In this document: piece after piece, positions 1 to 64,000 of the stretch
Position numbering within the stretch: the stretch's first letter is position 1
Layout: each line of letters starts with the position of its first letter
NCBI RefSeq assembly: GCF_021654115.1
Contig: NZ_JAIWJF010000002.1
Span: forward strand, 310,001 to 374,000
DNA length: 64,000 nt
Direction of reading: 5' to 3'
Origin: Furfurilactobacillus milii
GTDB taxonomy: Bacteria; Bacillota; Bacilli; Lactobacillales; Lactobacillaceae
Position numbers and translations under genes: made by a program
Notes under the pieces: generated by a model
What the model saw: only the letters and a program-made list of their open reading frames with translations
The model's database searches: none
Told to the model about the DNA's origin: nothing

Positions 1-2
1 TA

Positions 3-707
3 TCCGGGTTATTCTGGGTAATTGGTCAAGGCGGCCAGTTTACCTCCATGAAGGCACTGGGTGTTTCCAAGACGATCCCGATTTCGACCGGGATGCAGCT
101 TGCTGGTAACGCGCTAGCTGGCGTGCTGTTGTTCAGAGAATGGACAACGGGCCGTCAGTACACGTTGGGTACGCTTGCTGTGATTGCCTTGATCATTGGG
201 GCAGCGCTTACGTCAAGAGTTGACAAGCGCAATGCTACAAAAACGGATCGTCATGAAAATACTGGCGCCGGTGCACGTGCTTTGACGTACTCAACCCTTG
301 GTTATGTTGCTTACACGATTGTGATCAAGAGTTTTGAAAAATGGGGTAACGTTGGTGATGTTACGAACTTTACCCATGCCGTTGTTTTACCACAGTCCAT
401 TGGGATGTTCCTTGGTGCAATCGTGTTCGTTATCATGATTGGTGCCCGTAAAGAAATGTGGCAGTTACCATCTTGGAAAAACATTATTACCGGGCTTTTC
501 TGGGGTACTGGTAACCTGTTCATGTTCTTGGCCACAATCAAAGTTGGTTTGGCGGTTGCCTATTCAATGGCCCAGATGGGAATCATTATCTCTACTTTTG
601 GTTCTATTTGGCTGTTGGGCGAACGCAAGACTCATTGGGAAATGGTCAATATCATCATCGGTTCTGTCTTGATTATCGTTGGTGGTATCATGCTTGGAAC
701 AATGTAA
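3..707 (+). CDS. GRP family sugar transporter (glucose/ribose uptake), 5' end cut by window
   Basis: Membrane carrier of the glucose/ribose porter (GRP; GlcU/RbsU) family, expected to import a monosaccharide by proton symport. The frame is open from base 3 and the residues before the first Met (GLFWVIGQGGQFTSM) are typical family sequence, so the gene begins outside the window; 234 residues are visible of a family length near 285-290. At least six to seven hydrophobic segments are seen, and the stretch VSKTIPISTGMQLAGN is a hallmark of the family. An intrinsic terminator follows directly. Family assignment is firm; glucose versus ribose cannot be told from sequence. The next gene is pgi, which would fit a glucose route. 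Confidence 0.85.
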   Translation, partial: SGLFWVIGQGGQFTSMKALGVSKTIPISTGMQLAGNALAGVLLFREWTTGRQYTLGTLAVIALIIGAALTSRVDKRNATKTDRHENTGAGARALTYSTLGYVAYTIVIKSFEKWGNVGDVTNFTHAVVLPQSIGMFLGAIVFVIMIGARKEMWQLPSWKNIITGLFWGTGNLFMFLATIKVGLAVAYSMAQMGIIISTFGSIWLLGERKTHWEMVNIIIGSVLIIVGGIMLGTM

Positions 708-724
708 TAGCATTTAAAAAAGTT

Positions 725-755
725 ACAGCAGACGATGGATGTCTGCTGTTTTTTG
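725..755 (+). terminator. intrinsic terminator after sugar transporter gene
   Basis: Nine-base-pair perfect stem ACAGCAGAC / GTCTGCTGT with a seven-base loop, followed by TTTTTTG. Confidence 0.85.
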
Positions 756-885
756 TTTGGCAAACAAAAAAACGAACGGGCTCTATGTCATTCAATTGAG
801 AAGAAAATTAAAAATTAGACCAAAAAAGATTTGAGTGGTCTAGGTGTTGATGGCATGGGGATGACGAGCAAAAATATTATTAATT

Positions 886-899
886 TTGGTATATACCAA
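886..899. promoter_or_regulatory. perfect 14-bp palindrome upstream of pgi
   Basis: TTGGTATATACCAA is a perfect palindrome about 90 bases before the pgi start, upstream of a TATACT -10-like hexamer at 944-949. It could be an operator for a dimeric regulator. No cognate protein can be named from the sequence. Confidence 0.35.
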
Positions 900-987
900 T
901 TTTATGAATTGGCTTTCATTGCCCACAGACCAATGTATTAGTGTATACTTGTAACCGTAATCATTATAAGAAAGAGGTAGGAGAAGC

Positions 988-2340
988 ATGGCATATATTT
1001 CCTTTGATAGCTCGAATCTGACAAAGTTTGTTCACGATAATGAACTGGGTGAAATGCAGGCAATGGTCACTGCAGCTGACTCAGAATTACGTAATGGTAC
1101 AGGTGCGGGCGCTGATTTCCGTGACTGGATCGATTTACCAACGAATTACGATAAGGACGAATTCAGCCGCATTAAGGCCGCTGCAAAGAAAATTCAAAGT
1201 GATTCAGAAGTATTGGTTGTCATTGGAATCGGTGGCTCATATCTTGGTGCACGTGCTGCCATTGACTTCTTAAACGAAGCCTTTTACACAGCACTACCTG
1301 CTAGTGAACGTAAGGGTGCTTTGGTTCTGTTTGCTGGGAACTCAATTTCATCTTCATATGTTCACGATTTGATTCATGTTATTGGTGACCGTGACTTTTC
1401 TGTTAACGTTATTTCGAAATCTGGGACTACGACTGAACCATCAATCGCCTTCCGTATCTTCAAAGATAAGTTGGTTGAAAAGTATGGTGAAGCCGAAGCT
1501 AAGAAGCGTATCTATGCAACAACTGACCGTGCGCGTGGCGCGTTGAAGACTGAATCTGATGCTGAGGGTTACGAAGAATTCGTTGTTCCTGATGGTATTG
1601 GTGGTCGTTTCTCTGTATTGAGTGCTGTTGGTTTGTTACCAATTGCTGCTTCTGGTGCTGACATTGATAAATTGATGCAAGGTGCTGCAGATGCTTCTAA
1701 AGATTACACATCAGACAAGATTGAAGACAACGATGCTTACCGTTACGCTGCTTTGCGGAACATTTTATACCGCAAGGGCAAGACGACGGAATTGTTGGAA
1801 AACTACGAACCAACCATGGCTTCCTTTGCTGAATGGTGGAAGCAATTAATGGGTGAATCAGAAGGAAAGGACCAAAAAGGCATTTACCCATCAAGTGCTA
1901 ACTTCTCCACTGACTTGCATTCACTAGGCCAGTACATTCAAGAAGGCCGTCGTAACTTAATGGAAACCGTTGTTAAGGTGGATAAACCAAATTATGACAT
2001 TGATATTCCTAAGGAAGACAGCGACCTTGACCAAATTGGCTACCTTGAAGGCAAGACGATGGATTATGTTAACACGCAAGCATTCCGCGCTGTTACACTA
2101 GCCCACACAGACGGCGATGTTCCTGTTATGGCCGTTCACATTCCTGATCAAACGGAATACTCACTTGGTTACTTAATCTACTTCTTCGAAGCTGCTGTGG
2201 GTATTTCTGGCTACTTGAACGGGATTAACCCATTCAACCAACCAGGTGTTGAAGCCTATAAAGTTAATATGTTTGCTCTTTTAGGTAAGCCTGGCTTTGA
2301 AAAGGAAACCGCCGAAATTCAAAAACGTGTTCAAAAATAA
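988..2340 (+). CDS. pgi: glucose-6-phosphate isomerase
   Basis: Cytoplasmic enzyme interconverting glucose 6-phosphate and fructose 6-phosphate. The 450-residue length is usual for Firmicutes Pgi. Visible marks: [12 protein letters not shown] near residues 80-91, the sugar-phosphate loop [10 protein letters not shown] at 143-152, the signature GGRFS at 205-209, [10 protein letters not shown] carrying the catalytic Glu in the third quarter, and the C-terminal signature [14 protein letters not shown] near 412-425 with the active-site Lys. The start has a good ribosome binding site (GGTAGGAG). It is a single gene between two terminators. In heterofermentative lactobacilli it links fructose and mannose derivatives to the phosphoketolase route; that last point is inference. 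Confidence 0.97.
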
Positions 2341-2386
2341 TTATTCGTAAGCGATACTGAACAATTATTTTTACAACTATACGAGT

Positions 2387-2430
2387 AAAACCGCATCTGC
2401 TGAGTAATTCAGTAGGTGCGGTTTTGTTTT
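2387..2430. terminator. bidirectional terminator between pgi and acetyltransferase gene
   Basis: Stem AAAACCGCA / TGCGGTTTT extended inward by CTGCTGA / TCAGTAG (one G-T pair), with T-rich sequence after it on the plus strand and on the minus strand. It serves the two convergent genes. Confidence 0.8.
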
Positions 2431-2438
2431 GCTACGTA

Positions 2439-2975
2439 TTAATCTTTGGGAGACTGCCATTCATCTCGCAAGACGCCATATTTCACAGAATCCCAGTATT
2501 GACCCTGCCAATAACGAACCTGTCGAATCGTGGCTTCTCGCTTCAAGTGTAAATGTTCAGCAACCCCAATCATGCGGACGTTGCCGGACCAGGTTGTGAG
2601 GCCAATGTGAGGAAGGTCGACCATTTGCCACAGTGTGTCGATCCATTTGGCAAGCGCCTGATGGCCAAGACCATGATGCCAATTTGTTTGGTCATAAATG
2701 GCAATGCCAGCATCTAACCAACGCTTAAGTCTGCCATCGTCGTAATAGGCCGAGACCATACCGACCATTTTGTCATCGACACGAATAACTTGGCAAAATG
2801 GATTTTGAACATATTTGTCTTTTGCGGGACCGTTCACAAATTCTTCACGTGTCGGTAAAACGTCGTGAAAATAGGGGCCGTTCCATTTTGTCCACTCGGC
2901 GTTTGGGTTACTGAAAGCTAATTGCCAAAAGTCAGCAACTTCGTTTGGCTGTAATCCAGATAAGGTTAATTTCAT
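2439..2975 (-). CDS. GNAT family N-acetyltransferase
   Basis: Predicted acetyl-CoA-dependent N-acetyltransferase of the GNAT fold, substrate unknown. 178 residues from the Met that follows GGGGATGA at a proper distance; a longer frame adds 14 residues (MAYTWVNIISGDDF) that look like untranslated leader. The central part reads KMVGMVSAYYD (strand beta-4 type) and then a motif-A-like region GLGHQALAKWIDTLWQ, where the acetyl-CoA pyrophosphate loop is expected, followed by a RimJ/RimL-like end (MIGVAEHLHLKREATIRQVRYW). This resembles small-molecule or protein acetyltransferases of the RimJ type. It stands alone, convergent with pgi. Confidence 0.8.
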   Translation of the reverse strand: MKLTLSGLQPNEVADFWQLAFSNPNAEWTKWNGPYFHDVLPTREEFVNGPAKDKYVQNPFCQVIRVDDKMVGMVSAYYDDGRLKRWLDAGIAIYDQTNWHHGLGHQALAKWIDTLWQMVDLPHIGLTTWSGNVRMIGVAEHLHLKREATIRQVRYWQGQYWDSVKYGVLRDEWQSPKD

Positions 2976-3151
2976 GAAGTCATCCCCAGATATTATATTG
3001 ACCCAAGTGTACGCCAATAAAAGGATTTTAGCAGAATAAACTTACATGCCCAAAAATGATTTTAAAATTCACAAGCATTTGTTTTGAATAATGATAACGA
3101 TTAATTATAAATTATGATTACGCAAAAATTAGTCGAAAGAAGGCCATTATT

Positions 3152-3385
3152 ATGATTACAAACGCAACGGAATTTATTCACGATTTACACAAAGTTTTAC
3201 GCGGTGCTGCTAAACGTGCTGACGAAGATATAACTAAAACCATTAAAACTGTCAGTTATAAATTAAAACAAAGTGGTTCACTTCATTACGAACTTTCGCG
3301 TTGGCGTTGTTCGGATGCGCGTCAACATGAATTTACGTTTAAGAAAAATAACGACGGCACCTATACGTACGTTTATAGTCGCTAA
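3152..3385 (+). CDS. small hypothetical protein, 77 aa
   Basis: Not recognised. 77 residues, no signal peptide and no membrane segment. It is basic and ends with an aromatic, strand-like tail (HEFTFKKNNDGTYTYVYSR). A ribosome binding site (AAGAAGG) lies eight bases before the ATG. The AT-rich upstream region holds a TATAAA -10-like box and imperfectly palindromic ATAACGATTAATTAT sequence. The next gene, for a secreted CHAP protein, starts 53 bases later on the same strand, so the two may be cotranscribed. The organised start makes it likely to be real. Confidence 0.55.
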   Translation: MITNATEFIHDLHKVLRGAAKRADEDITKTIKTVSYKLKQSGSLHYELSRWRCSDARQHEFTFKKNNDGTYTYVYSR

Positions 3386-3438
3386 GGCAATCATTAGCAG
3401 GATACAGCGAATTAAAAGGCAGCGTAGGAGGGAACAAA

Positions 3439-4056
3439 ATGAAATTAATCAAGCAAATTGCCACTAGTTTAACGTTAGTAGGGTGTGCGTGCGGTATTAC
3501 GGTTGGTCTTTCAAATACTCAAGTATCGGCTGATCAAGTTTCCTGGCCAGGTACAACGACAGTCCAAACGACATCTGCGGTTCAAAATCAAGACAGCGGT
3601 TCACTGATAACAGGGAACATAAGCGGAACTCATTTGTTATCTGGTCAAGCATTGATGGCGGCCAAACAAGCTGGGCAACAAGGATTCTATGACGGCATTG
3701 ATGGCTATCCAGTAGGACAGTGTACGGGATTTGTTGCGGCCGTTTTGCGCCAACAACAAATTCCGGTTAACACATACAGTTATCTGGGTAACGGTGACCA
3801 ATGGGCGGAATCGGCAACACAGCGGGGATTATTAGTCGATTTTCGACCAACGGTAGGTTCCGTGGTGTCGTTTAAATCGATGCACGTTGCCTATGTGACG
3901 GAAGTCAACGATATTACCGGGACCTTCAACATTATGGAAGGAAATTTTGAAGGTCAGGCACTGCATGAGCGTACCCTAACGATGAACGACGATATTGCTG
4001 GGATTATTCATTTTGAAAAGCTGTCGACGGCATCTCAATCTACGTTTACTGTTTGA
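3439..4056 (+). CDS. secreted CHAP-domain protein (putative peptidoglycan amidase/endopeptidase)
   Basis: Exported protein with a C-terminal CHAP (NlpC/P60-like cysteine) domain, probably cutting peptidoglycan amide or peptide bonds. Residues 1-31 form a signal peptide (KLIKQ, hydrophobic core, cleavage after VSA). A short Thr/Gln/Ser-rich linker follows to about residue 60. The CHAP core runs from about 80 to 195: YPVGQCTGF places the nucleophile at Cys95, MHVAYV the His at 149, and MEGNFEG the third polar residue near 167-169. There is no LysM, SH3 or other wall-binding module, so it is a minimal enzyme. It is a 205-residue protein with an AGGAGGGA ribosome binding site. Its 3' end overlaps the convergent antiporter gene by 11 bases. 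Confidence 0.85.
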   Translation: MKLIKQIATSLTLVGCACGITVGLSNTQVSADQVSWPGTTTVQTTSAVQNQDSGSLITGNISGTHLLSGQALMAAKQAGQQGFYDGIDGYPVGQCTGFVAAVLRQQQIPVNTYSYLGNGDQWAESATQRGLLVDFRPTVGSVVSFKSMHVAYVTEVNDITGTFNIMEGNFEGQALHERTLTMNDDIAGIIHFEKLSTASQSTFTV

Positions 4057-6052
4057 TAAATGCGGCATTATTTTGAATATAAGCCATTTCATCAAAGATA
4101 ATGTGTTGTTGAAGTGATTCGGCTGTTTCGACATCAATGGTGCCCTTGTCGAGGGCGTTTTGAACAAATTCATATTCGGCGTGGAATGCGGTTAGAAAGA
4201 GTTGATAAACGACTTGAGGAACGGGATCTGGCATGTTCATCCGACGATGGCGTTCCCGATAAAAACGCTGCACATCATGTAGCTCGACGGTCGTTATCTC
4301 GCCGTGTTGATGACGTTCTTGCCGAAGGGCGTGCATGACGGCCTGATAGCCAACTTCTTCTAAAGGACGAATGTCTTCACCGTGTGCATGGAATTGACGC
4401 TGCCAATAAAATTGTTCAGCAATCAATGGCGTGGTGAAAAACATTTCTTCGCCAAACTTAAGGTCACGGCTCAGACGACTGGAGTGGACACCAAAACGCA
4501 CTCGGAGCCATAGATTCTGCCAGACAGTATTATTGAATGTAAACTTGGTCAGGTCTAAAAAACGCAGATAATAATGTGTTTCGTCATCGCTGAAATCGCC
4601 CTGATCATGTTTACGGTTAATGACCTCACGTTCAGCAGCATCGGTAATTTCAAACAGTCGCCGTTGCTCACGACGATGCGGACGATTGTTTTGATGAAGT
4701 TGTTGGCTCAGTGCATCGACCACGATGTGCGTTTCTGCTTGTGCGTCCTTGCTTGAACGAACCTTATTCATCGCGGTCATAATCATTTCTCGTGTCCACT
4801 GGCTCATCGGCTTTGTCTGAGTGCCGGTGGGCATTTTTGTGATAATTGGCACAGCGATGGCAGCTACCGTCAGACTGATTAAAATGACCACCGTGACGAC
4901 GAAGATAAGTGCGTTCCGATCAGTAGTTAAATCGCGACCGTTGATGGTTGGCAACAGGAAGGCTAACGACAATGAAATAGTCCCACTGGCACCACTGACA
5001 GCCATTAGCCAGGCATCTTGCCAGCGATGGTTGCTAGAAATGTGCATCCAAACTAAAAAACGCGACCACAGTAAGCGAATGACAAATTTCAAAACATACA
5101 GCACGATCCCAATAAGAATTAGTAAACCAAGGAGACCTGGATGCTTAGAAATGATTTGCTCCATGATTGTCGGCAAGGATACGCCTAGAAGGACGAAAAC
5201 AACCCCTGTGAGCGCCTCCTGAACAATTTCCCATATATTTGACCGGACGAGCTGTACCCGACTTGAAACAAGCTGTAAACTATCATTTTCCATTCCTTGA
5301 AACAAGCCAGCAGCGACGACTGCCAAAATTCCGGACAACGTTAAGCGTTCGGCAACGAAATAAGCCAGAAATGGCACCAATAACTCTAGTGTAATCATGA
5401 CGAATGGCGTGTCATCACCAGCTTGAATAAGTTCATGGCGAATGCTTAGAAAGAGTGCGCCAATAATTGCACCAGTGATTAATCCACCGATAAACTCTAA
5501 CGCAAACACCCCAACGGCTCTATTAGCTGAAAACGAACCAGTAGTAAAGGCTAACAGGGACAGATCGAACGCCACAAAGCCGGATGCGTCGTTAAATAAT
5601 GATTCGTTTTGCATGATAGTGAAGGGTACTTGGAAGTTTGGATTGGGCTGAGCAAATGCGCTGACTGCTGATGCATCGGTTGGGGTCACAATGGCACATA
5701 GCGCAATGGCTAATGCTAGTGGCAGAAATGGAAACAGTAAGTGAAGTGCACTACCAACGATAATCACGGTGGCGATGACAAGCATGATGGACAGCGAAAA
5801 AATGTTGATGGCGCCGCGACCTATCCAGTAGCGAGAGGCCGATTGTGCTTCGTTATAGAGTAAAGGAGCGACGATGAAAAATAAAAATAAATTGGGATTA
5901 AAAATGTAGTGGTGATACAGCGGCAGTAGCGCCAATAAAATCCCCACCACAATAAAGACGATGGGGAGCGGCACGCGGTTGAGATGATGATGCATGATCA
6001 CAGCGGCCACGACTGAAATTAAAATGATGAGAAGAAAGAATGTATTCTCCAT
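4046..6052 (-). CDS. CPA1-family Na+/H+ antiporter with long cytoplasmic tail
   Basis: Integral membrane cation/proton antiporter (NhaP/CPA1 family), expelling Na+ in exchange for H+. Start chosen at the ATG with GGAG seven bases upstream; the frame runs 84 codons further, but that part reads as AT-rich leader. The 668-residue protein begins with a membrane domain of about 12 helices to near residue 410. VTPTDASAV is at 122-130 and the NDASG motif at 154-158 carries the Asn-Asp ion-binding pair. The last 250 residues are hydrophilic, His/Arg/Glu-rich and helical, a probable regulatory tail. The gene is divergent from a usp gene with about 245 bases between. Ion specificity is inferred from family only. 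Confidence 0.88.
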   Translation of the reverse strand: MENTFFLLIILISVVAAVIMHHHLNRVPLPIVFIVVGILLALLPLYHHYIFNPNLFLFFIVAPLLYNEAQSASRYWIGRGAINIFSLSIMLVIATVIIVGSALHLLFPFLPLALAIALCAIVTPTDASAVSAFAQPNPNFQVPFTIMQNESLFNDASGFVAFDLSLLAFTTGSFSANRAVGVFALEFIGGLITGAIIGALFLSIRHELIQAGDDTPFVMITLELLVPFLAYFVAERLTLSGILAVVAAGLFQGMENDSLQLVSSRVQLVRSNIWEIVQEALTGVVFVLLGVSLPTIMEQIISKHPGLLGLLILIGIVLYVLKFVIRLLWSRFLVWMHISSNHRWQDAWLMAVSGASGTISLSLAFLLPTINGRDLTTDRNALIFVVTVVILISLTVAAIAVPIITKMPTGTQTKPMSQWTREMIMTAMNKVRSSKDAQAETHIVVDALSQQLHQNNRPHRREQRRLFEITDAAEREVINRKHDQGDFSDDETHYYLRFLDLTKFTFNNTVWQNLWLRVRFGVHSSRLSRDLKFGEEMFFTTPLIAEQFYWQRQFHAHGEDIRPLEEVGYQAVMHALRQERHQHGEITTVELHDVQRFYRERHRRMNMPDPVPQVVYQLFLTAFHAEYEFVQNALDKGTIDVETAESLQQHIIFDEMAYIQNNAAFIKQ

Positions 6053-6297
6053 ATCAAGGCTCCGTTTCGTTAAATTCTGTATACGACAATCATGGACGAA
6101 ATTAATGATCGACGCAAACAAAAATGTCTTCAAAAACAGACTGGCATATTGTTGAATATTCTCGACAGTTACTAGCAAATTTTGTGACAAGGATGATTGA
6201 CGATCAACAACAGGAATATAGGCGTAAAAAATGCAGTAAAGATAGTTATATGTTATAAATACAATAAGATAACGCAATGAAATGTAGGAGGCATAAC

Positions 6298-6747
6298 ATG
6301 ACATTTAAACCAAAACGCATTTTAGTTCCGACAGATGGCTCAGAAAACGCACAATTGGCCCTGCGTAAAGCAGTTGACATTGCTAAAGCGGCTGACGCAG
6401 ATATTCTATTACTGCAAGTGGTCGCGCCATTGTATGCAGCTCCTGAATACGCAATGGCGGGGATGTCAGAAGGCATGCTGACGCAGGCAAAAAAATATGT
6501 TGGCGAATTAGCTCAAAAGATGCAAGCAGAAACAGGCTTTGACCGTATTTCAGCTTTTGCGATGCAGGATGCGCCTAAGCCGACGATTGCGAAAACTTTT
6601 CCAGAGCATCATGACATCGACTTAATTGTTATCGGTGCTACTGGAACAAACGCATTTGAGCGAGCAATTCTCGGATCAACAACAGGATACGTGGTGCGTA
6701 ATGCGGACGTAGATGTGCTAGTTGTCAAAGAGGATGAAACTGAATAG
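6298..6747 (+). CDS. universal stress protein (UspA family)
   Basis: Small cytoplasmic nucleotide-binding stress protein. 149 residues from the ATG preceded by GTAGGAGGC; an upstream in-frame ATG overlaps that ribosome binding site and is rejected. RILVPTDGSENAQLALRKAV at the N terminus and IGATGTNAFERAILGSTTGYV near 117-137 give the Asp and the G-2x-G-9x-G-S/T ATP-binding pattern, so it is probably an ATP-binding Usp. It is divergent from the Na+/H+ antiporter gene and followed by its own terminator. A second usp lies at 50.1 kb. Partner proteins are unknown. Confidence 0.93.
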   Translation: MTFKPKRILVPTDGSENAQLALRKAVDIAKAADADILLLQVVAPLYAAPEYAMAGMSEGMLTQAKKYVGELAQKMQAETGFDRISAFAMQDAPKPTIAKTFPEHHDIDLIVIGATGTNAFERAILGSTTGYVVRNADVDVLVVKEDETE

Positions 6748-6763
6748 ATTCAGAATTGACAAC

Positions 6764-6802
6764 AAAAAACGACGTACCTGATATTCAGGTCGTCGTTTTT
6801 TT
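6764..6802. terminator. terminator after usp, usable on both strands
   Basis: Stem AAAAAACGACG(T)ACCTGA / TCAGGTCGTCGTTTTTT closing a very small loop, with T runs on both strands. Confidence 0.88.
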
Positions 6803-6837
6803 GAGTTTAATTTGGTGCTCCACAATCATGATAATTA

Positions 6838-7059
6838 TTAAGACAATTTAGTAGGATCATCACTTTGTGTCGTTTGCATAAATACTTCCAGCGGAATGCC
6901 AAAATGCTGGTTAAGTAAAGAAATCTCACGAACATTAAATTGAGAATGTCCGTGTAACTTGCGACTTACAGTACTTTTGTTGATTTGCAATAGATCGGCG
7001 ACCTCAAGCTGTGTTATACCCCTTGATTTCAGCCATCCCGAGACTGGGAAAATTTCCAT
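6838..7059 (-). CDS. small XRE-type HTH regulator
   Basis: DNA-binding protein consisting of one helix-turn-helix of the Cro/XRE class: WLKSRGITQLEVADLLQINKSTVSRKLHGHSQF gives helices 2 and 3, and the rest (EISLLNQHFGIPLEVFM) completes the five-helix domain. The ATG start at 7059 is about ten bases after AGGGG; a GTG three codons upstream would also read in frame but sits too close to the Shine-Dalgarno. No effector domain. It is divergent from a second short HTH protein gene with about 150 bases between. Such pairs are common in phage or element control regions, though no element is intact here. Confidence 0.75.
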   Translation of the reverse strand: MEIFPVSGWLKSRGITQLEVADLLQINKSTVSRKLHGHSQFNVREISLLNQHFGIPLEVFMQTTQSDDPTKLS

Positions 7060-7213
7060 GGTTACCACGCCCCTAATAATTAAATGTTTAAACCGTTCCC
7101 TTATATGGGAATAGTAACCTTAATTCTCGATGCCCGCAAGTCGAATTTCTTATTTACTGCGTATTCCCGTCAATAAATTGATAAAATGAGCACTAAAGGA
7201 GCTGACTTGCAAC

Positions 7214-7474
7214 ATGGATACAAAACCAACTGATATTCAAACGTGGTTACACGTTTCACGAAGGCAAAAAGGTCTCACTGGCAAGGAAGTATTGCGACAA
7301 CTGGAGGATCGTTACAACTTTCGCATTAGTAAATCAGCTTTTTACCGATACGAGGATCCCAATACCAGTCTTAAATCGATTCCGCTTTTGCTAATAGTTG
7401 CCTTGTGTGATATCTACGATCGAGACTTTGAGGAGCCATTTAAAATTGTTCGCAAACAAATTTCGATAGACTAA
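7214..7474 (+). CDS. short HTH-like protein, 86 aa
   Basis: Probable XRE-like DNA-binding protein. 86 residues; TWLHVSRRQKGLTGKEVLRQLED followed by ISKSAFYRYEDPNTSLKSIPLLLIVALCDIYD matches the layout of a Cro/XRE domain with a longer turn between the helices. GGAG lies 12 bases before the ATG. It is divergent from the gene for the other small HTH protein, and the tRNA pair lies downstream after a terminator. Target and role are unknown. Confidence 0.6.
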   Translation: MDTKPTDIQTWLHVSRRQKGLTGKEVLRQLEDRYNFRISKSAFYRYEDPNTSLKSIPLLLIVALCDIYDRDFEEPFKIVRKQISID

Positions 7475-7513
7475 TAATGGCCGCCGCAGGGTGGTGTTTT
7501 TATTTTAGTAGCT

Positions 7514-7550
7514 TAACGGCTGTTACATTATTGCAACAGCCGTTATTTTT
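7514..7550 (+). terminator. intrinsic terminator after short HTH gene
   Basis: Eleven-base-pair perfect stem TAACGGCTGTT / AACAGCCGTTA followed by TTTTT. Confidence 0.85.
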
Positions 7551-7625
7551 AGTTAGATTGAGAGTTTATAATCGTCTAGTAAAAATGAAAATTTAAAAAA
7601 GTCGCCATTTTTATGCGTTAAAGCG

Positions 7626-7653
7626 TTGACGTTATCCGTCAGTACTGTATACT
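7626..7653 (+). promoter_or_regulatory. promoter for tRNA pair
   Basis: TTGACG (-35), 16-base spacer, TATACT (-10), placed 15 bases before the first tRNA. Confidence 0.75.
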
Positions 7654-7667
7654 TAATTAAGTAAATT

Positions 7668-7740
7668 TGCCCCATGGTCAAATTGGTTAAGACGTCGCCC
7701 TCTCAAGGCGGAGTTCTGGGTTCGATCCCCAGTGGGGTGA
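7668..7740 (+). tRNA. tRNA-Glu, anticodon CUC
   Basis: 73-base cloverleaf. Acceptor TGCCCCA / TGGGGTG (two wobble pairs at the end, discriminator A), anticodon stem TCGCC / GGCGG around loop CTCTCAA (anticodon CTC, reading GAG), T arm CTGGG-TTCGATC-CCCAG. No CCA is encoded. This is the minor Glu isoacceptor; most Firmicutes manage with UUC alone. A second tRNA follows after 55 bases. Confidence 0.87.
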
Positions 7741-7795
7741 TTTAAAGTCACCCGGGCGCTTGCTTGGCAGATTTACGACTTTAATAATGGATTAT

Positions 7796-7868
7796 TGGGT
7801 ATTAGCCAAATTGGTAAGGCACCGGACTCTGAATCCGTAATGTACTGGTTCGAATCCAGTATACCCAA
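7796..7868 (+). tRNA. tRNA-Gln, anticodon CUG
   Basis: 73-base cloverleaf. Acceptor TGGGTAT / ATACCCA (seven perfect pairs), anticodon stem CCGGA / TCCGT around loop CTCTGAA (anticodon CTG, reading CAG), T arm ACTGG-TTCGAAT-CCAGT, discriminator A. No CCA is encoded. This too is a C34 isoacceptor, so both tRNAs here read G-ending codons. A 69-codon reading frame crossing this gene is an artefact. Confidence 0.92.
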
Positions 7869-7922
7869 TTATTGCGTTCACAAGAACGCCGGTGTCAAAG
7901 GGTTTCTAAGCCTTATTTTCAA

Positions 7923-7944
7923 AACCGTGTACGAACCGTGTACG
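7923..7944. repeat. tandem direct repeat of 11 bases downstream of tRNA-Gln
   Basis: AACCGTGTACG occurs twice back to back, 55 bases after tRNA-Gln. It is flanked by AAGCCTT (about 7908) and AAGGCTT (about 7951), which can pair. The setting, just past a tRNA gene and next to small HTH genes, is one where integrative elements insert, so it may be a relic of an attachment site; this is inference. Confidence 0.7.
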
Positions 7945-8080
7945 AGGTTGGAAGGCTTGGAAATTCTTTTTTGTTTTCTTTTAAATGCTCATTCTAGTTC
8001 GTAAGGATTTTTTTACTCAAGTTTCTTCAGAACGGACACAAGACGAATTTAAAAATAAGCAAAGCTAATTAGGTGATTTT

Positions 8081-8467
8081 ATGAAGTATTACATTGCGAG
8101 CTCATTTGCTAACATTCATACTGTCCGTGAAGTTGCGGCTCGTTTGGATCAATCTGGATGTCAAAATATCTATGATTGGACCGCTAGCTCAGTGGCTAAT
8201 CTTGAAGATTTGAAGAAAATTGGGATTCATGAGAAAGCGGCCGTGATGAATTGCGAGGTGTTTATCATGATTTATCCGGCGGGAAAGGGTGGTAATACAG
8301 AACTTGGGTTAGCGTTAGCAACGAATAAAAAGATAGTCATCTATGCAATGAATCATGATATTTTAGATGTTGCCAAAACGAGTAGCTTTTACCAACTACC
8401 CGAAGTTACGGTAGTTTTCGGCAGTATTACTGAGCTTACATCATTGGTTTTAAATGGTAGCATTTAA
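8081..8467 (+). CDS. nucleoside 2-deoxyribosyltransferase-like protein
   Basis: 128-residue protein with the layout of the nucleoside 2-deoxyribosyltransferase superfamily: an N-terminal strand plus helix (MKYYIASSFANIHTVREVAARL), a middle FIMIYPAGKGGNTELGLALA segment matching the conserved substrate-binding region in which the Glu is usually catalytic, and a C-terminal strand (VTVVFGS). Typical family enzymes are 150-160 residues, so this is a short member. It may act on nucleosides or related N-glycosides; the substrate cannot be read. AGGTG precedes the ATG, and a strong terminator follows. It lies in the accessory pocket after the two tRNAs. Confidence 0.65.
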   Translation: MKYYIASSFANIHTVREVAARLDQSGCQNIYDWTASSVANLEDLKKIGIHEKAAVMNCEVFIMIYPAGKGGNTELGLALATNKKIVIYAMNHDILDVAKTSSFYQLPEVTVVFGSITELTSLVLNGSI

Positions 8468-8520
8468 ACGATGTCGCTAAATTGCTGTTTAAATGTAATG
8501 TTATTAAGCACCAAATTTAA

Positions 8521-8557
8521 AAAACAAGCCGGCCATTTCTGGCCCGACTTGTTTTTT
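8521..8557. terminator. bidirectional terminator
   Basis: Stem AAAACAAG(CCGGCC) / (GGCC)CGACTTGTTTT with inner GC-rich part, T run on both strands. It separates the deoxyribosyltransferase-like gene from the convergent membrane protein gene. Confidence 0.85.
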
Positions 8558-8568
8558 AGCGTAACTAA

Positions 8569-8817
8569 TTACAATTGACCACTGAGGTGCTGATGGTGCT
8601 GGTTTGAGCTGTGCTGCCACAAATGGTGAATCGCACGTAGCGCCCACCCCAGCACCATCAGCAACCATCCAATCGTACCAAGGTGAATCGCAAATTGAAT
8701 GTGGACGGGCGATAGAAGTAAGGCATCAAGACCGGCTAATAGGCCCCACAAAAAGAAGAAGACACCGGCACCAAACGGAATTTGGTAGACAAGTTTTAAA
8801 GTCATCGTTTTCAACAT
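8569..8817 (-). CDS. small two-helix membrane protein
   Basis: 82-residue protein with two hydrophobic segments (about residues 9-31 and 40-60) and a His/Gln-rich C-terminal tail. The start chosen is the ATG six bases after GGAGG; a Met six codons upstream lies in front of that ribosome binding site. The gene follows uppP on the same strand after 35 bases and is probably cotranscribed with it. Function not recognised. Confidence 0.6.
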   Translation of the reverse strand: MLKTMTLKLVYQIPFGAGVFFFLWGLLAGLDALLLSPVHIQFAIHLGTIGWLLMVLGWALRAIHHLWQHSSNQHHQHLSGQL

Positions 8818-8852
8818 GATAATCCTCCATTTCATGTTTAATAGTCAGTAGA

Positions 8853-9677
8853 CTAGGCAATTAGAAAGTAAAGAATAACGATGATTCCTAGGATGATTCG
8901 GTACCAGCCAAATGGTTTGAAGTTGTTTGTTTTGACGTAATCGAGCAACGCCTTAATCGCAATGTAGGCGGTGACAAAAGATACAACAATGCCAGTTAAC
9001 AGAATTAGACCTTCCTCGCCAGCGAGCGTGCCACCATGCATGAAGAACTTAAGCAGTTTGAGCAGTGTGGCGCCAAACATGGTTGGAATGGCGAGAAGGA
9101 AGGAAAACTCAGTGGATGCCAGGCGTGAGGCCCCGAGAAAAATACCGCCAAGAATCGTTGCACCAGAACGTGATGTTCCGGGAACAAGAGATAAGAGTTG
9201 AAAACAGCCAATTAGAAAGGCAACGCGATAAGAGATTTGCGGGACTGTTGAAATGGTGGGCGTCAGTGCGGCATTGTGGTTTTCCACGAGGATAAACAAA
9301 ATACCGTACAGAATTAGCGTGATGGCGACAACAACCCAGTTCATTAGGTGAGCGTCCATCCAATCATTGAGTAATAGGCCAACGACTACGGATGGGAGAA
9401 CTGCGAAGATGACTTTCCCCCAAATTTGCCAAGTGGCTTGTCGTTCAGCCAATGTTTTACGAGGCGAAAAGGGGTTCAACTTATGGAAATAGATGATCAC
9501 AACGGCAAGAATTGCGCCAAGTTGAATGGTGACGTTGAACATATTAATGAATGCGGTGGACTGATGTAACTTAATAAACTGGTCGGCTAGGATAAGGTGA
9601 CCAGTTGAGCTGACCGGTAAAAATTCGGTAATGCCTTCAATGACGCCTAAAATGGCTGCTTTGATGATATCTAACAC
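8853..9677 (-). CDS. uppP: undecaprenyl-diphosphatase
   Basis: Membrane phosphatase (UppP/BacA) that dephosphorylates undecaprenyl diphosphate to recycle the lipid carrier for peptidoglycan and wall polymers, with activity giving bacitracin tolerance. 274 residues, usual length. Both family signatures are present: [18 protein letters not shown] near 14-31 with the Glu-rich motif, and [10 protein letters not shown] near 165-174 with the catalytic Ser/Arg. About eight membrane helices. Leads a probable two-gene unit with the small membrane protein downstream. The 150-base leader contains ATGTAAACGTTTGGT, a near match to a cre site but lacking the final C. Confidence 0.95.
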
Positions 9678-9832
9678 GTTGATTTCCCCGCTTTTTGTAG
9701 TTAGTTGATTGGTGGGTAATGGGCGATGCTAATCAACTTTTAGCCACAGTATAACGGAGCAATGTAATGACTTAATGTCGGGTTTATATTAACTATGTAA
9801 ACGTTTGGTAAAGGTTGGGATAACACAGTAGG

Positions 9833-9884
9833 CCACAAAAAAAGTTTGCCGTTTTAAATTGGCAAACTTTTTTGTGGTTTTTAT
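9833..9884 (-). terminator. terminator of the scrK operon
   Basis: Long stem of CCACAAAAAAAGTTTGCC (9833-9850) with GGCAAACTTTTTTGTGG (9861-9877), ten-base loop, U-rich on the minus strand. Confidence 0.8.
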
Positions 9885-9908
9885 ATTCAACTTTTTGTGA
9901 TGCTGTTT

Positions 9909-10301
9909 TTATGCAGTGAGGATTTGGCAAAATTCAACAATCTCACCATTAGGTCCCTGGATATTAAAGTATTTAATCCCGTGGTCCCAGAAGGGCAGTG
10001 ATTGAACTTCGTGGTCAATCATTGTGAAACCGGCGTCTTTAGCAGCGATGAATGCTTCATCAGCGTCACTAGTATTTAGGGAAATATGATTGATTGCACC
10101 AGGCTTCATTGGCGTTTCATCAGCTGTCCAAGTTTCAATAGTGAGGTGGTTAAGTGTCATGAAAGCAACTTGACCGTCGCCATTCTTGAATTGGCCCCGT
10201 TTGGTAAAACCGAGTGATTCCCAAAAAGCAATGGACTTAGATAAATCTGTTGTTGGAATACCCACGTGTTGAACGTCGTCGATAAAATCTGTAATTTTCA
10301 T
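9909..10301 (-). CDS. VOC (glyoxalase/bleomycin-resistance) superfamily protein
   Basis: 130-residue vicinal-oxygen-chelate fold protein with paired beta-alpha-beta-beta-beta units: VQHVGIPTTDLSKSIAFWESLGF at the N terminus (first metal His), then LTIETW, then INHISLNTSDADEAFIAAKDAGF (second His) and IKYFNIQGPNGEIVEFCQ, where the Glu would be the last metal ligand. It is last in a three-gene unit with fructokinase and a membrane protein. In that setting it may handle a reactive sugar-derived aldehyde or act as an epimerase; that is inference. Confidence 0.82.
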   Translation of the reverse strand: MKITDFIDDVQHVGIPTTDLSKSIAFWESLGFTKRGQFKNGDGQVAFMTLNHLTIETWTADETPMKPGAINHISLNTSDADEAFIAAKDAGFTMIDHEVQSLPFWDHGIKYFNIQGPNGEIVEFCQILTA

Positions 10302-10334
10302 AATGATATCCTTTCAAGTTTGAGTGACTTTTGA

Positions 10335-11111
10335 TTAAGCATTCGTTTGTTTCGAAGGGGATGGTGTGGCGCTTTCTGCATGGCCAACATCCAACGCTTG
10401 ATGTTTTAAGTTGGGGAACACAACACGGTCTGCGATTCCCGTGATGCCGCCTTGGAAGACGAAGGCAAACAGGGTGCCAATCCCAAAATTAGTGAAGTCG
10501 CGGGTGATGGCAAACGCAATGATGGCCATGATGGTCGGTGGAATGTAAGAAGCCCACATGGCTAGGTTGGCGTTACCACGACAGTATTTGAAACGGAGAA
10601 TCTGCATTAAATCATCTGCTGGATGCAAAACGAGGTTGACGCGTTGGTAAATTGAAATTGCGATAGCGATGAGTGCAACGCCGAGAAAATTTAAAATGAC
10701 GTAAAAGCTAATCATCCAAATGCCATGGGCCTGCGGGAGACCAGCAAATAGTTGTGGATAAACACCGTTAAAGAAATCCGCAAATAGTTGAATCAAGGCT
10801 GAGAAGGGCACCATAAAAATCAAGTTGCCGAGAGCCCGGCGCCATTCCCATTTGCCAACCAAAATAGCGTTTAAGACGGTGGTCAGCATCCCAAAGATAA
10901 GGAATGCCCAGAATAGATTCCAGTGAATGGCAGTCCCTAAATTGGCTTCAGCAGCCGTCCAATACGCGGAACCAAGAAAAGATGGGTGAATCTTTGACGA
11001 CGTGACCAAAGTTAAGACATTTCCCGCCGAGTTAATTACCAATGAAAGAACGAAGAGGCCGATTGAAGATCCCATGGAAATGGACCGACCATTGTTTGAT
11101 TGTGTCGTCAT
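10335..11111 (-). CDS. YczE/YitT-like integral membrane protein
   Basis: 258-residue membrane protein with about five hydrophobic segments, resembling the COG2364 (YczE) group often called sugar-specific permease in lactobacilli. SSIGLFVLSLVINSAGNVLTLVTSSKIHPSFLGSAYWTAAEANL at the start and FNFGIGTLFAFVFQGGITGIADRVVFP-like sequence near the end are the family-like parts. It sits between fructokinase and a VOC protein in one transcription unit (42 bases after scrK, 33 before the next gene). Transport of a sugar is suggested by the neighbours only. Confidence 0.6.
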   Translation of the reverse strand: MTTQSNNGRSISMGSSIGLFVLSLVINSAGNVLTLVTSSKIHPSFLGSAYWTAAEANLGTAIHWNLFWAFLIFGMLTTVLNAILVGKWEWRRALGNLIFMVPFSALIQLFADFFNGVYPQLFAGLPQAHGIWMISFYVILNFLGVALIAIAISIYQRVNLVLHPADDLMQILRFKYCRGNANLAMWASYIPPTIMAIIAFAITRDFTNFGIGTLFAFVFQGGITGIADRVVFPNLKHQALDVGHAESATPSPSKQTNA

Positions 11112-11152
11112 GTTGAAAACTCCTCACTTAAATATAGGACCAAAGAAACGCG

Positions 11153-12025
11153 TTATGCTTGTAGTTCTCGCAATGCTAATGCAAAGTTACCCAGTGTCGC
11201 TGAGCCGTTATGTTTAATGGCAGGCATGGCGATGTAATCGTCAAGATTACCAACATTAACGTAGTCGTTCAGAAGTTCACTGAACTGTTGTCGAACTTTC
11301 TTTAAAAATGGCTCGCTAACCACGCCACCACCGAAAATGATTTTGCCGGGTCTCATAATTAGCGTGACCTGCAATGCTGCTTGGGCAACGTAATACGCCA
11401 TGATGTCCCAGACATGGTCAGTTAACGGGACTTCCTTGCCAGGTTTGCCAGTTCGAGCTTCAAACGTTGGCCCAGCGACTAAGCCTTCAAGACAGTCGCC
11501 GTGAAATGGGCAAATACCCTTGAAATCGAGGTCATCAGGATGACGTTTGAGACGCACATGGCCCATTTCTGGATGCCCCATTTCGCCAAGAAAGTCGCCA
11601 TCAATAATGGCGCCGGCGCCAACACCGGTACCAATGGTGTAGTAAACCAATGAGTTGATTCGTTCATTGGTTAGCGTCGACATAACGTACTCACCATAAG
11701 CCGAACCATTGACGTCAGTTGTCCAAAACATGGGAATGTCAAAAGCCTCTTTTAATGTGCCGATGAAGTCTGTATCTGCCCAGTTAGGCTTAGGTGTATT
11801 GGTGATGTAACCGTACTTGGGATCGTTACGGCGTAGTTCAATTGGACCAAATGAGGCCACCGATAGTGCTTTAATGTCGAATTGACGAAAGTAGTCAATC
11901 GTTTTTTGGAGGGTTTCCGCCGGCGTGGTCGTGGGGAAACTAACAATATCCTTCGTACGGTAATTTTCGTCACCAACGGCACAAACAAATTTAGTGCCGC
12001 CTGCTTCAACGCTGCCTAATAACAT
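11153..12025 (-). CDS. scrK: ROK-family fructokinase
   Basis: Cytoplasmic ATP-dependent kinase making fructose 6-phosphate from fructose. 290 residues, typical of the ScrK/GmuE branch. N-terminal phosphate-binding loop GSVEAGGTKFVCAVG, ROK Asp in FWTTDVNGSAYGEY, GTGVGAGAIIDGDFLGEMGHPEMGH as the ROK signature, and the zinc site HPEMGHVRLKRH followed by CPFHGDCLEG, the His-Cys-Cys-Cys pattern of this branch. First gene of a three-gene unit. A perfect cre-type site lies 69 bases upstream of the start, so repression by CcpA is likely. Confidence 0.93.
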   Translation of the reverse strand: MLLGSVEAGGTKFVCAVGDENYRTKDIVSFPTTTPAETLQKTIDYFRQFDIKALSVASFGPIELRRNDPKYGYITNTPKPNWADTDFIGTLKEAFDIPMFWTTDVNGSAYGEYVMSTLTNERINSLVYYTIGTGVGAGAIIDGDFLGEMGHPEMGHVRLKRHPDDLDFKGICPFHGDCLEGLVAGPTFEARTGKPGKEVPLTDHVWDIMAYYVAQAALQVTLIMRPGKIIFGGGVVSEPFLKKVRQQFSELLNDYVNVGNLDDYIAMPAIKHNGSATLGNFALALRELQA

Positions 12026-12093
12026 AGTGATGCTTCCTTTCTGATACTCAGTAAATGTAGTTGAAATAAAAATGTGAATGATTAATTTAAAAC

Positions 12094-12109
12094 TTGTAAG
12101 CGATTACAA
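12094..12109. promoter_or_regulatory. cre site (CcpA operator) upstream of scrK
   Basis: TTGTAAGCGATTACAA fits the cre consensus WTGNAANCGNWNNCW at every fixed position and is close to fully palindromic. It lies between the divergent scrK and dehydrogenase genes, nearer scrK. Confidence 0.8.
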
Positions 12110-12278
12110 TGTCTAATCATAGCCACACACAGAAAGGAGAACAATCTTTATTTGAGGATATTGTTAACTTAATCACTAACCATGTTGATTGTTATACTCC
12201 CGTTGTGATGGGCTTTTAAAGGGGGTAAAGGAAATCAATTAGGCGGCTGTGAAAGCCAATGGACGGTCAAAGCACCGA

Positions 12279-12292
12279 GACAAACGTTTGTC
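12279..12292. promoter_or_regulatory. LacI-type operator, copy 1
   Basis: GACAAACGTTTGTC, a perfect 14-base palindrome with the central CG typical of LacI/GalR operators. A second copy lies 82 bases away centre to centre. It is in the 540-base region between scrK and the dehydrogenase gene. Confidence 0.75.
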
Positions 12293-12360
12293 TTTGAAAG
12301 GCGAAAAATCAGTATGAAAATGGTTAATCGTTTTCATGTGGTCTGGTTAAAAACAATAGA

Positions 12361-12374
12361 GACAAACGTTTGTT
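12361..12374. promoter_or_regulatory. LacI-type operator, copy 2
   Basis: GACAAACGTTTGTT, 13 of 14 bases the same as copy 1. The spacing would allow DNA looping by a tetramer. The likely regulator is the LacI-family gene convergent to the dehydrogenase at 13.8-14.8 kb; this is inference. Confidence 0.72.
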
Positions 12375-12491
12375 TTAAACGCAATGAAGGTGAGTAAAAC
12401 ATTGAAGTAACAGGCCTGAAGTAAGGGAAGATACTGCTTGGACATGGTCGACTACTGGGGTCAATTTGGCCTAATTTGCCTTAAAAGTGGG

Positions 12492-12520
12492 TTGTTTCAT
12501 CCGCGGGAAATTTTTACAAT
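12492..12520 (+). promoter_or_regulatory. promoter of the zinc dehydrogenase gene
   Basis: TTGTTT (-35), 17-base spacer, TACAAT (-10), 48 bases before the start codon. ATAAC-GAAT-GTTAT, an inverted repeat at 12519-12532, overlaps the -10 end and the expected start point. Confidence 0.6.
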
Positions 12521-12568
12521 AACGAATGTTATGAAATTCACATACAAATCAGAAACGGGGTTTATGAA

Positions 12569-13579
12569 ATGAAGGCACTTGTTCTTGAAGGCTTAAAAGA
12601 GATGAATGTGCGTGATATCGACGCACCCAAGGTTCCAGCCAATGAAGTAAAAATCCAAATGAAATATGCAGGCATCTGTGGCACGGATACGCATCTTTAC
12701 CAAGGACTCCCAGGTTCGGCTCAAGCAACGCCACCAATCGTTTTAGGTCATGAGAATTCAGGTCAAGTGGTCGAAGTTGGTGCTGACGTCACGACAATTA
12801 AAGTTGGTGATCGGGTGACAATTGACCCCAACATTTACTGTGGTCATTGTCGTTACTGTCGTGAAGGTCGTCCACAATTGTGTGAGAACTTGTCAGCCGT
12901 CGGTGTAACACGGAACGGTGGACTTGCAGAATTTGTTACTGCACCAGAATCTGTCGTTTACCCAATTCCTGATGAACTCTCTTTTAAAGCGGCTGCTTTA
13001 ACCGAACCAGTTAGTTGTGCTGTGCATGGGGTGAAATTACTGGATTTAGATCCTGCACAACACGTGTTAATTATTGGTGATGGTTTTATCGCGCAACTCT
13101 TTACAGCGATGATTAAGTCATTGGGTGTGACACATGTTGACGTTAGTGGTCATAATGATCAAAAACGTGACCTGATGAAACGTTTGGGTGCTGAGAACGT
13201 TTATAACAACGGCACTGAAACTGTTCCTTCTGGTTATGACGTGGTCGTTGAAGTTGTTGGTGCGCCTGCGACTCAGGCTGCCGCAGTTGACGCTGCAGGT
13301 AAGGGTGGTCAGGTCTTGATGTTTGGGGTTGCTAACCCAGATCAAACTTTCGCACTGAACTCTTACGACATTTTCCAAAAAGAACTGACAATTAAAGGTT
13401 CCTTCATCAATCCATACGCTTTTGAAGATTCACTGGCATTTTTGGCAGGTCATCAGGAGTTAGTTGAATCATTAATTTCAGATGAATTAACGTTTGATCA
13501 AGTTGCTGATTTTCTTGGTGGCAAGTTTGATCACAAAGTCAACAAAGCCATCGTGAACGTCAGCGAAAGTGTTAAATAG
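12569..13579 (+). CDS. zinc-dependent medium-chain alcohol/polyol dehydrogenase
   Basis: NAD(P)-dependent dehydrogenase of the MDR superfamily, similar to sorbitol, threonine and galactitol-1-phosphate dehydrogenases. 336 residues. Catalytic zinc: Cys in GICGTD near 37 and GHENSGQVVEVG near 61 (the His-Glu motif). Structural zinc: the four Cys of CGHCRYCREGRPQLC near 92-106. The Rossmann glycine motif at VLIIGDGFIAQ differs from the usual GxGxxG in its third Gly. Single gene with its own terminator. It is divergent from the fructokinase operon and convergent with a LacI regulator gene, with two LacI-type operators upstream, so induction by a sugar or polyol is likely. Substrate is unknown. 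Confidence 0.88.
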   Translation: MKALVLEGLKEMNVRDIDAPKVPANEVKIQMKYAGICGTDTHLYQGLPGSAQATPPIVLGHENSGQVVEVGADVTTIKVGDRVTIDPNIYCGHCRYCREGRPQLCENLSAVGVTRNGGLAEFVTAPESVVYPIPDELSFKAAALTEPVSCAVHGVKLLDLDPAQHVLIIGDGFIAQLFTAMIKSLGVTHVDVSGHNDQKRDLMKRLGAENVYNNGTETVPSGYDVVVEVVGAPATQAAAVDAAGKGGQVLMFGVANPDQTFALNSYDIFQKELTIKGSFINPYAFEDSLAFLAGHQELVESLISDELTFDQVADFLGGKFDHKVNKAIVNVSESVK

Positions 13580-13621
13580 TAAAGCAATATTTTTATAGAA
13601 TTAAATCTTTGCTGTATGCAA

Positions 13622-13668
13622 AAAAGCACGCGTTCCTTCACTAAAGAGTGAGGAGAACGCGTGCTTTT
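13622..13668. terminator. strong terminator after dehydrogenase gene
   Basis: Stem AAAAGCACGCGTTC / GAACGCGTGCTTTT, 14 perfect base pairs, with an inner CTTCAC / GTGAGG continuation. Confidence 0.85.
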
Positions 13669-13824
13669 ACTTACTACAGGATCTATTTAATTAGCGATGA
13701 TCCGAATCTGTGTTTAAGGTTAATTGCATTTCTACAAATGGATACTGACCACCATTTGTGGCTTGCCTTTTCCTTGGACCGTCAATGATGGTTCCATTCC
13801 GGGGCCAACTTCGACGACCGAATA

Positions 13825-14808
13825 TTAAAAGTTTTGGTGCAACGTGACTGGTAAGCGTTGGGTCGTAACTGGTGCAGTCGGTGTCGCAATTCGATTAAGC
13901 AAAGTTGTCACAGCGGCGTGACCAATCGCATATGTCGACTGTTGGACGGCAACCAGATCCACGTCGAGGTAATCAAACCAGCTGAGGTAATCGAACGTAC
14001 CCAACTTAAAGCCCGCCAGTTTTCCCTGTTGTTTGAGCAATTTCATGACTTGGCTGAGGATAACACTGTCGGCAACTATCAGGCTATCGATTTTTTCTTG
14101 TTGTAGGAGTTCGTTGAGCGCTTTGGCCGTGGCAGCAGGGGTATAGTCCGTTTGGCGGGTGAGGTTACGTTTGGCCGGCAAACCATTGTCCGTGAGCGCC
14201 TGTTGGTAGCCGTTGAGACGTTCGATTGCTGAAAAAGCGACCTGGCTACCGATGAAACCAATCCGTTTGCTATCGGCATCGATCAAGCGTTGGGTCAGGT
14301 CACGGGCAGCTACCGGATTATCCGTCAACACGGCGTCATAGTGATGAATGCTGTCTGCGTTGGGCACCCGGTCCACGAAAACAGTGGGCGTGGTTTGCGT
14401 TAATTTATCGTAATTATCAATCCCACCAGTACTGGCAATAATTAAGCCGTCGACCATCTGACCGGTCAGTGCATTTAAAAAACGTGTTTCTTTAGCGGCT
14501 TGTTCGTCCGTATTAAACAGCACCATGCGTTTGCCGGACAAAGCTAGTTCATCGCCGATGCCACGAAGAAGCTCCGTGAAGTAGGGATTAAGAATGTTGC
14601 TGACAATGATGCCAATTGTGTCTGTTTGTTGGTTACGAATACTTTGCGCCAACGTATTTGGCTGAAAGTTCATGTCTTCTGCAATTTGATGAATTCGTGC
14701 TCGCGTGGCAGGTGTCACGCGGGGACTATCCCTCAGAGCGCGAGAAACAGTCGACGGGGCCATCCCGACGCGCTTGGCAACATCTGCTAACGTTACGTGT
14801 TTTGCCAT
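13825..14808 (-). CDS. LacI/GalR-family transcriptional regulator
   Basis: 327-residue repressor: an N-terminal LacI helix-turn-helix (HVTLADVAKRVGMAPSTVSRALRD, then hinge-helix sequence TLAQSIRNQ near 50-58) and a periplasmic-binding-protein-like effector domain (TIGIIVSNILNPYFTELLRG, then GLIIAST, RIGFIGSQVAFSAIERLNGYQQAL). The start follows GGAGG by eight bases; an upstream in-frame Met adds 27 residues without LacI similarity. Convergent with the zinc dehydrogenase and the nearest candidate to bind the operators upstream of it. Effector is unknown, probably a sugar or sugar phosphate. Confidence 0.93.
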   Translation of the reverse strand: MAKHVTLADVAKRVGMAPSTVSRALRDSPRVTPATRARIHQIAEDMNFQPNTLAQSIRNQQTDTIGIIVSNILNPYFTELLRGIGDELALSGKRMVLFNTDEQAAKETRFLNALTGQMVDGLIIASTGGIDNYDKLTQTTPTVFVDRVPNADSIHHYDAVLTDNPVAARDLTQRLIDADSKRIGFIGSQVAFSAIERLNGYQQALTDNGLPAKRNLTRQTDYTPAATAKALNELLQQEKIDSLIVADSVILSQVMKLLKQQGKLAGFKLGTFDYLSWFDYLDVDLVAVQQSTYAIGHAAVTTLLNRIATPTAPVTTQRLPVTLHQNF

Positions 14809-14898
14809 GTTAACTTCCTCCGTTTGCAACACTAAGTGCCCATCATTGTGAATGATTAAACTAATTTTAGCATATTCGGTTACTTTCAATAAGCTGGA

Positions 14899-15114
14899 TT
14901 AGTGGCGGAACAGCAATTGCCACTCCAACCACAGCCACAGGCCAAACAAGACCAGCACGTAAAGGGCGCATGCCCAGAAGGCAACGATAATAAAAGTGTT
15001 GATGATAAACATTCGGACGACCAACAATCCTAAGGCCAGAACAGCGGCGATTACCAACCGTCGTTGAATGGCGTCGAGGTGCTGATGAAGCTCTTGTTGA
15101 GACAAACTGACCAA
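14899..15114 (-). CDS. small membrane protein, 71 aa
   Basis: 71-residue protein with a short amphipathic start and two hydrophobic segments (about 20-38 and 41-66). No ATG: it reads from a TTG; AGGAAGG lies just before the first TTG, and the TTG three codons later has the better spacing. It is divergent from opuCA and lies upstream of the LacI gene on the same strand. Function is not recognised. Confidence 0.5.
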   Translation of the reverse strand: MVSLSQQELHQHLDAIQRRLVIAAVLALGLLVVRMFIINTFIIVAFWACALYVLVLFGLWLWLEWQLLFRH

Positions 15115-15231
15115 TCCTTCCTCTTTTCTTGCATTTTACACGCTGAACACGTTAGGGTGGTAGGTAACATCAATTAATTAATGAATTTAGGCAAGTAAAT
15201 TTTTAAAACTAGAGAAAAAGGGTGAATAACC

Positions 15232-16515
15232 GTGTTCTTATCGATGAGCCACTTAAACAAGACATACTCCGGTAATAAGGTTGCCGTTGAAGATTTCAAC
15301 CTGGAAATTGAAAAAGGCGAGTTTATCTGTTTTATCGGGACCTCTGGCTCCGGCAAAACAACGACCATGCGCATGATCAACCGGATGCTAAACCAAACTT
15401 CTGGCACGATCCAGATTGAAGGTCAGGACATTTCCAAGATGAATCCGGTTCAATTGCGACGTCGAATTGGTTACGTGATTCAAAATATTGGTTTGTTACC
15501 GCATATGACGATTCGTGACAACATCACGTTGGTGCCTCGCTTATTGAAGTGGTCTGAGGACAAACGTAATCAACGGGCTAAAGAAATGATTGAGATGGTG
15601 GAACTACCAGACAGCTTCCTAGATCGTTATCCAGCTGAATTATCTGGTGGACAGCAACAAAGAATCGGTGTGGCCCGTGCATTAGCAGCGGATCAGGACA
15701 TTATCCTGATGGATGAAGCCTTTAGTGCATTGGACCCCGTGACGCGTGAAATGTTACAGGATCTTGTAAAAAATCTGCAACAGAAATCTGGTAAGACCTT
15801 TGTGTTTGTTACGCATGACATGGACGAGGCGTTGAAGTTAGCGACGCGCATTGTTGTGATGTCTCACGGAAAAATGGTTCAAGTGGCCACGCCAGAAGAA
15901 ATCTTGCGCCACCCGGCCAATGACTTCGTTGAGGAACTGATTGGCCGTGACCGCCTTATTCAGGCTAAGCCAAGTATCACCACTGTTGGTCAGGTGATGT
16001 TAAAAACGCCAGTTGCGATGGTTTCATCAGCAACTTTGGTTCAAGCGTTGAAGCTGATGCATGACCGACGGGTTGATACGCTACTGGTCACGGATAAAGA
16101 AAATCATTTGCGTGGCTTTGTGGATATTGAGACCCTAAACGATAACTACTCACCAACCAAACAACTGGGTGATATTTTTAACGAACGCATTTTCTATGTA
16201 AATGAGAATGCGGTCATTCGTGATACCGTGGATCGTATCTTGAAACACGGTTATAAAAACGTCCCTGTTGTGGACGACGATGGCAAGCTGGTCGGTATCG
16301 TGACGCGGGCTGCACTGGTGGACATCGTGTACGATGCGCTATTTGTTGATGATAAATTGGAAAGTACAGGCAATGATGATCAGGAGACAACGGGGACGAC
16401 TCAACCGAGTTCTGACAGTGCCATGAGTCAAACTGCTAAGTCTGCCCAAGGTCAGCAAGCCAGTGCAGAATCTGCTGGTACAACAACATCCGATGAGACA
16501 AAGGTGGGTGATTAA
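15232..16515 (+). CDS. opuCA: glycine betaine/carnitine/choline ABC transporter, ATPase with CBS domains
   Basis: ATPase of an osmoprotectant importer. GTG start six bases after AAGGGTGA. Walker [10 protein letters not shown] near 36-44, Q-loop around [12 protein letters not shown], signature [14 protein letters not shown] near 137, Walker [14 protein letters not shown] and H-loop THDMDEAL. The family hallmark [10 protein letters not shown] is present. Two CBS domains span about 250-310 and 315-370 (the second in [21 protein letters not shown]) and would sense ionic strength. The last 50 residues are a Ser/Thr/Gln-rich low-complexity tail not needed for the known fold. It overlaps opuCB by one base (TAATG). 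First gene of a four-gene operon. Confidence 0.95.
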
Positions 16516-17162
16516 TGATGATCACCTTCCTACAAAATTTTGGTGGCCAATTAATCTTTAAAACGTGGCAGCATCTGTATATTTCAGGAATTTCTTTGTT
16601 TCTTGGCGTAATCGTGGCGATTCCACTTGGTGTTTTGTTGACACGCTTTAAAAAGATTGCTGGAATTGTTATTGGGCTAGCCAGTGTCTTACAAACGGTA
16701 CCGGCGATGGCTCTACTAGCATTGATGATTCCACTGTTTGGTATCGGTGCTAAACCAGCTATCATTGCGTTATTTATCTATTCGTTGTTACCGATTTTAA
16801 GAAATACGTACTTAGGATTAGAAGATGTGAATCCCAGTGTCTTGGATGCTGCCAAAGGGATGGGCATGAGCCAACTTGAGTCCATTCGAATGGTCGAGTT
16901 ACCGTTGGCAGCGCCGGTGATTATGGCTGGCGTCCGTTTGTCAGGCACTTACGTCATTGCGTGGGCAACGTTGGCTTCTTATATCGGAGCAGGTGGCCTC
17001 GGGGACTTTATCTTCAACGGTTTGAACTTGTACCGGGGGGACCTGATTCTTGGTGGCTCGATTCCCGTTATTATTTTGGCGCTAGTTGTGGATTATTTGT
17101 TGGGTCTGCTAGAAAAGGCTCTAACACCGCGGGTTACCGGCGATGAAGGAGGTCAAAGCTAA
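16515..17162 (+). CDS. opuCB: osmoprotectant ABC transporter permease
   Basis: Membrane permease of the OpuC system, 215 residues, about five to six helices. The ATPase-contact EAA region reads [25 protein letters not shown] near 120-145, and the family feature [18 protein letters not shown] follows. It starts on the A shared with the opuCA stop and ends with ATG overlap into opuCC, so translation is coupled through the operon. Confidence 0.93.
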
Positions 17163-18100
17163 TGCGACATTTACAAAGAAAAGTTTGGTCATTAGTCATT
17201 GTTGCGCTAGCTGGTGTGATGCTTTTGAGTGGCTGTGGTTTTCCCGGTCTCAACAACTCGTCAACAGGGACAGTTCGGATCGCATCCATGTCGACAACGG
17301 AATCACAGATCATGGCAGAAATGCTGAAAGATCTGATTGAGCATGACACGAATTATAAGGCAACGATTGTTTCAAACTTGGGTTCAGGTAACGTTACTTT
17401 CAACGCGCAAAAGCGTAACGATGCGGATTTATCTGCGGTGCGTTATACGGGAACGGATTTAGAGTCAATCATGGGTAAAAAGATTGACCGCTCTCGCACG
17501 CAGGCCCAAACGGATGCTTACGTTCATCAATACTTTAAGAAGCATTATCACATGACGTACTTCCCGAGCTATGGATTTGCGGATACTTATGCGTGGATGG
17601 TGACGAAAGAGTATGCCAAAAAGAATCATGTGAATACAGTTAGTGACCTAAAGTCACACGCGAGTCAGATGAAAGTGGGAATTGATCCGATTTGGGAGAA
17701 TCGTCATGGCGACGGTTACGCCGATTTCAAACGGACTTATGGGTTTTCGTTTGGCGATTTGTATCCCATGCAAATTGGTTTGGTTTATGAAGCGTTGTCA
17801 CAAGGTCGGATGGATGCTGTGTTAGGCTATTCTACAGATGGGCGAATTAAGAGTTATAACTTAAAGGTTTTAAAGGACAATAAGAATTTCTTCCCGCCCT
17901 ATAACTGTAGCGTTGTGGCCAATGATGCTGCCTTAAAGAAGTATCCCCAACTGAAGAAGACACTGCGTAAACTGAGCGGCAAAATCAGTTTGAACACGAT
18001 GCAGAAGTTGAATTATGAAGTGGATAATAATCTTGAGGAACCTGCGACGGTTGCCCAACGTTACTTGCATCAACATCATTATTTTGAAGGGGGCCGGTAA
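17162..18100 (+). CDS. opuCC: osmoprotectant-binding lipoprotein
   Basis: Extracytoplasmic solute receptor of the OpuC importer. 312 residues. N-terminal signal with lipobox LLSGC, Cys25 being the lipidated residue. The mature part matches the OpuAC/OsmF substrate-binding family: VRIASMSTTESQIMAEMLKDLIE, then aromatic-rich YFPSYGFADTYAWMVTKEYA, which supplies residues of the cation-binding aromatic cage for quaternary amines, and the FPPYNCSVVAND segment near 240. Overlaps opuCB (TAATG) and is followed at once by opuCD. Confidence 0.93.
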   Translation: MRHLQRKVWSLVIVALAGVMLLSGCGFPGLNNSSTGTVRIASMSTTESQIMAEMLKDLIEHDTNYKATIVSNLGSGNVTFNAQKRNDADLSAVRYTGTDLESIMGKKIDRSRTQAQTDAYVHQYFKKHYHMTYFPSYGFADTYAWMVTKEYAKKNHVNTVSDLKSHASQMKVGIDPIWENRHGDGYADFKRTYGFSFGDLYPMQIGLVYEALSQGRMDAVLGYSTDGRIKSYNLKVLKDNKNFFPPYNCSVVANDAALKKYPQLKKTLRKLSGKISLNTMQKLNYEVDNNLEEPATVAQRYLHQHHYFEGGR

Positions 18101-18101
18101 T

Positions 18102-18782
18102 ATGAGTCAGCTAAATATATGGCAACAATTACTGTATTATTTTGAGCATAATGGCTTATATGTTTTGAGTCAGTTTAACCGACACTTCCTTATTTCGATT
18201 TATGGCGTGTTGTTTGCTGCAATCGTTGGTATTCCGATTGGCATCTTGATTGCCCGTAATCGTCATTTGAGTGGCTGGGTAATCGGAATTGCCAATGTTA
18301 TTCAAACGATTCCGTCTCTAGCAATGTTGTCGGTGTTAATGCTTGGCCTTGGTCTTGGCGTGAATACCGTTATCGTGACAGTGTTTCTGTATGCGTTATT
18401 GCCAATTATCAAAAACACGTATACCGGGATGTTAAACGTTAATCCAGATGTTCTGGATGCCGGCAAGGGGATGGGGATGACCCGTCTTGAAGTGCTGCGT
18501 TACATTGAACTGCCGCTTTCGTTGTCTGTTATTATGGCAGGCATTCGAAACGCTTTAGTGCTGGCAATCGGAATCACTGCGATTGGTTCGTTCGTTGGTG
18601 CTGGTGGTCTTGGTGATATCATTATCAGGGGCACGAACGCCACAAATGGTGGTGCAATCATTTTAGCTGGCGCTTTACCGACCGCTTTAATGGCCATTGT
18701 TTCCGACGCAGTGTTGGGTTGGCTACAAAAGCTATTTGATCCTTCGGCACGACGCAATCATGCGCAGGGTGCAGAAGAGTAG
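18102..18782 (+). CDS. opuCD: osmoprotectant ABC transporter permease, second subunit
   Basis: Second permease of the OpuC importer, 226 residues from the ATG that follows GAAGGGGG; the longer frame upstream lies inside opuCC and is not used. Same layout as OpuCB: EAA-loop GMGMTRLEVLRYIELPLSLSVIMAG and AGGLGDIIIRGTNATNGG. About six membrane helices. It closes the opuCABCD operon. The region after it is gene-free and carries the large structured RNA described below. Confidence 0.93.
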   Translation: MSQLNIWQQLLYYFEHNGLYVLSQFNRHFLISIYGVLFAAIVGIPIGILIARNRHLSGWVIGIANVIQTIPSLAMLSVLMLGLGLGVNTVIVTVFLYALLPIIKNTYTGMLNVNPDVLDAGKGMGMTRLEVLRYIELPLSLSVIMAGIRNALVLAIGITAIGSFVGAGGLGDIIIRGTNATNGGAIILAGALPTALMAIVSDAVLGWLQKLFDPSARRNHAQGAEE

Positions 18783-18825
18783 ACAGTATTTGTAACTTCA
18801 ATAACTAGGCGCGCCACTACTTTAA

Positions 18826-19280
18826 TGAGCGTGGATTACGCTTACGGTTGTCAACATTGATACACCCGCCGTGGGACCGGGTCGAGCCCGAAATTCGCGG
18901 TCTTTCACCTCGCCGTAAAGCCTCGTGAAAATCCGAGTCTTCACGACAGTCCGTTGTGTAAATTCGAGAGAAACATTCGAATTAACACAACTTTCACGGC
19001 TCGGTATCAATGTTGACGCCCTCCGGTTAACAAAGTGACAGGTTTGCGTGCAAAATATGTAAATGGAAATTTGTAGAATTTTAACTCTTGTAGTAGTGGA
19101 GCTGACCGGAAACAGAGTTCCGTGTCGGCAACACTTGGCGGCGAGAATTTAACCGCTTAGTGTTGCGGGATGACTTATGAGACGTGGTTTGACGGCTCAT
19201 AATCAAGGGAGAAAACCGCGTTTTGTGCGGGTTGAACCCGGTCCCATGGAACGGCGTTTCCGATTAGCGTAACGGCTGCT
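18826..19280 (+). ncRNA. candidate large structured non-coding RNA with pseudoknot
   Basis: No gene is seen between opuCD and the serine hydrolase gene (633 bases), but the stretch is packed with paired helices. Seen: closing helix TTACGCT (18836-18842) with AGCGTAA (19266-19272); helix A GTCAACATTGATAC (18850-18863) with its exact complement (19004-19017), 14 of 14; helix B 18869-18890 with 19228-19249, 20 of 22 pairs including two G-U; hairpins at 18954-18990 (13 of 14 pairs), 19101-19129, 19128-19166 and 19172-19204. A and B cross, which makes a pseudoknot. Four G-U pairs in the plus-strand reading would be A-C mismatches on the minus strand, so the RNA is most likely plus strand. Size and ornate shape recall ROOL or GOLLD RNAs, but I cannot confirm a match. 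No clear promoter or terminator is visible. Confidence 0.7.
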
Positions 19281-19415
19281 ACATTACTATGATTTAGCTA
19301 CTAGGAAATTCAGGATTTTTAGCTAATGAGGATTGTTATTTAAATTGAGTGCTAGGCGTTGTTGTTCACTGAAGTAGTTGACGACAGCGCCTTTTATTGA
19401 AAAAGGTGACAGTAA

Positions 19416-20423
19416 ATGCGTGATTACAAACAAACGCAACGTGTAATTCAGGACTTGTTGGATGACCAGATTGTACCCGGGGTCAGTTACGCGTTGATCG
19501 ATGGCTCAGAAGTGTACCAAAAGGTGAAGGGTGATGCCCAGTGGTGGCCTGAACATGAACCGTTAAAAACGGGGATGCTGTACGATTTGGCCTCGTTGAC
19601 TAAGGTAGTTGGTACCACGACGGCATTATTACAATTAGTTGAGCAAGGTCAGCTTAGTGTCGATGATAAATTGGCCCAGTTCGTTCCTGGATGGCATGAT
19701 AAACGCATTTCACTACGGGATCTGCTGACGCATACGTCGGCGGTTGCGGGATACATTCCACATCGTAATGAGTTGCCCGCCAATCAGCTTAAACAAGCGT
19801 TATTACAGTTGCCAGTCGGTGACACGTTTGAACAGCGCGACCATTATACCGATATTGGCCTGATTTTTATTGGCTATGTGTTGGAAGCCGTGTATCATCA
19901 ACCAGTGCAACAGATTATTGAGGAACACGTTTTGAAACCGCTGAAAATGGTTGCGGCGACATTTACACCAGATCCGTCAAACAGTGTGCCAACCGAATTG
20001 ACTCAACAAGGTCTGATTCGCGGACGTGTTCATGATCCGAAAGCCGCTATTTTAGGCAAGCATTGCGGCTCTGCTGGGTTGTTTGCGTCATTAGCTGATA
20101 TGACAACTTTTGCACAGTGGTTTTTAAGTGATCGTGACGACGTCTTGGCTGCCAAGACGCGTGACTTGTTGCGGACAGATCAAACACCATCGCACGACTT
20201 GGGCCGTTCATTAGGGTGGAATTTATTAGCGAGTTCGGATAACACACATTTGGTCAGTTTTCACACGGGGTTTACCGGCACCATCATCATTTTGGATCGG
20301 GTTACGAAACAGGGGTTAGTGTTATTGACAAATCGAGTGCATCCGAGCCAAAAAAATCACCGCTTTATTGAGTGGCGACCGTCGTTATACCGAACCTTTT
20401 TGGATGAAGTTGCTGGTGGTTAA
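19416..20423 (+). CDS. beta-lactamase-family serine hydrolase
   Basis: Class C beta-lactamase/penicillin-binding-like serine hydrolase (Pfam Beta-lactamase fold), 335 residues, no signal peptide or membrane anchor, so probably cytoplasmic esterase or peptidase rather than a resistance enzyme. Catalytic S60-L-T-K63 in DLASLTKVVGT, second motif Tyr144 in HYTDIG, third motif HTG at 283-285. LSLRDLLTHTSA-type sequence (ISLRDLLTHTSAVAGY) is characteristic. AAAGGTG precedes the ATG. The gene stands alone between the structured RNA and manA. Substrate is unknown. Confidence 0.85.
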   Translation: MRDYKQTQRVIQDLLDDQIVPGVSYALIDGSEVYQKVKGDAQWWPEHEPLKTGMLYDLASLTKVVGTTTALLQLVEQGQLSVDDKLAQFVPGWHDKRISLRDLLTHTSAVAGYIPHRNELPANQLKQALLQLPVGDTFEQRDHYTDIGLIFIGYVLEAVYHQPVQQIIEEHVLKPLKMVAATFTPDPSNSVPTELTQQGLIRGRVHDPKAAILGKHCGSAGLFASLADMTTFAQWFLSDRDDVLAAKTRDLLRTDQTPSHDLGRSLGWNLLASSDNTHLVSFHTGFTGTIIILDRVTKQGLVLLTNRVHPSQKNHRFIEWRPSLYRTFLDEVAGG

Positions 20424-20514
20424 AATAACGGCCGACACACTGTGCTAAACTGAAAGAAGTGTATAGCCCAGCTGTGGGTTAAATCCAAATTAATTACAAT
20501 TAGGGGTGCGTTTG

Positions 20515-21480
20515 ATGACTGAACCAATGTTTATGATTCCAGTGTTCCATGAAAAAATTTGGGGTGGCACTGGTCTTCACGACCGCTTTAATTATGATAT
20601 TCCAACGGATCACACCGGTGAAGCGTGGGCCATTTCTGCTCATCCACATGGTCCCGCAACGGTTGTAAATGGTGAATTCAAAGGTGAATCATTGGACACG
20701 ATTTGGGCTCAGCATCGTGAAGTATTTGGCAATGCTAAGGGTGATGTGTTCCCATTATTGACAAAAATTTTGGATGCCCACGAGGACCTGTCAGTGCAAG
20801 TTCATCCAGACGACGCTTATGCGGAAGAGCATGAGCATGAACTTGGCAAAACTGAGTGTTGGTACGTGATTGCCGCAGAACCGGGTGCAAAACTTTATTA
20901 CGGTCATCATGCACAAACTCGTGAACAACTCGCTGACTGGATCAATAATGACCAGTGGGACAAGTTGTTCCGAACAGTACCGGTGAAGGCCGGCGATTTC
21001 TTCTATGTTCCTAGTGGCACGATCCATGCGCTCGGCGCTGGGATCATGGTGCTTGAAACACAGCAGAGTTCGGACACAACGTACCGTGTTTACGATTGGG
21101 ACCGGACGGATGCTAAGGGTCGCAAACGCCCATTACACAAGCAACAAAGTATCGATGTGACCACGGTACCGCACGTTGATCCAAAGCTTGATATTACAAA
21201 AACAACAGTTGGCAAGGCCACAATCACAAAGTTCGTTGCCTCTGAATTCTTTGCGGTTTATGAATGGCGGACAAACGGTGGAGAAGCCCACTTTAGTCGT
21301 GGCAAGGCGCCTTACACTTTGGCATCTGTACTTGATGGCCGTGGTGAACTGATTGTTCCCGGTGAGCAGCCATACACCCTGGTTAAGGGAATGCACTTCA
21401 TTATTCCGTTTGGCATCAAGGAATGGACCGTTAAAGGTGATGTGCAAATCATCGCCAGCGAACCCGGCGCTAAGGCTTAG
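20515..21480 (+). CDS. manA: mannose-6-phosphate isomerase, class I
   Basis: Zinc enzyme converting mannose 6-phosphate to fructose 6-phosphate. 321 residues from the ATG six bases after AGGGGTG; a GTG three codons upstream overlaps the ribosome binding site. IWGGTGL near 15, LSVQVHPDD at 92-100 with the zinc His, Glu114 in GKTECWYV, and YVPSGTIHALGAG near 165-177 with another zinc His. This is the short Bacillus/Lactobacillus type. Single gene with a terminator after it. Together with pgi it feeds mannose into fructose 6-phosphate. Confidence 0.95.
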   Translation: MTEPMFMIPVFHEKIWGGTGLHDRFNYDIPTDHTGEAWAISAHPHGPATVVNGEFKGESLDTIWAQHREVFGNAKGDVFPLLTKILDAHEDLSVQVHPDDAYAEEHEHELGKTECWYVIAAEPGAKLYYGHHAQTREQLADWINNDQWDKLFRTVPVKAGDFFYVPSGTIHALGAGIMVLETQQSSDTTYRVYDWDRTDAKGRKRPLHKQQSIDVTTVPHVDPKLDITKTTVGKATITKFVASEFFAVYEWRTNGGEAHFSRGKAPYTLASVLDGRGELIVPGEQPYTLVKGMHFIIPFGIKEWTVKGDVQIIASEPGAKA

Positions 21481-21547
21481 TGCTGATTAAAGTTCACAAT
21501 CGCTGTCACTGGAAGTAGCATTAATTGAACAATTGAGAAGTCAACCG

Positions 21548-21578
21548 GACCTGTTACTAACATGTAGCAGGTCTTTTT
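21548..21578 (+). terminator. intrinsic terminator after manA
   Basis: Stem GACCTGTTAC / GTAGCAGGTC (one G-T pair) with a six-base loop, then TTTTTG. Confidence 0.85.
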
Positions 21579-21832
21579 GTGTACCCATCAATCAAGCGTA
21601 AAAGCTAATTTTGCCAAGTAAACCTATTCGGAAAATAGTGGTTTTAGTGATTAGCGACGGGAACTAAATTAAATCAACCGAACTTACCAATTGAAATAAA
21701 GAAATTAATGTTTGCATCGAAAATGTAGTTATCATTGATGGCTGTCATTTTTGAAAATGGGTAGGCTACATGGTGAATCTGATATTTAAGCAGGTTCAGT
21801 GAGACTGACAAAGGGACAAGAAGGTGACAATT
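21579..21832. other. gene-free stretch
   Basis: About 250 AT-rich bases between the manA terminator and the next gene. I see no convincing open frame, repeat or strong promoter in it. Confidence 0.5.
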
Positions 21833-22252
21833 ATGCCAAGTTCGGCACTTAATCAACTTATGATGATGTATGAACGAATGAAGCAGCTCGTGGAACACGA
21901 CACGTTAACAGATGATGTCGCGGCGCAGTATCAGCATCAACTCGCCGGTGTTGTGATTGACGATGACGTGGCACCTGCTGAGCAACAATTCCTAAAGGGA
22001 CTACAGAATAATATTTCCGCGATGCTGGCGGCTGTCGGTCACCATAGCATTTTTCTGACAGTCATTAATGATGATGGGTCTTTTTCACCGTTTGAAATCA
22101 ATGTCACAGATATGATTCATCTGCGTGAGACGGACTTAGATTTATATAATCGATTGCAAGACGATGCGTTTATTTATCAAACGCAGCATTTGGACGGACC
22201 GGCGGCATTAGCGTTGTTCCAACGGGCACCGTGGTCGGCAGGCTCACAGTAA
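21833..22252 (+). CDS. hypothetical protein, 139 aa
   Basis: Not recognised. The ATG six bases after AAGGTG is taken; a GTG three codons upstream overlaps it. The protein is acidic and soluble: an N-terminal helical half (LNQLMMMYERMKQLVEHDTLTDDV), a middle part with HHSIFLTVINDDGSFSPFEINVTDMI, and a helical end. No membrane segment. The amino acid permease gene starts 12 bases after the stop, so the two are surely cotranscribed and this protein may act with the transporter; that is inference. Confidence 0.65.
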   Translation: MPSSALNQLMMMYERMKQLVEHDTLTDDVAAQYQHQLAGVVIDDDVAPAEQQFLKGLQNNISAMLAAVGHHSIFLTVINDDGSFSPFEINVTDMIHLRETDLDLYNRLQDDAFIYQTQHLDGPAALALFQRAPWSAGSQ

Positions 22253-22264
22253 GGGGGCATCTGT

Positions 22265-23623
22265 ATGGCACAACAACAACTGGCGCGTAATCTGCGCAAT
22301 CGCCAAATTCAGCTGATTGCAATTGGTGGCACCATCGGCACTGGCCTGTTTTTAGGATCTGGCCGTGCCATCCATTTGGCGGGACCGTCAATTCTCCTGA
22401 GTTATATGTTAACGGGGGTAGTCACGTTTATCATCATGCGTGCGCTAGGCGAAGTGCTTCTTTCTGATGAACGATTTAATTCATTTGTCGATTTTATTCG
22501 CCAATATTTAGGAGAGACGGCTGGCTTTATCGCAGGGTGGACATACTGGCTGTGTTGGCTAGTGACGGCGATGGTCGAACTGACTGCTGTTGGGCTTTAC
22601 TTTCGATTCTGGTGGCCTTCGCTGCCTCAATGGTTACCAGGGCTCGTATTGTTGCTGGTTTTGCTGGGACTGAACCTAATCACAGTTCGTTTGTTCGGTG
22701 AAACGGAATTTTGGTTTGCTTTGATCAAAGTGGCGGCCATCATCTTATTGATTATCATTGGTACGGTCATGATTGTCATGCATGTCAGAACGGCTAACGG
22801 GGTCGTTGGTTTGCAGAATCTGGTCAGTCATGGTGGGCTGATGCCAAACGGCTGGCGTGGCTTCGTGACCGCGTTGCCAATGGTTGTCTTCAGTTTTGCT
22901 GGCATTGAATTAATCGGTCTCACCGCTGCTGAAACGAAAGACCCCCGAAAGATTCTCCCCAAGGCAATCAATGAACTGCCGGTAAGAATCATTTTGTTTT
23001 ACGTCGGTGCACTATTCATTATCATGACGATCATTCCGTGGACGGTGGCCAATGCGAACCAAAGCCCGTTTGTTCAAGTATTCGCAGCTGCTAGAATACC
23101 GGCCGCCGCCAGCATTATTAATTTTGTGGTTATCACTGCGGCAGCATCGGCTTGTAACAGTGCGCTGTTTTCGACCGGTCGGATGCTTTATACCTTGACG
23201 AATCGCTATCATGGTCGAGGAATTGCTAAGCTGGGCCGTTTATCTAAGACACAGGTGCCGGGCAACGCACTGACCTTTTCGGCGGGAATTATCGTCATTG
23301 CATTAATTTTAAATGGCATCATTCCCAACCAAATCTTTACGATTTTGGCAACGATGTCGACTACTTGTTTCTTGTTTGTCTGGGTCATGATTGTTGTGGC
23401 TCATTTGCGATACCGGCAGAAGGTAGGTGTCGGTGACGGGACGTTTTTGACGCCCTTAACACCTGTAAGTGACTATTTCGTACTGGGCTTTTTGGCATTT
23501 GTTGTCATTGTGATGTTATTTAATGCGTTAACAATTGTGTCAGTCTTTGTTGTCGGTGGTTGGCTGGTTTTGCTGTTTATCATCAAACGAACAAAGACAG
23601 ACATTATTCGACGGACGAAATAA
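22265..23623 (+). CDS. amino acid permease (APC superfamily, AAT family)
   Basis: Amino acid/proton symporter with about 12 membrane helices, 452 residues. The N-terminal family signature reads RNRQIQLIAIGGTIGTGLFLGSG (helix 1, with the unwound GGTIGTG substrate site), followed by GPSILLSYMLTGVVTFIIMRALGE, and the loop FAGIELIGLTAAETKDPRKILPKAIN near 215-240. These fit the AAT branch that includes GABA, lysine and D-Ala/Gly carriers. Specificity cannot be read. Second gene of a unit with the 139-residue hypothetical; GGGGGC precedes the ATG. Confidence 0.9.
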   Translation: MAQQQLARNLRNRQIQLIAIGGTIGTGLFLGSGRAIHLAGPSILLSYMLTGVVTFIIMRALGEVLLSDERFNSFVDFIRQYLGETAGFIAGWTYWLCWLVTAMVELTAVGLYFRFWWPSLPQWLPGLVLLLVLLGLNLITVRLFGETEFWFALIKVAAIILLIIIGTVMIVMHVRTANGVVGLQNLVSHGGLMPNGWRGFVTALPMVVFSFAGIELIGLTAAETKDPRKILPKAINELPVRIILFYVGALFIIMTIIPWTVANANQSPFVQVFAAARIPAAASIINFVVITAAASACNSALFSTGRMLYTLTNRYHGRGIAKLGRLSKTQVPGNALTFSAGIIVIALILNGIIPNQIFTILATMSTTCFLFVWVMIVVAHLRYRQKVGVGDGTFLTPLTPVSDYFVLGFLAFVVIVMLFNALTIVSVFVVGGWLVLLFIIKRTKTDIIRRTK

Positions 23624-23671
23624 CGCGCAATGTAAGCAACAATGCCGGTTTATGAATGGGAGGAAATCAAC

Positions 23672-24256
23672 ATGGCATTTGTTCAATTAAAGGATCATAA
23701 ATCACGTTACTTATGGATTCCAGACGACTATACTTTGATTTCAACTGAATCGCATGAACGGAACGGCGAACCAATCACGATTGAACGCTATCAAGAGCAG
23801 CCAACGTTTTTATTACATGGTGCACAGGTAACCACTATCTATGCAAACGATGGTCAGGACTTACAAAGTTACCACAACTATACACAGGCACCTGATCAGC
23901 CATTGCCGGGCACTCAGGAGGCAGAGAAGTTGGCCGAAGATGTTTGGACCGATACGGATCCAGATTTTGCGCGCGGTCTATCTTTGCTGGTTGTGGAAAA
24001 TCAGCAACGTTCTTATGTGAACGCTAATGGCGAGGAGCACCAGTTCCCAGTTTTGTGGGTCAAATTCGCTCATGAGAATGGGTCGTATAATTGGGTCACG
24101 GTTGCTGGCGGTAACAAGATTGTTGAAGTTGAGCGTAATTCCGAATGGGATTACTTTGGTGGTCGCCGTGCTACAGAAGAGTGGGACAACGACGACTGGG
24201 TCCAGGCTCGAAATGGTGAACGGCCACAGTTGGCTGCACCACATGCGAGAGCATAG
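23672..24256 (+). CDS. hypothetical protein, 194 aa
   Basis: Not recognised. Start at the ATG eight bases after GGGAGGA; ten further codons are open upstream. It is an acidic, Trp/Asn/Gln-rich soluble protein with no signal sequence, about 17 aromatic residues in the second half and a repeated WD/W-acidic pattern (ATEEWDNDDWVQ). The first half (RYLWIPDDYTLISTESHERNG) looks strand-rich. It follows the permease gene after about 50 bases on the same strand. A strong bidirectional terminator comes next. Confidence 0.7.
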   Translation: MAFVQLKDHKSRYLWIPDDYTLISTESHERNGEPITIERYQEQPTFLLHGAQVTTIYANDGQDLQSYHNYTQAPDQPLPGTQEAEKLAEDVWTDTDPDFARGLSLLVVENQQRSYVNANGEEHQFPVLWVKFAHENGSYNWVTVAGGNKIVEVERNSEWDYFGGRRATEEWDNDDWVQARNGERPQLAAPHARA

Positions 24257-24302
24257 ATAGTTGTCAAAGTGTTTGTTTTGAAACTTGGCTTTAGCGTAAC
24301 GT

Positions 24303-24342
24303 AAAAACGACACAGCGTGATTTTTCACGCTGTGTCGTTTTT
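24303..24342. terminator. bidirectional terminator, 18-bp stem
   Basis: AAAAACGACACAGCGTGA pairs perfectly with TCACGCTGTGTCGTTTTT around a four-base loop. It separates the plus-strand hypothetical from the gatD/murT unit. Confidence 0.93.
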
Positions 24343-24365
24343 AGTTGTTTGAATTCTTGTAAACG

Positions 24366-25073
24366 TTAGAACGTTGCTGGAATAACCATGTTTTCCCGTT
24401 CACTAAAATCTTGGTCTGGATACTTGCGCTTTAATGCGGCGACTAGCAGATGTTTAGCAATGTCACCGTTCCGAGTCAGGATGGGACCGTGAAAGTAGGT
24501 GCCATAGACATTTTTGTAGTGGACACCTTCAGTGCCATCCGCACCGTTGTTACCAGCACCTTCAGAGACAACTCCTAGTGGCGCCTCATCCTTACCAAGA
24601 AATGTCATTCCTTGATGATTTTCAAAGCCATGATAGACTTCACCAGTTTGTTCATCTTTGATAATCGTATCGCCGATAAAACGATGGTCATGTTGATTCT
24701 TCGTATAGTGGCTCATAGACTTGGTTCCAGTAATCCGCTCGCCATCTGCACCAATATAATATTGGCCCAGTAATTGAAAGCCGCCGCAGATAGCTAGGGT
24801 AGGGCCGCCGTCTTCGATAAAGTCGGTAATAGCTGCCGCCTTTGTTGGTAGGTCTTTAGCCACGATGGTTTGCTCGAAATCTTGTCCACCGCCAAAGAAA
24901 ACAATATCAAAATCATTAGGATCAAATGGATCACCGAGACTGACCAACTTAGTCGTCACATCAGCGTCCATTTTTTTGGCGTAATACTGCATTGCTAAAA
25001 TATTACCGACGTCACCATAGGTATTCATCAGATCGCCGTAAAGATGGGCGATTGTTAAATGATAGTTAGCCAT
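24366..25073 (-). CDS. gatD: lipid II isoglutaminyl synthase, glutamine amidotransferase subunit
   Basis: Releases ammonia from glutamine for MurT, so that D-Glu of lipid II is amidated to D-isoglutamine, needed for efficient cross-linking in many Gram-positives. 235 residues, CobB/CobQ-like class I glutaminase: nucleophile Cys96 in [14 protein letters not shown] and a His near 191 in [10 protein letters not shown]-terminal [19 protein letters not shown] is typical of GatD. Its ATG shares a base with the murT stop (TAATG). Shares a terminator with the convergent gene. Confidence 0.93.
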
Positions 25074-26434
25074 TAAGCACCCATTCCTTCCTTTATCAAA
25101 CCTTCATTGGCTAATTGTTTACGTAATTGTAGCACGGCTGTATAGGTTGCCAGTACATACACTTTTTTTGTTGGCAGTTCCTTGATCTTGGCAGTGACCT
25201 TAGTTAAGTCAGGTTCAATCATCGGTTGATCGATACCAGCCACCTTGAGTCGGAACGTAATGTCTTTATAGCGCTCGCCACCGGTCAAAAATGCCTTTAT
25301 TTTGGGATTCTCGCCAGTACCGGCAGTACCAAGCTTTTCAAACTCACCATCCCAGATCCAACTAGTATCAATACCGTCAGCATAATTGGCGTTGAGTAAG
25401 CCGACGAATGAGAAGTCCTCAGGTTCCGTTAAAATCATGTCGATAACCTGGTTCACACCAACGGGATTCTTAATTAAAATCAAGGTAACGTCTTTATCGC
25501 CGACGTGAACGACCTCTTGGCGGCCGAAGACGCGTTCATCACTGGTGAAAGCTTGGCGAATTTGAGCAGGTTCTACATTGAGAAAACGACCAACGGCGTA
25601 CGCGGCGAGCGCGTTATAGATATTGTATAAACCACCGATGCCGATCTTAAATGGTTCCCCATCCAAATCAAACGTTGATGCAGTTGGTGTCATGGCACCT
25701 AATTTAGTAACTGCATAGTTAAGTTCTGGACGGTGGAAACCACAGTTAGGGCAGAAGTAATCGCCTAAGTTACCGTAAGTCATAAAATGATAGTGCAAAA
25801 CGTGCTGACACTTTGGACACAGGATGCCATCCGTATTCGTCGGTGCCTTCATATCACCTTGTGGGAGGTGATTGAAGCCGTAGTAAATTTTGGGGTTAGG
25901 CAGATCAACTGAGTTAAAGAGTTGAGCGTCACCATTCGCAATGATAGTCGCTTCAGGTGCAAGCCGCACGCCATCAATAATCTTTTTGTACGTCGTGTAA
26001 ATTTCACCATAACGATCCATTTGATCACGGAAAATGTTGGTGAACACAAACGCAATGGGCTTAATGTAGCGCGTTACTTTAATAACGTTTGCTTCATCCA
26101 CTTCCAAGACAGCTAGTGGCCGTTGCCCCCGTGACCGTTTGGCATGAAGAAATGTGCCGACAATACCTTGTTCCATATTTGAACCAGTGGGATTTGTCAA
26201 AACATGATCGTATTTTTCGCGTAAAACACGCACGGTTAGGGCAGTCGTCAGTGTCTTTCCGTTTGTTCCAGTAATCACGATGACATCATAATTTTGACCC
26301 AAATGTTTCAAAATTTCGGGGTCAATCCGAGCTGCTAGTTTGCCAGGCAATGATGAACCACCGTGCATAAATGTGTGTAAAAACCAGTATGATGTCTTGC
26401 CAACTGCTGTGGCAACCCCGCTTCGTAATGACAT
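25073..26434 (-). CDS. murT: lipid II isoglutaminyl synthase, Mur ligase-like subunit
   Basis: ATP-dependent Mur-ligase homologue that amidates lipid II with ammonia from GatD. 453 residues. P-loop [11 protein letters not shown] at 55-65, and a cysteine zinc ribbon typical of MurT inserted in the middle domain: CPKC near 206 and CPNC near 227. C-terminal DUF1727 region ([17 protein letters not shown]). AAAGGAG precedes the ATG. First gene of the murT-gatD pair, divergent from tdk. Confidence 0.94.
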
Positions 26435-26648
26435 GAAAAGCTCCTTTAATCTGTAATTAACTTTAGCCAGTTTAGCACATCTCGTCTAAAACCCATTGAC
26501 GGATGCTCAGTTTTAATGAATTCACTAACTACTTAATCTCTTGATCAGAAAAAGCAAGTTCAAACATGTTTGGCCGTCGTGCTGTTCAAGCATTGGTCCA
26601 TTCGGTATAATGGAAAGCGATAAAATTTTTGACAGAGGAAGGCATCGC

Positions 26649-27224
26649 ATGGCACAGTTATTTTTCCGGTTCGGGGCAATGAACTCAGGTAAGACGATTG
26701 AAATCTTAAAAGTTGCGCACAATTACGAGGAACAAGGCAAGTCCGTCATTATTATGACAAGTGCCGTGGATACTCGTGATGGTGAAGGTTACGTTTCAAG
26801 CCGAATTGGTTTGAAGCGTCCAGCTCACACCATTAAAGCAGATACTAACGTCTTCGAGGCCGTTAATGAAATTGATCCGGAAGCGTCTTGCGTGCTGGTT
26901 GATGAAGCTCAATTTTTACAAAAACACCACATTTTGGAGTTAACTAAGGTTGTGGATGAACTGCACATTCCGGTGATGACGTTTGGACTGAAGAATGATT
27001 TTCGCAACGAATTGTTTGAGGGATCAAAATACCTATTACTTTACGCTGACAAGATTGAAGAAATGAAAACGATTTGTTGGTTCTGTGCCAAAAAGGCGAT
27101 CATGAATCTCCGTTTTCACGATAATAAGCCCGTTTATGAGGGTGAACAGGTCCAGATTGGCGGAAATGAAAGTTATTATCCAGTGTGCCGTGAGCATTAT
27201 TTTAACCCGCCTTTACAGAAGTAA
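26649..27224 (+). CDS. tdk: thymidine kinase
   Basis: Phosphorylates thymidine to dTMP in salvage. Start at the ATG six bases after GAGGAAGG gives 191 residues, normal for type II Tdk; the longer frame upstream is leader. Walker [12 protein letters not shown] at 7-17, Walker B-like [10 protein letters not shown] with the catalytic Glu, and a structural zinc site from CWFCAKKA and the later CREH. Heads the tdk-prfA-prmC-sua5-glyA-upp cluster, which is conserved in Lactobacillales. A TATAAT box lies near 26600. Confidence 0.95.
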
Positions 27225-27258
27225 ACTGACAGAACGAGCGAAGTAGGAGACAGAAGTT

Positions 27259-28341
27259 ATGGATGAAATGTTTAATAAACTGCAGGCCGTGTCGGACCGC
27301 TATGAGGAACTTAACGAACTCATGAGCGACCCTGAGGTCATTGCGGATTCAGATCGCTTTATGAAGCTGTCCAAAGAAGAGGGGAGCATTCGTGAAACGG
27401 TCGAAAAATACCGTCGTTATCGTAAAGTGATGGATGAAATCAGCGACGATAATGATTTACTTCATGAAAAGCTTGATCCTGACATGGAAGAGCTGACTAA
27501 GGAAGAACTAAAAGAATTGGAAGACGAAAAAGTCCAGTTGGAACAGGAAATCACTGTTTTGATGCTGCCTAAGGATCCAAATGATGACAAGAACATCATC
27601 ATGGAAATTCACGGAGCTGCCGGTGGTGATGAAGCCAGCTTATTTGCCGCGGACTTATTCAACATGTATTCTCGTTATGCTGAAAAGCAAGGCTGGCAAG
27701 TAGAAGTCATCGACGAAAATGCGACTGAAGTGGGTGGCTTTAAAGAAATTGTCCTGATGATCACAGGCGATAAAGTTTATTCCAAACTGAAGTTTGAAAA
27801 TGGTGCACATCGGGTTCAACGGGTTCCGGTGACAGAATCTGCTGGTCGTGTGCATACTAGTACCGCAACTGTTGGTGTGATGCCAGAGTACGAGGATGTT
27901 GATATCGACTTAGATCCAAAAGACATCCGGACTGATGTGTTTCGTTCATCCGGTGCCGGTGGTCAGCATATTAACAAAACAAGTTCGGCCGTTCGAATGA
28001 CGCATATTCCGACCGGTGTGGTTGTGTCGATGCAGGATCAACGGTCGCAGCAGCAAAACCGTGTTAAGGCGATGGAAATTCTGAAACAGCGTGTGTACGA
28101 TTATTACGCTTCTCGTGAACAGAGCGAATACGACGAGCAACGTAAGAGCGCTGTGGGAACTGGGGATCGTTCGGAACGAATCCGGACGTACAACTTCCCC
28201 CAAAACCGGGTTACGGATCACCGAATCAATTTGACCTTGAACAAATTGGATCGCGTGATGAACGGCGAGTTAGACGAAATTATTGATGCCTTGCTGTTAA
28301 ACGAACAGGCTGAAAAGATGGATGAGTTAAATCGTGGATAA
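27259..28341 (+). CDS. prfA: peptide chain release factor 1
   Basis: Releases finished protein at UAA and UAG codons. 360 residues, standard. Codon-reading tripeptide P190-V-T192 and the peptidyl-hydrolysis motif GGQ at 234-236 in [16 protein letters not shown], the Gln being methylated by PrmC, whose gene follows directly. The ORF overlaps the GTG start of prmC by eight bases. Confidence 0.97.
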
Positions 28342-29179
28342 ACCAACTATTTTAGAAGCCCAGCAGTGGGCTTCTTCTTGTTTTGACCAACAGTTAAAAA
28401 ATACTGACCCCAACTTAGCGGCCAGTATTATGATGGATTTGTTTAATTGGTCGCGAACCCAGTTATTGATGCGTTTAAGAGATGTGCTGACGGCAGCTCA
28501 GTGGGAAGCCTATCAGCAGGCCGTCCAACGGATTGCAAAAGGCGAGCCTGCTCAATATGTGATCGGAAAGACCCAGTTTTACGGACATTCATTTATGGTG
28601 ACACCTGCTGTATTGATTCCCCGGCAGGAAACTGAGGAACTTGTTGATTGGGTGTTGACTGATCATGATGATGTCGCTAAAAGTGTCTTGGATATTGGCA
28701 CGGGTAGTGGCGCATTAGCCATCAGCATGGCATTAGCACGGCCACACTGGCAGGTAACAGGAACAGACATTAGTGATTCTGCCATTCAGGTTGCTAAGCG
28801 AAACGCACAATCGCTAGGAGCAAACGTCGGTTGGCAGGTTGGCGATTTGTTTCAACCTGTGGAAGATAAGGCGTTTGACCTGATTGTTAGCAACCCACCA
28901 TATATTAGTGAGGATGAGCGACCTTTGATGGATCAAAATGTGTTAGATTATGAACCCCATCAAGCGTTATTTGCGGATCACCAAGGTTTAGCAATCTATG
29001 AACGGATTGCACAACAACTGGCCGACTGCTTAACAGACCAGGGCGTTGCGTACTTCGAGATTGGCTTTGCCCAAGGCAAGTCGGTCAAACATTTGTTTGA
29101 GACGGCTTTACCTGAAGCACACGTGACATTGCGACAAGATATTACCGGTCATGATCGAATGATTCGAGTTCAACGGTGA
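28334..29179 (+). CDS. prmC: release factor glutamine methyltransferase
   Basis: AdoMet-dependent methyltransferase modifying the GGQ Gln of release factors. 281 residues from a GTG inside the end of prfA, so translation is coupled. AdoMet-binding [15 protein letters not shown] near 117, and substrate motif N187-P-P-Y190 in SNPPYIS. N-terminal helical domain about 1-80. Order prfA-prmC-sua5 is widely conserved. Confidence 0.95.
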
Positions 29180-29211
29180 ACGGGAACTTTAGAACAGGAG
29201 GATGTAAGGGC

Positions 29212-30237
29212 ATGGAAACGAAGCGTTTTTCAAACCAGGAAATTGAAGCTGCTGCTGCGGCATTACGTGATGGGCAGTTGGTTGCATTTCCAACCGAGAC
29301 CGTTTATGGGTTGGGGGCCGATGCAACAAATGAGACAGCAGTTAAGCAAGTGTATCAAGCAAAGGGACGGCCAAGTGACAATCCGTTGATTGTTCATGTG
29401 GCCGATGTTGAAACGGTGGCCGCATTAACAGAACCACTATCGGAGGCCGCCAAAAAATTAATGACGGCTTTTTGGCCAGGTTCGTTGACCATGATTTTTA
29501 AATTGAAGCCAAATGTATTGTCCAAAGCCGTCACGGGTGGTCTGGACACAGCAGCATTTCGTTTTCCAGCCAACAAGACGACATTGGCGTTAATTAAAGC
29601 TTTAGGACGGCCAATGGTAGGTCCATCTGCCAACACGTCTGGTAAGCCAAGCCCGACCACGGCCGATCATGTGTTACATGATTTGAGCGGCAAAATTGCG
29701 GGTGTCGTTGACGATGGTCCAACCAAGGTTGGCGTTGAATCAACGGTATTAGACATGTCAACCGATCAACCCGCCATTTTGCGGCCAGGAGCAGTCACAC
29801 CTGAACAAATCGAAGCGGTAATTAAGCAAACTGTTGCGACGGAAGTTCACAAGGTTGGTGCTAAAGAAACACCGAAAGCTCCTGGAATGAAGTACAAACA
29901 CTACGCGCCAGCCGCCCAGGTTTACATCGTTAACGATGGTGATTGGCAGTCCGCATTAGACTGGGCTGGTCAGCAGCCTGTCCAAATAGGGTTGATGGCG
30001 ACCAAAGAGCGTTTGGCAGGATTGCAATTGCCAACGAACGTAGAAGTATTTGAACTTGGACAAAATGTGACGACCGCTAGTCATTTGCTGTTTGCGGGAT
30101 TGCGCCACTTTGACGACGAAGGTGAAATTAAAGATATTCTGGCCGAGGGTTTCCCAGCCAACGGACTTGGGCTGGCGTACATGAACCGTTTAAAGAAGTC
30201 TGCCGGTAATGTTTTCTTCACGACGTCACAAATCTGA
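29212..30237 (+). CDS. sua5: threonylcarbamoyl-AMP synthase (Sua5 type)
   Basis: Makes L-threonylcarbamoyl-AMP from Thr, bicarbonate and ATP for the t6A modification of tRNAs reading ANN codons. The ATG ten bases after AGGAGG gives 341 residues; a GTG overlapping the prmC stop opens 12 codons earlier and is an alternative. YrdC domain about 1-205 (FPTETVYGLGADATN, KGRPSDNPLIVHV, STVLDMS) and a C-terminal Sua5 domain joined by PGMKYKHYAPAA. So this is the two-domain form. Confidence 0.93.
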   Translation: METKRFSNQEIEAAAAALRDGQLVAFPTETVYGLGADATNETAVKQVYQAKGRPSDNPLIVHVADVETVAALTEPLSEAAKKLMTAFWPGSLTMIFKLKPNVLSKAVTGGLDTAAFRFPANKTTLALIKALGRPMVGPSANTSGKPSPTTADHVLHDLSGKIAGVVDDGPTKVGVESTVLDMSTDQPAILRPGAVTPEQIEAVIKQTVATEVHKVGAKETPKAPGMKYKHYAPAAQVYIVNDGDWQSALDWAGQQPVQIGLMATKERLAGLQLPTNVEVFELGQNVTTASHLLFAGLRHFDDEGEIKDILAEGFPANGLGLAYMNRLKKSAGNVFFTTSQI

Positions 30238-30340
30238 TTGCGTGATAATTTCCGATTAGCGTAAAATGAAGATATGGTTTGAAGAATTAAATACCATCAG
30301 ATCACGTAAGGTTACTGAACCTGTCAAGGAGGAATTGCCG

Positions 30341-31579
30341 ATGAGTTATCAAGACACAGATCCAGAATTATGGCAAGCAATCGCCAACGAGGGGAACCGT
30401 CAGCAGCATACCATTGAGTTAATTGCGTCTGAAAACATTGTTTCAGATGCCGTTCGGGCCGCACAAGGCTCCGTTTTAACCAACAAGTACGCTGAAGGTT
30501 ATCCAGGTCACCGTTACTATGGTGGCTGTGAATATATCGATGTTGTGGAACAACTTGCAATTGACCGTGCCAAACAACTCTTTGGTGCTGAATACGCTAA
30601 TGTGCAACCGCATTCTGGTTCGCAGGCAAACATGGCGGCTTACATGGCCCTCATTAAGCCAGGGGACGTCGTGATGGGGATGGCACTGGATGATGGCGGT
30701 CACTTAACTCATGGCTCTAAAGTTAACTTCAGTGGCAAAACGTATACTTTCTATGGCTACCATGTCGATCCAGAGAGCCAACGGTTGGATTATGATGCCA
30801 TTTTAAAACAGGCTCAGGAAGTTCATCCCAAATTAATCGTTGCGGGCGCGTCTGCGTACAGCCGTATCATTGACTTTAAGAAGTTTCGTGAAATTGCGGA
30901 TGCAGTTGGCGCCAAGCTTATGGTTGATATGGCTCACATCGCTGGGTTAGTGGCAACTGGGTTACATCCAAGTCCAGTACCATATGCAGATGTTGTCACG
31001 ACAACCACTCACAAAACACTTCGTGGGCCACGTGGTGGACTGATTTTGGCTAAGGCTGAATACGCGAAAAAGTTAAATTCAGCTGTCTTCCCGGGCACTC
31101 AGGGTGGCCCATTGGAACACGTGATTGCTGGTAAAGCAGCTGCGCTGGGTGAAGACTTGCAGCCTGCGTTCAAGGTCTACGGCGAACAGGTTATCAAGAA
31201 CGCGCAAGCGATGGCAAGTGTATTCAATGAGGATGATCAGGTTAAAATTTTGACCGGTGGTACGGATAATCATTTGATGACGCTAGATCTTACCAGTACC
31301 TCATTAACTGGGGCAGCCTTACAGGATTTACTTGATGCTGTCGATATCACGACGAATAAGGAAGCAATTCCTAACGATCCCGCTGGTCCACGTGTTACTT
31401 CTGGATTACGTTTAGGCACACCGGCGATTACTACTCGTGGCTTTGGTGAAGCGGAGAGCAAACAGGTTGCAGAACTGATTCTGTCGATCATTCACCACCC
31501 TGAAGATGCCACCGTGGCCCGTGATGTAGCAGTTAAGGTGCGTCAACTAACAGATGCGCATCCAATTAATGTGAATTAA
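30341..31579 (+). CDS. glyA: serine hydroxymethyltransferase
   Basis: PLP enzyme converting serine and tetrahydrofolate to glycine and methylene-THF, the main source of one-carbon units. Start at the ATG after AGGAGG gives 412 residues, as expected; the frame is open 25 codons upstream without homology. [10 protein letters not shown] at the N terminus, [18 protein letters not shown], and the PLP Lys225 in [14 protein letters not shown]. Followed closely by upp. Confidence 0.97.
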
Positions 31580-31655
31580 TCAAGAATTACACTCGCGTTC
31601 AGAGCTAAAATCGACTAGAATTAGGTTCAGAAAATAAAAGGGAGTGTGGCATCCG

Positions 31656-32285
31656 ATGGGGAAGTTTGAGGTTCTTGATCACCCGTTGATTCAACATAAA
31701 TTAACGATAATTCGTAACCGGGATACAGGCACGAAGGTCTTCCGTGAAGTTGTGAACGAAATTTCAACACTTATGGCTTACGAGGTTTCACGCGACATGC
31801 CGTTGGAAGATGTCGAAGTAACAACGCCAATCGAAAAGACAGTAAAGAAACAATTGGCCGGTAAAAAGGTCGCTATTGTGCCAATTTTACGTGCAGGTTT
31901 AGGAATGGTCGACGGATTTTTGAACTTGATCCCTGCTGCTAAAGTTGGTCATATTGGGATGTATCGTGACGAAGAATCATTGCAGCCCGTAGAGTATTTC
32001 GTCAAAATGCCAGCTGATATTGATCAACGTCAGATTTTTGTCGTTGACCCAATGTTAGCTACTGGTGGCTCAGCGATTATGGCCATTGATGCACTTAAGC
32101 AACGCGGTGCACACAGCTTTAAATTCATGTGTTTAGTAGCAGCCCCAGAAGGTGTAAAAGCTTTACAAAAGGCTCATCCAGAAGTTGATATTTACACGGC
32201 TGCATTGGATGAAAAGCTCAATGAAGATGGTTATATCATGCCTGGTTTAGGGGATGCTGGTGACCGTTTGTTTGGCACAAAGTAG
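31656..32285 (+). CDS. upp: uracil phosphoribosyltransferase
   Basis: Salvages uracil to UMP using PRPP. 209 residues from the ATG matching the family start [15 protein letters not shown]; a GTG four codons earlier overlaps the ribosome binding region (AAAGGGAG). PRPP loop [11 protein letters not shown] near 131-141 and uracil-binding end [16 protein letters not shown]. Ends the tdk-upp cluster with a terminator before the atp operon. Confidence 0.96.
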
Positions 32286-32323
32286 TTATTTGTTTTCTGA
32301 TTCTAATATTTAATGAGAGATTT

Positions 32324-32360
32324 AAAGCTTCCTGATGATCAGTTGTCAGGAAGCTTTTTT
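32324..32360 (+). terminator. intrinsic terminator after upp
   Basis: Stem AAAGCTTCCTGA / TCAGGAAGCTTT with a ten-base loop, then TTT. Confidence 0.9.
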
Positions 32361-32454
32361 AATTTGCTCACCCTTGGGGTACTGCTAACAACGTGTTCGG
32401 TAATCAAATAATCAAACTAAAAAAGATTTAGACACTAATTCGCAGTGACTGAAC

Positions 32455-32790
32455 TATAATAAGAACACTTTCCAATTGTGTTGTTTTTAGAATTCTTTCA
32501 CAATCAGAAAAGTGTTCATTAATAAAAATTGTTAATGAAAGGAGAACAATGTAAATAATTTTCTCGAAGTTGTTGAGAACGGTTGCAAAACGCTAAAATC
32601 TTTGTCGGAGTAGGAATAATCAGACATTAGAGAATGCGAAATTCTTTTGCGATTGATTTTCAATGGTGGTATCATATTTCTGTATTTTGAACAGCAGGGG
32701 CTCGGATTTTATGGCTATTTTTACATAACTGTAACGAGCTGGTTCACAATATTGCAACACAACTAAGGTTACGGAAAGAGGTGATATTTA
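32455..32790 (+). promoter_or_regulatory. atp operon promoter and long leader
   Basis: About 430 bases lie between the upp terminator and atpB. A TATAAT box (32455-32460) without a clear -35 is followed by a long hairpin: GAACACTTTC (32463-32472) with GAAAAGTGTTC (32507-32517) and inner ATTGTG / CACAAT. Then a full Shine-Dalgarno AAAGGAG (32538-32544) stands before ATG-TAA (32549-32554), a start codon followed at once by a stop. No other gene is visible. The atpB start is a GTG after AGAGGTG. Confidence 0.45.
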
Positions 32791-33495
32791 GTGGATTCCT
32801 TCCAATTTTTGGGGCTGACTTTTAACACCGCCAACATTATCTCGATTACAATTGCGTTTGCCATCGTGTTTTTTGTCGTTTTCTTCCTATCGAGGAGAAT
32901 TACGATGAAGCCAACCGGTGGCCAAAATATTTTGGAGTGGATAATTGATTTCACCAACGGCATTGTTCGTGGTCAATTACCTGGACGTGATGGTGGTCAG
33001 CTTGGATTATTTGCGTTTACAGCGTTTCTTTTCGTTTTCTTCGCTAACCAGTTAGGTTTGTTCCTACAGGTTTCTGTGAACGGCGTTGATTATGTTCGTA
33101 GTCCAACTGCTAATCCAGTTGTGACGCTAACGATGGCTATGGTTACACTAGCGTTGGCTCACTACTTGGGTGTGGTTAAGTTCGGTTTTGGTGGTTATAT
33201 TTCAAATTCTTATCTCAAACCATTTGCAGCATTACTACCAATTAACCTCGTCGAAGAATTCACGAACTTGTTAACGTTGGCTTTGCGGCTTTACGGTAAC
33301 ATCTTCGCTGGTGAGACGTTGTTGAAACTGATTGGTGGAATGGCCTTCTCACACGGTCTTCCAACGATTATTGTAGCGTTACCACTTGAGATTGTTTGGC
33401 AGGGATTCTCGGTATTTATCGGGGCAATCCAAGCCTATGTTTTTGTAACCTTAAGCACAGTATATATTTCTCGGAAAGTTACGGTAGAGGAATAA
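32791..33495 (+). CDS. atpB: F1Fo-ATP synthase subunit a
   Basis: Membrane subunit forming the proton half-channels beside the c-ring. 234 residues, GTG start after AGAGGTGATATTTA. Essential Arg lies in [15 protein letters not shown] near 168-180; the C-terminal helix reads [19 protein letters not shown]. In fermenting lactobacilli the complex mostly pumps protons outward using ATP, for acid tolerance. First of eight atp genes. Confidence 0.95.
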
Positions 33496-33520
33496 AAATT
33501 TCTTAGGAGGATTCAATATT

Positions 33521-33733
33521 ATGGGAGCAATTGCTGCTGGAATTGCCGCTGCTGCGGCAGCTATCGGTGCCGGTGTCGGTGACGGGATGGTTATTTCTAA
33601 GACCTTGGATGGTATGGCACGTCAGCCAGAATTATCCGGTCAACTTCGTGGAACGATGTTCATTGGTGTTGGTTTAATTGAAGCTATGCCAATCATTTCT
33701 ATCGTTATCGCCTTCTTAGTTATGAACAAGTAA
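33521..33733 (+). CDS. atpE: F1Fo-ATP synthase subunit c
   Basis: Proton-carrying ring subunit. 70 residues, two helices: [18 protein letters not shown] in the first and [18 protein letters not shown] in the second, with the proton-binding Glu of IEAMP. The polar loop ARQPEL joins them. A strong TTAGGAGG lies before the ATG, as needed for high copy number. Confidence 0.96.
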
Positions 33734-33780
33734 TTTCAAGACTAAAGAAGTACTAATTCTGACAAGGGAGGTGCCAATAG

Positions 33781-34305
33781 ATGTTTTCACCATTAGTTTT
33801 AGCGGCTGAAAAGGGTTTTGATTACGGCGATATGCTGTTTTATATGGTCGCATTTGTATTGTTAATGTGGTTAGTTAAGGTGTTTGCTTGGAAACCCGTT
33901 ACGAAAATGATGAATGACCGGGCCACGAAAATTGCTAACGACATTGATTCTGCTGAAAAGTCACGCTCTGATGCAGAAAGTTTAGCAAGTCAACGTCGTG
34001 ATGCACTTGCCAACTCACATCAAGAAGCCTCAACAATTGTTGCTGATGCTAAGGATGCGGGTAATCAACAACGTGACAAGATTATTAACCAAGCGCAATC
34101 AGATGCCCAGAAGTTACGCGAGAACGCAACTTCTGATATTGAACAACAACGTCAAGACGCTCTTGTAAGCGCACGTAAAGACGTGGCTGATTTGTCTATT
34201 GAGATTGCTTCCAAGATCATTCACAAGCAATTAAATGCCGACGATCAAAAGGCATTGATTGATTCTTATATCGAAGGGTTGGGAAAAGATGACCAAACTC
34301 GCTAA
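33781..34305 (+). CDS. atpF: F1Fo-ATP synthase subunit b
   Basis: Peripheral-stalk subunit: one N-terminal membrane helix (about 15-35) followed by a long, charged, coiled-coil helix rich in Ala, Gln, Asp and Arg. 174 residues. AGGGAGGTG precedes the ATG. The 3' end overlaps atpH by 17 bases. Confidence 0.95.
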   Translation: MFSPLVLAAEKGFDYGDMLFYMVAFVLLMWLVKVFAWKPVTKMMNDRATKIANDIDSAEKSRSDAESLASQRRDALANSHQEASTIVADAKDAGNQQRDKIINQAQSDAQKLRENATSDIEQQRQDALVSARKDVADLSIEIASKIIHKQLNADDQKALIDSYIEGLGKDDQTR

Positions 34306-34834
34306 ATCGCAAGTTGCTCGTCGTTATGGTCGTGCCATGTTTGACGCGGCAAACGAAAAGCAGCAACTGGAACCGGTTTATGATGAGCTCATCCAAGTCC
34401 AAGGCGTTTTTCAATCCGTGCCTAATTTGGGAACGGTTTTGACAGGTGCTGGTTTACAGAACCCCGAGAAAGAAGCCCTCTTGAAGCCTTTGTTAAGCTC
34501 AACTAGTCCGCTAGTTCATAACTTTTTACAAATGCTTTTCGACTACGGCCGGTTGGATGATACGGTCGCAATCATTGATGAGTTCAAACGGCTCTATGAT
34601 GAACAAAACCAAACAGTTTATGCTGATGTAACTACCGCTGTAAGTCTCGATGAGACTCAAAAACAGCGGCTAGCGGACAGCATTGCTAAGCGGGTCGGTG
34701 CTAAAACTGTACACGTAAATCAAATTGTTAATCCAGATATTATTGGTGGCGTGATCGTCAACAGTAACAACACTGTGATTGATGGTTCGATTCGTACCCG
34801 TCTGGCACATATCCGTCAAAGTTTGACGCGATAA
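34289..34834 (+). CDS. atpH: F1Fo-ATP synthase subunit delta
   Basis: Connects the peripheral stalk to the F1 head. 181 residues from the ATG in GAAAAGATGACC; the longer frame (ten more codons) lies in atpF coding. N-terminal helical bundle (SQVARRYGRAMFDAANEKQ) and the conserved C-terminal IVNPDIIGGVIVNSNNTVIDGSIRTRL. Confidence 0.94.
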   Translation: MTKLAKSQVARRYGRAMFDAANEKQQLEPVYDELIQVQGVFQSVPNLGTVLTGAGLQNPEKEALLKPLLSSTSPLVHNFLQMLFDYGRLDDTVAIIDEFKRLYDEQNQTVYADVTTAVSLDETQKQRLADSIAKRVGAKTVHVNQIVNPDIIGGVIVNSNNTVIDGSIRTRLAHIRQSLTR

Positions 34835-36394
<1,560 letters not shown>

Positions 36395-36414
36395 GTTGAA
36401 AGGAAGGTGAGCAA

Positions 36415-38840
<2,426 letters not shown>

Positions 38841-38854
38841 AGGAGGCGTGACCA

Positions 38855-39286
38855 ATGGCTGAACCTCATTTAACTGTTACGATTGTGACGCCTGATGGAA
38901 CGTCTTACGATAATGACCATGCATCCATGTTTGTTGCTAAAACAACAAACGGAGAAATTGGGATTTTACCTAATCACGTACCATTGATTGCCGCTTTGGA
39001 GATTGACGAAATCAGGGTGAAGGGTGATCAAGATGCTGAAGATGAAATTGCCGTAAATGGTGGTTTTGTTGAGTTCTCGAATAACGTTGCAACCATCGTT
39101 GCTGACTCAGCTGAGCAACAAGATGCGATCGACGTTACACGTGCTGAAAATGCACGTAAACGAGCACAGGAAGCGATTGAACACGCTCAACAAGAACATG
39201 ATGCGAATGAATTACGCCGCGCAGAAGTTGCATTGCGTAGGGCAATCAATCGAATCAATGTTGCATCACATCAACGTAATCGATAA
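38855..39286 (+). CDS. atpC: F1Fo-ATP synthase subunit epsilon
   Basis: Regulatory rotor subunit. 143 residues: N-terminal beta sandwich (VTIVTPDGTSYDNDHASMF, NGEIGILPNHVPLIAAL) and C-terminal helical hairpin rich in Ala, Arg and Glu (ENARKRAQEAIEHAQQEHD). AAAGGAGGCGTG precedes the start. Ends the atp operon, followed by a terminator. Confidence 0.95.
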   Translation: MAEPHLTVTIVTPDGTSYDNDHASMFVAKTTNGEIGILPNHVPLIAALEIDEIRVKGDQDAEDEIAVNGGFVEFSNNVATIVADSAEQQDAIDVTRAENARKRAQEAIEHAQQEHDANELRRAEVALRRAINRINVASHQRNR

Positions 39287-39311
39287 AGACAATTAAATGT
39301 GTCACTCAAGA

Positions 39312-39343
39312 GGCTTACTAAGTTTTTAGTAAGTCTTTTTTTT
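39312..39343 (+). terminator. intrinsic terminator of the atp operon
   Basis: Stem GGCTTACTAA / TTAGTAAGTC (one G-T pair), four-base loop, then eight T. Confidence 0.85.
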
Positions 39344-39413
39344 ACGGTGTTTTTTTAAGGAACTCATTTAACGAGTATGATAGAATTGGTTGTATCAATC
39401 AAAGAGGTGCAAG

Positions 39414-39635
39414 ATGGCTATATATGGTTTTTCTGTGGTAATTAAAATCGTGTTTCAATTGGCCTTTATTTGGTTTGCACTATGGGCAATCAAACCGTTA
39501 CCACTTGTCAAAATCATGCCATTATATCCACGCCAGGCACAGGCAATTTTAGTTTTACTGGCAATCGTCATTGGATATACTTGTAGCTCCTTTTTTATTG
39601 ACTTATTTCAGTCGATCATTGGATTTAAGCCATGA
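39414..39635 (+). CDS. DUF1146 small membrane protein
   Basis: 73-residue protein with two membrane segments (about 6-24 and 44-63), matching the DUF1146 family found between atpC and murA in many Lactobacillales. Start at the ATG five bases after GAGGTG. Function unknown; the conserved position next to ATP synthase and wall genes is the only clue. Confidence 0.82.
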   Translation: MAIYGFSVVIKIVFQLAFIWFALWAIKPLPLVKIMPLYPRQAQAILVLLAIVIGYTCSSFFIDLFQSIIGFKP

Positions 39636-39702
39636 TTGAAACTTGTTGTTATTAACAATTAAAACTGTTGCACTAGGAAATTGAGTTTGGAGGAACATCT
39701 TT

Positions 39703-41013
39703 ATGGAAAAAATCATTGTTCATGGCGGTCAGCCATTGAAGGGAACCGTACATATCGAAGGTGCTAAAAATGCTGTGTTGCCAATTCAGGCTGCATCGCT
39801 GTTAGCTTCAACGGGTGAATTGATTTTAACTAACGTTCCCGCCCTGTCCGACGTGTTTATGATGAATAAGGTGCTAAGTTTTCTCAATGTCAGTGTCGAT
39901 TTTGACCGGCGGGTTAAGTCTGTTACCTTTAATGCCAGCAAGAAAGTTGGTTTTGAAACACCGTTTGAGTACGTTTCGAAAATGCGTGCGTCAATTGTTG
40001 TCATGGGTCCGTTGTTAGCAAGAGTCGGTCGGGCCCGTGTGGCGATGCCAGGTGGCTGCGCAATCGGCAGTCGTCCAATTGATCTGCATTTAAAGGGTTT
40101 TGAAGCTCTTGGTGCTAAAATTGAACAGCATGACGGCTATATCGAAGCTAGCGCGGACAAGTTGGTTGGCGCTAACATTTACTTGGACTTTCCTAGTGTC
40201 GGTGCAACCGAAAACATTATGATGGCCGCAACCTTAGCTGAGGGCACTACTACAATTGAAAATGTGGCGCGTGAACCAGAAATTGTTGATTTAGCTAACG
40301 TTTTGAACAAGATGGGCGCTAAGGTCTTTGGTGCAGGCACTGAGTCGATTCGCATCGAGGGTGTGCCCGCTTTGCATGGTTGCGAACATAGTGTGGTTCA
40401 GGACCGGATTGAAGCAGGAACATTTATGGTTGCTGCTGCAATCACTCATGGTGACGTTTTAATTGCTGATGCCATTCCTGAACACAATAAACCATTAATT
40501 TCAAAGTTATTGGAAATGGGCGTTGAAGTTCGTGAAGAACAGAACGGCGTCCGCATTATTGGACCTGACAAGTTGATGGCAGCAAATGTGAAAACTGCTC
40601 CGCATCCAGGCTTCCCGACGGACATGCAGCCTCAAGTATCAGTTCTTCAATTGATGGCTGATGGTACCAGCACGTTAACAGAAACTGTGTTTGAAAATCG
40701 TTTTAATCACTTGAATGAACTTCGTCGAATGAATGCTCACTTTACCATTGAGGGTCGCTCAGTGGCACTTCAGGGGCCAACAAACTTTAACGGTGCTGAA
40801 GTGGCCGCAACTGACTTACGGGCTGCAGCTGCACTTGTACTGGCTGGCTTAGTGGCAAATGGGTATACAACGGTCACCAACCTGAAGTACTTAGACCGTG
40901 GCTATTGTGATTTCCATGAAAAATTGGCGAACCTTGGGGCAGAGATCGAACGTGTTGATATTGATACGGATCTCAAGGCCGTTATTTCAAAGAAGAGTCT
41001 GAAGGTAATTTAA
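39703..41013 (+). CDS. murA: UDP-N-acetylglucosamine 1-carboxyvinyltransferase
   Basis: First committed step of peptidoglycan synthesis, adding enolpyruvate from PEP to UDP-GlcNAc. 436 residues with the EPSP-synthase-like two-domain fold. Lys22-Asn23 in GAKNAVLP and the catalytic Cys119 in [14 protein letters not shown]. The presence of Cys at this site predicts fosfomycin sensitivity of the enzyme. GGAGG precedes the ATG. Confidence 0.96.
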
Positions 41014-41083
41014 TTAATTAGATTGGTTTAACTTGAATCACGACACTTATTGATTCACAGTCAACAGAAACTGTTTAATGCAA

Positions 41084-41120
41084 AATGTCCTCATTCACAT
41101 TTTTGGTGAATGGGGACATT
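41084..41120. other. 15-bp hairpin between murA and mbl
   Basis: AATGTCCTCATTCAC pairs with GTGAATGGGGACATT (one G-T pair) around a seven-base loop. No T run follows on the plus strand; on the minus strand TTTTG follows. It may slow or stop transcription from murA. The rest of the 315-base gap shows only the mbl promoter and an unconvincing open frame. Confidence 0.55.
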
Positions 41121-41262
41121 CTATGTTGATAGACGTCGTGAAGAAAAAATTTGAGATGGCTTATTTGCGTATAACAAGTTTTGCGTCTGAGATGGAAATT
41201 AACGAAAACCTAAAAATGTTTGCAAATTCCTATTTCTCCGCGGATTTTGACCGATCAACTGC

Positions 41263-41291
41263 TGACGGACAAAGTGGTAATATGCTATAAT
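41263..41291 (+). promoter_or_regulatory. promoter of mbl operon
   Basis: TGACGG (-35), 17-base spacer, extended -10 TGC-TATAAT, 38 bases before the mbl start. Confidence 0.75.
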
Positions 41292-41328
41292 TGTGCATTG
41301 AAATTGTACGAATTGAAAGGAGTTCAAC

Positions 41329-42324
41329 ATGGCCAAAGATATTGGAATCGATTTAGGCACGGCCAATGTGTTGATTTATGTTGTTGGCAAGGGCATCGTT
41401 CTTGATGAACCGTCCGTCGTTGCCGTAGATACCAAAACTGAGCGTGTTTTAGCTGTGGGTTCAGAAGCTTACCGAATGGTTGGCCGCACGCCCAGCAATA
41501 TTCGGGCCATTCGCCCATTAAAGGACGGGGTTATTTCCGATTTTGATGTTACGGAGGAAATGCTGTCATACTTCATTAATAAGCTGAACGTGAAGGGCTT
41601 TATGTCCCGTCCTAACATTATGATTTGTGCCCCAACCAACATTACTGAAATTGAACGAAAGGCTATCATTCAAGCCGCTGAAAAATCTGGCGGTGCCAAA
41701 GTTTATTTGGAATATGAGCCTAAGGTTGCTGCTATTGGTGCTGGCTTAGATGTTTACCAAGCGACTGGTAACATGGTGATTGATATTGGTGGTGGAACCT
41801 CTGATATCGCGGTCTTATCTCTTGGCGATATTGTTGCCAGCACATCATTACGCATGGCTGGTGACCGAATGAATGCTGATATTGCGGCTTATGTCAAACG
41901 TGAACATGGGTTGACGATTGGTGAACATTCAGCCGAAAACATTAAGATTAAAATTGGGACTGCTATTCATCTAGAACATCCAGAGAGTATGGAAGTTCGT
42001 GGTCGTGATGCCGTTGATGGGATGCCTCATGCCGTGGAAATCAATGCTAATGAAGTTGAGGCTGCATTGCATGACACGTTGCAACAGATCATTGACGCCG
42101 CACATGGCGTTCTGGAACGAATTCAACCAGAATTGGCTGCGGATATCATTGATCGTGGCATTATTTTGACAGGTGGTGGTTCCTTGCTAGAAGGTATCGA
42201 TCAGCTCATTTCTCGCGAGCTTCAAGTACCTGTCATGATTTCCGAACAACCACTTGATAATGTGGCCAAGGGTGCCGGTGAACTGTTAGAGCGAATGAAC
42301 GGTAAAAAAGGTCCACAGTTGTAA
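41329..42324 (+). CDS. mbl: MreB-like rod-shape actin homologue (Mbl type)
   Basis: Cytoskeletal filament protein guiding cell-wall elongation. 331 residues. Actin-fold motifs: phosphate 1 [15 protein letters not shown] at 4-18, phosphate 2 [18 protein letters not shown] near 147-164, adenosine motif [11 protein letters not shown] near 281-291. The ANVLI variant and the location before yidD and rodA speak for Mbl rather than MreB. AAAGGAG precedes the ATG. Confidence 0.93.
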
Positions 42325-42335
42325 CGGAGGCAGTT

Positions 42336-42638
42336 ATGAAATGGTTACTCACGAAGTTGGTTCGTGATTACCAACGGTTTATTTCACCGTTATTTCCGCC
42401 AAGTTGTCGCTATTATCCAACATGTTCAAACTACATGTTGACGGCTTTAAAAAAGCATGGTGCTTTTCTAGGCCTAGTGATGGGAATTGCGCGGATCCTG
42501 CGCTGTAATCCTTTTATTCGCGGCGGGTATGATCCGGTTCCAGATTTCTTTACAATTCGCCGTAATCCAGATCCTAAAGATATGGATCCAATTGTTGCGG
42601 CATACTTTCATGGGGAGCATCATGGCAAAAAAAGATAA
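42336..42638 (+). CDS. yidD: membrane protein insertion efficiency factor YidD
   Basis: 100-residue protein assisting YidC-type insertion. Family motif [33 protein letters not shown] with the conserved Cys residues, then [15 protein letters not shown]-terminal amphipathic helix. Lies 11 bases after mbl and overlaps the next gene by 17 bases. Confidence 0.93.
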
Positions 42639-42840
42639 AACAGTGCTGGTATCGATTGATGAAATTGATGTTGACGGAGAAACACTTGAACAAGTTTCTG
42701 TTAACAAGCAGGTCATTGGTGATATTCGGCCAAATGATAAAAAGTTTCTGGCAACGACCGCTAATGGTCAAAAGATTGTTGCAAATAGTCAGGAAGCTGC
42801 ACTACAAGCAATCTTGGCTGAGTTTAATTTACATGGTTAA
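42622..42840 (+). CDS. DUF2969 family protein
   Basis: 72-residue soluble protein of the DUF2969 family, usually found between yidD and rodA in lactobacilli. Start at the ATG after TGGGGAG, inside the end of yidD; the longer frame is antisense-free noise. It is acidic with a strand-rich start ([20 protein letters not shown]) and a helical end. Role unknown. Confidence 0.8.
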
Positions 42841-42852
42841 AGGAGGCTGCAC

Positions 42853-44073
42853 GTGCAACAGGGACGAACTTCAATTAGCCGCAAAAACAAAGATAAAGAT
42901 TTAGATTCACGCATTGATTGGGGCATTATTTTTTGTGTACTTATGCTGGCATTGATCGGTATTGCATCGATTTATGTCGCTGCCAGTCATGATACAAAGT
43001 CAGTTAGCGTCGTTAAACAGGTTATTACACAGGTCTTATGGTATGCCATTGGGACTGTCGCCGTCGTGATTTTAATGCAGTTTGATTCCGAACAGTTGTG
43101 GAAGCTGGCGCCGTTGGCTTATGGCGTAGGAATCTTCCTGTTGGTCGCGGTGCTCGTATTTTACAGTCGTGCTTATTACGTTCAGACCGGTGCTCGTAGT
43201 TGGTTTGCTATTGGACCGCTGACGTTTCAGCCATCTGAAGTGATGAAACCGGCGTATATCTTGATGATGGCGCGGGTAATTACAATGCATAACAATGATC
43301 ATCCGACTCACACAGTTAAGACGGATTGGTTGTTAATCGGTAAAATGTTCCTGTGGACGTTACCCATTTTTGTTTTGATGAAGTTACAGAATGACTTTGG
43401 GACAAACCTGGTGTTTGCTGCTATTTTCGCTGGTATGGTTTTGGTTTCAGGGGTTACTTGGCGTATTATTGTGCCGACCTTTGCGCTCGTTGTCATTGTC
43501 GGTGGTGTTGCACTGACATTGGTGCTTAGTGACTGGGGCCGGACGCTGTTAGGCCATTTGGGTTTCCAGGCCTATCAGTTTGCTCGTGTGGACACGTGGC
43601 GGCATCCGGCTGCAGATACCTCTAATCAAGGTTATCAACTCTGGCAGAGCATGAAAGCAATTGGATCAGGTGGCCTGTTCGGTACCGGATTTAACGTATC
43701 TCACGTTTACGTGCCAGTTCGTGAATCAGATATGATTTTCTCAGTTATTGGTGAAAACTTTGGTTTTGTTGGTGGTCTGTTACTGATCATGCTGTATTTC
43801 TACTTGATTTGGCAAATGGTCAGGGTAACGTTTGATACAAAGAATGAATTTTATGCGTACATTGCAACCGGTGTTGTCATGATGATTTTATTCCATGTTT
43901 TTGAAAATATTGGGATGAACATCGGATTGCTACCATTAACCGGGATTCCACTGCCGTTTGTAAGTCAGGGGGGATCCGCTCTGATTGGGAATCTGATTGG
44001 AGTCGGGTTAATTATGTCGATGCGCTATCATTACACGAGTTATATGTTTAGTAATGAAGCCAGCTTCAAATAA
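42853..44073 (+). CDS. rodA: rod-shape-determining peptidoglycan glycosyltransferase RodA
   Basis: SEDS-family polymerase joining lipid II for side-wall growth, 406 residues, about ten helices. GTG start six bases after AAAGGAGG. Conserved QPSEVMKPAYIL near 124-135, QNDFGTNLVF, SGGLFGTGFNVSHVYVPVRESDMIFSVIGENFGFVGG, with the catalytic Asp of the WDxxxx/ESDxIF region, and PLTGIPLPFVSQGGSALI near the end. Coupled to mbl, yidD and DUF2969, so this is an elongation operon. Confidence 0.94.
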   Translation: MQQGRTSISRKNKDKDLDSRIDWGIIFCVLMLALIGIASIYVAASHDTKSVSVVKQVITQVLWYAIGTVAVVILMQFDSEQLWKLAPLAYGVGIFLLVAVLVFYSRAYYVQTGARSWFAIGPLTFQPSEVMKPAYILMMARVITMHNNDHPTHTVKTDWLLIGKMFLWTLPIFVLMKLQNDFGTNLVFAAIFAGMVLVSGVTWRIIVPTFALVVIVGGVALTLVLSDWGRTLLGHLGFQAYQFARVDTWRHPAADTSNQGYQLWQSMKAIGSGGLFGTGFNVSHVYVPVRESDMIFSVIGENFGFVGGLLLIMLYFYLIWQMVRVTFDTKNEFYAYIATGVVMMILFHVFENIGMNIGLLPLTGIPLPFVSQGGSALIGNLIGVGLIMSMRYHYTSYMFSNEASFK

Positions 44074-44096
44074 GTTGATAAAGTGAGGAATAGATT

Positions 44097-44399
44097 GTGG
44101 AAAACGAAAACAAGTATTTCTGGACTAAAAAAGATGGTGACAATGTTCGCTTAGGCTTAAGCAAGGACGCGCAAGACGAATTGGGCAACGTCACTTACAT
44201 CGATTTGCCTAAGGCAGGTAGCAAGTTAGTTGCCGGCGATACCTTTGCTAGCATTGAGGCCGAAAAGGCTGTTTCCGACATGCCAAGTCCAGTAAGTGGG
44301 ACTGTTGTGGAAGTTAACCCTGCATTAAAGGAAAGTCCGGATGCCTTAAACGGCGATTGGGACGAAGCTTGGTTACTAACACTGAGTGAATCAAAGTAA
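44097..44399 (+). CDS. GcvH-like lipoyl-domain protein
   Basis: 100-residue single lipoyl domain of the glycine cleavage H family. GTG start six bases after GAGGAA. The lipoylation site is Lys57 in SIEAEKAVSDMPSPVSG, the standard H-protein context. It is shorter than true GcvH (about 125-130). No gcvT or gcvP gene is present in the window and the neighbours are wall genes, so it may serve as a lipoyl carrier or relay rather than in glycine cleavage; that is inference. It follows rodA after 23 bases and closes the operon at a terminator. Confidence 0.88.
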   Translation: MENENKYFWTKKDGDNVRLGLSKDAQDELGNVTYIDLPKAGSKLVAGDTFASIEAEKAVSDMPSPVSGTVVEVNPALKESPDALNGDWDEAWLLTLSESK

Positions 44400-44415
44400 A
44401 TTATCGGATTAAATA

Positions 44416-44454
44416 AAACGTGCTCATGGATGATTAAACTCCATGAGCACGTTT
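44416..44454. terminator. bidirectional terminator, 15-bp stem
   Basis: AAACGTGCTCATGGA pairs with TCCATGAGCACGTTT around a nine-base loop. Between convergent genes. Confidence 0.9.
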
Positions 44455-44481
44455 CTGTTTAGAACTAGAATGATATGAGGA

Positions 44482-45210
44482 TTAAGCTAGTGTATCGCGA
44501 ACGTCATTTACGAAGGCGGTAAACAGTGCGGCGGCTTGTTGGTTGGTGGCTGCCATCATTTCAGGATGAAATTGAACAGCTAAGATATGCCGGTCAGAAT
44601 CTTCGACGGCCTCCACAACGCCATCAGCGGCTGTGGCAGTGACAGTCAAACCTGGGGCTACTTTCCTCACGGATTGGTGATGAAAAGAGTTAACCCAAGC
44701 TTGTTTGCCATAGATTTGCTGAAGCAAACTGCCGTTTGTGGTTGTAATACGATGAACCGGTGATGCCCAGTCTGTTGGAAATTGATTATGACCAATAGCG
44801 TTAGGTACCTGCGTTGGAATGTCTTGATAATCGGTTCCACCCAGAACCGCATTGATGAGCTGGATACCACGGCAAATGCCCAAAATTGGTTTGTGAGCAG
44901 CAATTGCGGCGTGAATGAGTCCTTGTTCAAATTGATCACGATCCCAATCATTTAATTCATTCTGTGGAATCGGGTCCTGACCATAGAGACGGGGACTGAC
45001 ATCTTGACCGCCAGTAAGCAGAATCGCGTCCACACGTTCAACATAGGCCGCCGCCATATCTGGGTCTGAAATTGGCAACAGTAGGGGCAGGGCGCCAGCA
45101 TTAACAAGGGAGGAAACGTAATTCTTTTGTGTATAGTCAACATAGTTGGTACTCATGTGCTGGCTGGGGCGAACCAAGTGGTTGGTTCCAATTCCAATAA
45201 TTGGCTTCAT
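44482..45210 (-). CDS. class I glutamine amidotransferase-like hydrolase (peptidase C26, PuuD-like)
   Basis: Predicted gamma-glutamyl hydrolase, similar to PuuD (gamma-glutamyl-GABA hydrolase). 242 residues. Nucleophile Cys113 in PILGICRGIQLINAVLGGTDYQD and the His-Glu pair in AVQFHPEMM near 217. ILLTGGQDVSPRLYG is typical for the group. Single gene, divergent from the DUF2785 gene. Substrate could be gamma-Glu-GABA or another gamma-glutamyl compound. Confidence 0.88.
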   Translation of the reverse strand: MKPIIGIGTNHLVRPSQHMSTNYVDYTQKNYVSSLVNAGALPLLLPISDPDMAAAYVERVDAILLTGGQDVSPRLYGQDPIPQNELNDWDRDQFEQGLIHAAIAAHKPILGICRGIQLINAVLGGTDYQDIPTQVPNAIGHNQFPTDWASPVHRITTTNGSLLQQIYGKQAWVNSFHHQSVRKVAPGLTVTATAADGVVEAVEDSDRHILAVQFHPEMMAATNQQAAALFTAFVNDVRDTLA

Positions 45211-45381
45211 AAATAATCAACTCTCTTTCTAAAAACTGTCTGCGATTAGTGTACCGCAAATTAGTGGTTTGTGTGGTTGATTTATGCTGGTACGCTCAAA
45301 TGTTAATTGTTCAGACGACATGAGTTGCTTATCGACTTAAACGTCAGTAAGATTGTAACCAGAAAAAGAAATGGGTGAATA

Positions 45382-46368
45382 ATGATGGCAGATGAATTGA
45401 AACAGGTTGATGATGTTCGAATACAATTAAGGAATCTTCGTCAACAGGTACAGGCTGGTGCCGTTTTTCAGTCGTTAAACACAAAAATTGGTGCCGTACT
45501 GGATAACTTACCAAGTAATGATGAGACGCCAGTTAGTTTGCCTGATGACGGTGATGGTATTAAGGACCTGCTAAAATTGTTAAATCAGCAGATTCGGGCG
45601 ACAACGTTGGATAAAATTACCGATGATCAGTTGATGCAATTATTAAATCATTTGGGGTCGCCAGATGTTGATGTACGTGATCGGGGAATTTATTTCTTCT
45701 TTAATGATGCATTGCAACAGCATGTGTTGTCGGATTCTCAGCTACGGTTGGCAGTCAATACACTTTTGCAGGATCGTGTTTTGTTCAATCATATAACTGA
45801 GCCAGAAAATACAGCTATTTTCGGTCGGTCATTTGCGGTGATGATTCTATCGTTACTGGCGTATGCGGATCGGGTTGACGCCCATTTTCTAGACGCTGAG
45901 ACCACGATGAGGTTAGTTGATCAGCTAGCTACCTACATTGCCCTAGAGAATGATACACGTGGTTTTGTTGGGACTTCTGGCTGGGCACATGCCTATACAC
46001 ACATCGGTAACTTACTGGATGAACTGGCGGAAAGCCAAGTCCTTACACGGGCCGATAAAGTCTTTCTAATGATTGAAATTTTAGAAAAGTATCGTCGACT
46101 CGGAACGCCACTAATTTTTGGGGAAAGTCGGCGGTTAGCAGCTTATTTAGCGACGGTAGTTAATTTAAACGACTTATATGAGCAGGCCTTTTTGCAGGAA
46201 TGGCGTCAATGGCGTGTACGCTTAAGTAATACACCTCAACCAGAAGATGAAGCGGGGTGGACACGACTGTTTAACCGATCACGGCTATTATCCGCCATGA
46301 TTTTGCGCGAAGATTACCCAGAAGAAGTCAGCAACGCAATTAACGCGGAAGTGGACTTCCTTTCATAG
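45382..46368 (+). CDS. DUF2785 family protein
   Basis: 328-residue soluble, mostly helical protein. GTSGWAHAYTHIGNLLDELAES near 198-220 is the recognisable DUF2785 core. The start may be this ATG or the next codon, also ATG; GGGTGA precedes both. Function of the family is unknown. Leu, Gln and Asp content is high and no signal or membrane segment is seen. Stands alone before ddl. Confidence 0.8.
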   Translation: MMADELKQVDDVRIQLRNLRQQVQAGAVFQSLNTKIGAVLDNLPSNDETPVSLPDDGDGIKDLLKLLNQQIRATTLDKITDDQLMQLLNHLGSPDVDVRDRGIYFFFNDALQQHVLSDSQLRLAVNTLLQDRVLFNHITEPENTAIFGRSFAVMILSLLAYADRVDAHFLDAETTMRLVDQLATYIALENDTRGFVGTSGWAHAYTHIGNLLDELAESQVLTRADKVFLMIEILEKYRRLGTPLIFGESRRLAAYLATVVNLNDLYEQAFLQEWRQWRVRLSNTPQPEDEAGWTRLFNRSRLLSAMILREDYPEEVSNAINAEVDFLS

Positions 46369-46425
46369 CGGTCGGGTAGCCTAGACTGTAACAAGTAAAA
46401 ATCTTTTCTAAACGGGTAAAGTGAG

Positions 46426-46454
46426 TTGGTGTCACTGATCGATTCTGGTATACT
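46426..46454 (+). promoter_or_regulatory. promoter of ddl
   Basis: TTGGTG (-35), 17-base spacer, TATACT (-10), about 50 bases before the start. Confidence 0.65.
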
Positions 46455-46505
46455 TAAGGTTCACTTATTGACCGGAAAAAAAGAAAAGATAGGATGATCA
46501 ACGTT

Positions 46506-47639
46506 ATGAAAAATAAAAAGCTGCACATTGCGTTATTGTTTGGTGGTAACTCTTCAGAACATGATGTTTCTAAACGTTCTGCGCATAACATTTATGACGC
46601 AATGGACAAGGACAAGTATGACGTCAGCTTATTTATGTTTACCAAGGATGGCATTCTGCTAGGTAATAAGGCTTCGCACCGTATTTTTGATGGTGAAGAC
46701 GAGGACTTGGTTGTTAGCGAAGAGATGCCTAAAATTGATTTAAGTAACCCATTGGCACCAATCATGGCATTAAATGAGGTGTCTGATATTGATTTGTTTT
46801 ATCCTGTTATTCACGGAAATTTGGGTGAAGACGGGACTGTGCAAGGTCTGTTTAAATTATTGAAGAAACCTTACATTGGGAGTAATGTTCTAGCATCTGC
46901 ACTGGCCTTTGATAAAGACATGACCAAGCGGATTCTGACACAAGCACACGTCCGTAACACGGAGTATGTTGTCATTACGCCTGAGAACAAGGATCAGATG
47001 GACTACGAAACAGTAGCTGCCAAAATTGGTCGCGTCATGTTCTTGAAGCCAGCAGATCAAGGCTCTTCAGTGGGGATTCATCGTGTAACGAATGCTGATG
47101 AATATAATGCTGGATTGGCAGATGCGCTTCAGTATGACTTTAAAGTGCTGGCTGAAGAGGCAATCGATGGCCCTCAAGAAATTGAAATTTCGATTTTAGG
47201 CAATGAAAAACCACGGGCTTCAAAATTAGGTGCTGTCCGTGTCCCAGATTCAGATACGTTCTATGACTACAATAATAAGTTTGTCGATGCAAGTGGTGTC
47301 GTCTTTGAATTGCCCGTTGTGTTGCCGGAATCTTTAACACAGGAAATCACTCAGATGGCACTGGACGCTTATGTTGCTCTTGGACTTAAGGGGATGGCAC
47401 GGATCGATTTTCTTGTGTCTAAAGATGGCGTGCCTTATCTTAGTGAACCAAACACGCTGCCTGGTTTTACCAACATCAGTTTGTATCCACAAATGTGGGG
47501 TGTTTCGGGAATTGATTATCCAAGCTTGATTGATGAGATCATTGATTACGGACTAGCAGAGTACAAACGTAATCAGTCCATCAGTTACTCCTTCACCAAG
47601 CTAGGTACCGAACACGTTGGTGAGAAGAAGTTTAACTAG
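46506..47639 (+). CDS. ddl: D-alanine--D-alanine/D-lactate ligase, Phe type
   Basis: ATP-grasp ligase making the terminal dipeptide or depsipeptide of the wall precursor. 377 residues from the second ATG; an ATG four codons earlier is possible. IALLFGGNSSEHDVSKRSA at the N terminus, VIHGNLGEDGTVQGLF, KPADQGSSVGI and the C-terminal EPNTLPGFTNISLYPQM. The omega-loop reads TFYDYNNKF, so the specificity site (Tyr216 of E. coli DdlB) is Phe (codon 47280-47282). In Leuconostoc and lactobacilli this Phe goes with D-Ala-D-Lac formation and intrinsic vancomycin resistance; that is known for the family, and inferred here. Confidence 0.93.
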   Translation: MKNKKLHIALLFGGNSSEHDVSKRSAHNIYDAMDKDKYDVSLFMFTKDGILLGNKASHRIFDGEDEDLVVSEEMPKIDLSNPLAPIMALNEVSDIDLFYPVIHGNLGEDGTVQGLFKLLKKPYIGSNVLASALAFDKDMTKRILTQAHVRNTEYVVITPENKDQMDYETVAAKIGRVMFLKPADQGSSVGIHRVTNADEYNAGLADALQYDFKVLAEEAIDGPQEIEISILGNEKPRASKLGAVRVPDSDTFYDYNNKFVDASGVVFELPVVLPESLTQEITQMALDAYVALGLKGMARIDFLVSKDGVPYLSEPNTLPGFTNISLYPQMWGVSGIDYPSLIDEIIDYGLAEYKRNQSISYSFTKLGTEHVGEKKFN

Positions 47640-47684
47640 AAATTGTCGTTGTATTTTGTAAGACTGTCTTTTAAAAATAAGTTT

Positions 47685-47721
47685 AAAAACGGAATCCAAT
47701 AAAATCGGATTCCGTTTTTAT
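47685..47721 (+). terminator. intrinsic terminator after ddl
   Basis: Stem AAAAACGGAATCC / GGATTCCGTTTTT, 13 perfect pairs, nine-base loop, then ATTT. Confidence 0.9.
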
Positions 47722-47796
47722 TTACAAAAAACAAACCGGTTCGCTTTTGCGTATGTTTAGTGTGTTGACTAAAAGGACACTATTGGAGGTTTATAC

Positions 47797-48381
47797 ATGC
47801 AACAGCGATGTGGATGGGCAGATCGGAATGAACTGGTTATGAATTATCATGATAGCGAATGGGGCGTACCCGTGTATGAAGACCAATTATTATTTGAACT
47901 GTTAAGCTTAGAAGTATTTCAAGCTGGTTTGACGTGGTCGCTAATTTTGTCACGACGATCAGCTTTAAAGAAAGGATTAGCAAATTTTGATATTGATCAA
48001 CTGGCCGGTTTTTCCATAGCAGATACGCAACTGCTGTTGACCAATCCAGCTAAGATCCGCAATCGAAGAAAGATTGAAAATGTGATTCACAATGCGCACC
48101 AGTGGCAACAGCAGCAGTTAGGGGAGGCGTCGCCGGCGGAACAGCTATGGGATTTGCAACGTCAACAACCGCTTGGATTGGAAAAGTCGAGAAATGATAA
48201 CGCAAAATATACATTCATTAAACAAACAACCGCTCTTTTTTATGAATGGGGGATTAAGGGAGTTGGTCCCAAAACAATCACCAGTTTCCTACAGGCGGCG
48301 GGCTTTATCAACGATCATGAAGATAATTGCTATCGTCAAAAAGAAATATATTTATCGGTCCATACCACTGGACGAATTTAA
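47797..48381 (+). CDS. tag: DNA-3-methyladenine glycosylase I
   Basis: Removes 3-methyladenine from alkylated DNA in base excision repair. 194 residues. The zinc snap residues of E. coli Tag all have counterparts: Cys5 (QRCGW), His18 (NYHDSEWG), His174 and Cys178 (INDHEDNC). The base-recognition Glu39 lies in LSLEVFQAGLTW, and the helix-hairpin-helix-like part is IKGVGPKTITSFLQ. GGAGG precedes the ATG. A short, weak terminator follows at 48490. Confidence 0.94.
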   Translation: MQQRCGWADRNELVMNYHDSEWGVPVYEDQLLFELLSLEVFQAGLTWSLILSRRSALKKGLANFDIDQLAGFSIADTQLLLTNPAKIRNRRKIENVIHNAHQWQQQQLGEASPAEQLWDLQRQQPLGLEKSRNDNAKYTFIKQTTALFYEWGIKGVGPKTITSFLQAAGFINDHEDNCYRQKEIYLSVHTTGRI

Positions 48382-48489
48382 GAAAACATGCGATGATGAT
48401 AACGGCAAAAATTATCGCGGACATGGAGATGGAAACCGTTCTGACACGCGGCTTCATGAGCCTGACGATGATGGTAAAACGTATATTAT

Positions 48490-48511
48490 TTCACAAAGTG
48501 TGAATTTTTTT
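48490..48511 (+). terminator. weak terminator after tag
   Basis: Six-base-pair stem TTCACA / TGTGAA with a three-base loop followed by seven T. Confidence 0.6.
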
Positions 48512-48574
48512 ACCGCCGGGGTAAAAGTAATTTAATCTTGATGCGACAATCATTTTGGAAGAAGGCGTTTGTGT

Positions 48575-49096
48575 TTGGGCAACTTTAAATTGCGACTGGC
48601 AACGACGGCAGACATGGATCAAATAATGGTGATTATCCATGGTGCCCAGACGTTTATTGCAAAGCAAGGGTTTGACCAGTGGCAGGATGGTTATCCGGCA
48701 CAGGCTGATATGTTGGCAGATATTAAGGCGAGTCGTTTGTATGTGCTTGCCAATGACACTCAAATTGCTGCTGTTGCTGCTGCGATAGTTGGTGTTGATC
48801 CGAACTACCGGTTAATTGAAACGGGTAGCTGGCTGATGCCGTCTGCTAAGTATGCGGCGATTCATCGAGTTGCTGTCTCAAGTCAATTTCGTGGACAGCA
48901 TCTCGCTGAGACGCTGTTTACAAAGTTGATGGCAACGTTGAAGCGTGATCAAGGCGTTGTGTCCGTTCGTGTCGATACGCATAAGCAAAACCAAGTCATG
49001 CAGCACGTGGTCCAAAAGGTCGGTTTTGAGTACTGCGGTCATATTTATATTGACGGAAATGCACAACGTTTGGCCTATGAGTGTGTATTGAAATAA
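48575..49096 (+). CDS. GNAT family N-acetyltransferase
   Basis: 173-residue acetyltransferase, substrate unknown. No ATG: the TTG nine bases after GAAGAAGG is chosen; another TTG two codons earlier is possible. FKLRLATTADMDQIMVII is the typical GNAT start, and AAIHRVAVSSQFRGQHLAETLFTKLM near 92-117 is motif A with the acetyl-CoA loop QFRGQHLA, followed by motif B (VRVDTHKQNQVMQHVVQKVGFEYCG). Close to YkkB/PhnO-like members. It lies 47 bases before the XRE/TPR regulator, same strand. Confidence 0.87.
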   Translation: MGNFKLRLATTADMDQIMVIIHGAQTFIAKQGFDQWQDGYPAQADMLADIKASRLYVLANDTQIAAVAAAIVGVDPNYRLIETGSWLMPSAKYAAIHRVAVSSQFRGQHLAETLFTKLMATLKRDQGVVSVRVDTHKQNQVMQHVVQKVGFEYCGHIYIDGNAQRLAYECVLK

Positions 49097-49143
49097 GCGC
49101 ATTGCGTCTCGCCTGATTCAGCAGAATGAATGAGGCAGAAAAG

Positions 49144-50013
49144 ATGAGAATTTTAGGCGCTCGGGTTCGTGCATACCGCAAAGCACGAGGTTTATCGCAG
49201 AAGGATTTGGCTAAAAACATTTGTACCCAAGCAACCATCAGTTTGATTGAAAAACGGAATAAAATTCCGAGCATGCAGATCTTATTAAAACTGTGCAGCC
49301 GCTTGGGGATTCAACTAAATGATGTGATCGTTGAGACAGACGATCAGGCTGTCCAAATCTTTCGTGAGGTCGGCTATGCAGTGCGGACTGCTCAGTACCG
49401 CAACGCAGAAAGCCGTTTGGATCGCGTGAAGCTGCGAAGTTTGAAAGAGAATGATGAAATTAAGGCTTACTATTATTATCGTGGTCAATTGCAACTGATG
49501 AATCACGACAATCCAGATGAGGCTATTTTCAATTTTGGCATGTTGTTAAATGAGTTCAATAATCGCAGTAAGGATATCTATTCACTGATGTCACGTTTGG
49601 GATTAGGGCTTGCCTATGCGAAAAAGGGTGAGTTTGATAAGGCAGAACTATTTGTTAATCAAGCTGTTCGCGATTTAGATGAGTTCGATTCAGATAGTCC
49701 TGATCTTGTTCAAGATCAGGTATCTTCATATTTACAAGCGGCTAAGTTCTTTCAAGAAATTGGCAAAGATGGTCGTACTTTATCACTTGCCAAGAAGGCG
49801 ATTAAACTGAGTGAGCAAAATAATAGTTTGTTTTTACTTGAGGATATTTATCAAACAATGGCACTTAGTCAACTCAAGTTGGATGATGGTAAGAGCGCAC
49901 AACAAAATATGTATATTGCCTATGCATTAGCGTTAGTATCTAAGAATCAGCGGTTGGCTGAGAGTATCACAAATAATGTTGCAAAGTATCAAATTCCGCC
50001 GTTGGCTTTATAA
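49144..50013 (+). CDS. XRE-family regulator with TPR-like C-terminal domain (RNPP/Rgg-like)
   Basis: 289-residue regulator. N-terminal HTH: LGARVRAYRKARGLSQKDLAKNICTQATISLIEKRNKIPS at about 4-43. The remaining 230 residues are helical repeats (FNFGMLLNEFNNRSKDIYSLMSRLGLGLAYAKKGEFDKAELF, then YQTMALSQLKLDDGKSAQQNMYIAYALA) like the TPR domains of PlcR, PrgX and Rgg, which bind short peptides. Start at the ATG nine bases after GAGG; an ATG six codons earlier lacks a ribosome binding site. No obvious peptide pheromone gene sits next to it. Peptide sensing is inference. Confidence 0.85.
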   Translation: MRILGARVRAYRKARGLSQKDLAKNICTQATISLIEKRNKIPSMQILLKLCSRLGIQLNDVIVETDDQAVQIFREVGYAVRTAQYRNAESRLDRVKLRSLKENDEIKAYYYYRGQLQLMNHDNPDEAIFNFGMLLNEFNNRSKDIYSLMSRLGLGLAYAKKGEFDKAELFVNQAVRDLDEFDSDSPDLVQDQVSSYLQAAKFFQEIGKDGRTLSLAKKAIKLSEQNNSLFLLEDIYQTMALSQLKLDDGKSAQQNMYIAYALALVSKNQRLAESITNNVAKYQIPPLAL

Positions 50014-50037
50014 AATTAATAGCAGTAAATTAAAACG

Positions 50038-50086
50038 AAAAAAGATTCAATCCACAGTAAGCGAACGCGGATTGAATCTTTTTTTA
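50038..50086. terminator. bidirectional terminator, 15-bp stem
   Basis: AAAAAGATTCAATCC / GGATTGAATCTTTTT with a 15-base loop. Between the convergent regulator and usp genes. Confidence 0.9.
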
Positions 50087-50104
50087 TTTTGATTTAAATA
50101 AAAA

Positions 50105-50602
50105 TTACTTCTTGTTTGTGGCTTGAGCACCTTCCTTAGCTGAGACAGGCTTGTTAGCTAAATCAGTCCGAACAACTAAGACATCACAAACTGCGGCACG
50201 AGTGACATATTCGGTAACAGAACCGATTAATAAGCGTTCAACGGCATTCAGTCCTGTAGCACCAATCATAATCAAATCAGTATTGAGCTCCTTGGGAACC
50301 TCTTGTGCAATGATTGACTTTGGTGCGCCATACTCGATTGAGTATTCACACTTAACGCCGGCCTCTTTAGCTTCGGCAGCATACTTATCGAGTGTTTTCT
50401 TGGCCGTTTCAGTAACTTGTTCAACCATGGTTGTGTCAAAACTTGAGATGTTTTGGAAAGCACGGGTATCAACAACATGGAGTAAGTGCAACTCGGCATC
50501 GTCACCATTTCGTTGTGTAACCGCGACAGCCTTCTTAAAGGCCAATTCAGCTTCACGTGAACCATCGATTGGAACTAAAATCCGTTTGTATTGTTGTGCC
50601 AT
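50105..50602 (-). CDS. universal stress protein (UspA family), Lacto-usp locus
   Basis: 165-residue stress protein from the ATG eight bases after AAGGGGAG; an ATG three codons earlier overlaps poorly. YKRILVPIDGSREAELAFKKAV at the start and IMIGATGLNAVERLLIGSVTEYV near 116-138 give the ATP-binding pattern. A Lys/Ala-rich tail of about 20 residues is added at the C terminus. Gene order 6S-like RNA, small membrane protein, usp on the minus strand is the arrangement described for the Lacto-usp RNA motif. Confidence 0.92.
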   Translation of the reverse strand: MAQQYKRILVPIDGSREAELAFKKAVAVTQRNGDDAELHLLHVVDTRAFQNISSFDTTMVEQVTETAKKTLDKYAAEAKEAGVKCEYSIEYGAPKSIIAQEVPKELNTDLIMIGATGLNAVERLLIGSVTEYVTRAAVCDVLVVRTDLANKPVSAKEGAQATNKK

Positions 50603-50773
50603 GAAATTCACTCCCCTTTATTTTTCTACCTTTATTCTACTGTAAACCGCTTGAAAACAAAAGTGAAAGCGCTGTATTTTCATTCAAAAATCCGTTTTTG
50701 CGTGCGATTTATAATAAACAAGGAGACAAATTTGGGAAGAATGTTAAGGAAAGACCACTAACTGCTATGGCTG

Positions 50774-51049
50774 CTAGTTCATAAAACGAACGAGCGTTAG
50801 TCCGAGTAACATCCCTGATAGGCAACCGATAATCAAAGCGATTACCATCACAACAAGACTAAATAGGCCTGCGATAGCTAGCAGTCCGACAATGAACAAT
50901 TCGACGGCCCAAAAAGTGAGCAGTGTGCTAATTTGTGGGTGACGATCAGGTGTAAACAATAAAAAGCCGGTTTGGCGGTGAAGCCAAAGATAACCACTGA
51001 TGAAAAAGAAGATGACTGCAAAAATGCAGATTAAAATTTTTATTAACAT
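50774..51049 (-). CDS. small membrane protein downstream of 6S-like RNA
   Basis: 91-residue protein with three hydrophobic segments (about 2-20, 42-62, 64-86). GAGGT lies before the ATG. It corresponds to the unnamed hypothetical gene that stands between the Lacto-usp RNA and usp in lactic acid bacteria. The gap to the usp gene is about 170 bases, so cotranscription is possible but not certain. Function unknown. Confidence 0.65.
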   Translation of the reverse strand: MLIKILICIFAVIFFFISGYLWLHRQTGFLLFTPDRHPQISTLLTFWAVELFIVGLLAIAGLFSLVVMVIALIIGCLSGMLLGLTLVRFMN

Positions 51050-51142
51050 ATTCTTACCTCGTGAGAGTTAATTATAAATGACTCTTTCCTCAAACGATAG
51101 GGCAAATTGTTTTCATCGTAGTTAAAATTTGGCGATTCAAGT

Positions 51143-51381
51143 AAAAGAAAAACGCCAGCCTCTAGGAGACTGACGTTCCAAAGTATGCACTTTGATGAAA
51201 ACTAGTGATGCCGACAACCGGCTCTTCAGAGTTGACCCGCGACAAGGCAGGTGGGCGTGGCTGTTAAGGCTTCTGATTACCAAGAGAAAAGGCCTATCAT
51301 AGGCGATACTAGAGTCACACCCTAAGTAAAAAGACTGTAAGGCAACACTGTAAGTTGAGCCTTGCGTACATCTTAGAATTC
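51143..51381 (-). ncRNA. ssrS: 6S-like RNA (Lacto-usp motif)
   Basis: About 239 bases transcribed leftward. Promoter TTGCGT - 17 bases - TATGCT (51388-51416), then the RNA, then a terminator in which AACGTCAGTCTC pairs with GAGGCTGGCGTT over 12 positions (three G-U pairs) followed by a T run. The interior holds paired GC-rich arms (for example GCCTATGATAGGC). It sits between rarA and a small membrane protein/usp pair. Both contexts are known: 6S RNA is next to rarA in many Firmicutes, and the Lacto-usp motif precedes a hypothetical gene and usp. 6S RNA binds housekeeping RNA polymerase in stationary phase. Confidence 0.78.
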
Positions 51382-51387
51382 ATATTG

Positions 51388-51416
51388 AGCATAGCATGAT
51401 TTTTTTAAAGACGCAA
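51388..51416 (-). promoter_or_regulatory. promoter of the 6S-like RNA
   Basis: On the minus strand: TTGCGT, 17-base spacer with a run of seven A, TATGCT. Confidence 0.75.
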
Positions 51417-51443
51417 TTATTAGCGTTGGTTGTTTGAAAAACA

Positions 51444-52739
51444 TTATTTTTTGTTCTTAGGTGGTAACGGATGTCCGCTAGCTGCCATTAGTCGGGCGTA
51501 TTGTTCACCTAGCGCAGCTTCGTAGCGGCCATTGTCCTTAGGATGATAATAGGTTGCATTTGCCAAATTATTTGGCAGATATTGCTGCTTTACCCAGTCA
51601 TTAGGGAAGTTATGTGGAAATTGATAGTTTACGCCGTGGCCCAGCTTAGCAGCGCCCTTATAATGGGCATCCTTTAAGTGAGCAGGAATATCACCGCTTT
51701 TACCGGCATTGACATCAGCCAAGGCACTGTCGACTGCGCTGATGCCGGAGTCTGATTTAGGAGACAAACAAAGCTCAATCACTGCGTCTGCTAGAGGAAT
51801 TCGTCCTTCCGGCAGGCCTAATTGTTGAGCCGCCGTGACGGCTGAAACGGTGTGGGCGGTAGCAGGGGGATTTGCCAGCCCAATATCTTCATAGGCGATG
51901 ACAAGAAGTCGACGGCAGATGATAGTTAGGTCACCAGCGGCAATTAAACGGCTCATGTAGTGTAGGGCGGCATTAGTGTCTGAACCACGGATGGATTTTT
52001 GAAAAGCAGAAATAACATCGTAGTGGGCGTCACCATCTTTATCCGCAGACAGTGCCTTGCGCTGTAAACATTCTTCAACGATCGGGAGTGTAATGTGGAC
52101 AGTTTTATCATTGTCAGGATCAGTAGATTGAACGGCCAATTCTAGTGCATTGAGCGCACTACGCAAATCACCATTGGTAGCACTGGCCAGGTGATGGCGA
52201 GCATTTTCATCTAGTTTGACCTTAATCTTACCCAAACCGTTTGACTCATCCGCGAGTGCGCGGTCGATGGCAGTTTCAATATCTTCAGGAGTGAGGGGAT
52301 AAACTTCGAAGATTTGGGTACGGCTACGAATGGCAGGGTTGATGTTGATATACGGATTTTCAGTGGTCGCTCCGATAAGAATAATGGCGCCGCTTTCTAA
52401 CAGTGGTAGCAAAAAATCCTGTTTAACTTTGTCCAAACGGTGAATTTCGTCTAGTAATAAAACGACAGTGCCACTCATTTTAGCTTCTTCGGCGACAATT
52501 TGAAGTTCTTTTTTGCCGTCAGTCGCCGCGTTAAGCATTCGGAAAGCATATTTAGTTGATCCGGCAATAGCACTTGCAATACTTGTTTTACCGGTACCAG
52601 GTGGACCATAAAGAATCATGGAAGAAAGCAGTTTCGCTTTAACCATGCGGTTAATGATTTTTCCAGGACCAACAAGATGTTGTTGGCCCACGATATCTTC
52701 AATGCGTTTAGGACGCATGCGATAAGCTAAAGGTTGCAA
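51444..52739 (-). CDS. rarA: replication-associated recombination protein RarA (AAA+ ATPase)
   Basis: Clamp-loader-like ATPase acting at stalled replication forks. 431 residues. N-terminal PLAYRMRPKRIEDIVGQQHLVGPGK, Walker A LYGPPGTGKTSIA near 43-55, Walker B VLLLDEIHR near 93-101, sensor 1 LIGATTENP, arginine-finger IRSRTQIFEV, and the C-terminal MgsA domain (RGSDTNAALHYMSRLIAAGDLTIICRR). A well-conserved neighbour of 6S RNA. Confidence 0.94.
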   Translation of the reverse strand: MQPLAYRMRPKRIEDIVGQQHLVGPGKIINRMVKAKLLSSMILYGPPGTGKTSIASAIAGSTKYAFRMLNAATDGKKELQIVAEEAKMSGTVVLLLDEIHRLDKVKQDFLLPLLESGAIILIGATTENPYININPAIRSRTQIFEVYPLTPEDIETAIDRALADESNGLGKIKVKLDENARHHLASATNGDLRSALNALELAVQSTDPDNDKTVHITLPIVEECLQRKALSADKDGDAHYDVISAFQKSIRGSDTNAALHYMSRLIAAGDLTIICRRLLVIAYEDIGLANPPATAHTVSAVTAAQQLGLPEGRIPLADAVIELCLSPKSDSGISAVDSALADVNAGKSGDIPAHLKDAHYKGAAKLGHGVNYQFPHNFPNDWVKQQYLPNNLANATYYHPKDNGRYEAALGEQYARLMAASGHPLPPKNKK

Positions 52740-52797
52740 GGTGTTCCTCCGGTTAAAAGAAATGGTAAGTTACAGTTACGTGTGTGATCTAGTGACA

Positions 52798-52838
52798 TAA
52801 ACGCACTGAGTTCCCTGGGAGGGAAGCCAGTGCGTTTA
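52798..52838. terminator. hairpin after yueI
   Basis: TAAACGCACTG / CAGTGCGTTTA, 11 perfect pairs with inner TTCCC / GGGAA pairing; little U run on the minus strand, so it may be a weak terminator. Confidence 0.6.
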
Positions 52839-52861
52839 TAGATTGAATTCAGTAATAGTTT

Positions 52862-53344
52862 TCATTTATTGAATAACCGCTGCCAAAAGCGTGTTTTTTT
52901 CACTGGCTTTGGCTGATCACTATTAGATGAAGTTTGGTCGGCATATTTCTTGGCGATGTCAACAGGATTAACGTCAATGGCCGTTTTGGCAGTGACCACT
53001 AGTGCTAAGTCATCATCACCAATTTTATACTCAGGATCATTTTTAATTGTAAATGAGACCGCATGCATGGTTGTGGTTCGAATGTAGGGTCCTAAAACGT
53101 CCTGACCTAAATTTCCGTTCATCAACACGGTATTATTAACTTCGTCTCGTTGACTGAGGTCGTTGCCGAACGCAGTGAGGTAATCGCCACTCTTAAGTTG
53201 AGCAACGGTCATGGTCAGTGCAACGCGTTCACGAAATGTTCCCAGATAATGACGCTGCTCGTCTGGGTTGATTTTTGGAGTACCATAAATTGCATTTGAA
53301 AGGCGTTGGTTCGTATCACCGTCTGTGCCATGATTATCAGCCAT
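52862..53344 (-). CDS. yueI: YueI family protein (DUF1694)
   Basis: 160-residue soluble protein. RLSNAIYGTPKINPDEQRHYLGTFRERVALTMTV near 14-47 is the family start, followed by a strand-rich middle and a Lys-rich tail (KPVKKTRFWQRLFNK). Related to B. subtilis YueI; the fold resembles ribosomal-protein-like eL30/pelota groups and the function is unknown. It lies between rpsD and rarA. Confidence 0.82.
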   Translation of the reverse strand: MADNHGTDGDTNQRLSNAIYGTPKINPDEQRHYLGTFRERVALTMTVAQLKSGDYLTAFGNDLSQRDEVNNTVLMNGNLGQDVLGPYIRTTTMHAVSFTIKNDPEYKIGDDDLALVVTAKTAIDVNPVDIAKKYADQTSSNSDQPKPVKKTRFWQRLFNK

Positions 53345-53440
53345 ATCAATACCTCCCCAGTTGATTTCTCACTGGCTAGTATAACATAACCATTATATGT
53401 GACTGCGCATTTGGGACTTGTTACTGATTAAAAAGAACAT

Positions 53441-53466
53441 AAAAAAAACGATGGGCGAGCCCATCG
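53441..53466 (-). terminator. terminator of rpsD
   Basis: On the minus strand CGATGGGC / GCCCATCG with a two-base loop, followed by TTTTTTTT. Confidence 0.88.
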
Positions 53467-53491
53467 GTTTCGAGAACAAGAAGTAAGAAAA

Positions 53492-54100
53492 TTACAACTT
53501 GTTGTAGTATTCAACGATTAATGATTCGTCAATATCAGCATCCAGATCTTCACGTTCTGGCAAGCGAACTAATGAACCCTTTAAGTTGTCAGCATCGAAC
53601 TCAACGTAAGCTGGGCGACCAACAACGGCTTCAACAGCGGCTTGGATAATAACTAATTTCTTTGACTTGTCACGAACGGCAATTTCTTGGCCAACTTTAA
53701 CTTCGTATGAAGGAATGTCAACACGTTTGCCATCAACAGTGATGTGACCATGGTTAACCAATTGACGAGCTTGACGACGAGTAGTAGCCAAACCTAAACG
53801 GTAAACCATGTTGTCCAAACGACGTTCCAACAGAACGAGGAAGTTAGTACCATGCGTGCCCTTACGAATTTTACCAGCTTTAATGAACAAGTTAGCAAAT
53901 TGACGTTCAGTCATGCCGTAGGTGAAACGCAACTTTTGCTTTTCACGTAATTGCGTACCATATTCTGAAACCTTACCACGACGGCCTTGACCATGATCAC
54001 CAGGGGCGTATGGACGACGAGCTAATTCTTTACCTGTTCCTGAAAGTGAAACGCCTAAACGACGTGACAATTTCCAGGAAGGACCTGTATAACGTGACAT
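53492..54100 (-). CDS. rpsD: 30S ribosomal protein S4
   Basis: Primary 16S rRNA-binding protein of the small subunit and a translational autorepressor in many bacteria. 202 residues. [36 protein letters not shown] at the start (no zinc-binding Cys, the C-minus form), and the S4 domain [37 protein letters not shown] near 92-128. Single gene with its own promoter and a 190-base leader that probably carries the S4-binding control RNA. Confidence 0.96.
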
Positions 54101-54287
54101 TTAAATGTCCTCCAAATAATTTGTTTGGAGTAAAATATGCGAAGTGTAGGCTCGGTATTCGTGCAGGTTGTTTTGCAATGTTCACCGGAGCAGCCCCGGG
54201 TACTAGTTGAACCAACGATGGCACTAGGCAATCGCCGGCACCAATCTGTTGACGAGCTTACCACCTACTGCTGCAAATTTTACAACT
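54101..54287 (-). promoter_or_regulatory. rpsD leader, probable S4-binding autoregulatory RNA
   Basis: About 190 transcribed bases precede rpsD, GC-rich in the middle with short complementary runs. In Firmicutes rpsD leaders bind S4 and repress translation. The AATAATTTGTTTGGAG ribosome binding stretch lies next to the start and GGAGGACATTTAA precedes the ATG. The exact fold was not solved here. Confidence 0.5.
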
Positions 54288-54292
54288 GAAAT

Positions 54293-54322
54293 AGTATACC
54301 GTGATTTAGGCGGTAATGTCAA
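54293..54322 (-). promoter_or_regulatory. promoter of rpsD
   Basis: Minus strand: TTGACA (-35, perfect), 18-base spacer, TATACT (-10). The -35 lies inside the last codons of the convergently placed upstream gene's 3' end. Confidence 0.85.
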
Positions 54323-54776
54323 GATGGCTGACGAGAACCTGTGCGAATGCGGTTAGTTCAGCCGCGTCTTCATCGCTAAAACGATTTAATGTTGGCGAGT
54401 CTAAATCCATAACACCGATTTTAACGCTGTTTTTCGTTAACGGGATCACGAGCTCTGCATTGCTAGCAGAATCACATGCAATATGGTCGGCAAATTCGTG
54501 GACGTTCGGCACAACTTGTACTTGCTGGGTGGTTAACGCTGTACCACAGACACCACGGCCTGGTTTAATGTGCACGCAGGCGACATTTCCCTGAAATGGG
54601 CCAAGAATAAGTTCATCATCGGCGGGGTGGTATAGGTAGAAACCGGCCCAGTTGAGATCGGAAACTGTTTGCTTTAATAAAGCAGAGGCATTTGCTAAAT
54701 TTGCAATTAGATCATGCTCATCAGTTAAGAGGGCGTCTAATTGTTGATTTAATAGGGATTTCGTTGTTTCAGACAT
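54306..54776 (-). CDS. free methionine-(R)-sulfoxide reductase (GAF domain)
   Basis: Reduces free Met-R-sulfoxide, an antioxidant enzyme. 156 residues made of a single GAF domain. Three Cys match the fRMsr catalytic set: Cys67 (ACVHIKPGRG), Cys77 (GVCGTAL) and Cys101 (HIACDSASNAELVIPL). DLNWAGFYLYHP near 40-51 is characteristic of this enzyme. GGAGG precedes the ATG. Upstream of rpsD on the same strand; divergent from ezrA. Confidence 0.92.
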   Translation of the reverse strand: MSETTKSLLNQQLDALLTDEHDLIANLANASALLKQTVSDLNWAGFYLYHPADDELILGPFQGNVACVHIKPGRGVCGTALTTQQVQVVPNVHEFADHIACDSASNAELVIPLTKNSVKIGVMDLDSPTLNRFSDEDAAELTAFAQVLVSHLDITA

Positions 54777-54974
54777 GTGAGCCTCCTTGGCTAAGACCTA
54801 AAAAAGTATAAAGTCACAGAAACGTAATCTAAAGCGAAAAACTGGCTATGCTATACTTTTCATTAGTTAGTTACGTTTCAATTAGTGAGATTTCAATTTG
54901 ATGACGTACATTTTAATGATTTATTTCAAAAAAGCAAGCAATCGATGGCTTGCAAACGGGGATGGACGTGCAAA

Positions 54975-56696
54975 ATGGTTCAAGTTTTAATTGGCATCAT
55001 CATTCTAGCAATTATCTTGTTTGGAGCGGTCTTTGCGTTCCAAAAAATAACTGGTCGGAGAATTCAAGCGTTGAAGGATCGACGCGAGGATCTGCGTCAA
55101 CTTCATGTGGATAAACAAGTTGAAACTGGTCATCAGTTGAGTTTGACGGGTCAATCGTTGACTGCTTTCAATGGCTTAACCGATGAATACCAGAGTGTGG
55201 AAACAAAGACGTTACCACAAGTTGACCAGGTGATTAATCAGTTGATGGTTGATGCACGGGGAATTAACTTTGTTAAAACCCGTAACGAGTTGCAGCAGGC
55301 GACTGACTTACTGGACGAAGCAACGGATAAGTTGACGCATGTGCAGGGCGGCCTTGAGGCGCTAAAAAAGGTCGACAGTGATCACCGAGCTGCTGTTAAT
55401 CAATTGGAAAAGAAGTACCAAGATTTGCGAAAGGTACTCTTGTCTCAGAATTTAAGTTTCGGTCCTAGTATAGATAAGTTAGAACACAACCTTGCTGAAC
55501 TCGAAGATCAGTTTGATGAGTTTACAAACTTATCTCAACAGGGCGATCATGTTGCTGCCCAGAAGGTCTTGGATCAGTTGACTGAGGGAACAGATGACTT
55601 GGATCATTTGATTGATACCATTCCGCCACTGTACCGTGATTTGAAGAGTGGCTTCAGCGATCAACTGAACGATATTGTTGATGGTTACCAACAGATGACT
55701 TCGCAAAATTTTGTGTTTGGCAATGTGGATATTCCCGGTCAAGTAAACCGGATTAAGGGTGAGATTCAGACAGCCAATCAACATTTATCCGATTTGGATG
55801 TTGCTACGACGACCGCTGATAATCATAATATTGAAGTTCAAATTGATGATTTATATGCAGTCCTTGAAAAAGAGGTTAAAGCTAAGCCTGAAGTTGATGA
55901 TCAAAACGAAGAGTTGCAAGCTTTCTTGGCACACGCCAAACAGCAAAACCGCGCCCTTCAAGTCGAATTGGATCGACTTGGACAAAGCTATGTATTGAAT
56001 CATGGTGAGCTCGACAATGCACAAACACTGGCAACAGAAATTGAAAAAATAGAAGAGTACTATCGTACGGATGTCAATGCATTAGCGACGCATACCGATA
56101 GCTATTCCAACATTCAACAACATCAGTTAGATCAGTTACAAACTTTGACGCAGATTGAGCAGCAACAGCGTCAAATAAATGATGGCATCAAAGGATTGGG
56201 CGCACAGGAACAAAAAGCACGACAACGTTTCCAGCAGTTTGATAACCAGATGCACACCATCAAGCGTCAGTTAGAAAGTTTGAACCTGCCTGGTCTCCCC
56301 AAGGATTACCTGGATTATTTCTACGTTGTTAGTGATGAAGTAGAGAAGCTTGGGGGCGCTTTGAGCCGAACCCAGATTAATATGGAAGATGTGACCAAGC
56401 AGTTAGTGATGATTCAGGCCGATTTGGCTACCTTAACGGAAAAGAGTAATGACGTTCGTGACAGTGCCGTGCTGGCTGAGCAATTGCTTCAATATGCTAA
56501 TCGTTATCGTAATTCGGATGAAGAAATGGTTGCGGCAAGCCAACGCGCTCAACAACTGTTCGATCGCGATTATAAGTATTCCGAGTCATTAGAGACAATT
56601 GCTAATGCACTGGAAAAAATTGAGCCGGGCGCATACAAACGAATTGAAGATAGTTACTATGGTGATCAGCCAGAAACACCGACTTCACAAGCGTAG
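54975..56696 (+). CDS. ezrA: septation ring formation regulator EzrA
   Basis: Membrane-anchored modulator of FtsZ ring assembly and of wall enzyme placement. The ATG at 54975 gives 573 residues: N-terminal single membrane helix (QVLIGIIILAIILFGAVFAF, about 2-21), then a long spectrin-like coiled coil rich in Gln, Asp, Leu and Lys to the C terminus. The frame is open 30 codons upstream, but the hydrophobic start fits the usual EzrA N terminus. Residues near 540-555 (QRAQQLFDRDYKYSESLETIANALEKIEPGA) are the conserved QNR-like patch region. Lies just before the desulfurase/thiI pair, a common order in Bacillales and Lactobacillales. Confidence 0.92.
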   Translation: MVQVLIGIIILAIILFGAVFAFQKITGRRIQALKDRREDLRQLHVDKQVETGHQLSLTGQSLTAFNGLTDEYQSVETKTLPQVDQVINQLMVDARGINFVKTRNELQQATDLLDEATDKLTHVQGGLEALKKVDSDHRAAVNQLEKKYQDLRKVLLSQNLSFGPSIDKLEHNLAELEDQFDEFTNLSQQGDHVAAQKVLDQLTEGTDDLDHLIDTIPPLYRDLKSGFSDQLNDIVDGYQQMTSQNFVFGNVDIPGQVNRIKGEIQTANQHLSDLDVATTTADNHNIEVQIDDLYAVLEKEVKAKPEVDDQNEELQAFLAHAKQQNRALQVELDRLGQSYVLNHGELDNAQTLATEIEKIEEYYRTDVNALATHTDSYSNIQQHQLDQLQTLTQIEQQQRQINDGIKGLGAQEQKARQRFQQFDNQMHTIKRQLESLNLPGLPKDYLDYFYVVSDEVEKLGGALSRTQINMEDVTKQLVMIQADLATLTEKSNDVRDSAVLAEQLLQYANRYRNSDEEMVAASQRAQQLFDRDYKYSESLETIANALEKIEPGAYKRIEDSYYGDQPETPTSQA

Positions 56697-56957
56697 CTAG
56701 GTTTTCTCTTCAAATAAGATAAATTTGTTTCGTGAGCGTTAATTGAAAATGCCGATTGTCTGTGTGAAGTATGCATGGATGATCGTTTTTTCGTTACAAC
56801 CGCAATAGGCACATATGGTTGCTAACAATGGCACGCTCGTTATGTGATGAATGTTGTCGTGAATGGACAGATGTTCGCATGAGGGCGGGCAAACGTGATA
56901 TACTGATTCAAGTTTTTAACTCGAGTCGAACCGAATTTAAAACGAGGAAGGGACAAC

Positions 56958-58106
56958 ATGATTTACTTTGATAACAGCGCAACGACAAAGGTGGCACCAT
57001 CTGTTTTGGAGACGTACTCCAAAGTCAGTCAAACCATTTGGGGCAATCCATCGTCTTTGCATAATTTTGGTGAACAAGCCTATAACTTGCTGGAACAATC
57101 TCGTCAACAGATTGCCGATTTATTAGGCGTTAAGTTGAGTGAAATTTTGTTTACCAGTGGTGGTACTGAAGGCGACAACTGGGTCGTTAAAGGTACAGCG
57201 ATGGAAAAACGGGCGTTTGGTCGCCACATTATTACTTCTTCTGTGGAACACCCTGCAGTGCATAACTCTATGGAACAATTGGCACAACTTGGTTATGAGA
57301 TTACGTATTTACCTGTTGATGAAGAGGGACGCGTCAGTGCTGCCGATGTGAAGGCGGCAATTAGACCGGACACGATTTTAGTCTCTGTGATGGCAGTTAA
57401 TAACGAAGTTGGCAGTATTCAACCATTAAAGGATATCGCGACTGTTTTACAGGATTATCCTACGATTCACTTCCATATTGACGCCGTTCAGGGCATTGGT
57501 AAAGGCATCTCTGATTTGATTTTTAACGATCGCGTTGACTTTATTACTTTTTCCGGTCATAAGTTCCATGCACCCCATGGCATCGGCTTTATTTATGCTC
57601 GTTCAGGCAAACGAATCGCGCCGTTAATGACTGGTGGTGGTCAAGAACGCAATTTGCGTAGTGGGACAGAGAATTTACCTGCAATTGCGGGTATGGCTCG
57701 TGCTCTACGTTTGTTACTGACAAATGAAGAGACCAACGTTGCAAATGAACGGGCAGTTCGCGGTCGAATATTGAATCACATCAAAGATTTTCCGAAAGTC
57801 ACGTTGTTTTCACAGGACAATGACCATTTTGCACCGCATATTTTATGCTTTGCTATTGAAGGCGTTCGTGGTGAAACGATTGTGCATGCTTTTGAAGATC
57901 ATGATATCTACATTTCGACAACGAGCGCTTGTTCTTCCAAGAAACATTTGGCCTCAAGCACGCTTAAAGCAATGAAGGTGCCTGATCAAATTTCAACCAG
58001 TGCTGTTCGTGTGAGCTTGGATGAAAATAATACGTTAGCTGAAGCAGACGCATTTAATCAAGTGTTTGATCAGCTATATGAGCAGTTTAAGAAAATTAAC
58101 AGCTAG
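56958..58106 (+). CDS. cysteine desulfurase (NifZ/IscS type)
   Basis: PLP enzyme taking sulfur from cysteine, here probably for ThiI and tRNA 4-thiouridine. 382 residues. MIYFDNSATTKVAPSVL start, cofactor Asp/His region HIDAVQGIGKG, PLP Lys202 in SGHKFHAPHG, substrate RSGTEN motif at 235-240, catalytic Cys325 in STTSACSSKK. It precedes thiI by 84 bases, as in the NifZ-ThiI pair of B. subtilis. A TATACT box lies near 56899. Confidence 0.93.
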   Translation: MIYFDNSATTKVAPSVLETYSKVSQTIWGNPSSLHNFGEQAYNLLEQSRQQIADLLGVKLSEILFTSGGTEGDNWVVKGTAMEKRAFGRHIITSSVEHPAVHNSMEQLAQLGYEITYLPVDEEGRVSAADVKAAIRPDTILVSVMAVNNEVGSIQPLKDIATVLQDYPTIHFHIDAVQGIGKGISDLIFNDRVDFITFSGHKFHAPHGIGFIYARSGKRIAPLMTGGGQERNLRSGTENLPAIAGMARALRLLLTNEETNVANERAVRGRILNHIKDFPKVTLFSQDNDHFAPHILCFAIEGVRGETIVHAFEDHDIYISTTSACSSKKHLASSTLKAMKVPDQISTSAVRVSLDENNTLAEADAFNQVFDQLYEQFKKINS

Positions 58107-58190
58107 GCGATTGAGTGAATTTGTGACAAACGATAGGCAGGTAATCAACTGCTAATAAAGTAATTGAAGACAAATAAGGGAGGCTCGTTA

Positions 58191-59408
58191 ATGCAATATG
58201 ATGAAATTATGGTTCGCTATGGCGAATTATCAACAAAGGGGAAAAACCGCAAGTCGTTTATTGACCGTTTAGGCAATAACGTTCGTGGCGTGCTTCATGA
58301 TATTCCCGACGTAAAGGTTCATCCTGATCATGACAGAATGCACTTAACACTTAACGGTGCGGACTCAGCGCTAGTGATGAAGCGGTTGAGCAACGTTTTC
58401 GGAATCGAAAATTATTCACCATCTGTCAAGGTGGATCTGGATCAAGCATTGGTTGACCAACAGGCCATTGACATGGTTAAAGAGCAATACAAGCCAGGCA
58501 TGACGTTTAAAATCGACACGCGCCGCTCTAATCATCATTTTGGTTTGAGCACGTATGAGATGAATGATCACCTTGGTGGTGTCATTTTAAACGCTTTTGA
58601 GGATATTCATGTCCAAATGAAGCAATCTGATTTAACGCTGCGGGTTGAAGTACGTAATAACGGTATCTTTCTGTCTAGTCAAACGTTTACTGGCGCCATG
58701 GGCATGCCTGTGGGAACCGCTGGTAAAGGAATGATGATGTTGTCAGGGGGTATTGACTCACCAGTCGCGGCCTACCTTGCGATGAAACGTGGCGTGCAAG
58801 TCGAAATGGTGCATTTCTTTAGCCCGCCATACACGAGTCAACAGGCGCTGGATAAGGCCATGGAATTAACGGCTAAGTTAACGGCCTATACTGGCAAGAT
58901 TCGGTTTATTCAGGTGCCATTTACCAAGATTCAGGAAGAAATTAAAGAGAAGGTTCCCGAAGGCTATCTGATGACGGTACAGCGTCGCATGATGTTACGT
59001 TTGACCGTTGCTTTGGCAGAAAAGCGCCATGGACTAGGTATTTTTAACGGTGAATCTCTTGGCCAAGTAGCATCTCAAACGATGGAAAGCATGCTGGCTA
59101 TTAATGATGTGACAACTATGCCAATCTTACGGCCAGTGGTTTCAATGGATAAGAATGAAATCATTGATGTAGCCAAGAAGATCGATACATTTGATCTGTC
59201 GGTGTTACCGTTTGAGGATTGTTGTACGATTTTTGCACCGCCAGCACCTAAGACAAAGCCTAACCTGGATCGGACGCGCGAGTTTGAACAGCGAATTGAC
59301 GTCGAAGGTTTGCTTGAAGAAGCACTGGCTGGTGTCAAAATGACAGAAATTCATCCCGGTGAAACTTTCTTGAATCAACAAGAAGATGTATTCGCCGAAC
59401 TGCTATAA
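58191..59408 (+). CDS. thiI: tRNA 4-thiouridine synthase ThiI
   Basis: ATP-dependent tRNA sulfurtransferase making s4U8. The ATG six bases after AAGGGAGG gives 405 residues, without a rhodanese domain. N-terminal ferredoxin-like/THUMP part ([17 protein letters not shown] to about 170), PP-loop [17 protein letters not shown] near 183-199, and Cys344-Cys345 in [12 protein letters not shown]; Cys344 falls at the same number as in the E. coli enzyme. The Bacillus-type lacks the second rhodanese Cys, which the partner desulfurase replaces. Confidence 0.94.
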
Positions 59409-59444
59409 TGATAAAAAGATTATTTTGAAAAGTCAGGTGCAGGC

Positions 59445-60422
59445 ATGATAACGATCAGGGATATTGCAAATCAAGCGGGGGTGTCGGTTTCAACGGCGTC
59501 ACGAGCTTTGAACGATAATCCGCGGATTTCGGCGGCTACAAGACGACGTATTCAGTCGCTAGCAGCACGTTTGGGATACGTTCCCAACTATAATGCGAAG
59601 AGTTTAACCCGTGGTGAAGCAAACGTGGTCGGTGTCGTGTTTCCACCTAGTCAAAGTAGCACGCAGGGCAATCCATTCTTCATTGATGCGATGCGTGGCA
59701 TCAATAGGGTACTGACACAACGGCAGTATGTGCTATCTGTTGCGATTGGTGAAACTTCTGATGACGTATTGGCCAATGTGTCAGCGATGGTTGATCAGGC
59801 CAAGGTCAAACGCTTTGTTTTACTGTATTCCCACGAAGATGATCCTGTTGCCGATTATTTGCGGTTAGCTGGACTACGGTTTGTCATTGTTGGTCAACCA
59901 AGTGTTAGCCACGATGATGATTATGTTGACAATGACAATGTGGCTGCTGGTGAGGCGGGGGCAACGTATCTGATTGATAAGCTTCATGCTAACCGCCCAG
60001 TATTTGTTAGCTCTGCAGTAGACTGGCCGTACGAGCAAAATCGTCGTCAAGGATTTAAACAGGTTGCTACTAAGCGTGGCGTACCGACTGCCGAAACGCA
60101 GTTGCCACGCGCTGACGCACCGATTGCGTCGATAACCGAATGGCTTGAAAGTCATCCCAATATTGATGGTATTTTAGCCACAGATGATCTGATTGGGCTA
60201 TCGTTTTATCAACGATGGCAGCATGTTCATCCGGACGCACAGGTGCCACTGGTCAGCTACAACCGATCGATTTCGTTACCGTTGCCAAACGTCAATTTCC
60301 ATTCAATTGATTTGTATCCCGAACGCTTAGGTGCCGCTGCGGCTGAACTCGTTTTTCGCAAGCATTCAACGGAAGCAGGTCATGAGAATCGGATCATTCT
60401 GCCGTTTGAGCAGTTGAACTAA
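59445..60422 (+). CDS. malR: LacI-family repressor of the maltose genes
   Basis: 325-residue repressor: HTH ITIRDIANQAGVSVSTASRALNDNPRISAATRRRIQ at 2-37 and the hinge NAKSLTRGEAN near 53-63, then a sugar-binding-protein-like effector domain (VVGVVFPPSQ, GNPFFIDAMRGINRVL). It is close to MalR regulators of lactobacilli and lies directly before the maltose transporter and phosphorylase genes, whose promoter has two operator-like repeats. So MalR is the likely identity; direct binding is inference. Confidence 0.88.
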   Translation: MITIRDIANQAGVSVSTASRALNDNPRISAATRRRIQSLAARLGYVPNYNAKSLTRGEANVVGVVFPPSQSSTQGNPFFIDAMRGINRVLTQRQYVLSVAIGETSDDVLANVSAMVDQAKVKRFVLLYSHEDDPVADYLRLAGLRFVIVGQPSVSHDDDYVDNDNVAAGEAGATYLIDKLHANRPVFVSSAVDWPYEQNRRQGFKQVATKRGVPTAETQLPRADAPIASITEWLESHPNIDGILATDDLIGLSFYQRWQHVHPDAQVPLVSYNRSISLPLPNVNFHSIDLYPERLGAAAAELVFRKHSTEAGHENRIILPFEQLN

Positions 60423-60441
60423 TTAATGCGTTTAAAAATTG

Positions 60442-60497
60442 AAAGCCATCGCTATGATGACACCGAAAACAGGTGTTACGGTAGCAATGGCTTTTAT
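60442..60497 (+). terminator. intrinsic terminator after malR
   Basis: Outer stem AAAGCCAT / ATGGCTTT and inner ACACC / GGTGT with GCTA / TAGC between, then TTAT; T-rich tail. Confidence 0.85.
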
Positions 60498-60574
60498 TTG
60501 TGACTGATAAAGTGGAATTTCTAGACAGTTTGGCCAATTAAGACAAGTAAGTAAAAAAGTTTAAAAACTTTTTG

Positions 60575-60588
60575 TGCAAACGGTTGCA
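60575..60588. promoter_or_regulatory. maltose operator, copy 1
   Basis: TGCAAACGGTTGCA, a near-palindrome typical of MalR/CcpA (LacI-type) sites. The second copy lies exactly 20 bases on. Confidence 0.8.
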
Positions 60589-60612
60589 TTTTATTGTAAA
60601 CGGTTGCATAAT
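60584..60612 (+). promoter_or_regulatory. promoter of the maltose transporter gene
   Basis: TTGCAT (-35), 17-base spacer, CATAAT (-10). The -35 overlaps operator copy 1 and the -10 overlaps the end of copy 2, so bound repressor would block polymerase. Confidence 0.55.
60595..60608. promoter_or_regulatory. maltose operator, copy 2
   Basis: TGTAAACGGTTGCA, 13 of 14 bases as copy 1. It lies inside the promoter spacer. Confidence 0.8.
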
Positions 60613-60690
60613 AAATATCGATTAATCAACGTTGCTCAATAACAACGCGTTTGCAATTATTGGTTTGATTTTTGAAATGGAGGAAGCAAC

Positions 60691-62052
60691 ATGGCAGAGA
60701 ATAAGTCGTCATCGCAGAGCGTCGATAAAAAGCATAAATTACCGACATTACCTGCTAGTGTTATTTGGATGATCAGTTTTGGTTTTCTTGGAGTCCAAAT
60801 GGCCTTTTCGTTACAGAGCTCAAACATGGGTCGGATTTTCCAAACGATTGGGGCAGATCCAACCAAGTTAGGGGCGTTCTTCATCTTACCGCCGTTAGCT
60901 GGGTTGGTTGTTCAACCATTAGTTGGTTATTATTCAGACCGGACTTGGATGCCTAAACTTGGTCGCCGGATTCCTTACTTGTTAATTGGTGCCATTGTGG
61001 CGGTTATTGTCATGATGTTATTGCCAAACGCTGGTAGTTTTGGATTTGGTTATGCATCGCTGACGGCCCTTTGGTTTGGTGCTATTACCATTTTGTTCAT
61101 GGATTTATCCAGTAACGTTGCGATGCAACCATTCAAAATGATGGTTGGTGACATGGTCAACGATGACCAAAAAGGTTTTGCATACGGTGTTCAAAGTTTT
61201 CTTTCTAACACAGGTGCCGTTTTAGCTTCTGTCTTTCCGTTTTTACTGACAGCACTTGGTGTTGCCAACACAGCTAAAAAAGGTGTTGTACCACAATCTG
61301 TTGTTATTTCATTCTATGTTGGTGCGGTTATTCTGATCATTTGTAGCTTATTCACGGTTTTCCGTGTGAAGGAATACGATCCTGCTACGTACGCGCGGTA
61401 TCATAACATTGATGAAAATGCTAACAAAAAGAGCGAAAACATGTTCAAGTTGTTAGCACACGCGCCTAAAGTATTCTGGACTGTTACGGTCGTCCAATTC
61501 TTCTGTTGGATGGGGTTCCAGTATTTATGGACATACGGTACTGGTGCGATTTCTAAAAATGTTTGGCAAGCAGTTAACCCAGCAAGTGCAGGGTATCAGG
61601 CTGCTGGTAACTGGTTTGGTTTAATGTCAGCCGTTCAATCACTTGCTGCTGTTGTGTGGTCACTTGTTATTGCACGGGTACCAAACAACTTGCACAAGCA
61701 GGCGTACTCTTTAGGACTGGCCTTAGGAGCCGTTGGCTTTGGTTCAGTATTCTTTATCCACAACCGCTGGTTACTAATTGTTTCATTTATTTTAATCGGT
61801 ATTGCTTGGGCTTCAATGATGGCATTCCCATTCACAATCCTGACAAACGCACTTTCCGGTGCCAACATGGGAACCTATCTTGGGTTATTCAACGGTTCAA
61901 TTTGTTTGCCACAGATTGTTGCCAGTGTGCTTAGTTTTGGTTTGTTCCCACTTTTGGGTTCATCTATGCCTGTTATGATTTTACTTTCCGGTATTCTATT
62001 ATTAGTCGGTGCGCTTTCCGTTGGTATCGTTCACGAAACGTACGCGGAATAA
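60691..62052 (+). CDS. MFS maltose/sugar:proton symporter
   Basis: 453-residue transporter with about 12 membrane helices and a charged N-terminal tail (AENKSSSQSVDKKHK). MFS loop motif YYSDRTWMPKLGRRIPYLLIG near 88-108 and VGDMVNDDQKGFAYGVQSFLSNTGAV near 152-177 match the SLC45/GPH-like sugar symporters seen with maltose phosphorylase in lactobacilli. It sits between malR and maltose phosphorylase. Maltose import by proton symport is thus the likely role. AATGGAGGAAG precedes the ATG. Confidence 0.87.
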   Translation: MAENKSSSQSVDKKHKLPTLPASVIWMISFGFLGVQMAFSLQSSNMGRIFQTIGADPTKLGAFFILPPLAGLVVQPLVGYYSDRTWMPKLGRRIPYLLIGAIVAVIVMMLLPNAGSFGFGYASLTALWFGAITILFMDLSSNVAMQPFKMMVGDMVNDDQKGFAYGVQSFLSNTGAVLASVFPFLLTALGVANTAKKGVVPQSVVISFYVGAVILIICSLFTVFRVKEYDPATYARYHNIDENANKKSENMFKLLAHAPKVFWTVTVVQFFCWMGFQYLWTYGTGAISKNVWQAVNPASAGYQAAGNWFGLMSAVQSLAAVVWSLVIARVPNNLHKQAYSLGLALGAVGFGSVFFIHNRWLLIVSFILIGIAWASMMAFPFTILTNALSGANMGTYLGLFNGSICLPQIVASVLSFGLFPLLGSSMPVMILLSGILLLVGALSVGIVHETYAE

Positions 62053-62107
62053 GAGTGAGTTTGCACTGAGCAGAGAACAATATATGTGAGAAGGGACGAA
62101 TAAAACT

Positions 62108-64000
62108 ATGAAACAAACGTTTGACATCGAACCATGGAACGTGGTTACCCGCAAATTTGATCCAGAGGACAAGCGCCTCCAGGAATCAATGACTAGCCTT
62201 GGTAACGGTAATATGGGGCTCCGTGGCTTCTTTGAAGAAGATTACAGTGGCGATACTTTACCTGGTATTTATCTTGGGGGCGTGTGGTTCCCAGATAAGA
62301 CGCGTGTTGGCTGGTGGAAGAATGGTTATCCTGCTTACTTTGGTAAAGTTATCAACGCGGTCAACTTTATTAAGGTCAATGCGGTGATTAATGGCGAAAA
62401 GCTTGATTTGGCCAAAGATCAAGTGAGTGATTTTAAACTTGATTTGGACATGCAACATGCTTTGTTGACCCGGACATTCACCGTGACGAAGGGTGCAGCT
62501 AAGCTGGCTTTCACGTTTGAACGGTTTGTCAGCGCTGCACAAAAAGAGTTAGCGGTTATTCGAGTTAGTGTTAAAAACGTGGGCGATCAGGCTGTTAAGC
62601 TAGAATTAAACTCATCGCTGGATGCTGATGTTCAAAACGAAGACGCTAATTACGACGAACGGTTCTGGGATGTGTTGAATATTGACGGTACCAGTGACCA
62701 AGGTGAAGTGGTCACCAAGACCAAGCCAAATAACTTTGGCACGCCTCAATTTACAGTTGGGATGCAAATGACCAATAGGAGCACATTGCCAGCTGTTGAA
62801 AACGGTGTTCAAACCGCAACTGAAATCACGAATGAATTTGGTGGTGAATTGGCCGCCGGCGAGACCGCTCAGTTGGAAAAACGTGTGATTGTGGTAACAT
62901 CACGTGATTATGATGACCAAATTGCCTTAACAGCAGGAATGCACGACTTGACGGCAGACGTTAACAAGCAATCATTTGATGACCTTTACCAAGCACACAC
63001 GGCCGTTTGGGCTGACCGCTGGACAAAGAGTGATGTTTCCATTGAAGGGGACGTTGGTGCTCAACAGGGGATTCGTTTTAATCTGTTCCAGCTGTTCTCG
63101 ACCTACTATGGTGAAGATTCACGGTTGAATATCGGACCAAAGGGCTTCACTGGTGAAAAGTATGGTGGTGCTACCTACTGGGACACAGAAGCCTTTGCAG
63201 TACCCGTTTATCTTGGCGTAACGGATCAAAAAGTTACCCGCAATCTGCTGATGTATCGTTATCAACAATTGGATGGCGCTTACCACAATGCAAAGATGCA
63301 GGGACTTAAAGGTGCCTTGTTCCCAATGGTCACCTTTGATGGCATTGAATCACATAACGAATGGGAAATTACGTTTGAAGAAATTCATCGTAATGGTGAC
63401 ATCGCGTTTGCGATATACAACTACACGCGTTATACGGGCGACAAGAGTTATGTCTTACACGAAGGTAGCAAGGTATTGACGGAAATTTCCCGTTTTTGGG
63501 CTGACCGTGTTCACTTCTCCAAACGTAATCAACAGTACATGATTCATGGTGTCACAGGTCCAGATGAATACGAAAATAACGTTGACAACAACTGGTACAC
63601 AAACTACTTGGCTCAATGGACGTTGAAGTACACGTTGCAGGTATTACAAGAGGTTGATGCAAAGCAGGCGGCTGATTTAGCTGTTAGTGATGAAGAAAAG
63701 AAGCAATGGCAAGATATCGTCGACAAGATGTATCTGCCACACGATGACAAACTTGGCATTTTTGTTCAACATGATGGCTTCCTTGACAAGGATATCGAAC
63801 CAGTCAGTGCGATTCCTGCTGATCAATTGCCAATTAACCAACACTGGTCATGGGACAAAATCTTACGGTCACCTTACATTAAGCAAGGGGATGTCTTACA
63901 GGGCGTTTGGGACTTTATTGATGACTTTACACCTGCCCAAAAGAAGGCCAACTTTGATTTCTACGAGCCATTAACGGTTCATGAATCCAGCCTGTCCGCA
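62108..64000 (+). CDS. malP: maltose phosphorylase (GH65), 3' end cut by window
   Basis: Splits maltose with phosphate into glucose and beta-glucose 1-phosphate. Start MKQTFDIEPWNVVTRKFDP after AAGGGA; 631 codons are open to the window end, of about 750 expected. Seen: LGNGNMGLRGFFEEDY near 31-46, the long N-terminal beta domain, the (alpha/alpha)6 catalytic domain from about 310 (YWDTEAFAVP, GIESHNEWEITFEEIHRNGDIAFA). The general acid of the L. brevis enzyme, Glu487, is exactly residue 487 here in VTGPDEYENNVDNNWYTN. The first codons contain CAAACGTTTG (62114-62123), the core of the LacI-type operators at 12.3 kb. Confidence 0.95.
   Translation, partial: MKQTFDIEPWNVVTRKFDPEDKRLQESMTSLGNGNMGLRGFFEEDYSGDTLPGIYLGGVWFPDKTRVGWWKNGYPAYFGKVINAVNFIKVNAVINGEKLDLAKDQVSDFKLDLDMQHALLTRTFTVTKGAAKLAFTFERFVSAAQKELAVIRVSVKNVGDQAVKLELNSSLDADVQNEDANYDERFWDVLNIDGTSDQGEVVTKTKPNNFGTPQFTVGMQMTNRSTLPAVENGVQTATEITNEFGGELAAGETAQLEKRVIVVTSRDYDDQIALTAGMHDLTADVNKQSFDDLYQAHTAVWADRWTKSDVSIEGDVGAQQGIRFNLFQLFSTYYGEDSRLNIGPKGFTGEKYGGATYWDTEAFAVPVYLGVTDQKVTRNLLMYRYQQLDGAYHNAKMQGLKGALFPMVTFDGIESHNEWEITFEEIHRNGDIAFAIYNYTRYTGDKSYVLHEGSKVLTEISRFWADRVHFSKRNQQYMIHGVTGPDEYENNVDNNWYTNYLAQWTLKYTLQVLQEVDAKQAADLAVSDEEKKQWQDIVDKMYLPHDDKLGIFVQHDGFLDKDIEPVSAIPADQLPINQHWSWDKILRSPYIKQGDVLQGVWDFIDDFTPAQKKANFDFYEPLTVHESSLSA

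Follow-up and report, generated by a model that had tools for sequence, protein, structure and literature searches.

The window, a stretch of 64,000 nucleotides from Furfurilactobacillus milii, contains a gap of 633 nt between the end of opuCD (position 18782) and the start of a serine hydrolase ORF (position 19416). As an earlier note on this DNA had stated, no convincing ORF was found in this gap. Folded as RNA, the interval 18783-19415 reached -230.1 kcal/mol on the plus strand (z -6.5) and -202.9 kcal/mol on the minus strand (z -9.6), and none of 20 shuffled sequences equalled either value. The long helices announced for 18826-19280 are present, with a fold far beyond that of shuffles on both strands. 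The helix of 14 pairs out of 14 corresponds to GTCAACATTGATAC/GTATCAATGTTGAC, the long hairpins are those labelled P3 below (18953-18991 and 19128-19166), and a further long helix, GCTGACCGGAAAC/GTTTCCGATTAGC, joins 19101-19113 to 19256-19268. The limits also agreed within about 10 nt with those of a repeat element extending from 18836 to approximately 19276-19279. Its organization is as follows.

18836-19279, no strand assigned: whole repeat element, a spacer with one structured module on either side, the two being inverted homologues (full-length copies align over positions 54-494 of the 633-nt gap)
18836-19030, minus strand: module R-left, an RNA fold of about 195 nt with its 5' end near 19030 and its 3' end at 18836 (consensus fold and match to covariance model R1)
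18846-18863, minus strand: P1 of R-left, 3' arm (GTCAACATTGATAC region), partner 19004-19020
18868-18878, minus strand: conserved 3' motif GGTCCCACGGC of R-left, near-invariant in a cross-genus alignment of 41 sequences
18912-18947, minus strand: P4 hairpin of R-left, AAGAC/GGCTT with an A.G mismatch
18953-18991, minus strand: P3 hairpin of R-left, covarying between copies (GTAACC/GTTAC versus GTGTTG/AACAC)
19031-19090, no strand assigned: AT-rich spacer of about 60 nt between the module 5' ends, a possible divergent promoter region (GC content and weak -10-like conservation)
19091-19279, plus strand: module R-right, an RNA fold of about 190 nt and inverted homologue of R-left (consensus fold and R1 match)
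19101-19113, plus strand: P1 of R-right, 5' arm GCTGACCGGAAAC, partner 19256-19268
19128-19166, plus strand: P3 hairpin of R-right
19172-19204, plus strand: P4 hairpin of R-right, GAGAC/GGCTC with an A.G mismatch
19240-19252, plus strand: conserved 3' motif GGTCCCATGGAAC of R-right
19355-19399, plus strand: terminator-like hairpin followed by a T-run (intrinsic type, from sequence and fold), downstream of the element and common to the sister species G002 and G003

The relationship between both halves was apparent at several levels. R1, a covariance model of the module core, matched R-left at 18865-19004 on the minus strand (123 bits) and R-right at 19115-19253 on the plus strand (130 bits). 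Likewise, a profile of the right half recognized, on the opposite strand, left halves belonging to divergent copies. The consensus fold of 161 copies of the left half scored -30.6 on the minus versus -14.5 on the plus strand, with 320 G-U against 63 A-C combinations, and that of 88 copies of the right half scored -65.9 on the plus versus -37.5 on the minus strand (199 G-U, 50 A-C). A cleaner alignment displayed the same strand preference (-149.5 versus -132.6 and -129.2 versus -114.3). Because of this inverted homology and of the folds on opposite strands, the halves were assigned to a single RNA family, here called R, whose two modules read away from the spacer. Each module is closed by a long helix, P1, and further contains the helix P2, two hairpins and a P5 stem. 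The P3 hairpin bears a U.U mismatch and the P4 hairpin a conserved A.G mismatch (GAC/GGC); in P5, many copies display tandem G.A pairs, as judged by eye from the aligned sequences. The 3' motif is GGUCCCAY. The shared core follows the order GGACG, P4 with GAC.GGC, CGAGGUGAAGAC, P5 and GGCUGAACCGGUCCCAC. The spacer stands out by a GC content of about 0.32 (over 19031-19098) versus 0.49 for the element; weak -10-like conservation adjoins both module starts, and as a promoter the spacer scored no higher than shuffled sequence.

This organization modifies the earlier picture of one large structured RNA. The structure itself is borne out by covariation and by the strand-specific G-U preference, whereas the single RNA of about 450 nt has to be replaced by two opposite-strand modules of about 190 nt, repeated more than 100 times. 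The proposed closing helix joining both ends (TTACGCT/AGCGTAA) and the pairing GGGACCGGGT/ACCCGGTCCC are no helices of the conserved RNA fold; they arise from the opposite orientation of two homologous halves. The suggested likeness to ROOL and GOLLD found no echo in Rfam 15, where neither these families nor OLE, HEARO or any other matched the region at the gathering threshold. With E values up to 10, one insignificant match was recorded, far under the family cut-off, and the ROOL model matched under neither setting. Rfam matches across the whole window were limited to tRNAs, and searches with relatives from other genera and families returned nothing besides one tRNA. The evidence that the earlier note had asked for in support of a new class, the lack of an Rfam match together with covarying homologues elsewhere, was obtained.

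Comparison of the 633-nt sequence with its own genome gave 45 blastn matches, about 20 of them full or near-full length (window 18836-19276) and the remainder mainly one half. Accordingly, copy lengths were bimodal, at about 200 and 455 nt. A census with R1, which scored 150 of 510 first-look candidates and thus provides a lower bound, recorded at least 137 modules in the F. milii genome, distributed as 42 adjacent pairs and 53 singles over at least 95 places. All 42 adjacent pairs were divergent. The nearest copies to that of the window displayed 77% identity over the full length and 88% for one half, and since no near-identical copy was present in this genome, the spread seems old. Density was very uneven among contigs of this genome (G000): C26 (140 kb) contained 22 modules and C24 (165 kb) 19, compared to 19 for C11 (581 kb) and 7 for C20 (305 kb). 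At two loci (L026:1626-1813 and L035:2412-2601), more divergent modules occurred in inverted orientation beside ordinary left modules, which indicates at least one further subfamily in this genome.

Beyond F. milii, R1 matched 99 of 398 Lactobacillaceae genomes, belonging to 10 of 40 genera, and gave weak but repeated matches in two other families of Lactobacillales; 399 Bacilli genomes sampled outside this order contained none. Copies were numerous in F. milii and F. rossiae, while Secundilactobacillus odoratitofui and a Lactobacillus MAG displayed one match each. Presence was patchy inside genera. The congener G004 and genome G008, also from a carrier genus, contained no module, and their relatives contained many. 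Plasmid matches were confined to five records, and the two that were examined share one common segment: a single module (L156:4001-4210 and L157:4001-4210) lies close to a qac-like efflux gene on segments that are near-identical between a Pediococcus damnosus plasmid and a Loigolactobacillus backii plasmid. The flanks match F. milii locus L084, which suggests transfer of the entire segment. Plasmid searches by blastn with two relatives gave no match; nor did phage records at blastn sensitivity or viral contigs at the sensitivity of an exact motif.

Covariation was very strong. Among the 41 aligned sequences, which represent several genera, both sides were altered in some sequence for 32 of the 37 pairs, with 368 double-changed cells against 121 in shuffled and 29-74 in slid controls. 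With 81 sequences these values rose to 36 of 37 pairs and 664 cells (156 shuffled, 69-129 slid), in an alignment that was fitted to the structure and is hence biased towards it. Covariation thus strongly supports, from aligned sequences, a structured non-coding RNA family.

The fold was further followed in situ, in 74 groups of orthologous modules, which sister species share at identical insertion sites. Substitutions per site amounted to 0.047 (left) and 0.036 (right) in stems, compared to 0.098 and 0.080 in loops and 0.097 and 0.123 in the adjacent 60-nt flanks; at fixed sites, stems consequently changed at about half the rate of loops. Changes between Watson-Crick and G-U pairs exceeded those between Watson-Crick and A-C (225:131, p 7e-7). 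This excess was also observed at sites without a codirectional gene on the 5' side (96:59, p 0.004) and below 6% divergence (81:46, p 0.002), and it persisted when the structure of the opposite strand was used. RNA-strand folding therefore seems, as far as substitution patterns tell, to be under constraint copy by copy. Templated repair of palindromes should not produce a preference of G-U over A-C. Gene conversion between copies could mimic part of the in-situ signal, including this preference. In one ortholog group (group 0, with G000, G005 and G002), P3 differed blockwise, of type GTGTTG/CAACAC versus GTAACG/GGTTAC, which looks like gene conversion between paralogues.

Several observations connect the repeat to mobile DNA. 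It is short, non-coding, multi-copy and polymorphic for insertion, as expected for a MITE. The copy at the opuCD/serine hydrolase site has orthologs in three sister species (G002, G003 and G005) and is missing in G001 and G004, and orthologous sites could be occupied, empty or left with a partly deleted copy. In some cases the lost segment ran between short direct repeats, e.g. CAGTGA. Genome G374 provided the clearest case, in which near-identical copies of the module pair lie inside a MITE of about 540 bp, bounded by 14-bp terminal inverted repeats (CTAAAGGTTGAAAG) and flanked by 8-bp target duplications (e.g. TTTATAGT and TCTAGGTT). Empty sites and this young MITE, with its module pair and 8-bp duplications, demonstrate a mobile origin. 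The Furfurilactobacillus copies seem old, their empty-site borders are ragged and no outer terminal repeat was found to be shared in their flanks, whereas terminal repeats and duplications are clear in G374. Hairpins or entire modules were deleted at some orthologous sites and in young MITE copies, so that single copies are dispensable. Among the young MITE loci on contig C1 of G374 (L221-L230, L232-L236 and L239), several copies lacked single hairpins.

The mobilising enzyme was sought among three candidates. Y1_Tnp (PF01797) had no match in G000, G002, G003 and G374, all rich in copies; reverse transcriptase (PF00078) had none in G000, G001, G002, G003 and G005; and the TnpB-type domain (PF07282) had none in six genomes of the Furfurilactobacillus group, five of which carry the repeat. 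All three were discarded as current mobilisers, their domains being absent from the window's genome. A SINE- or group-II-like reverse-transcribed element was likewise rejected, given the five genomes without PF00078. An autonomous version, in which divergent modules would enclose a gene, was not retained either, since the interiors checked were empty or contained ordinary genes, e.g. ruvA-like or coding for a LysR-type regulator (named by eye from translations).

Copies were intergenic, with a left end at a median distance of 68-84 nt from the neighbouring gene. Sites between convergent genes were common and divergent sites rare, the same preference as described for pneumococcal repeats (PMC3049150).

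The reading that best accommodates these data, to which we attribute a probability of roughly 0.6 on sequence evidence, is that of a MITE-like interspersed repeat whose R modules act as RNA, with a putative role at 3' boundaries. Its components differ in strength. A repeat of mobile origin with RNA-strand folds is very probable. That the modules function as RNA at each locus is slightly favoured, and the specific role at 3' boundaries, our preferred mechanism, is tentative. The unit would be either a divergent pair of homologous structured modules of about 190 nt or a single module, and copies, once spread, would have settled mainly behind genes. The R strand of each module would then be made as single-stranded RNA, either by transcription running outwards from the spacer or within the 3'-terminal portion of a read-through RNA. 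The core common to the modules may then be active as RNA, and its most likely role would be that of a 3'-boundary element, binding a common factor or blocking exonucleases and read-through. Weighing against this reading are spacer promoter scores at the level of shuffled sequence, the losses of hairpins or entire modules, the module-free genomes G004 and G008, and gene conversion as a possible source of part of the in-situ signal. A bolder formulation, which we consider possible but rather doubtful, is an unnamed, divergently paired multi-copy RNA family, with more than 100 modules per genome in parts of Lactobacillaceae and a common binding factor, acting in trans or cis, i.e. a domesticated mobile RNA forming a genome-wide 3'-boundary or RNA-sequestration system.

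The main rival is a purely selfish MITE of the BOX/RUP type, whose fold served only a formerly active copy or the mobilising enzyme and whose copies are now decaying passengers. Favoured convergent and rare divergent sites, as in pneumococcal repeats (PMC3049150), would be expected for such a family, as would deletions at orthologous sites, hairpin loss in young G374 copies and patchy presence inside genera. Decaying passengers agree less well with stems changing at half the loop rate and with the G-U over A-C preference on the R strand at fixed sites. Nor do they readily explain why the fold persists in a genome where the best other copy is only 77% identical over the full length and 88% for a half, or why plasmids nearly lack the repeat and the phage and virus collections, as far as the searches could detect, contain none. 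We regard this selfish family as a serious but minority explanation.

A fold that matters as DNA is less probable still. An extruded single strand or a cruciform could, for instance, be the substrate of a Y1 enzyme (IS200/IS605, RAYT), as in REP/BIME elements; the strand-specific paired inverted modules do resemble BIMEs, P1 arms are long and perfect, and losses between short direct repeats are palindrome-like. Yet no Y1_Tnp was found in the window's genome, G002, G003 or G374 despite their many copies, and the conserved A.G (P4, P5) and U.U (P3) mismatches, together with the G-U excess over A-C, suit RNA better. A guide or scaffold RNA of an omega-RNA-type nuclease (TnpB/IscB), reading out of the element end, would fit the outward RNA strand and the location of module ends near the element boundary, but is very improbable given the absence of PF07282 from the six Furfurilactobacillus-group genomes, the lack of a HEARO match and the unconserved sequence beyond the 3' end, where no guide-like flank was seen. 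Finally, a single large ornate RNA of ROOL/GOLLD type, evoked by size and helix density, can practically be dismissed, as Rfam gave no match, the halves are inverted homologues folding on opposite strands and modules stand alone at 53 places.

Interspersed folded repeats as such are a known kind, and the R family shares features with several of them. Like BOX, RUP and SPRITE of Streptococcus pneumoniae, which were found confined to few species and read as parasitic (PMC3049150), it is interspersed, intergenic, strongly folded, of mobile origin and enriched between convergent genes. Unlike these repeats as described, it spans about ten genera of Lactobacillaceae and two further families, and its neighbouring modules are always divergent and under strand-specific structural constraint. 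Rfam gave no match to the present repeat. REP/BIME elements of enterobacteria likewise combine inverted homologous structured pairs with single units. REP units are hairpins of about 35 nt, whereas the modules described here are about 190 nt long with several helices, and the window's genome has no Y1 transposase match. ROOL and GOLLD are also highly structured non-coding RNAs of lactobacilli, but the R family differs by its multiple copies, its two opposite-strand modules of about 190 nt and the absence of an Rfam match or of the motif in viral contigs. With classical MITEs, the G374 pair has in common the 14-bp terminal repeats and 8-bp duplications; around the Furfurilactobacillus copies no shared outer terminal repeat was found, and the conserved part is the internal RNA fold. 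No named family corresponding to this repeat was found in the open-access literature. So far as Rfam 15 and this literature tell, the family itself, its cross-genus core, the strictly divergent pairing and the copy-by-copy strand-specific constraint are new.

The presence of at least 137 strongly covarying modules absent from Rfam in one food bacterium implies that annotation misses a large part of the structured DNA between genes in lactobacilli. Should the folds work as RNA, a mobile element would have supplied these genomes with a dispersed layer of regulation; if the family is selfish, it would be a rare case where the RNA fold of each copy can be traced at orthologous sites. With the covariance model, existing transcriptomes can be re-read at once.
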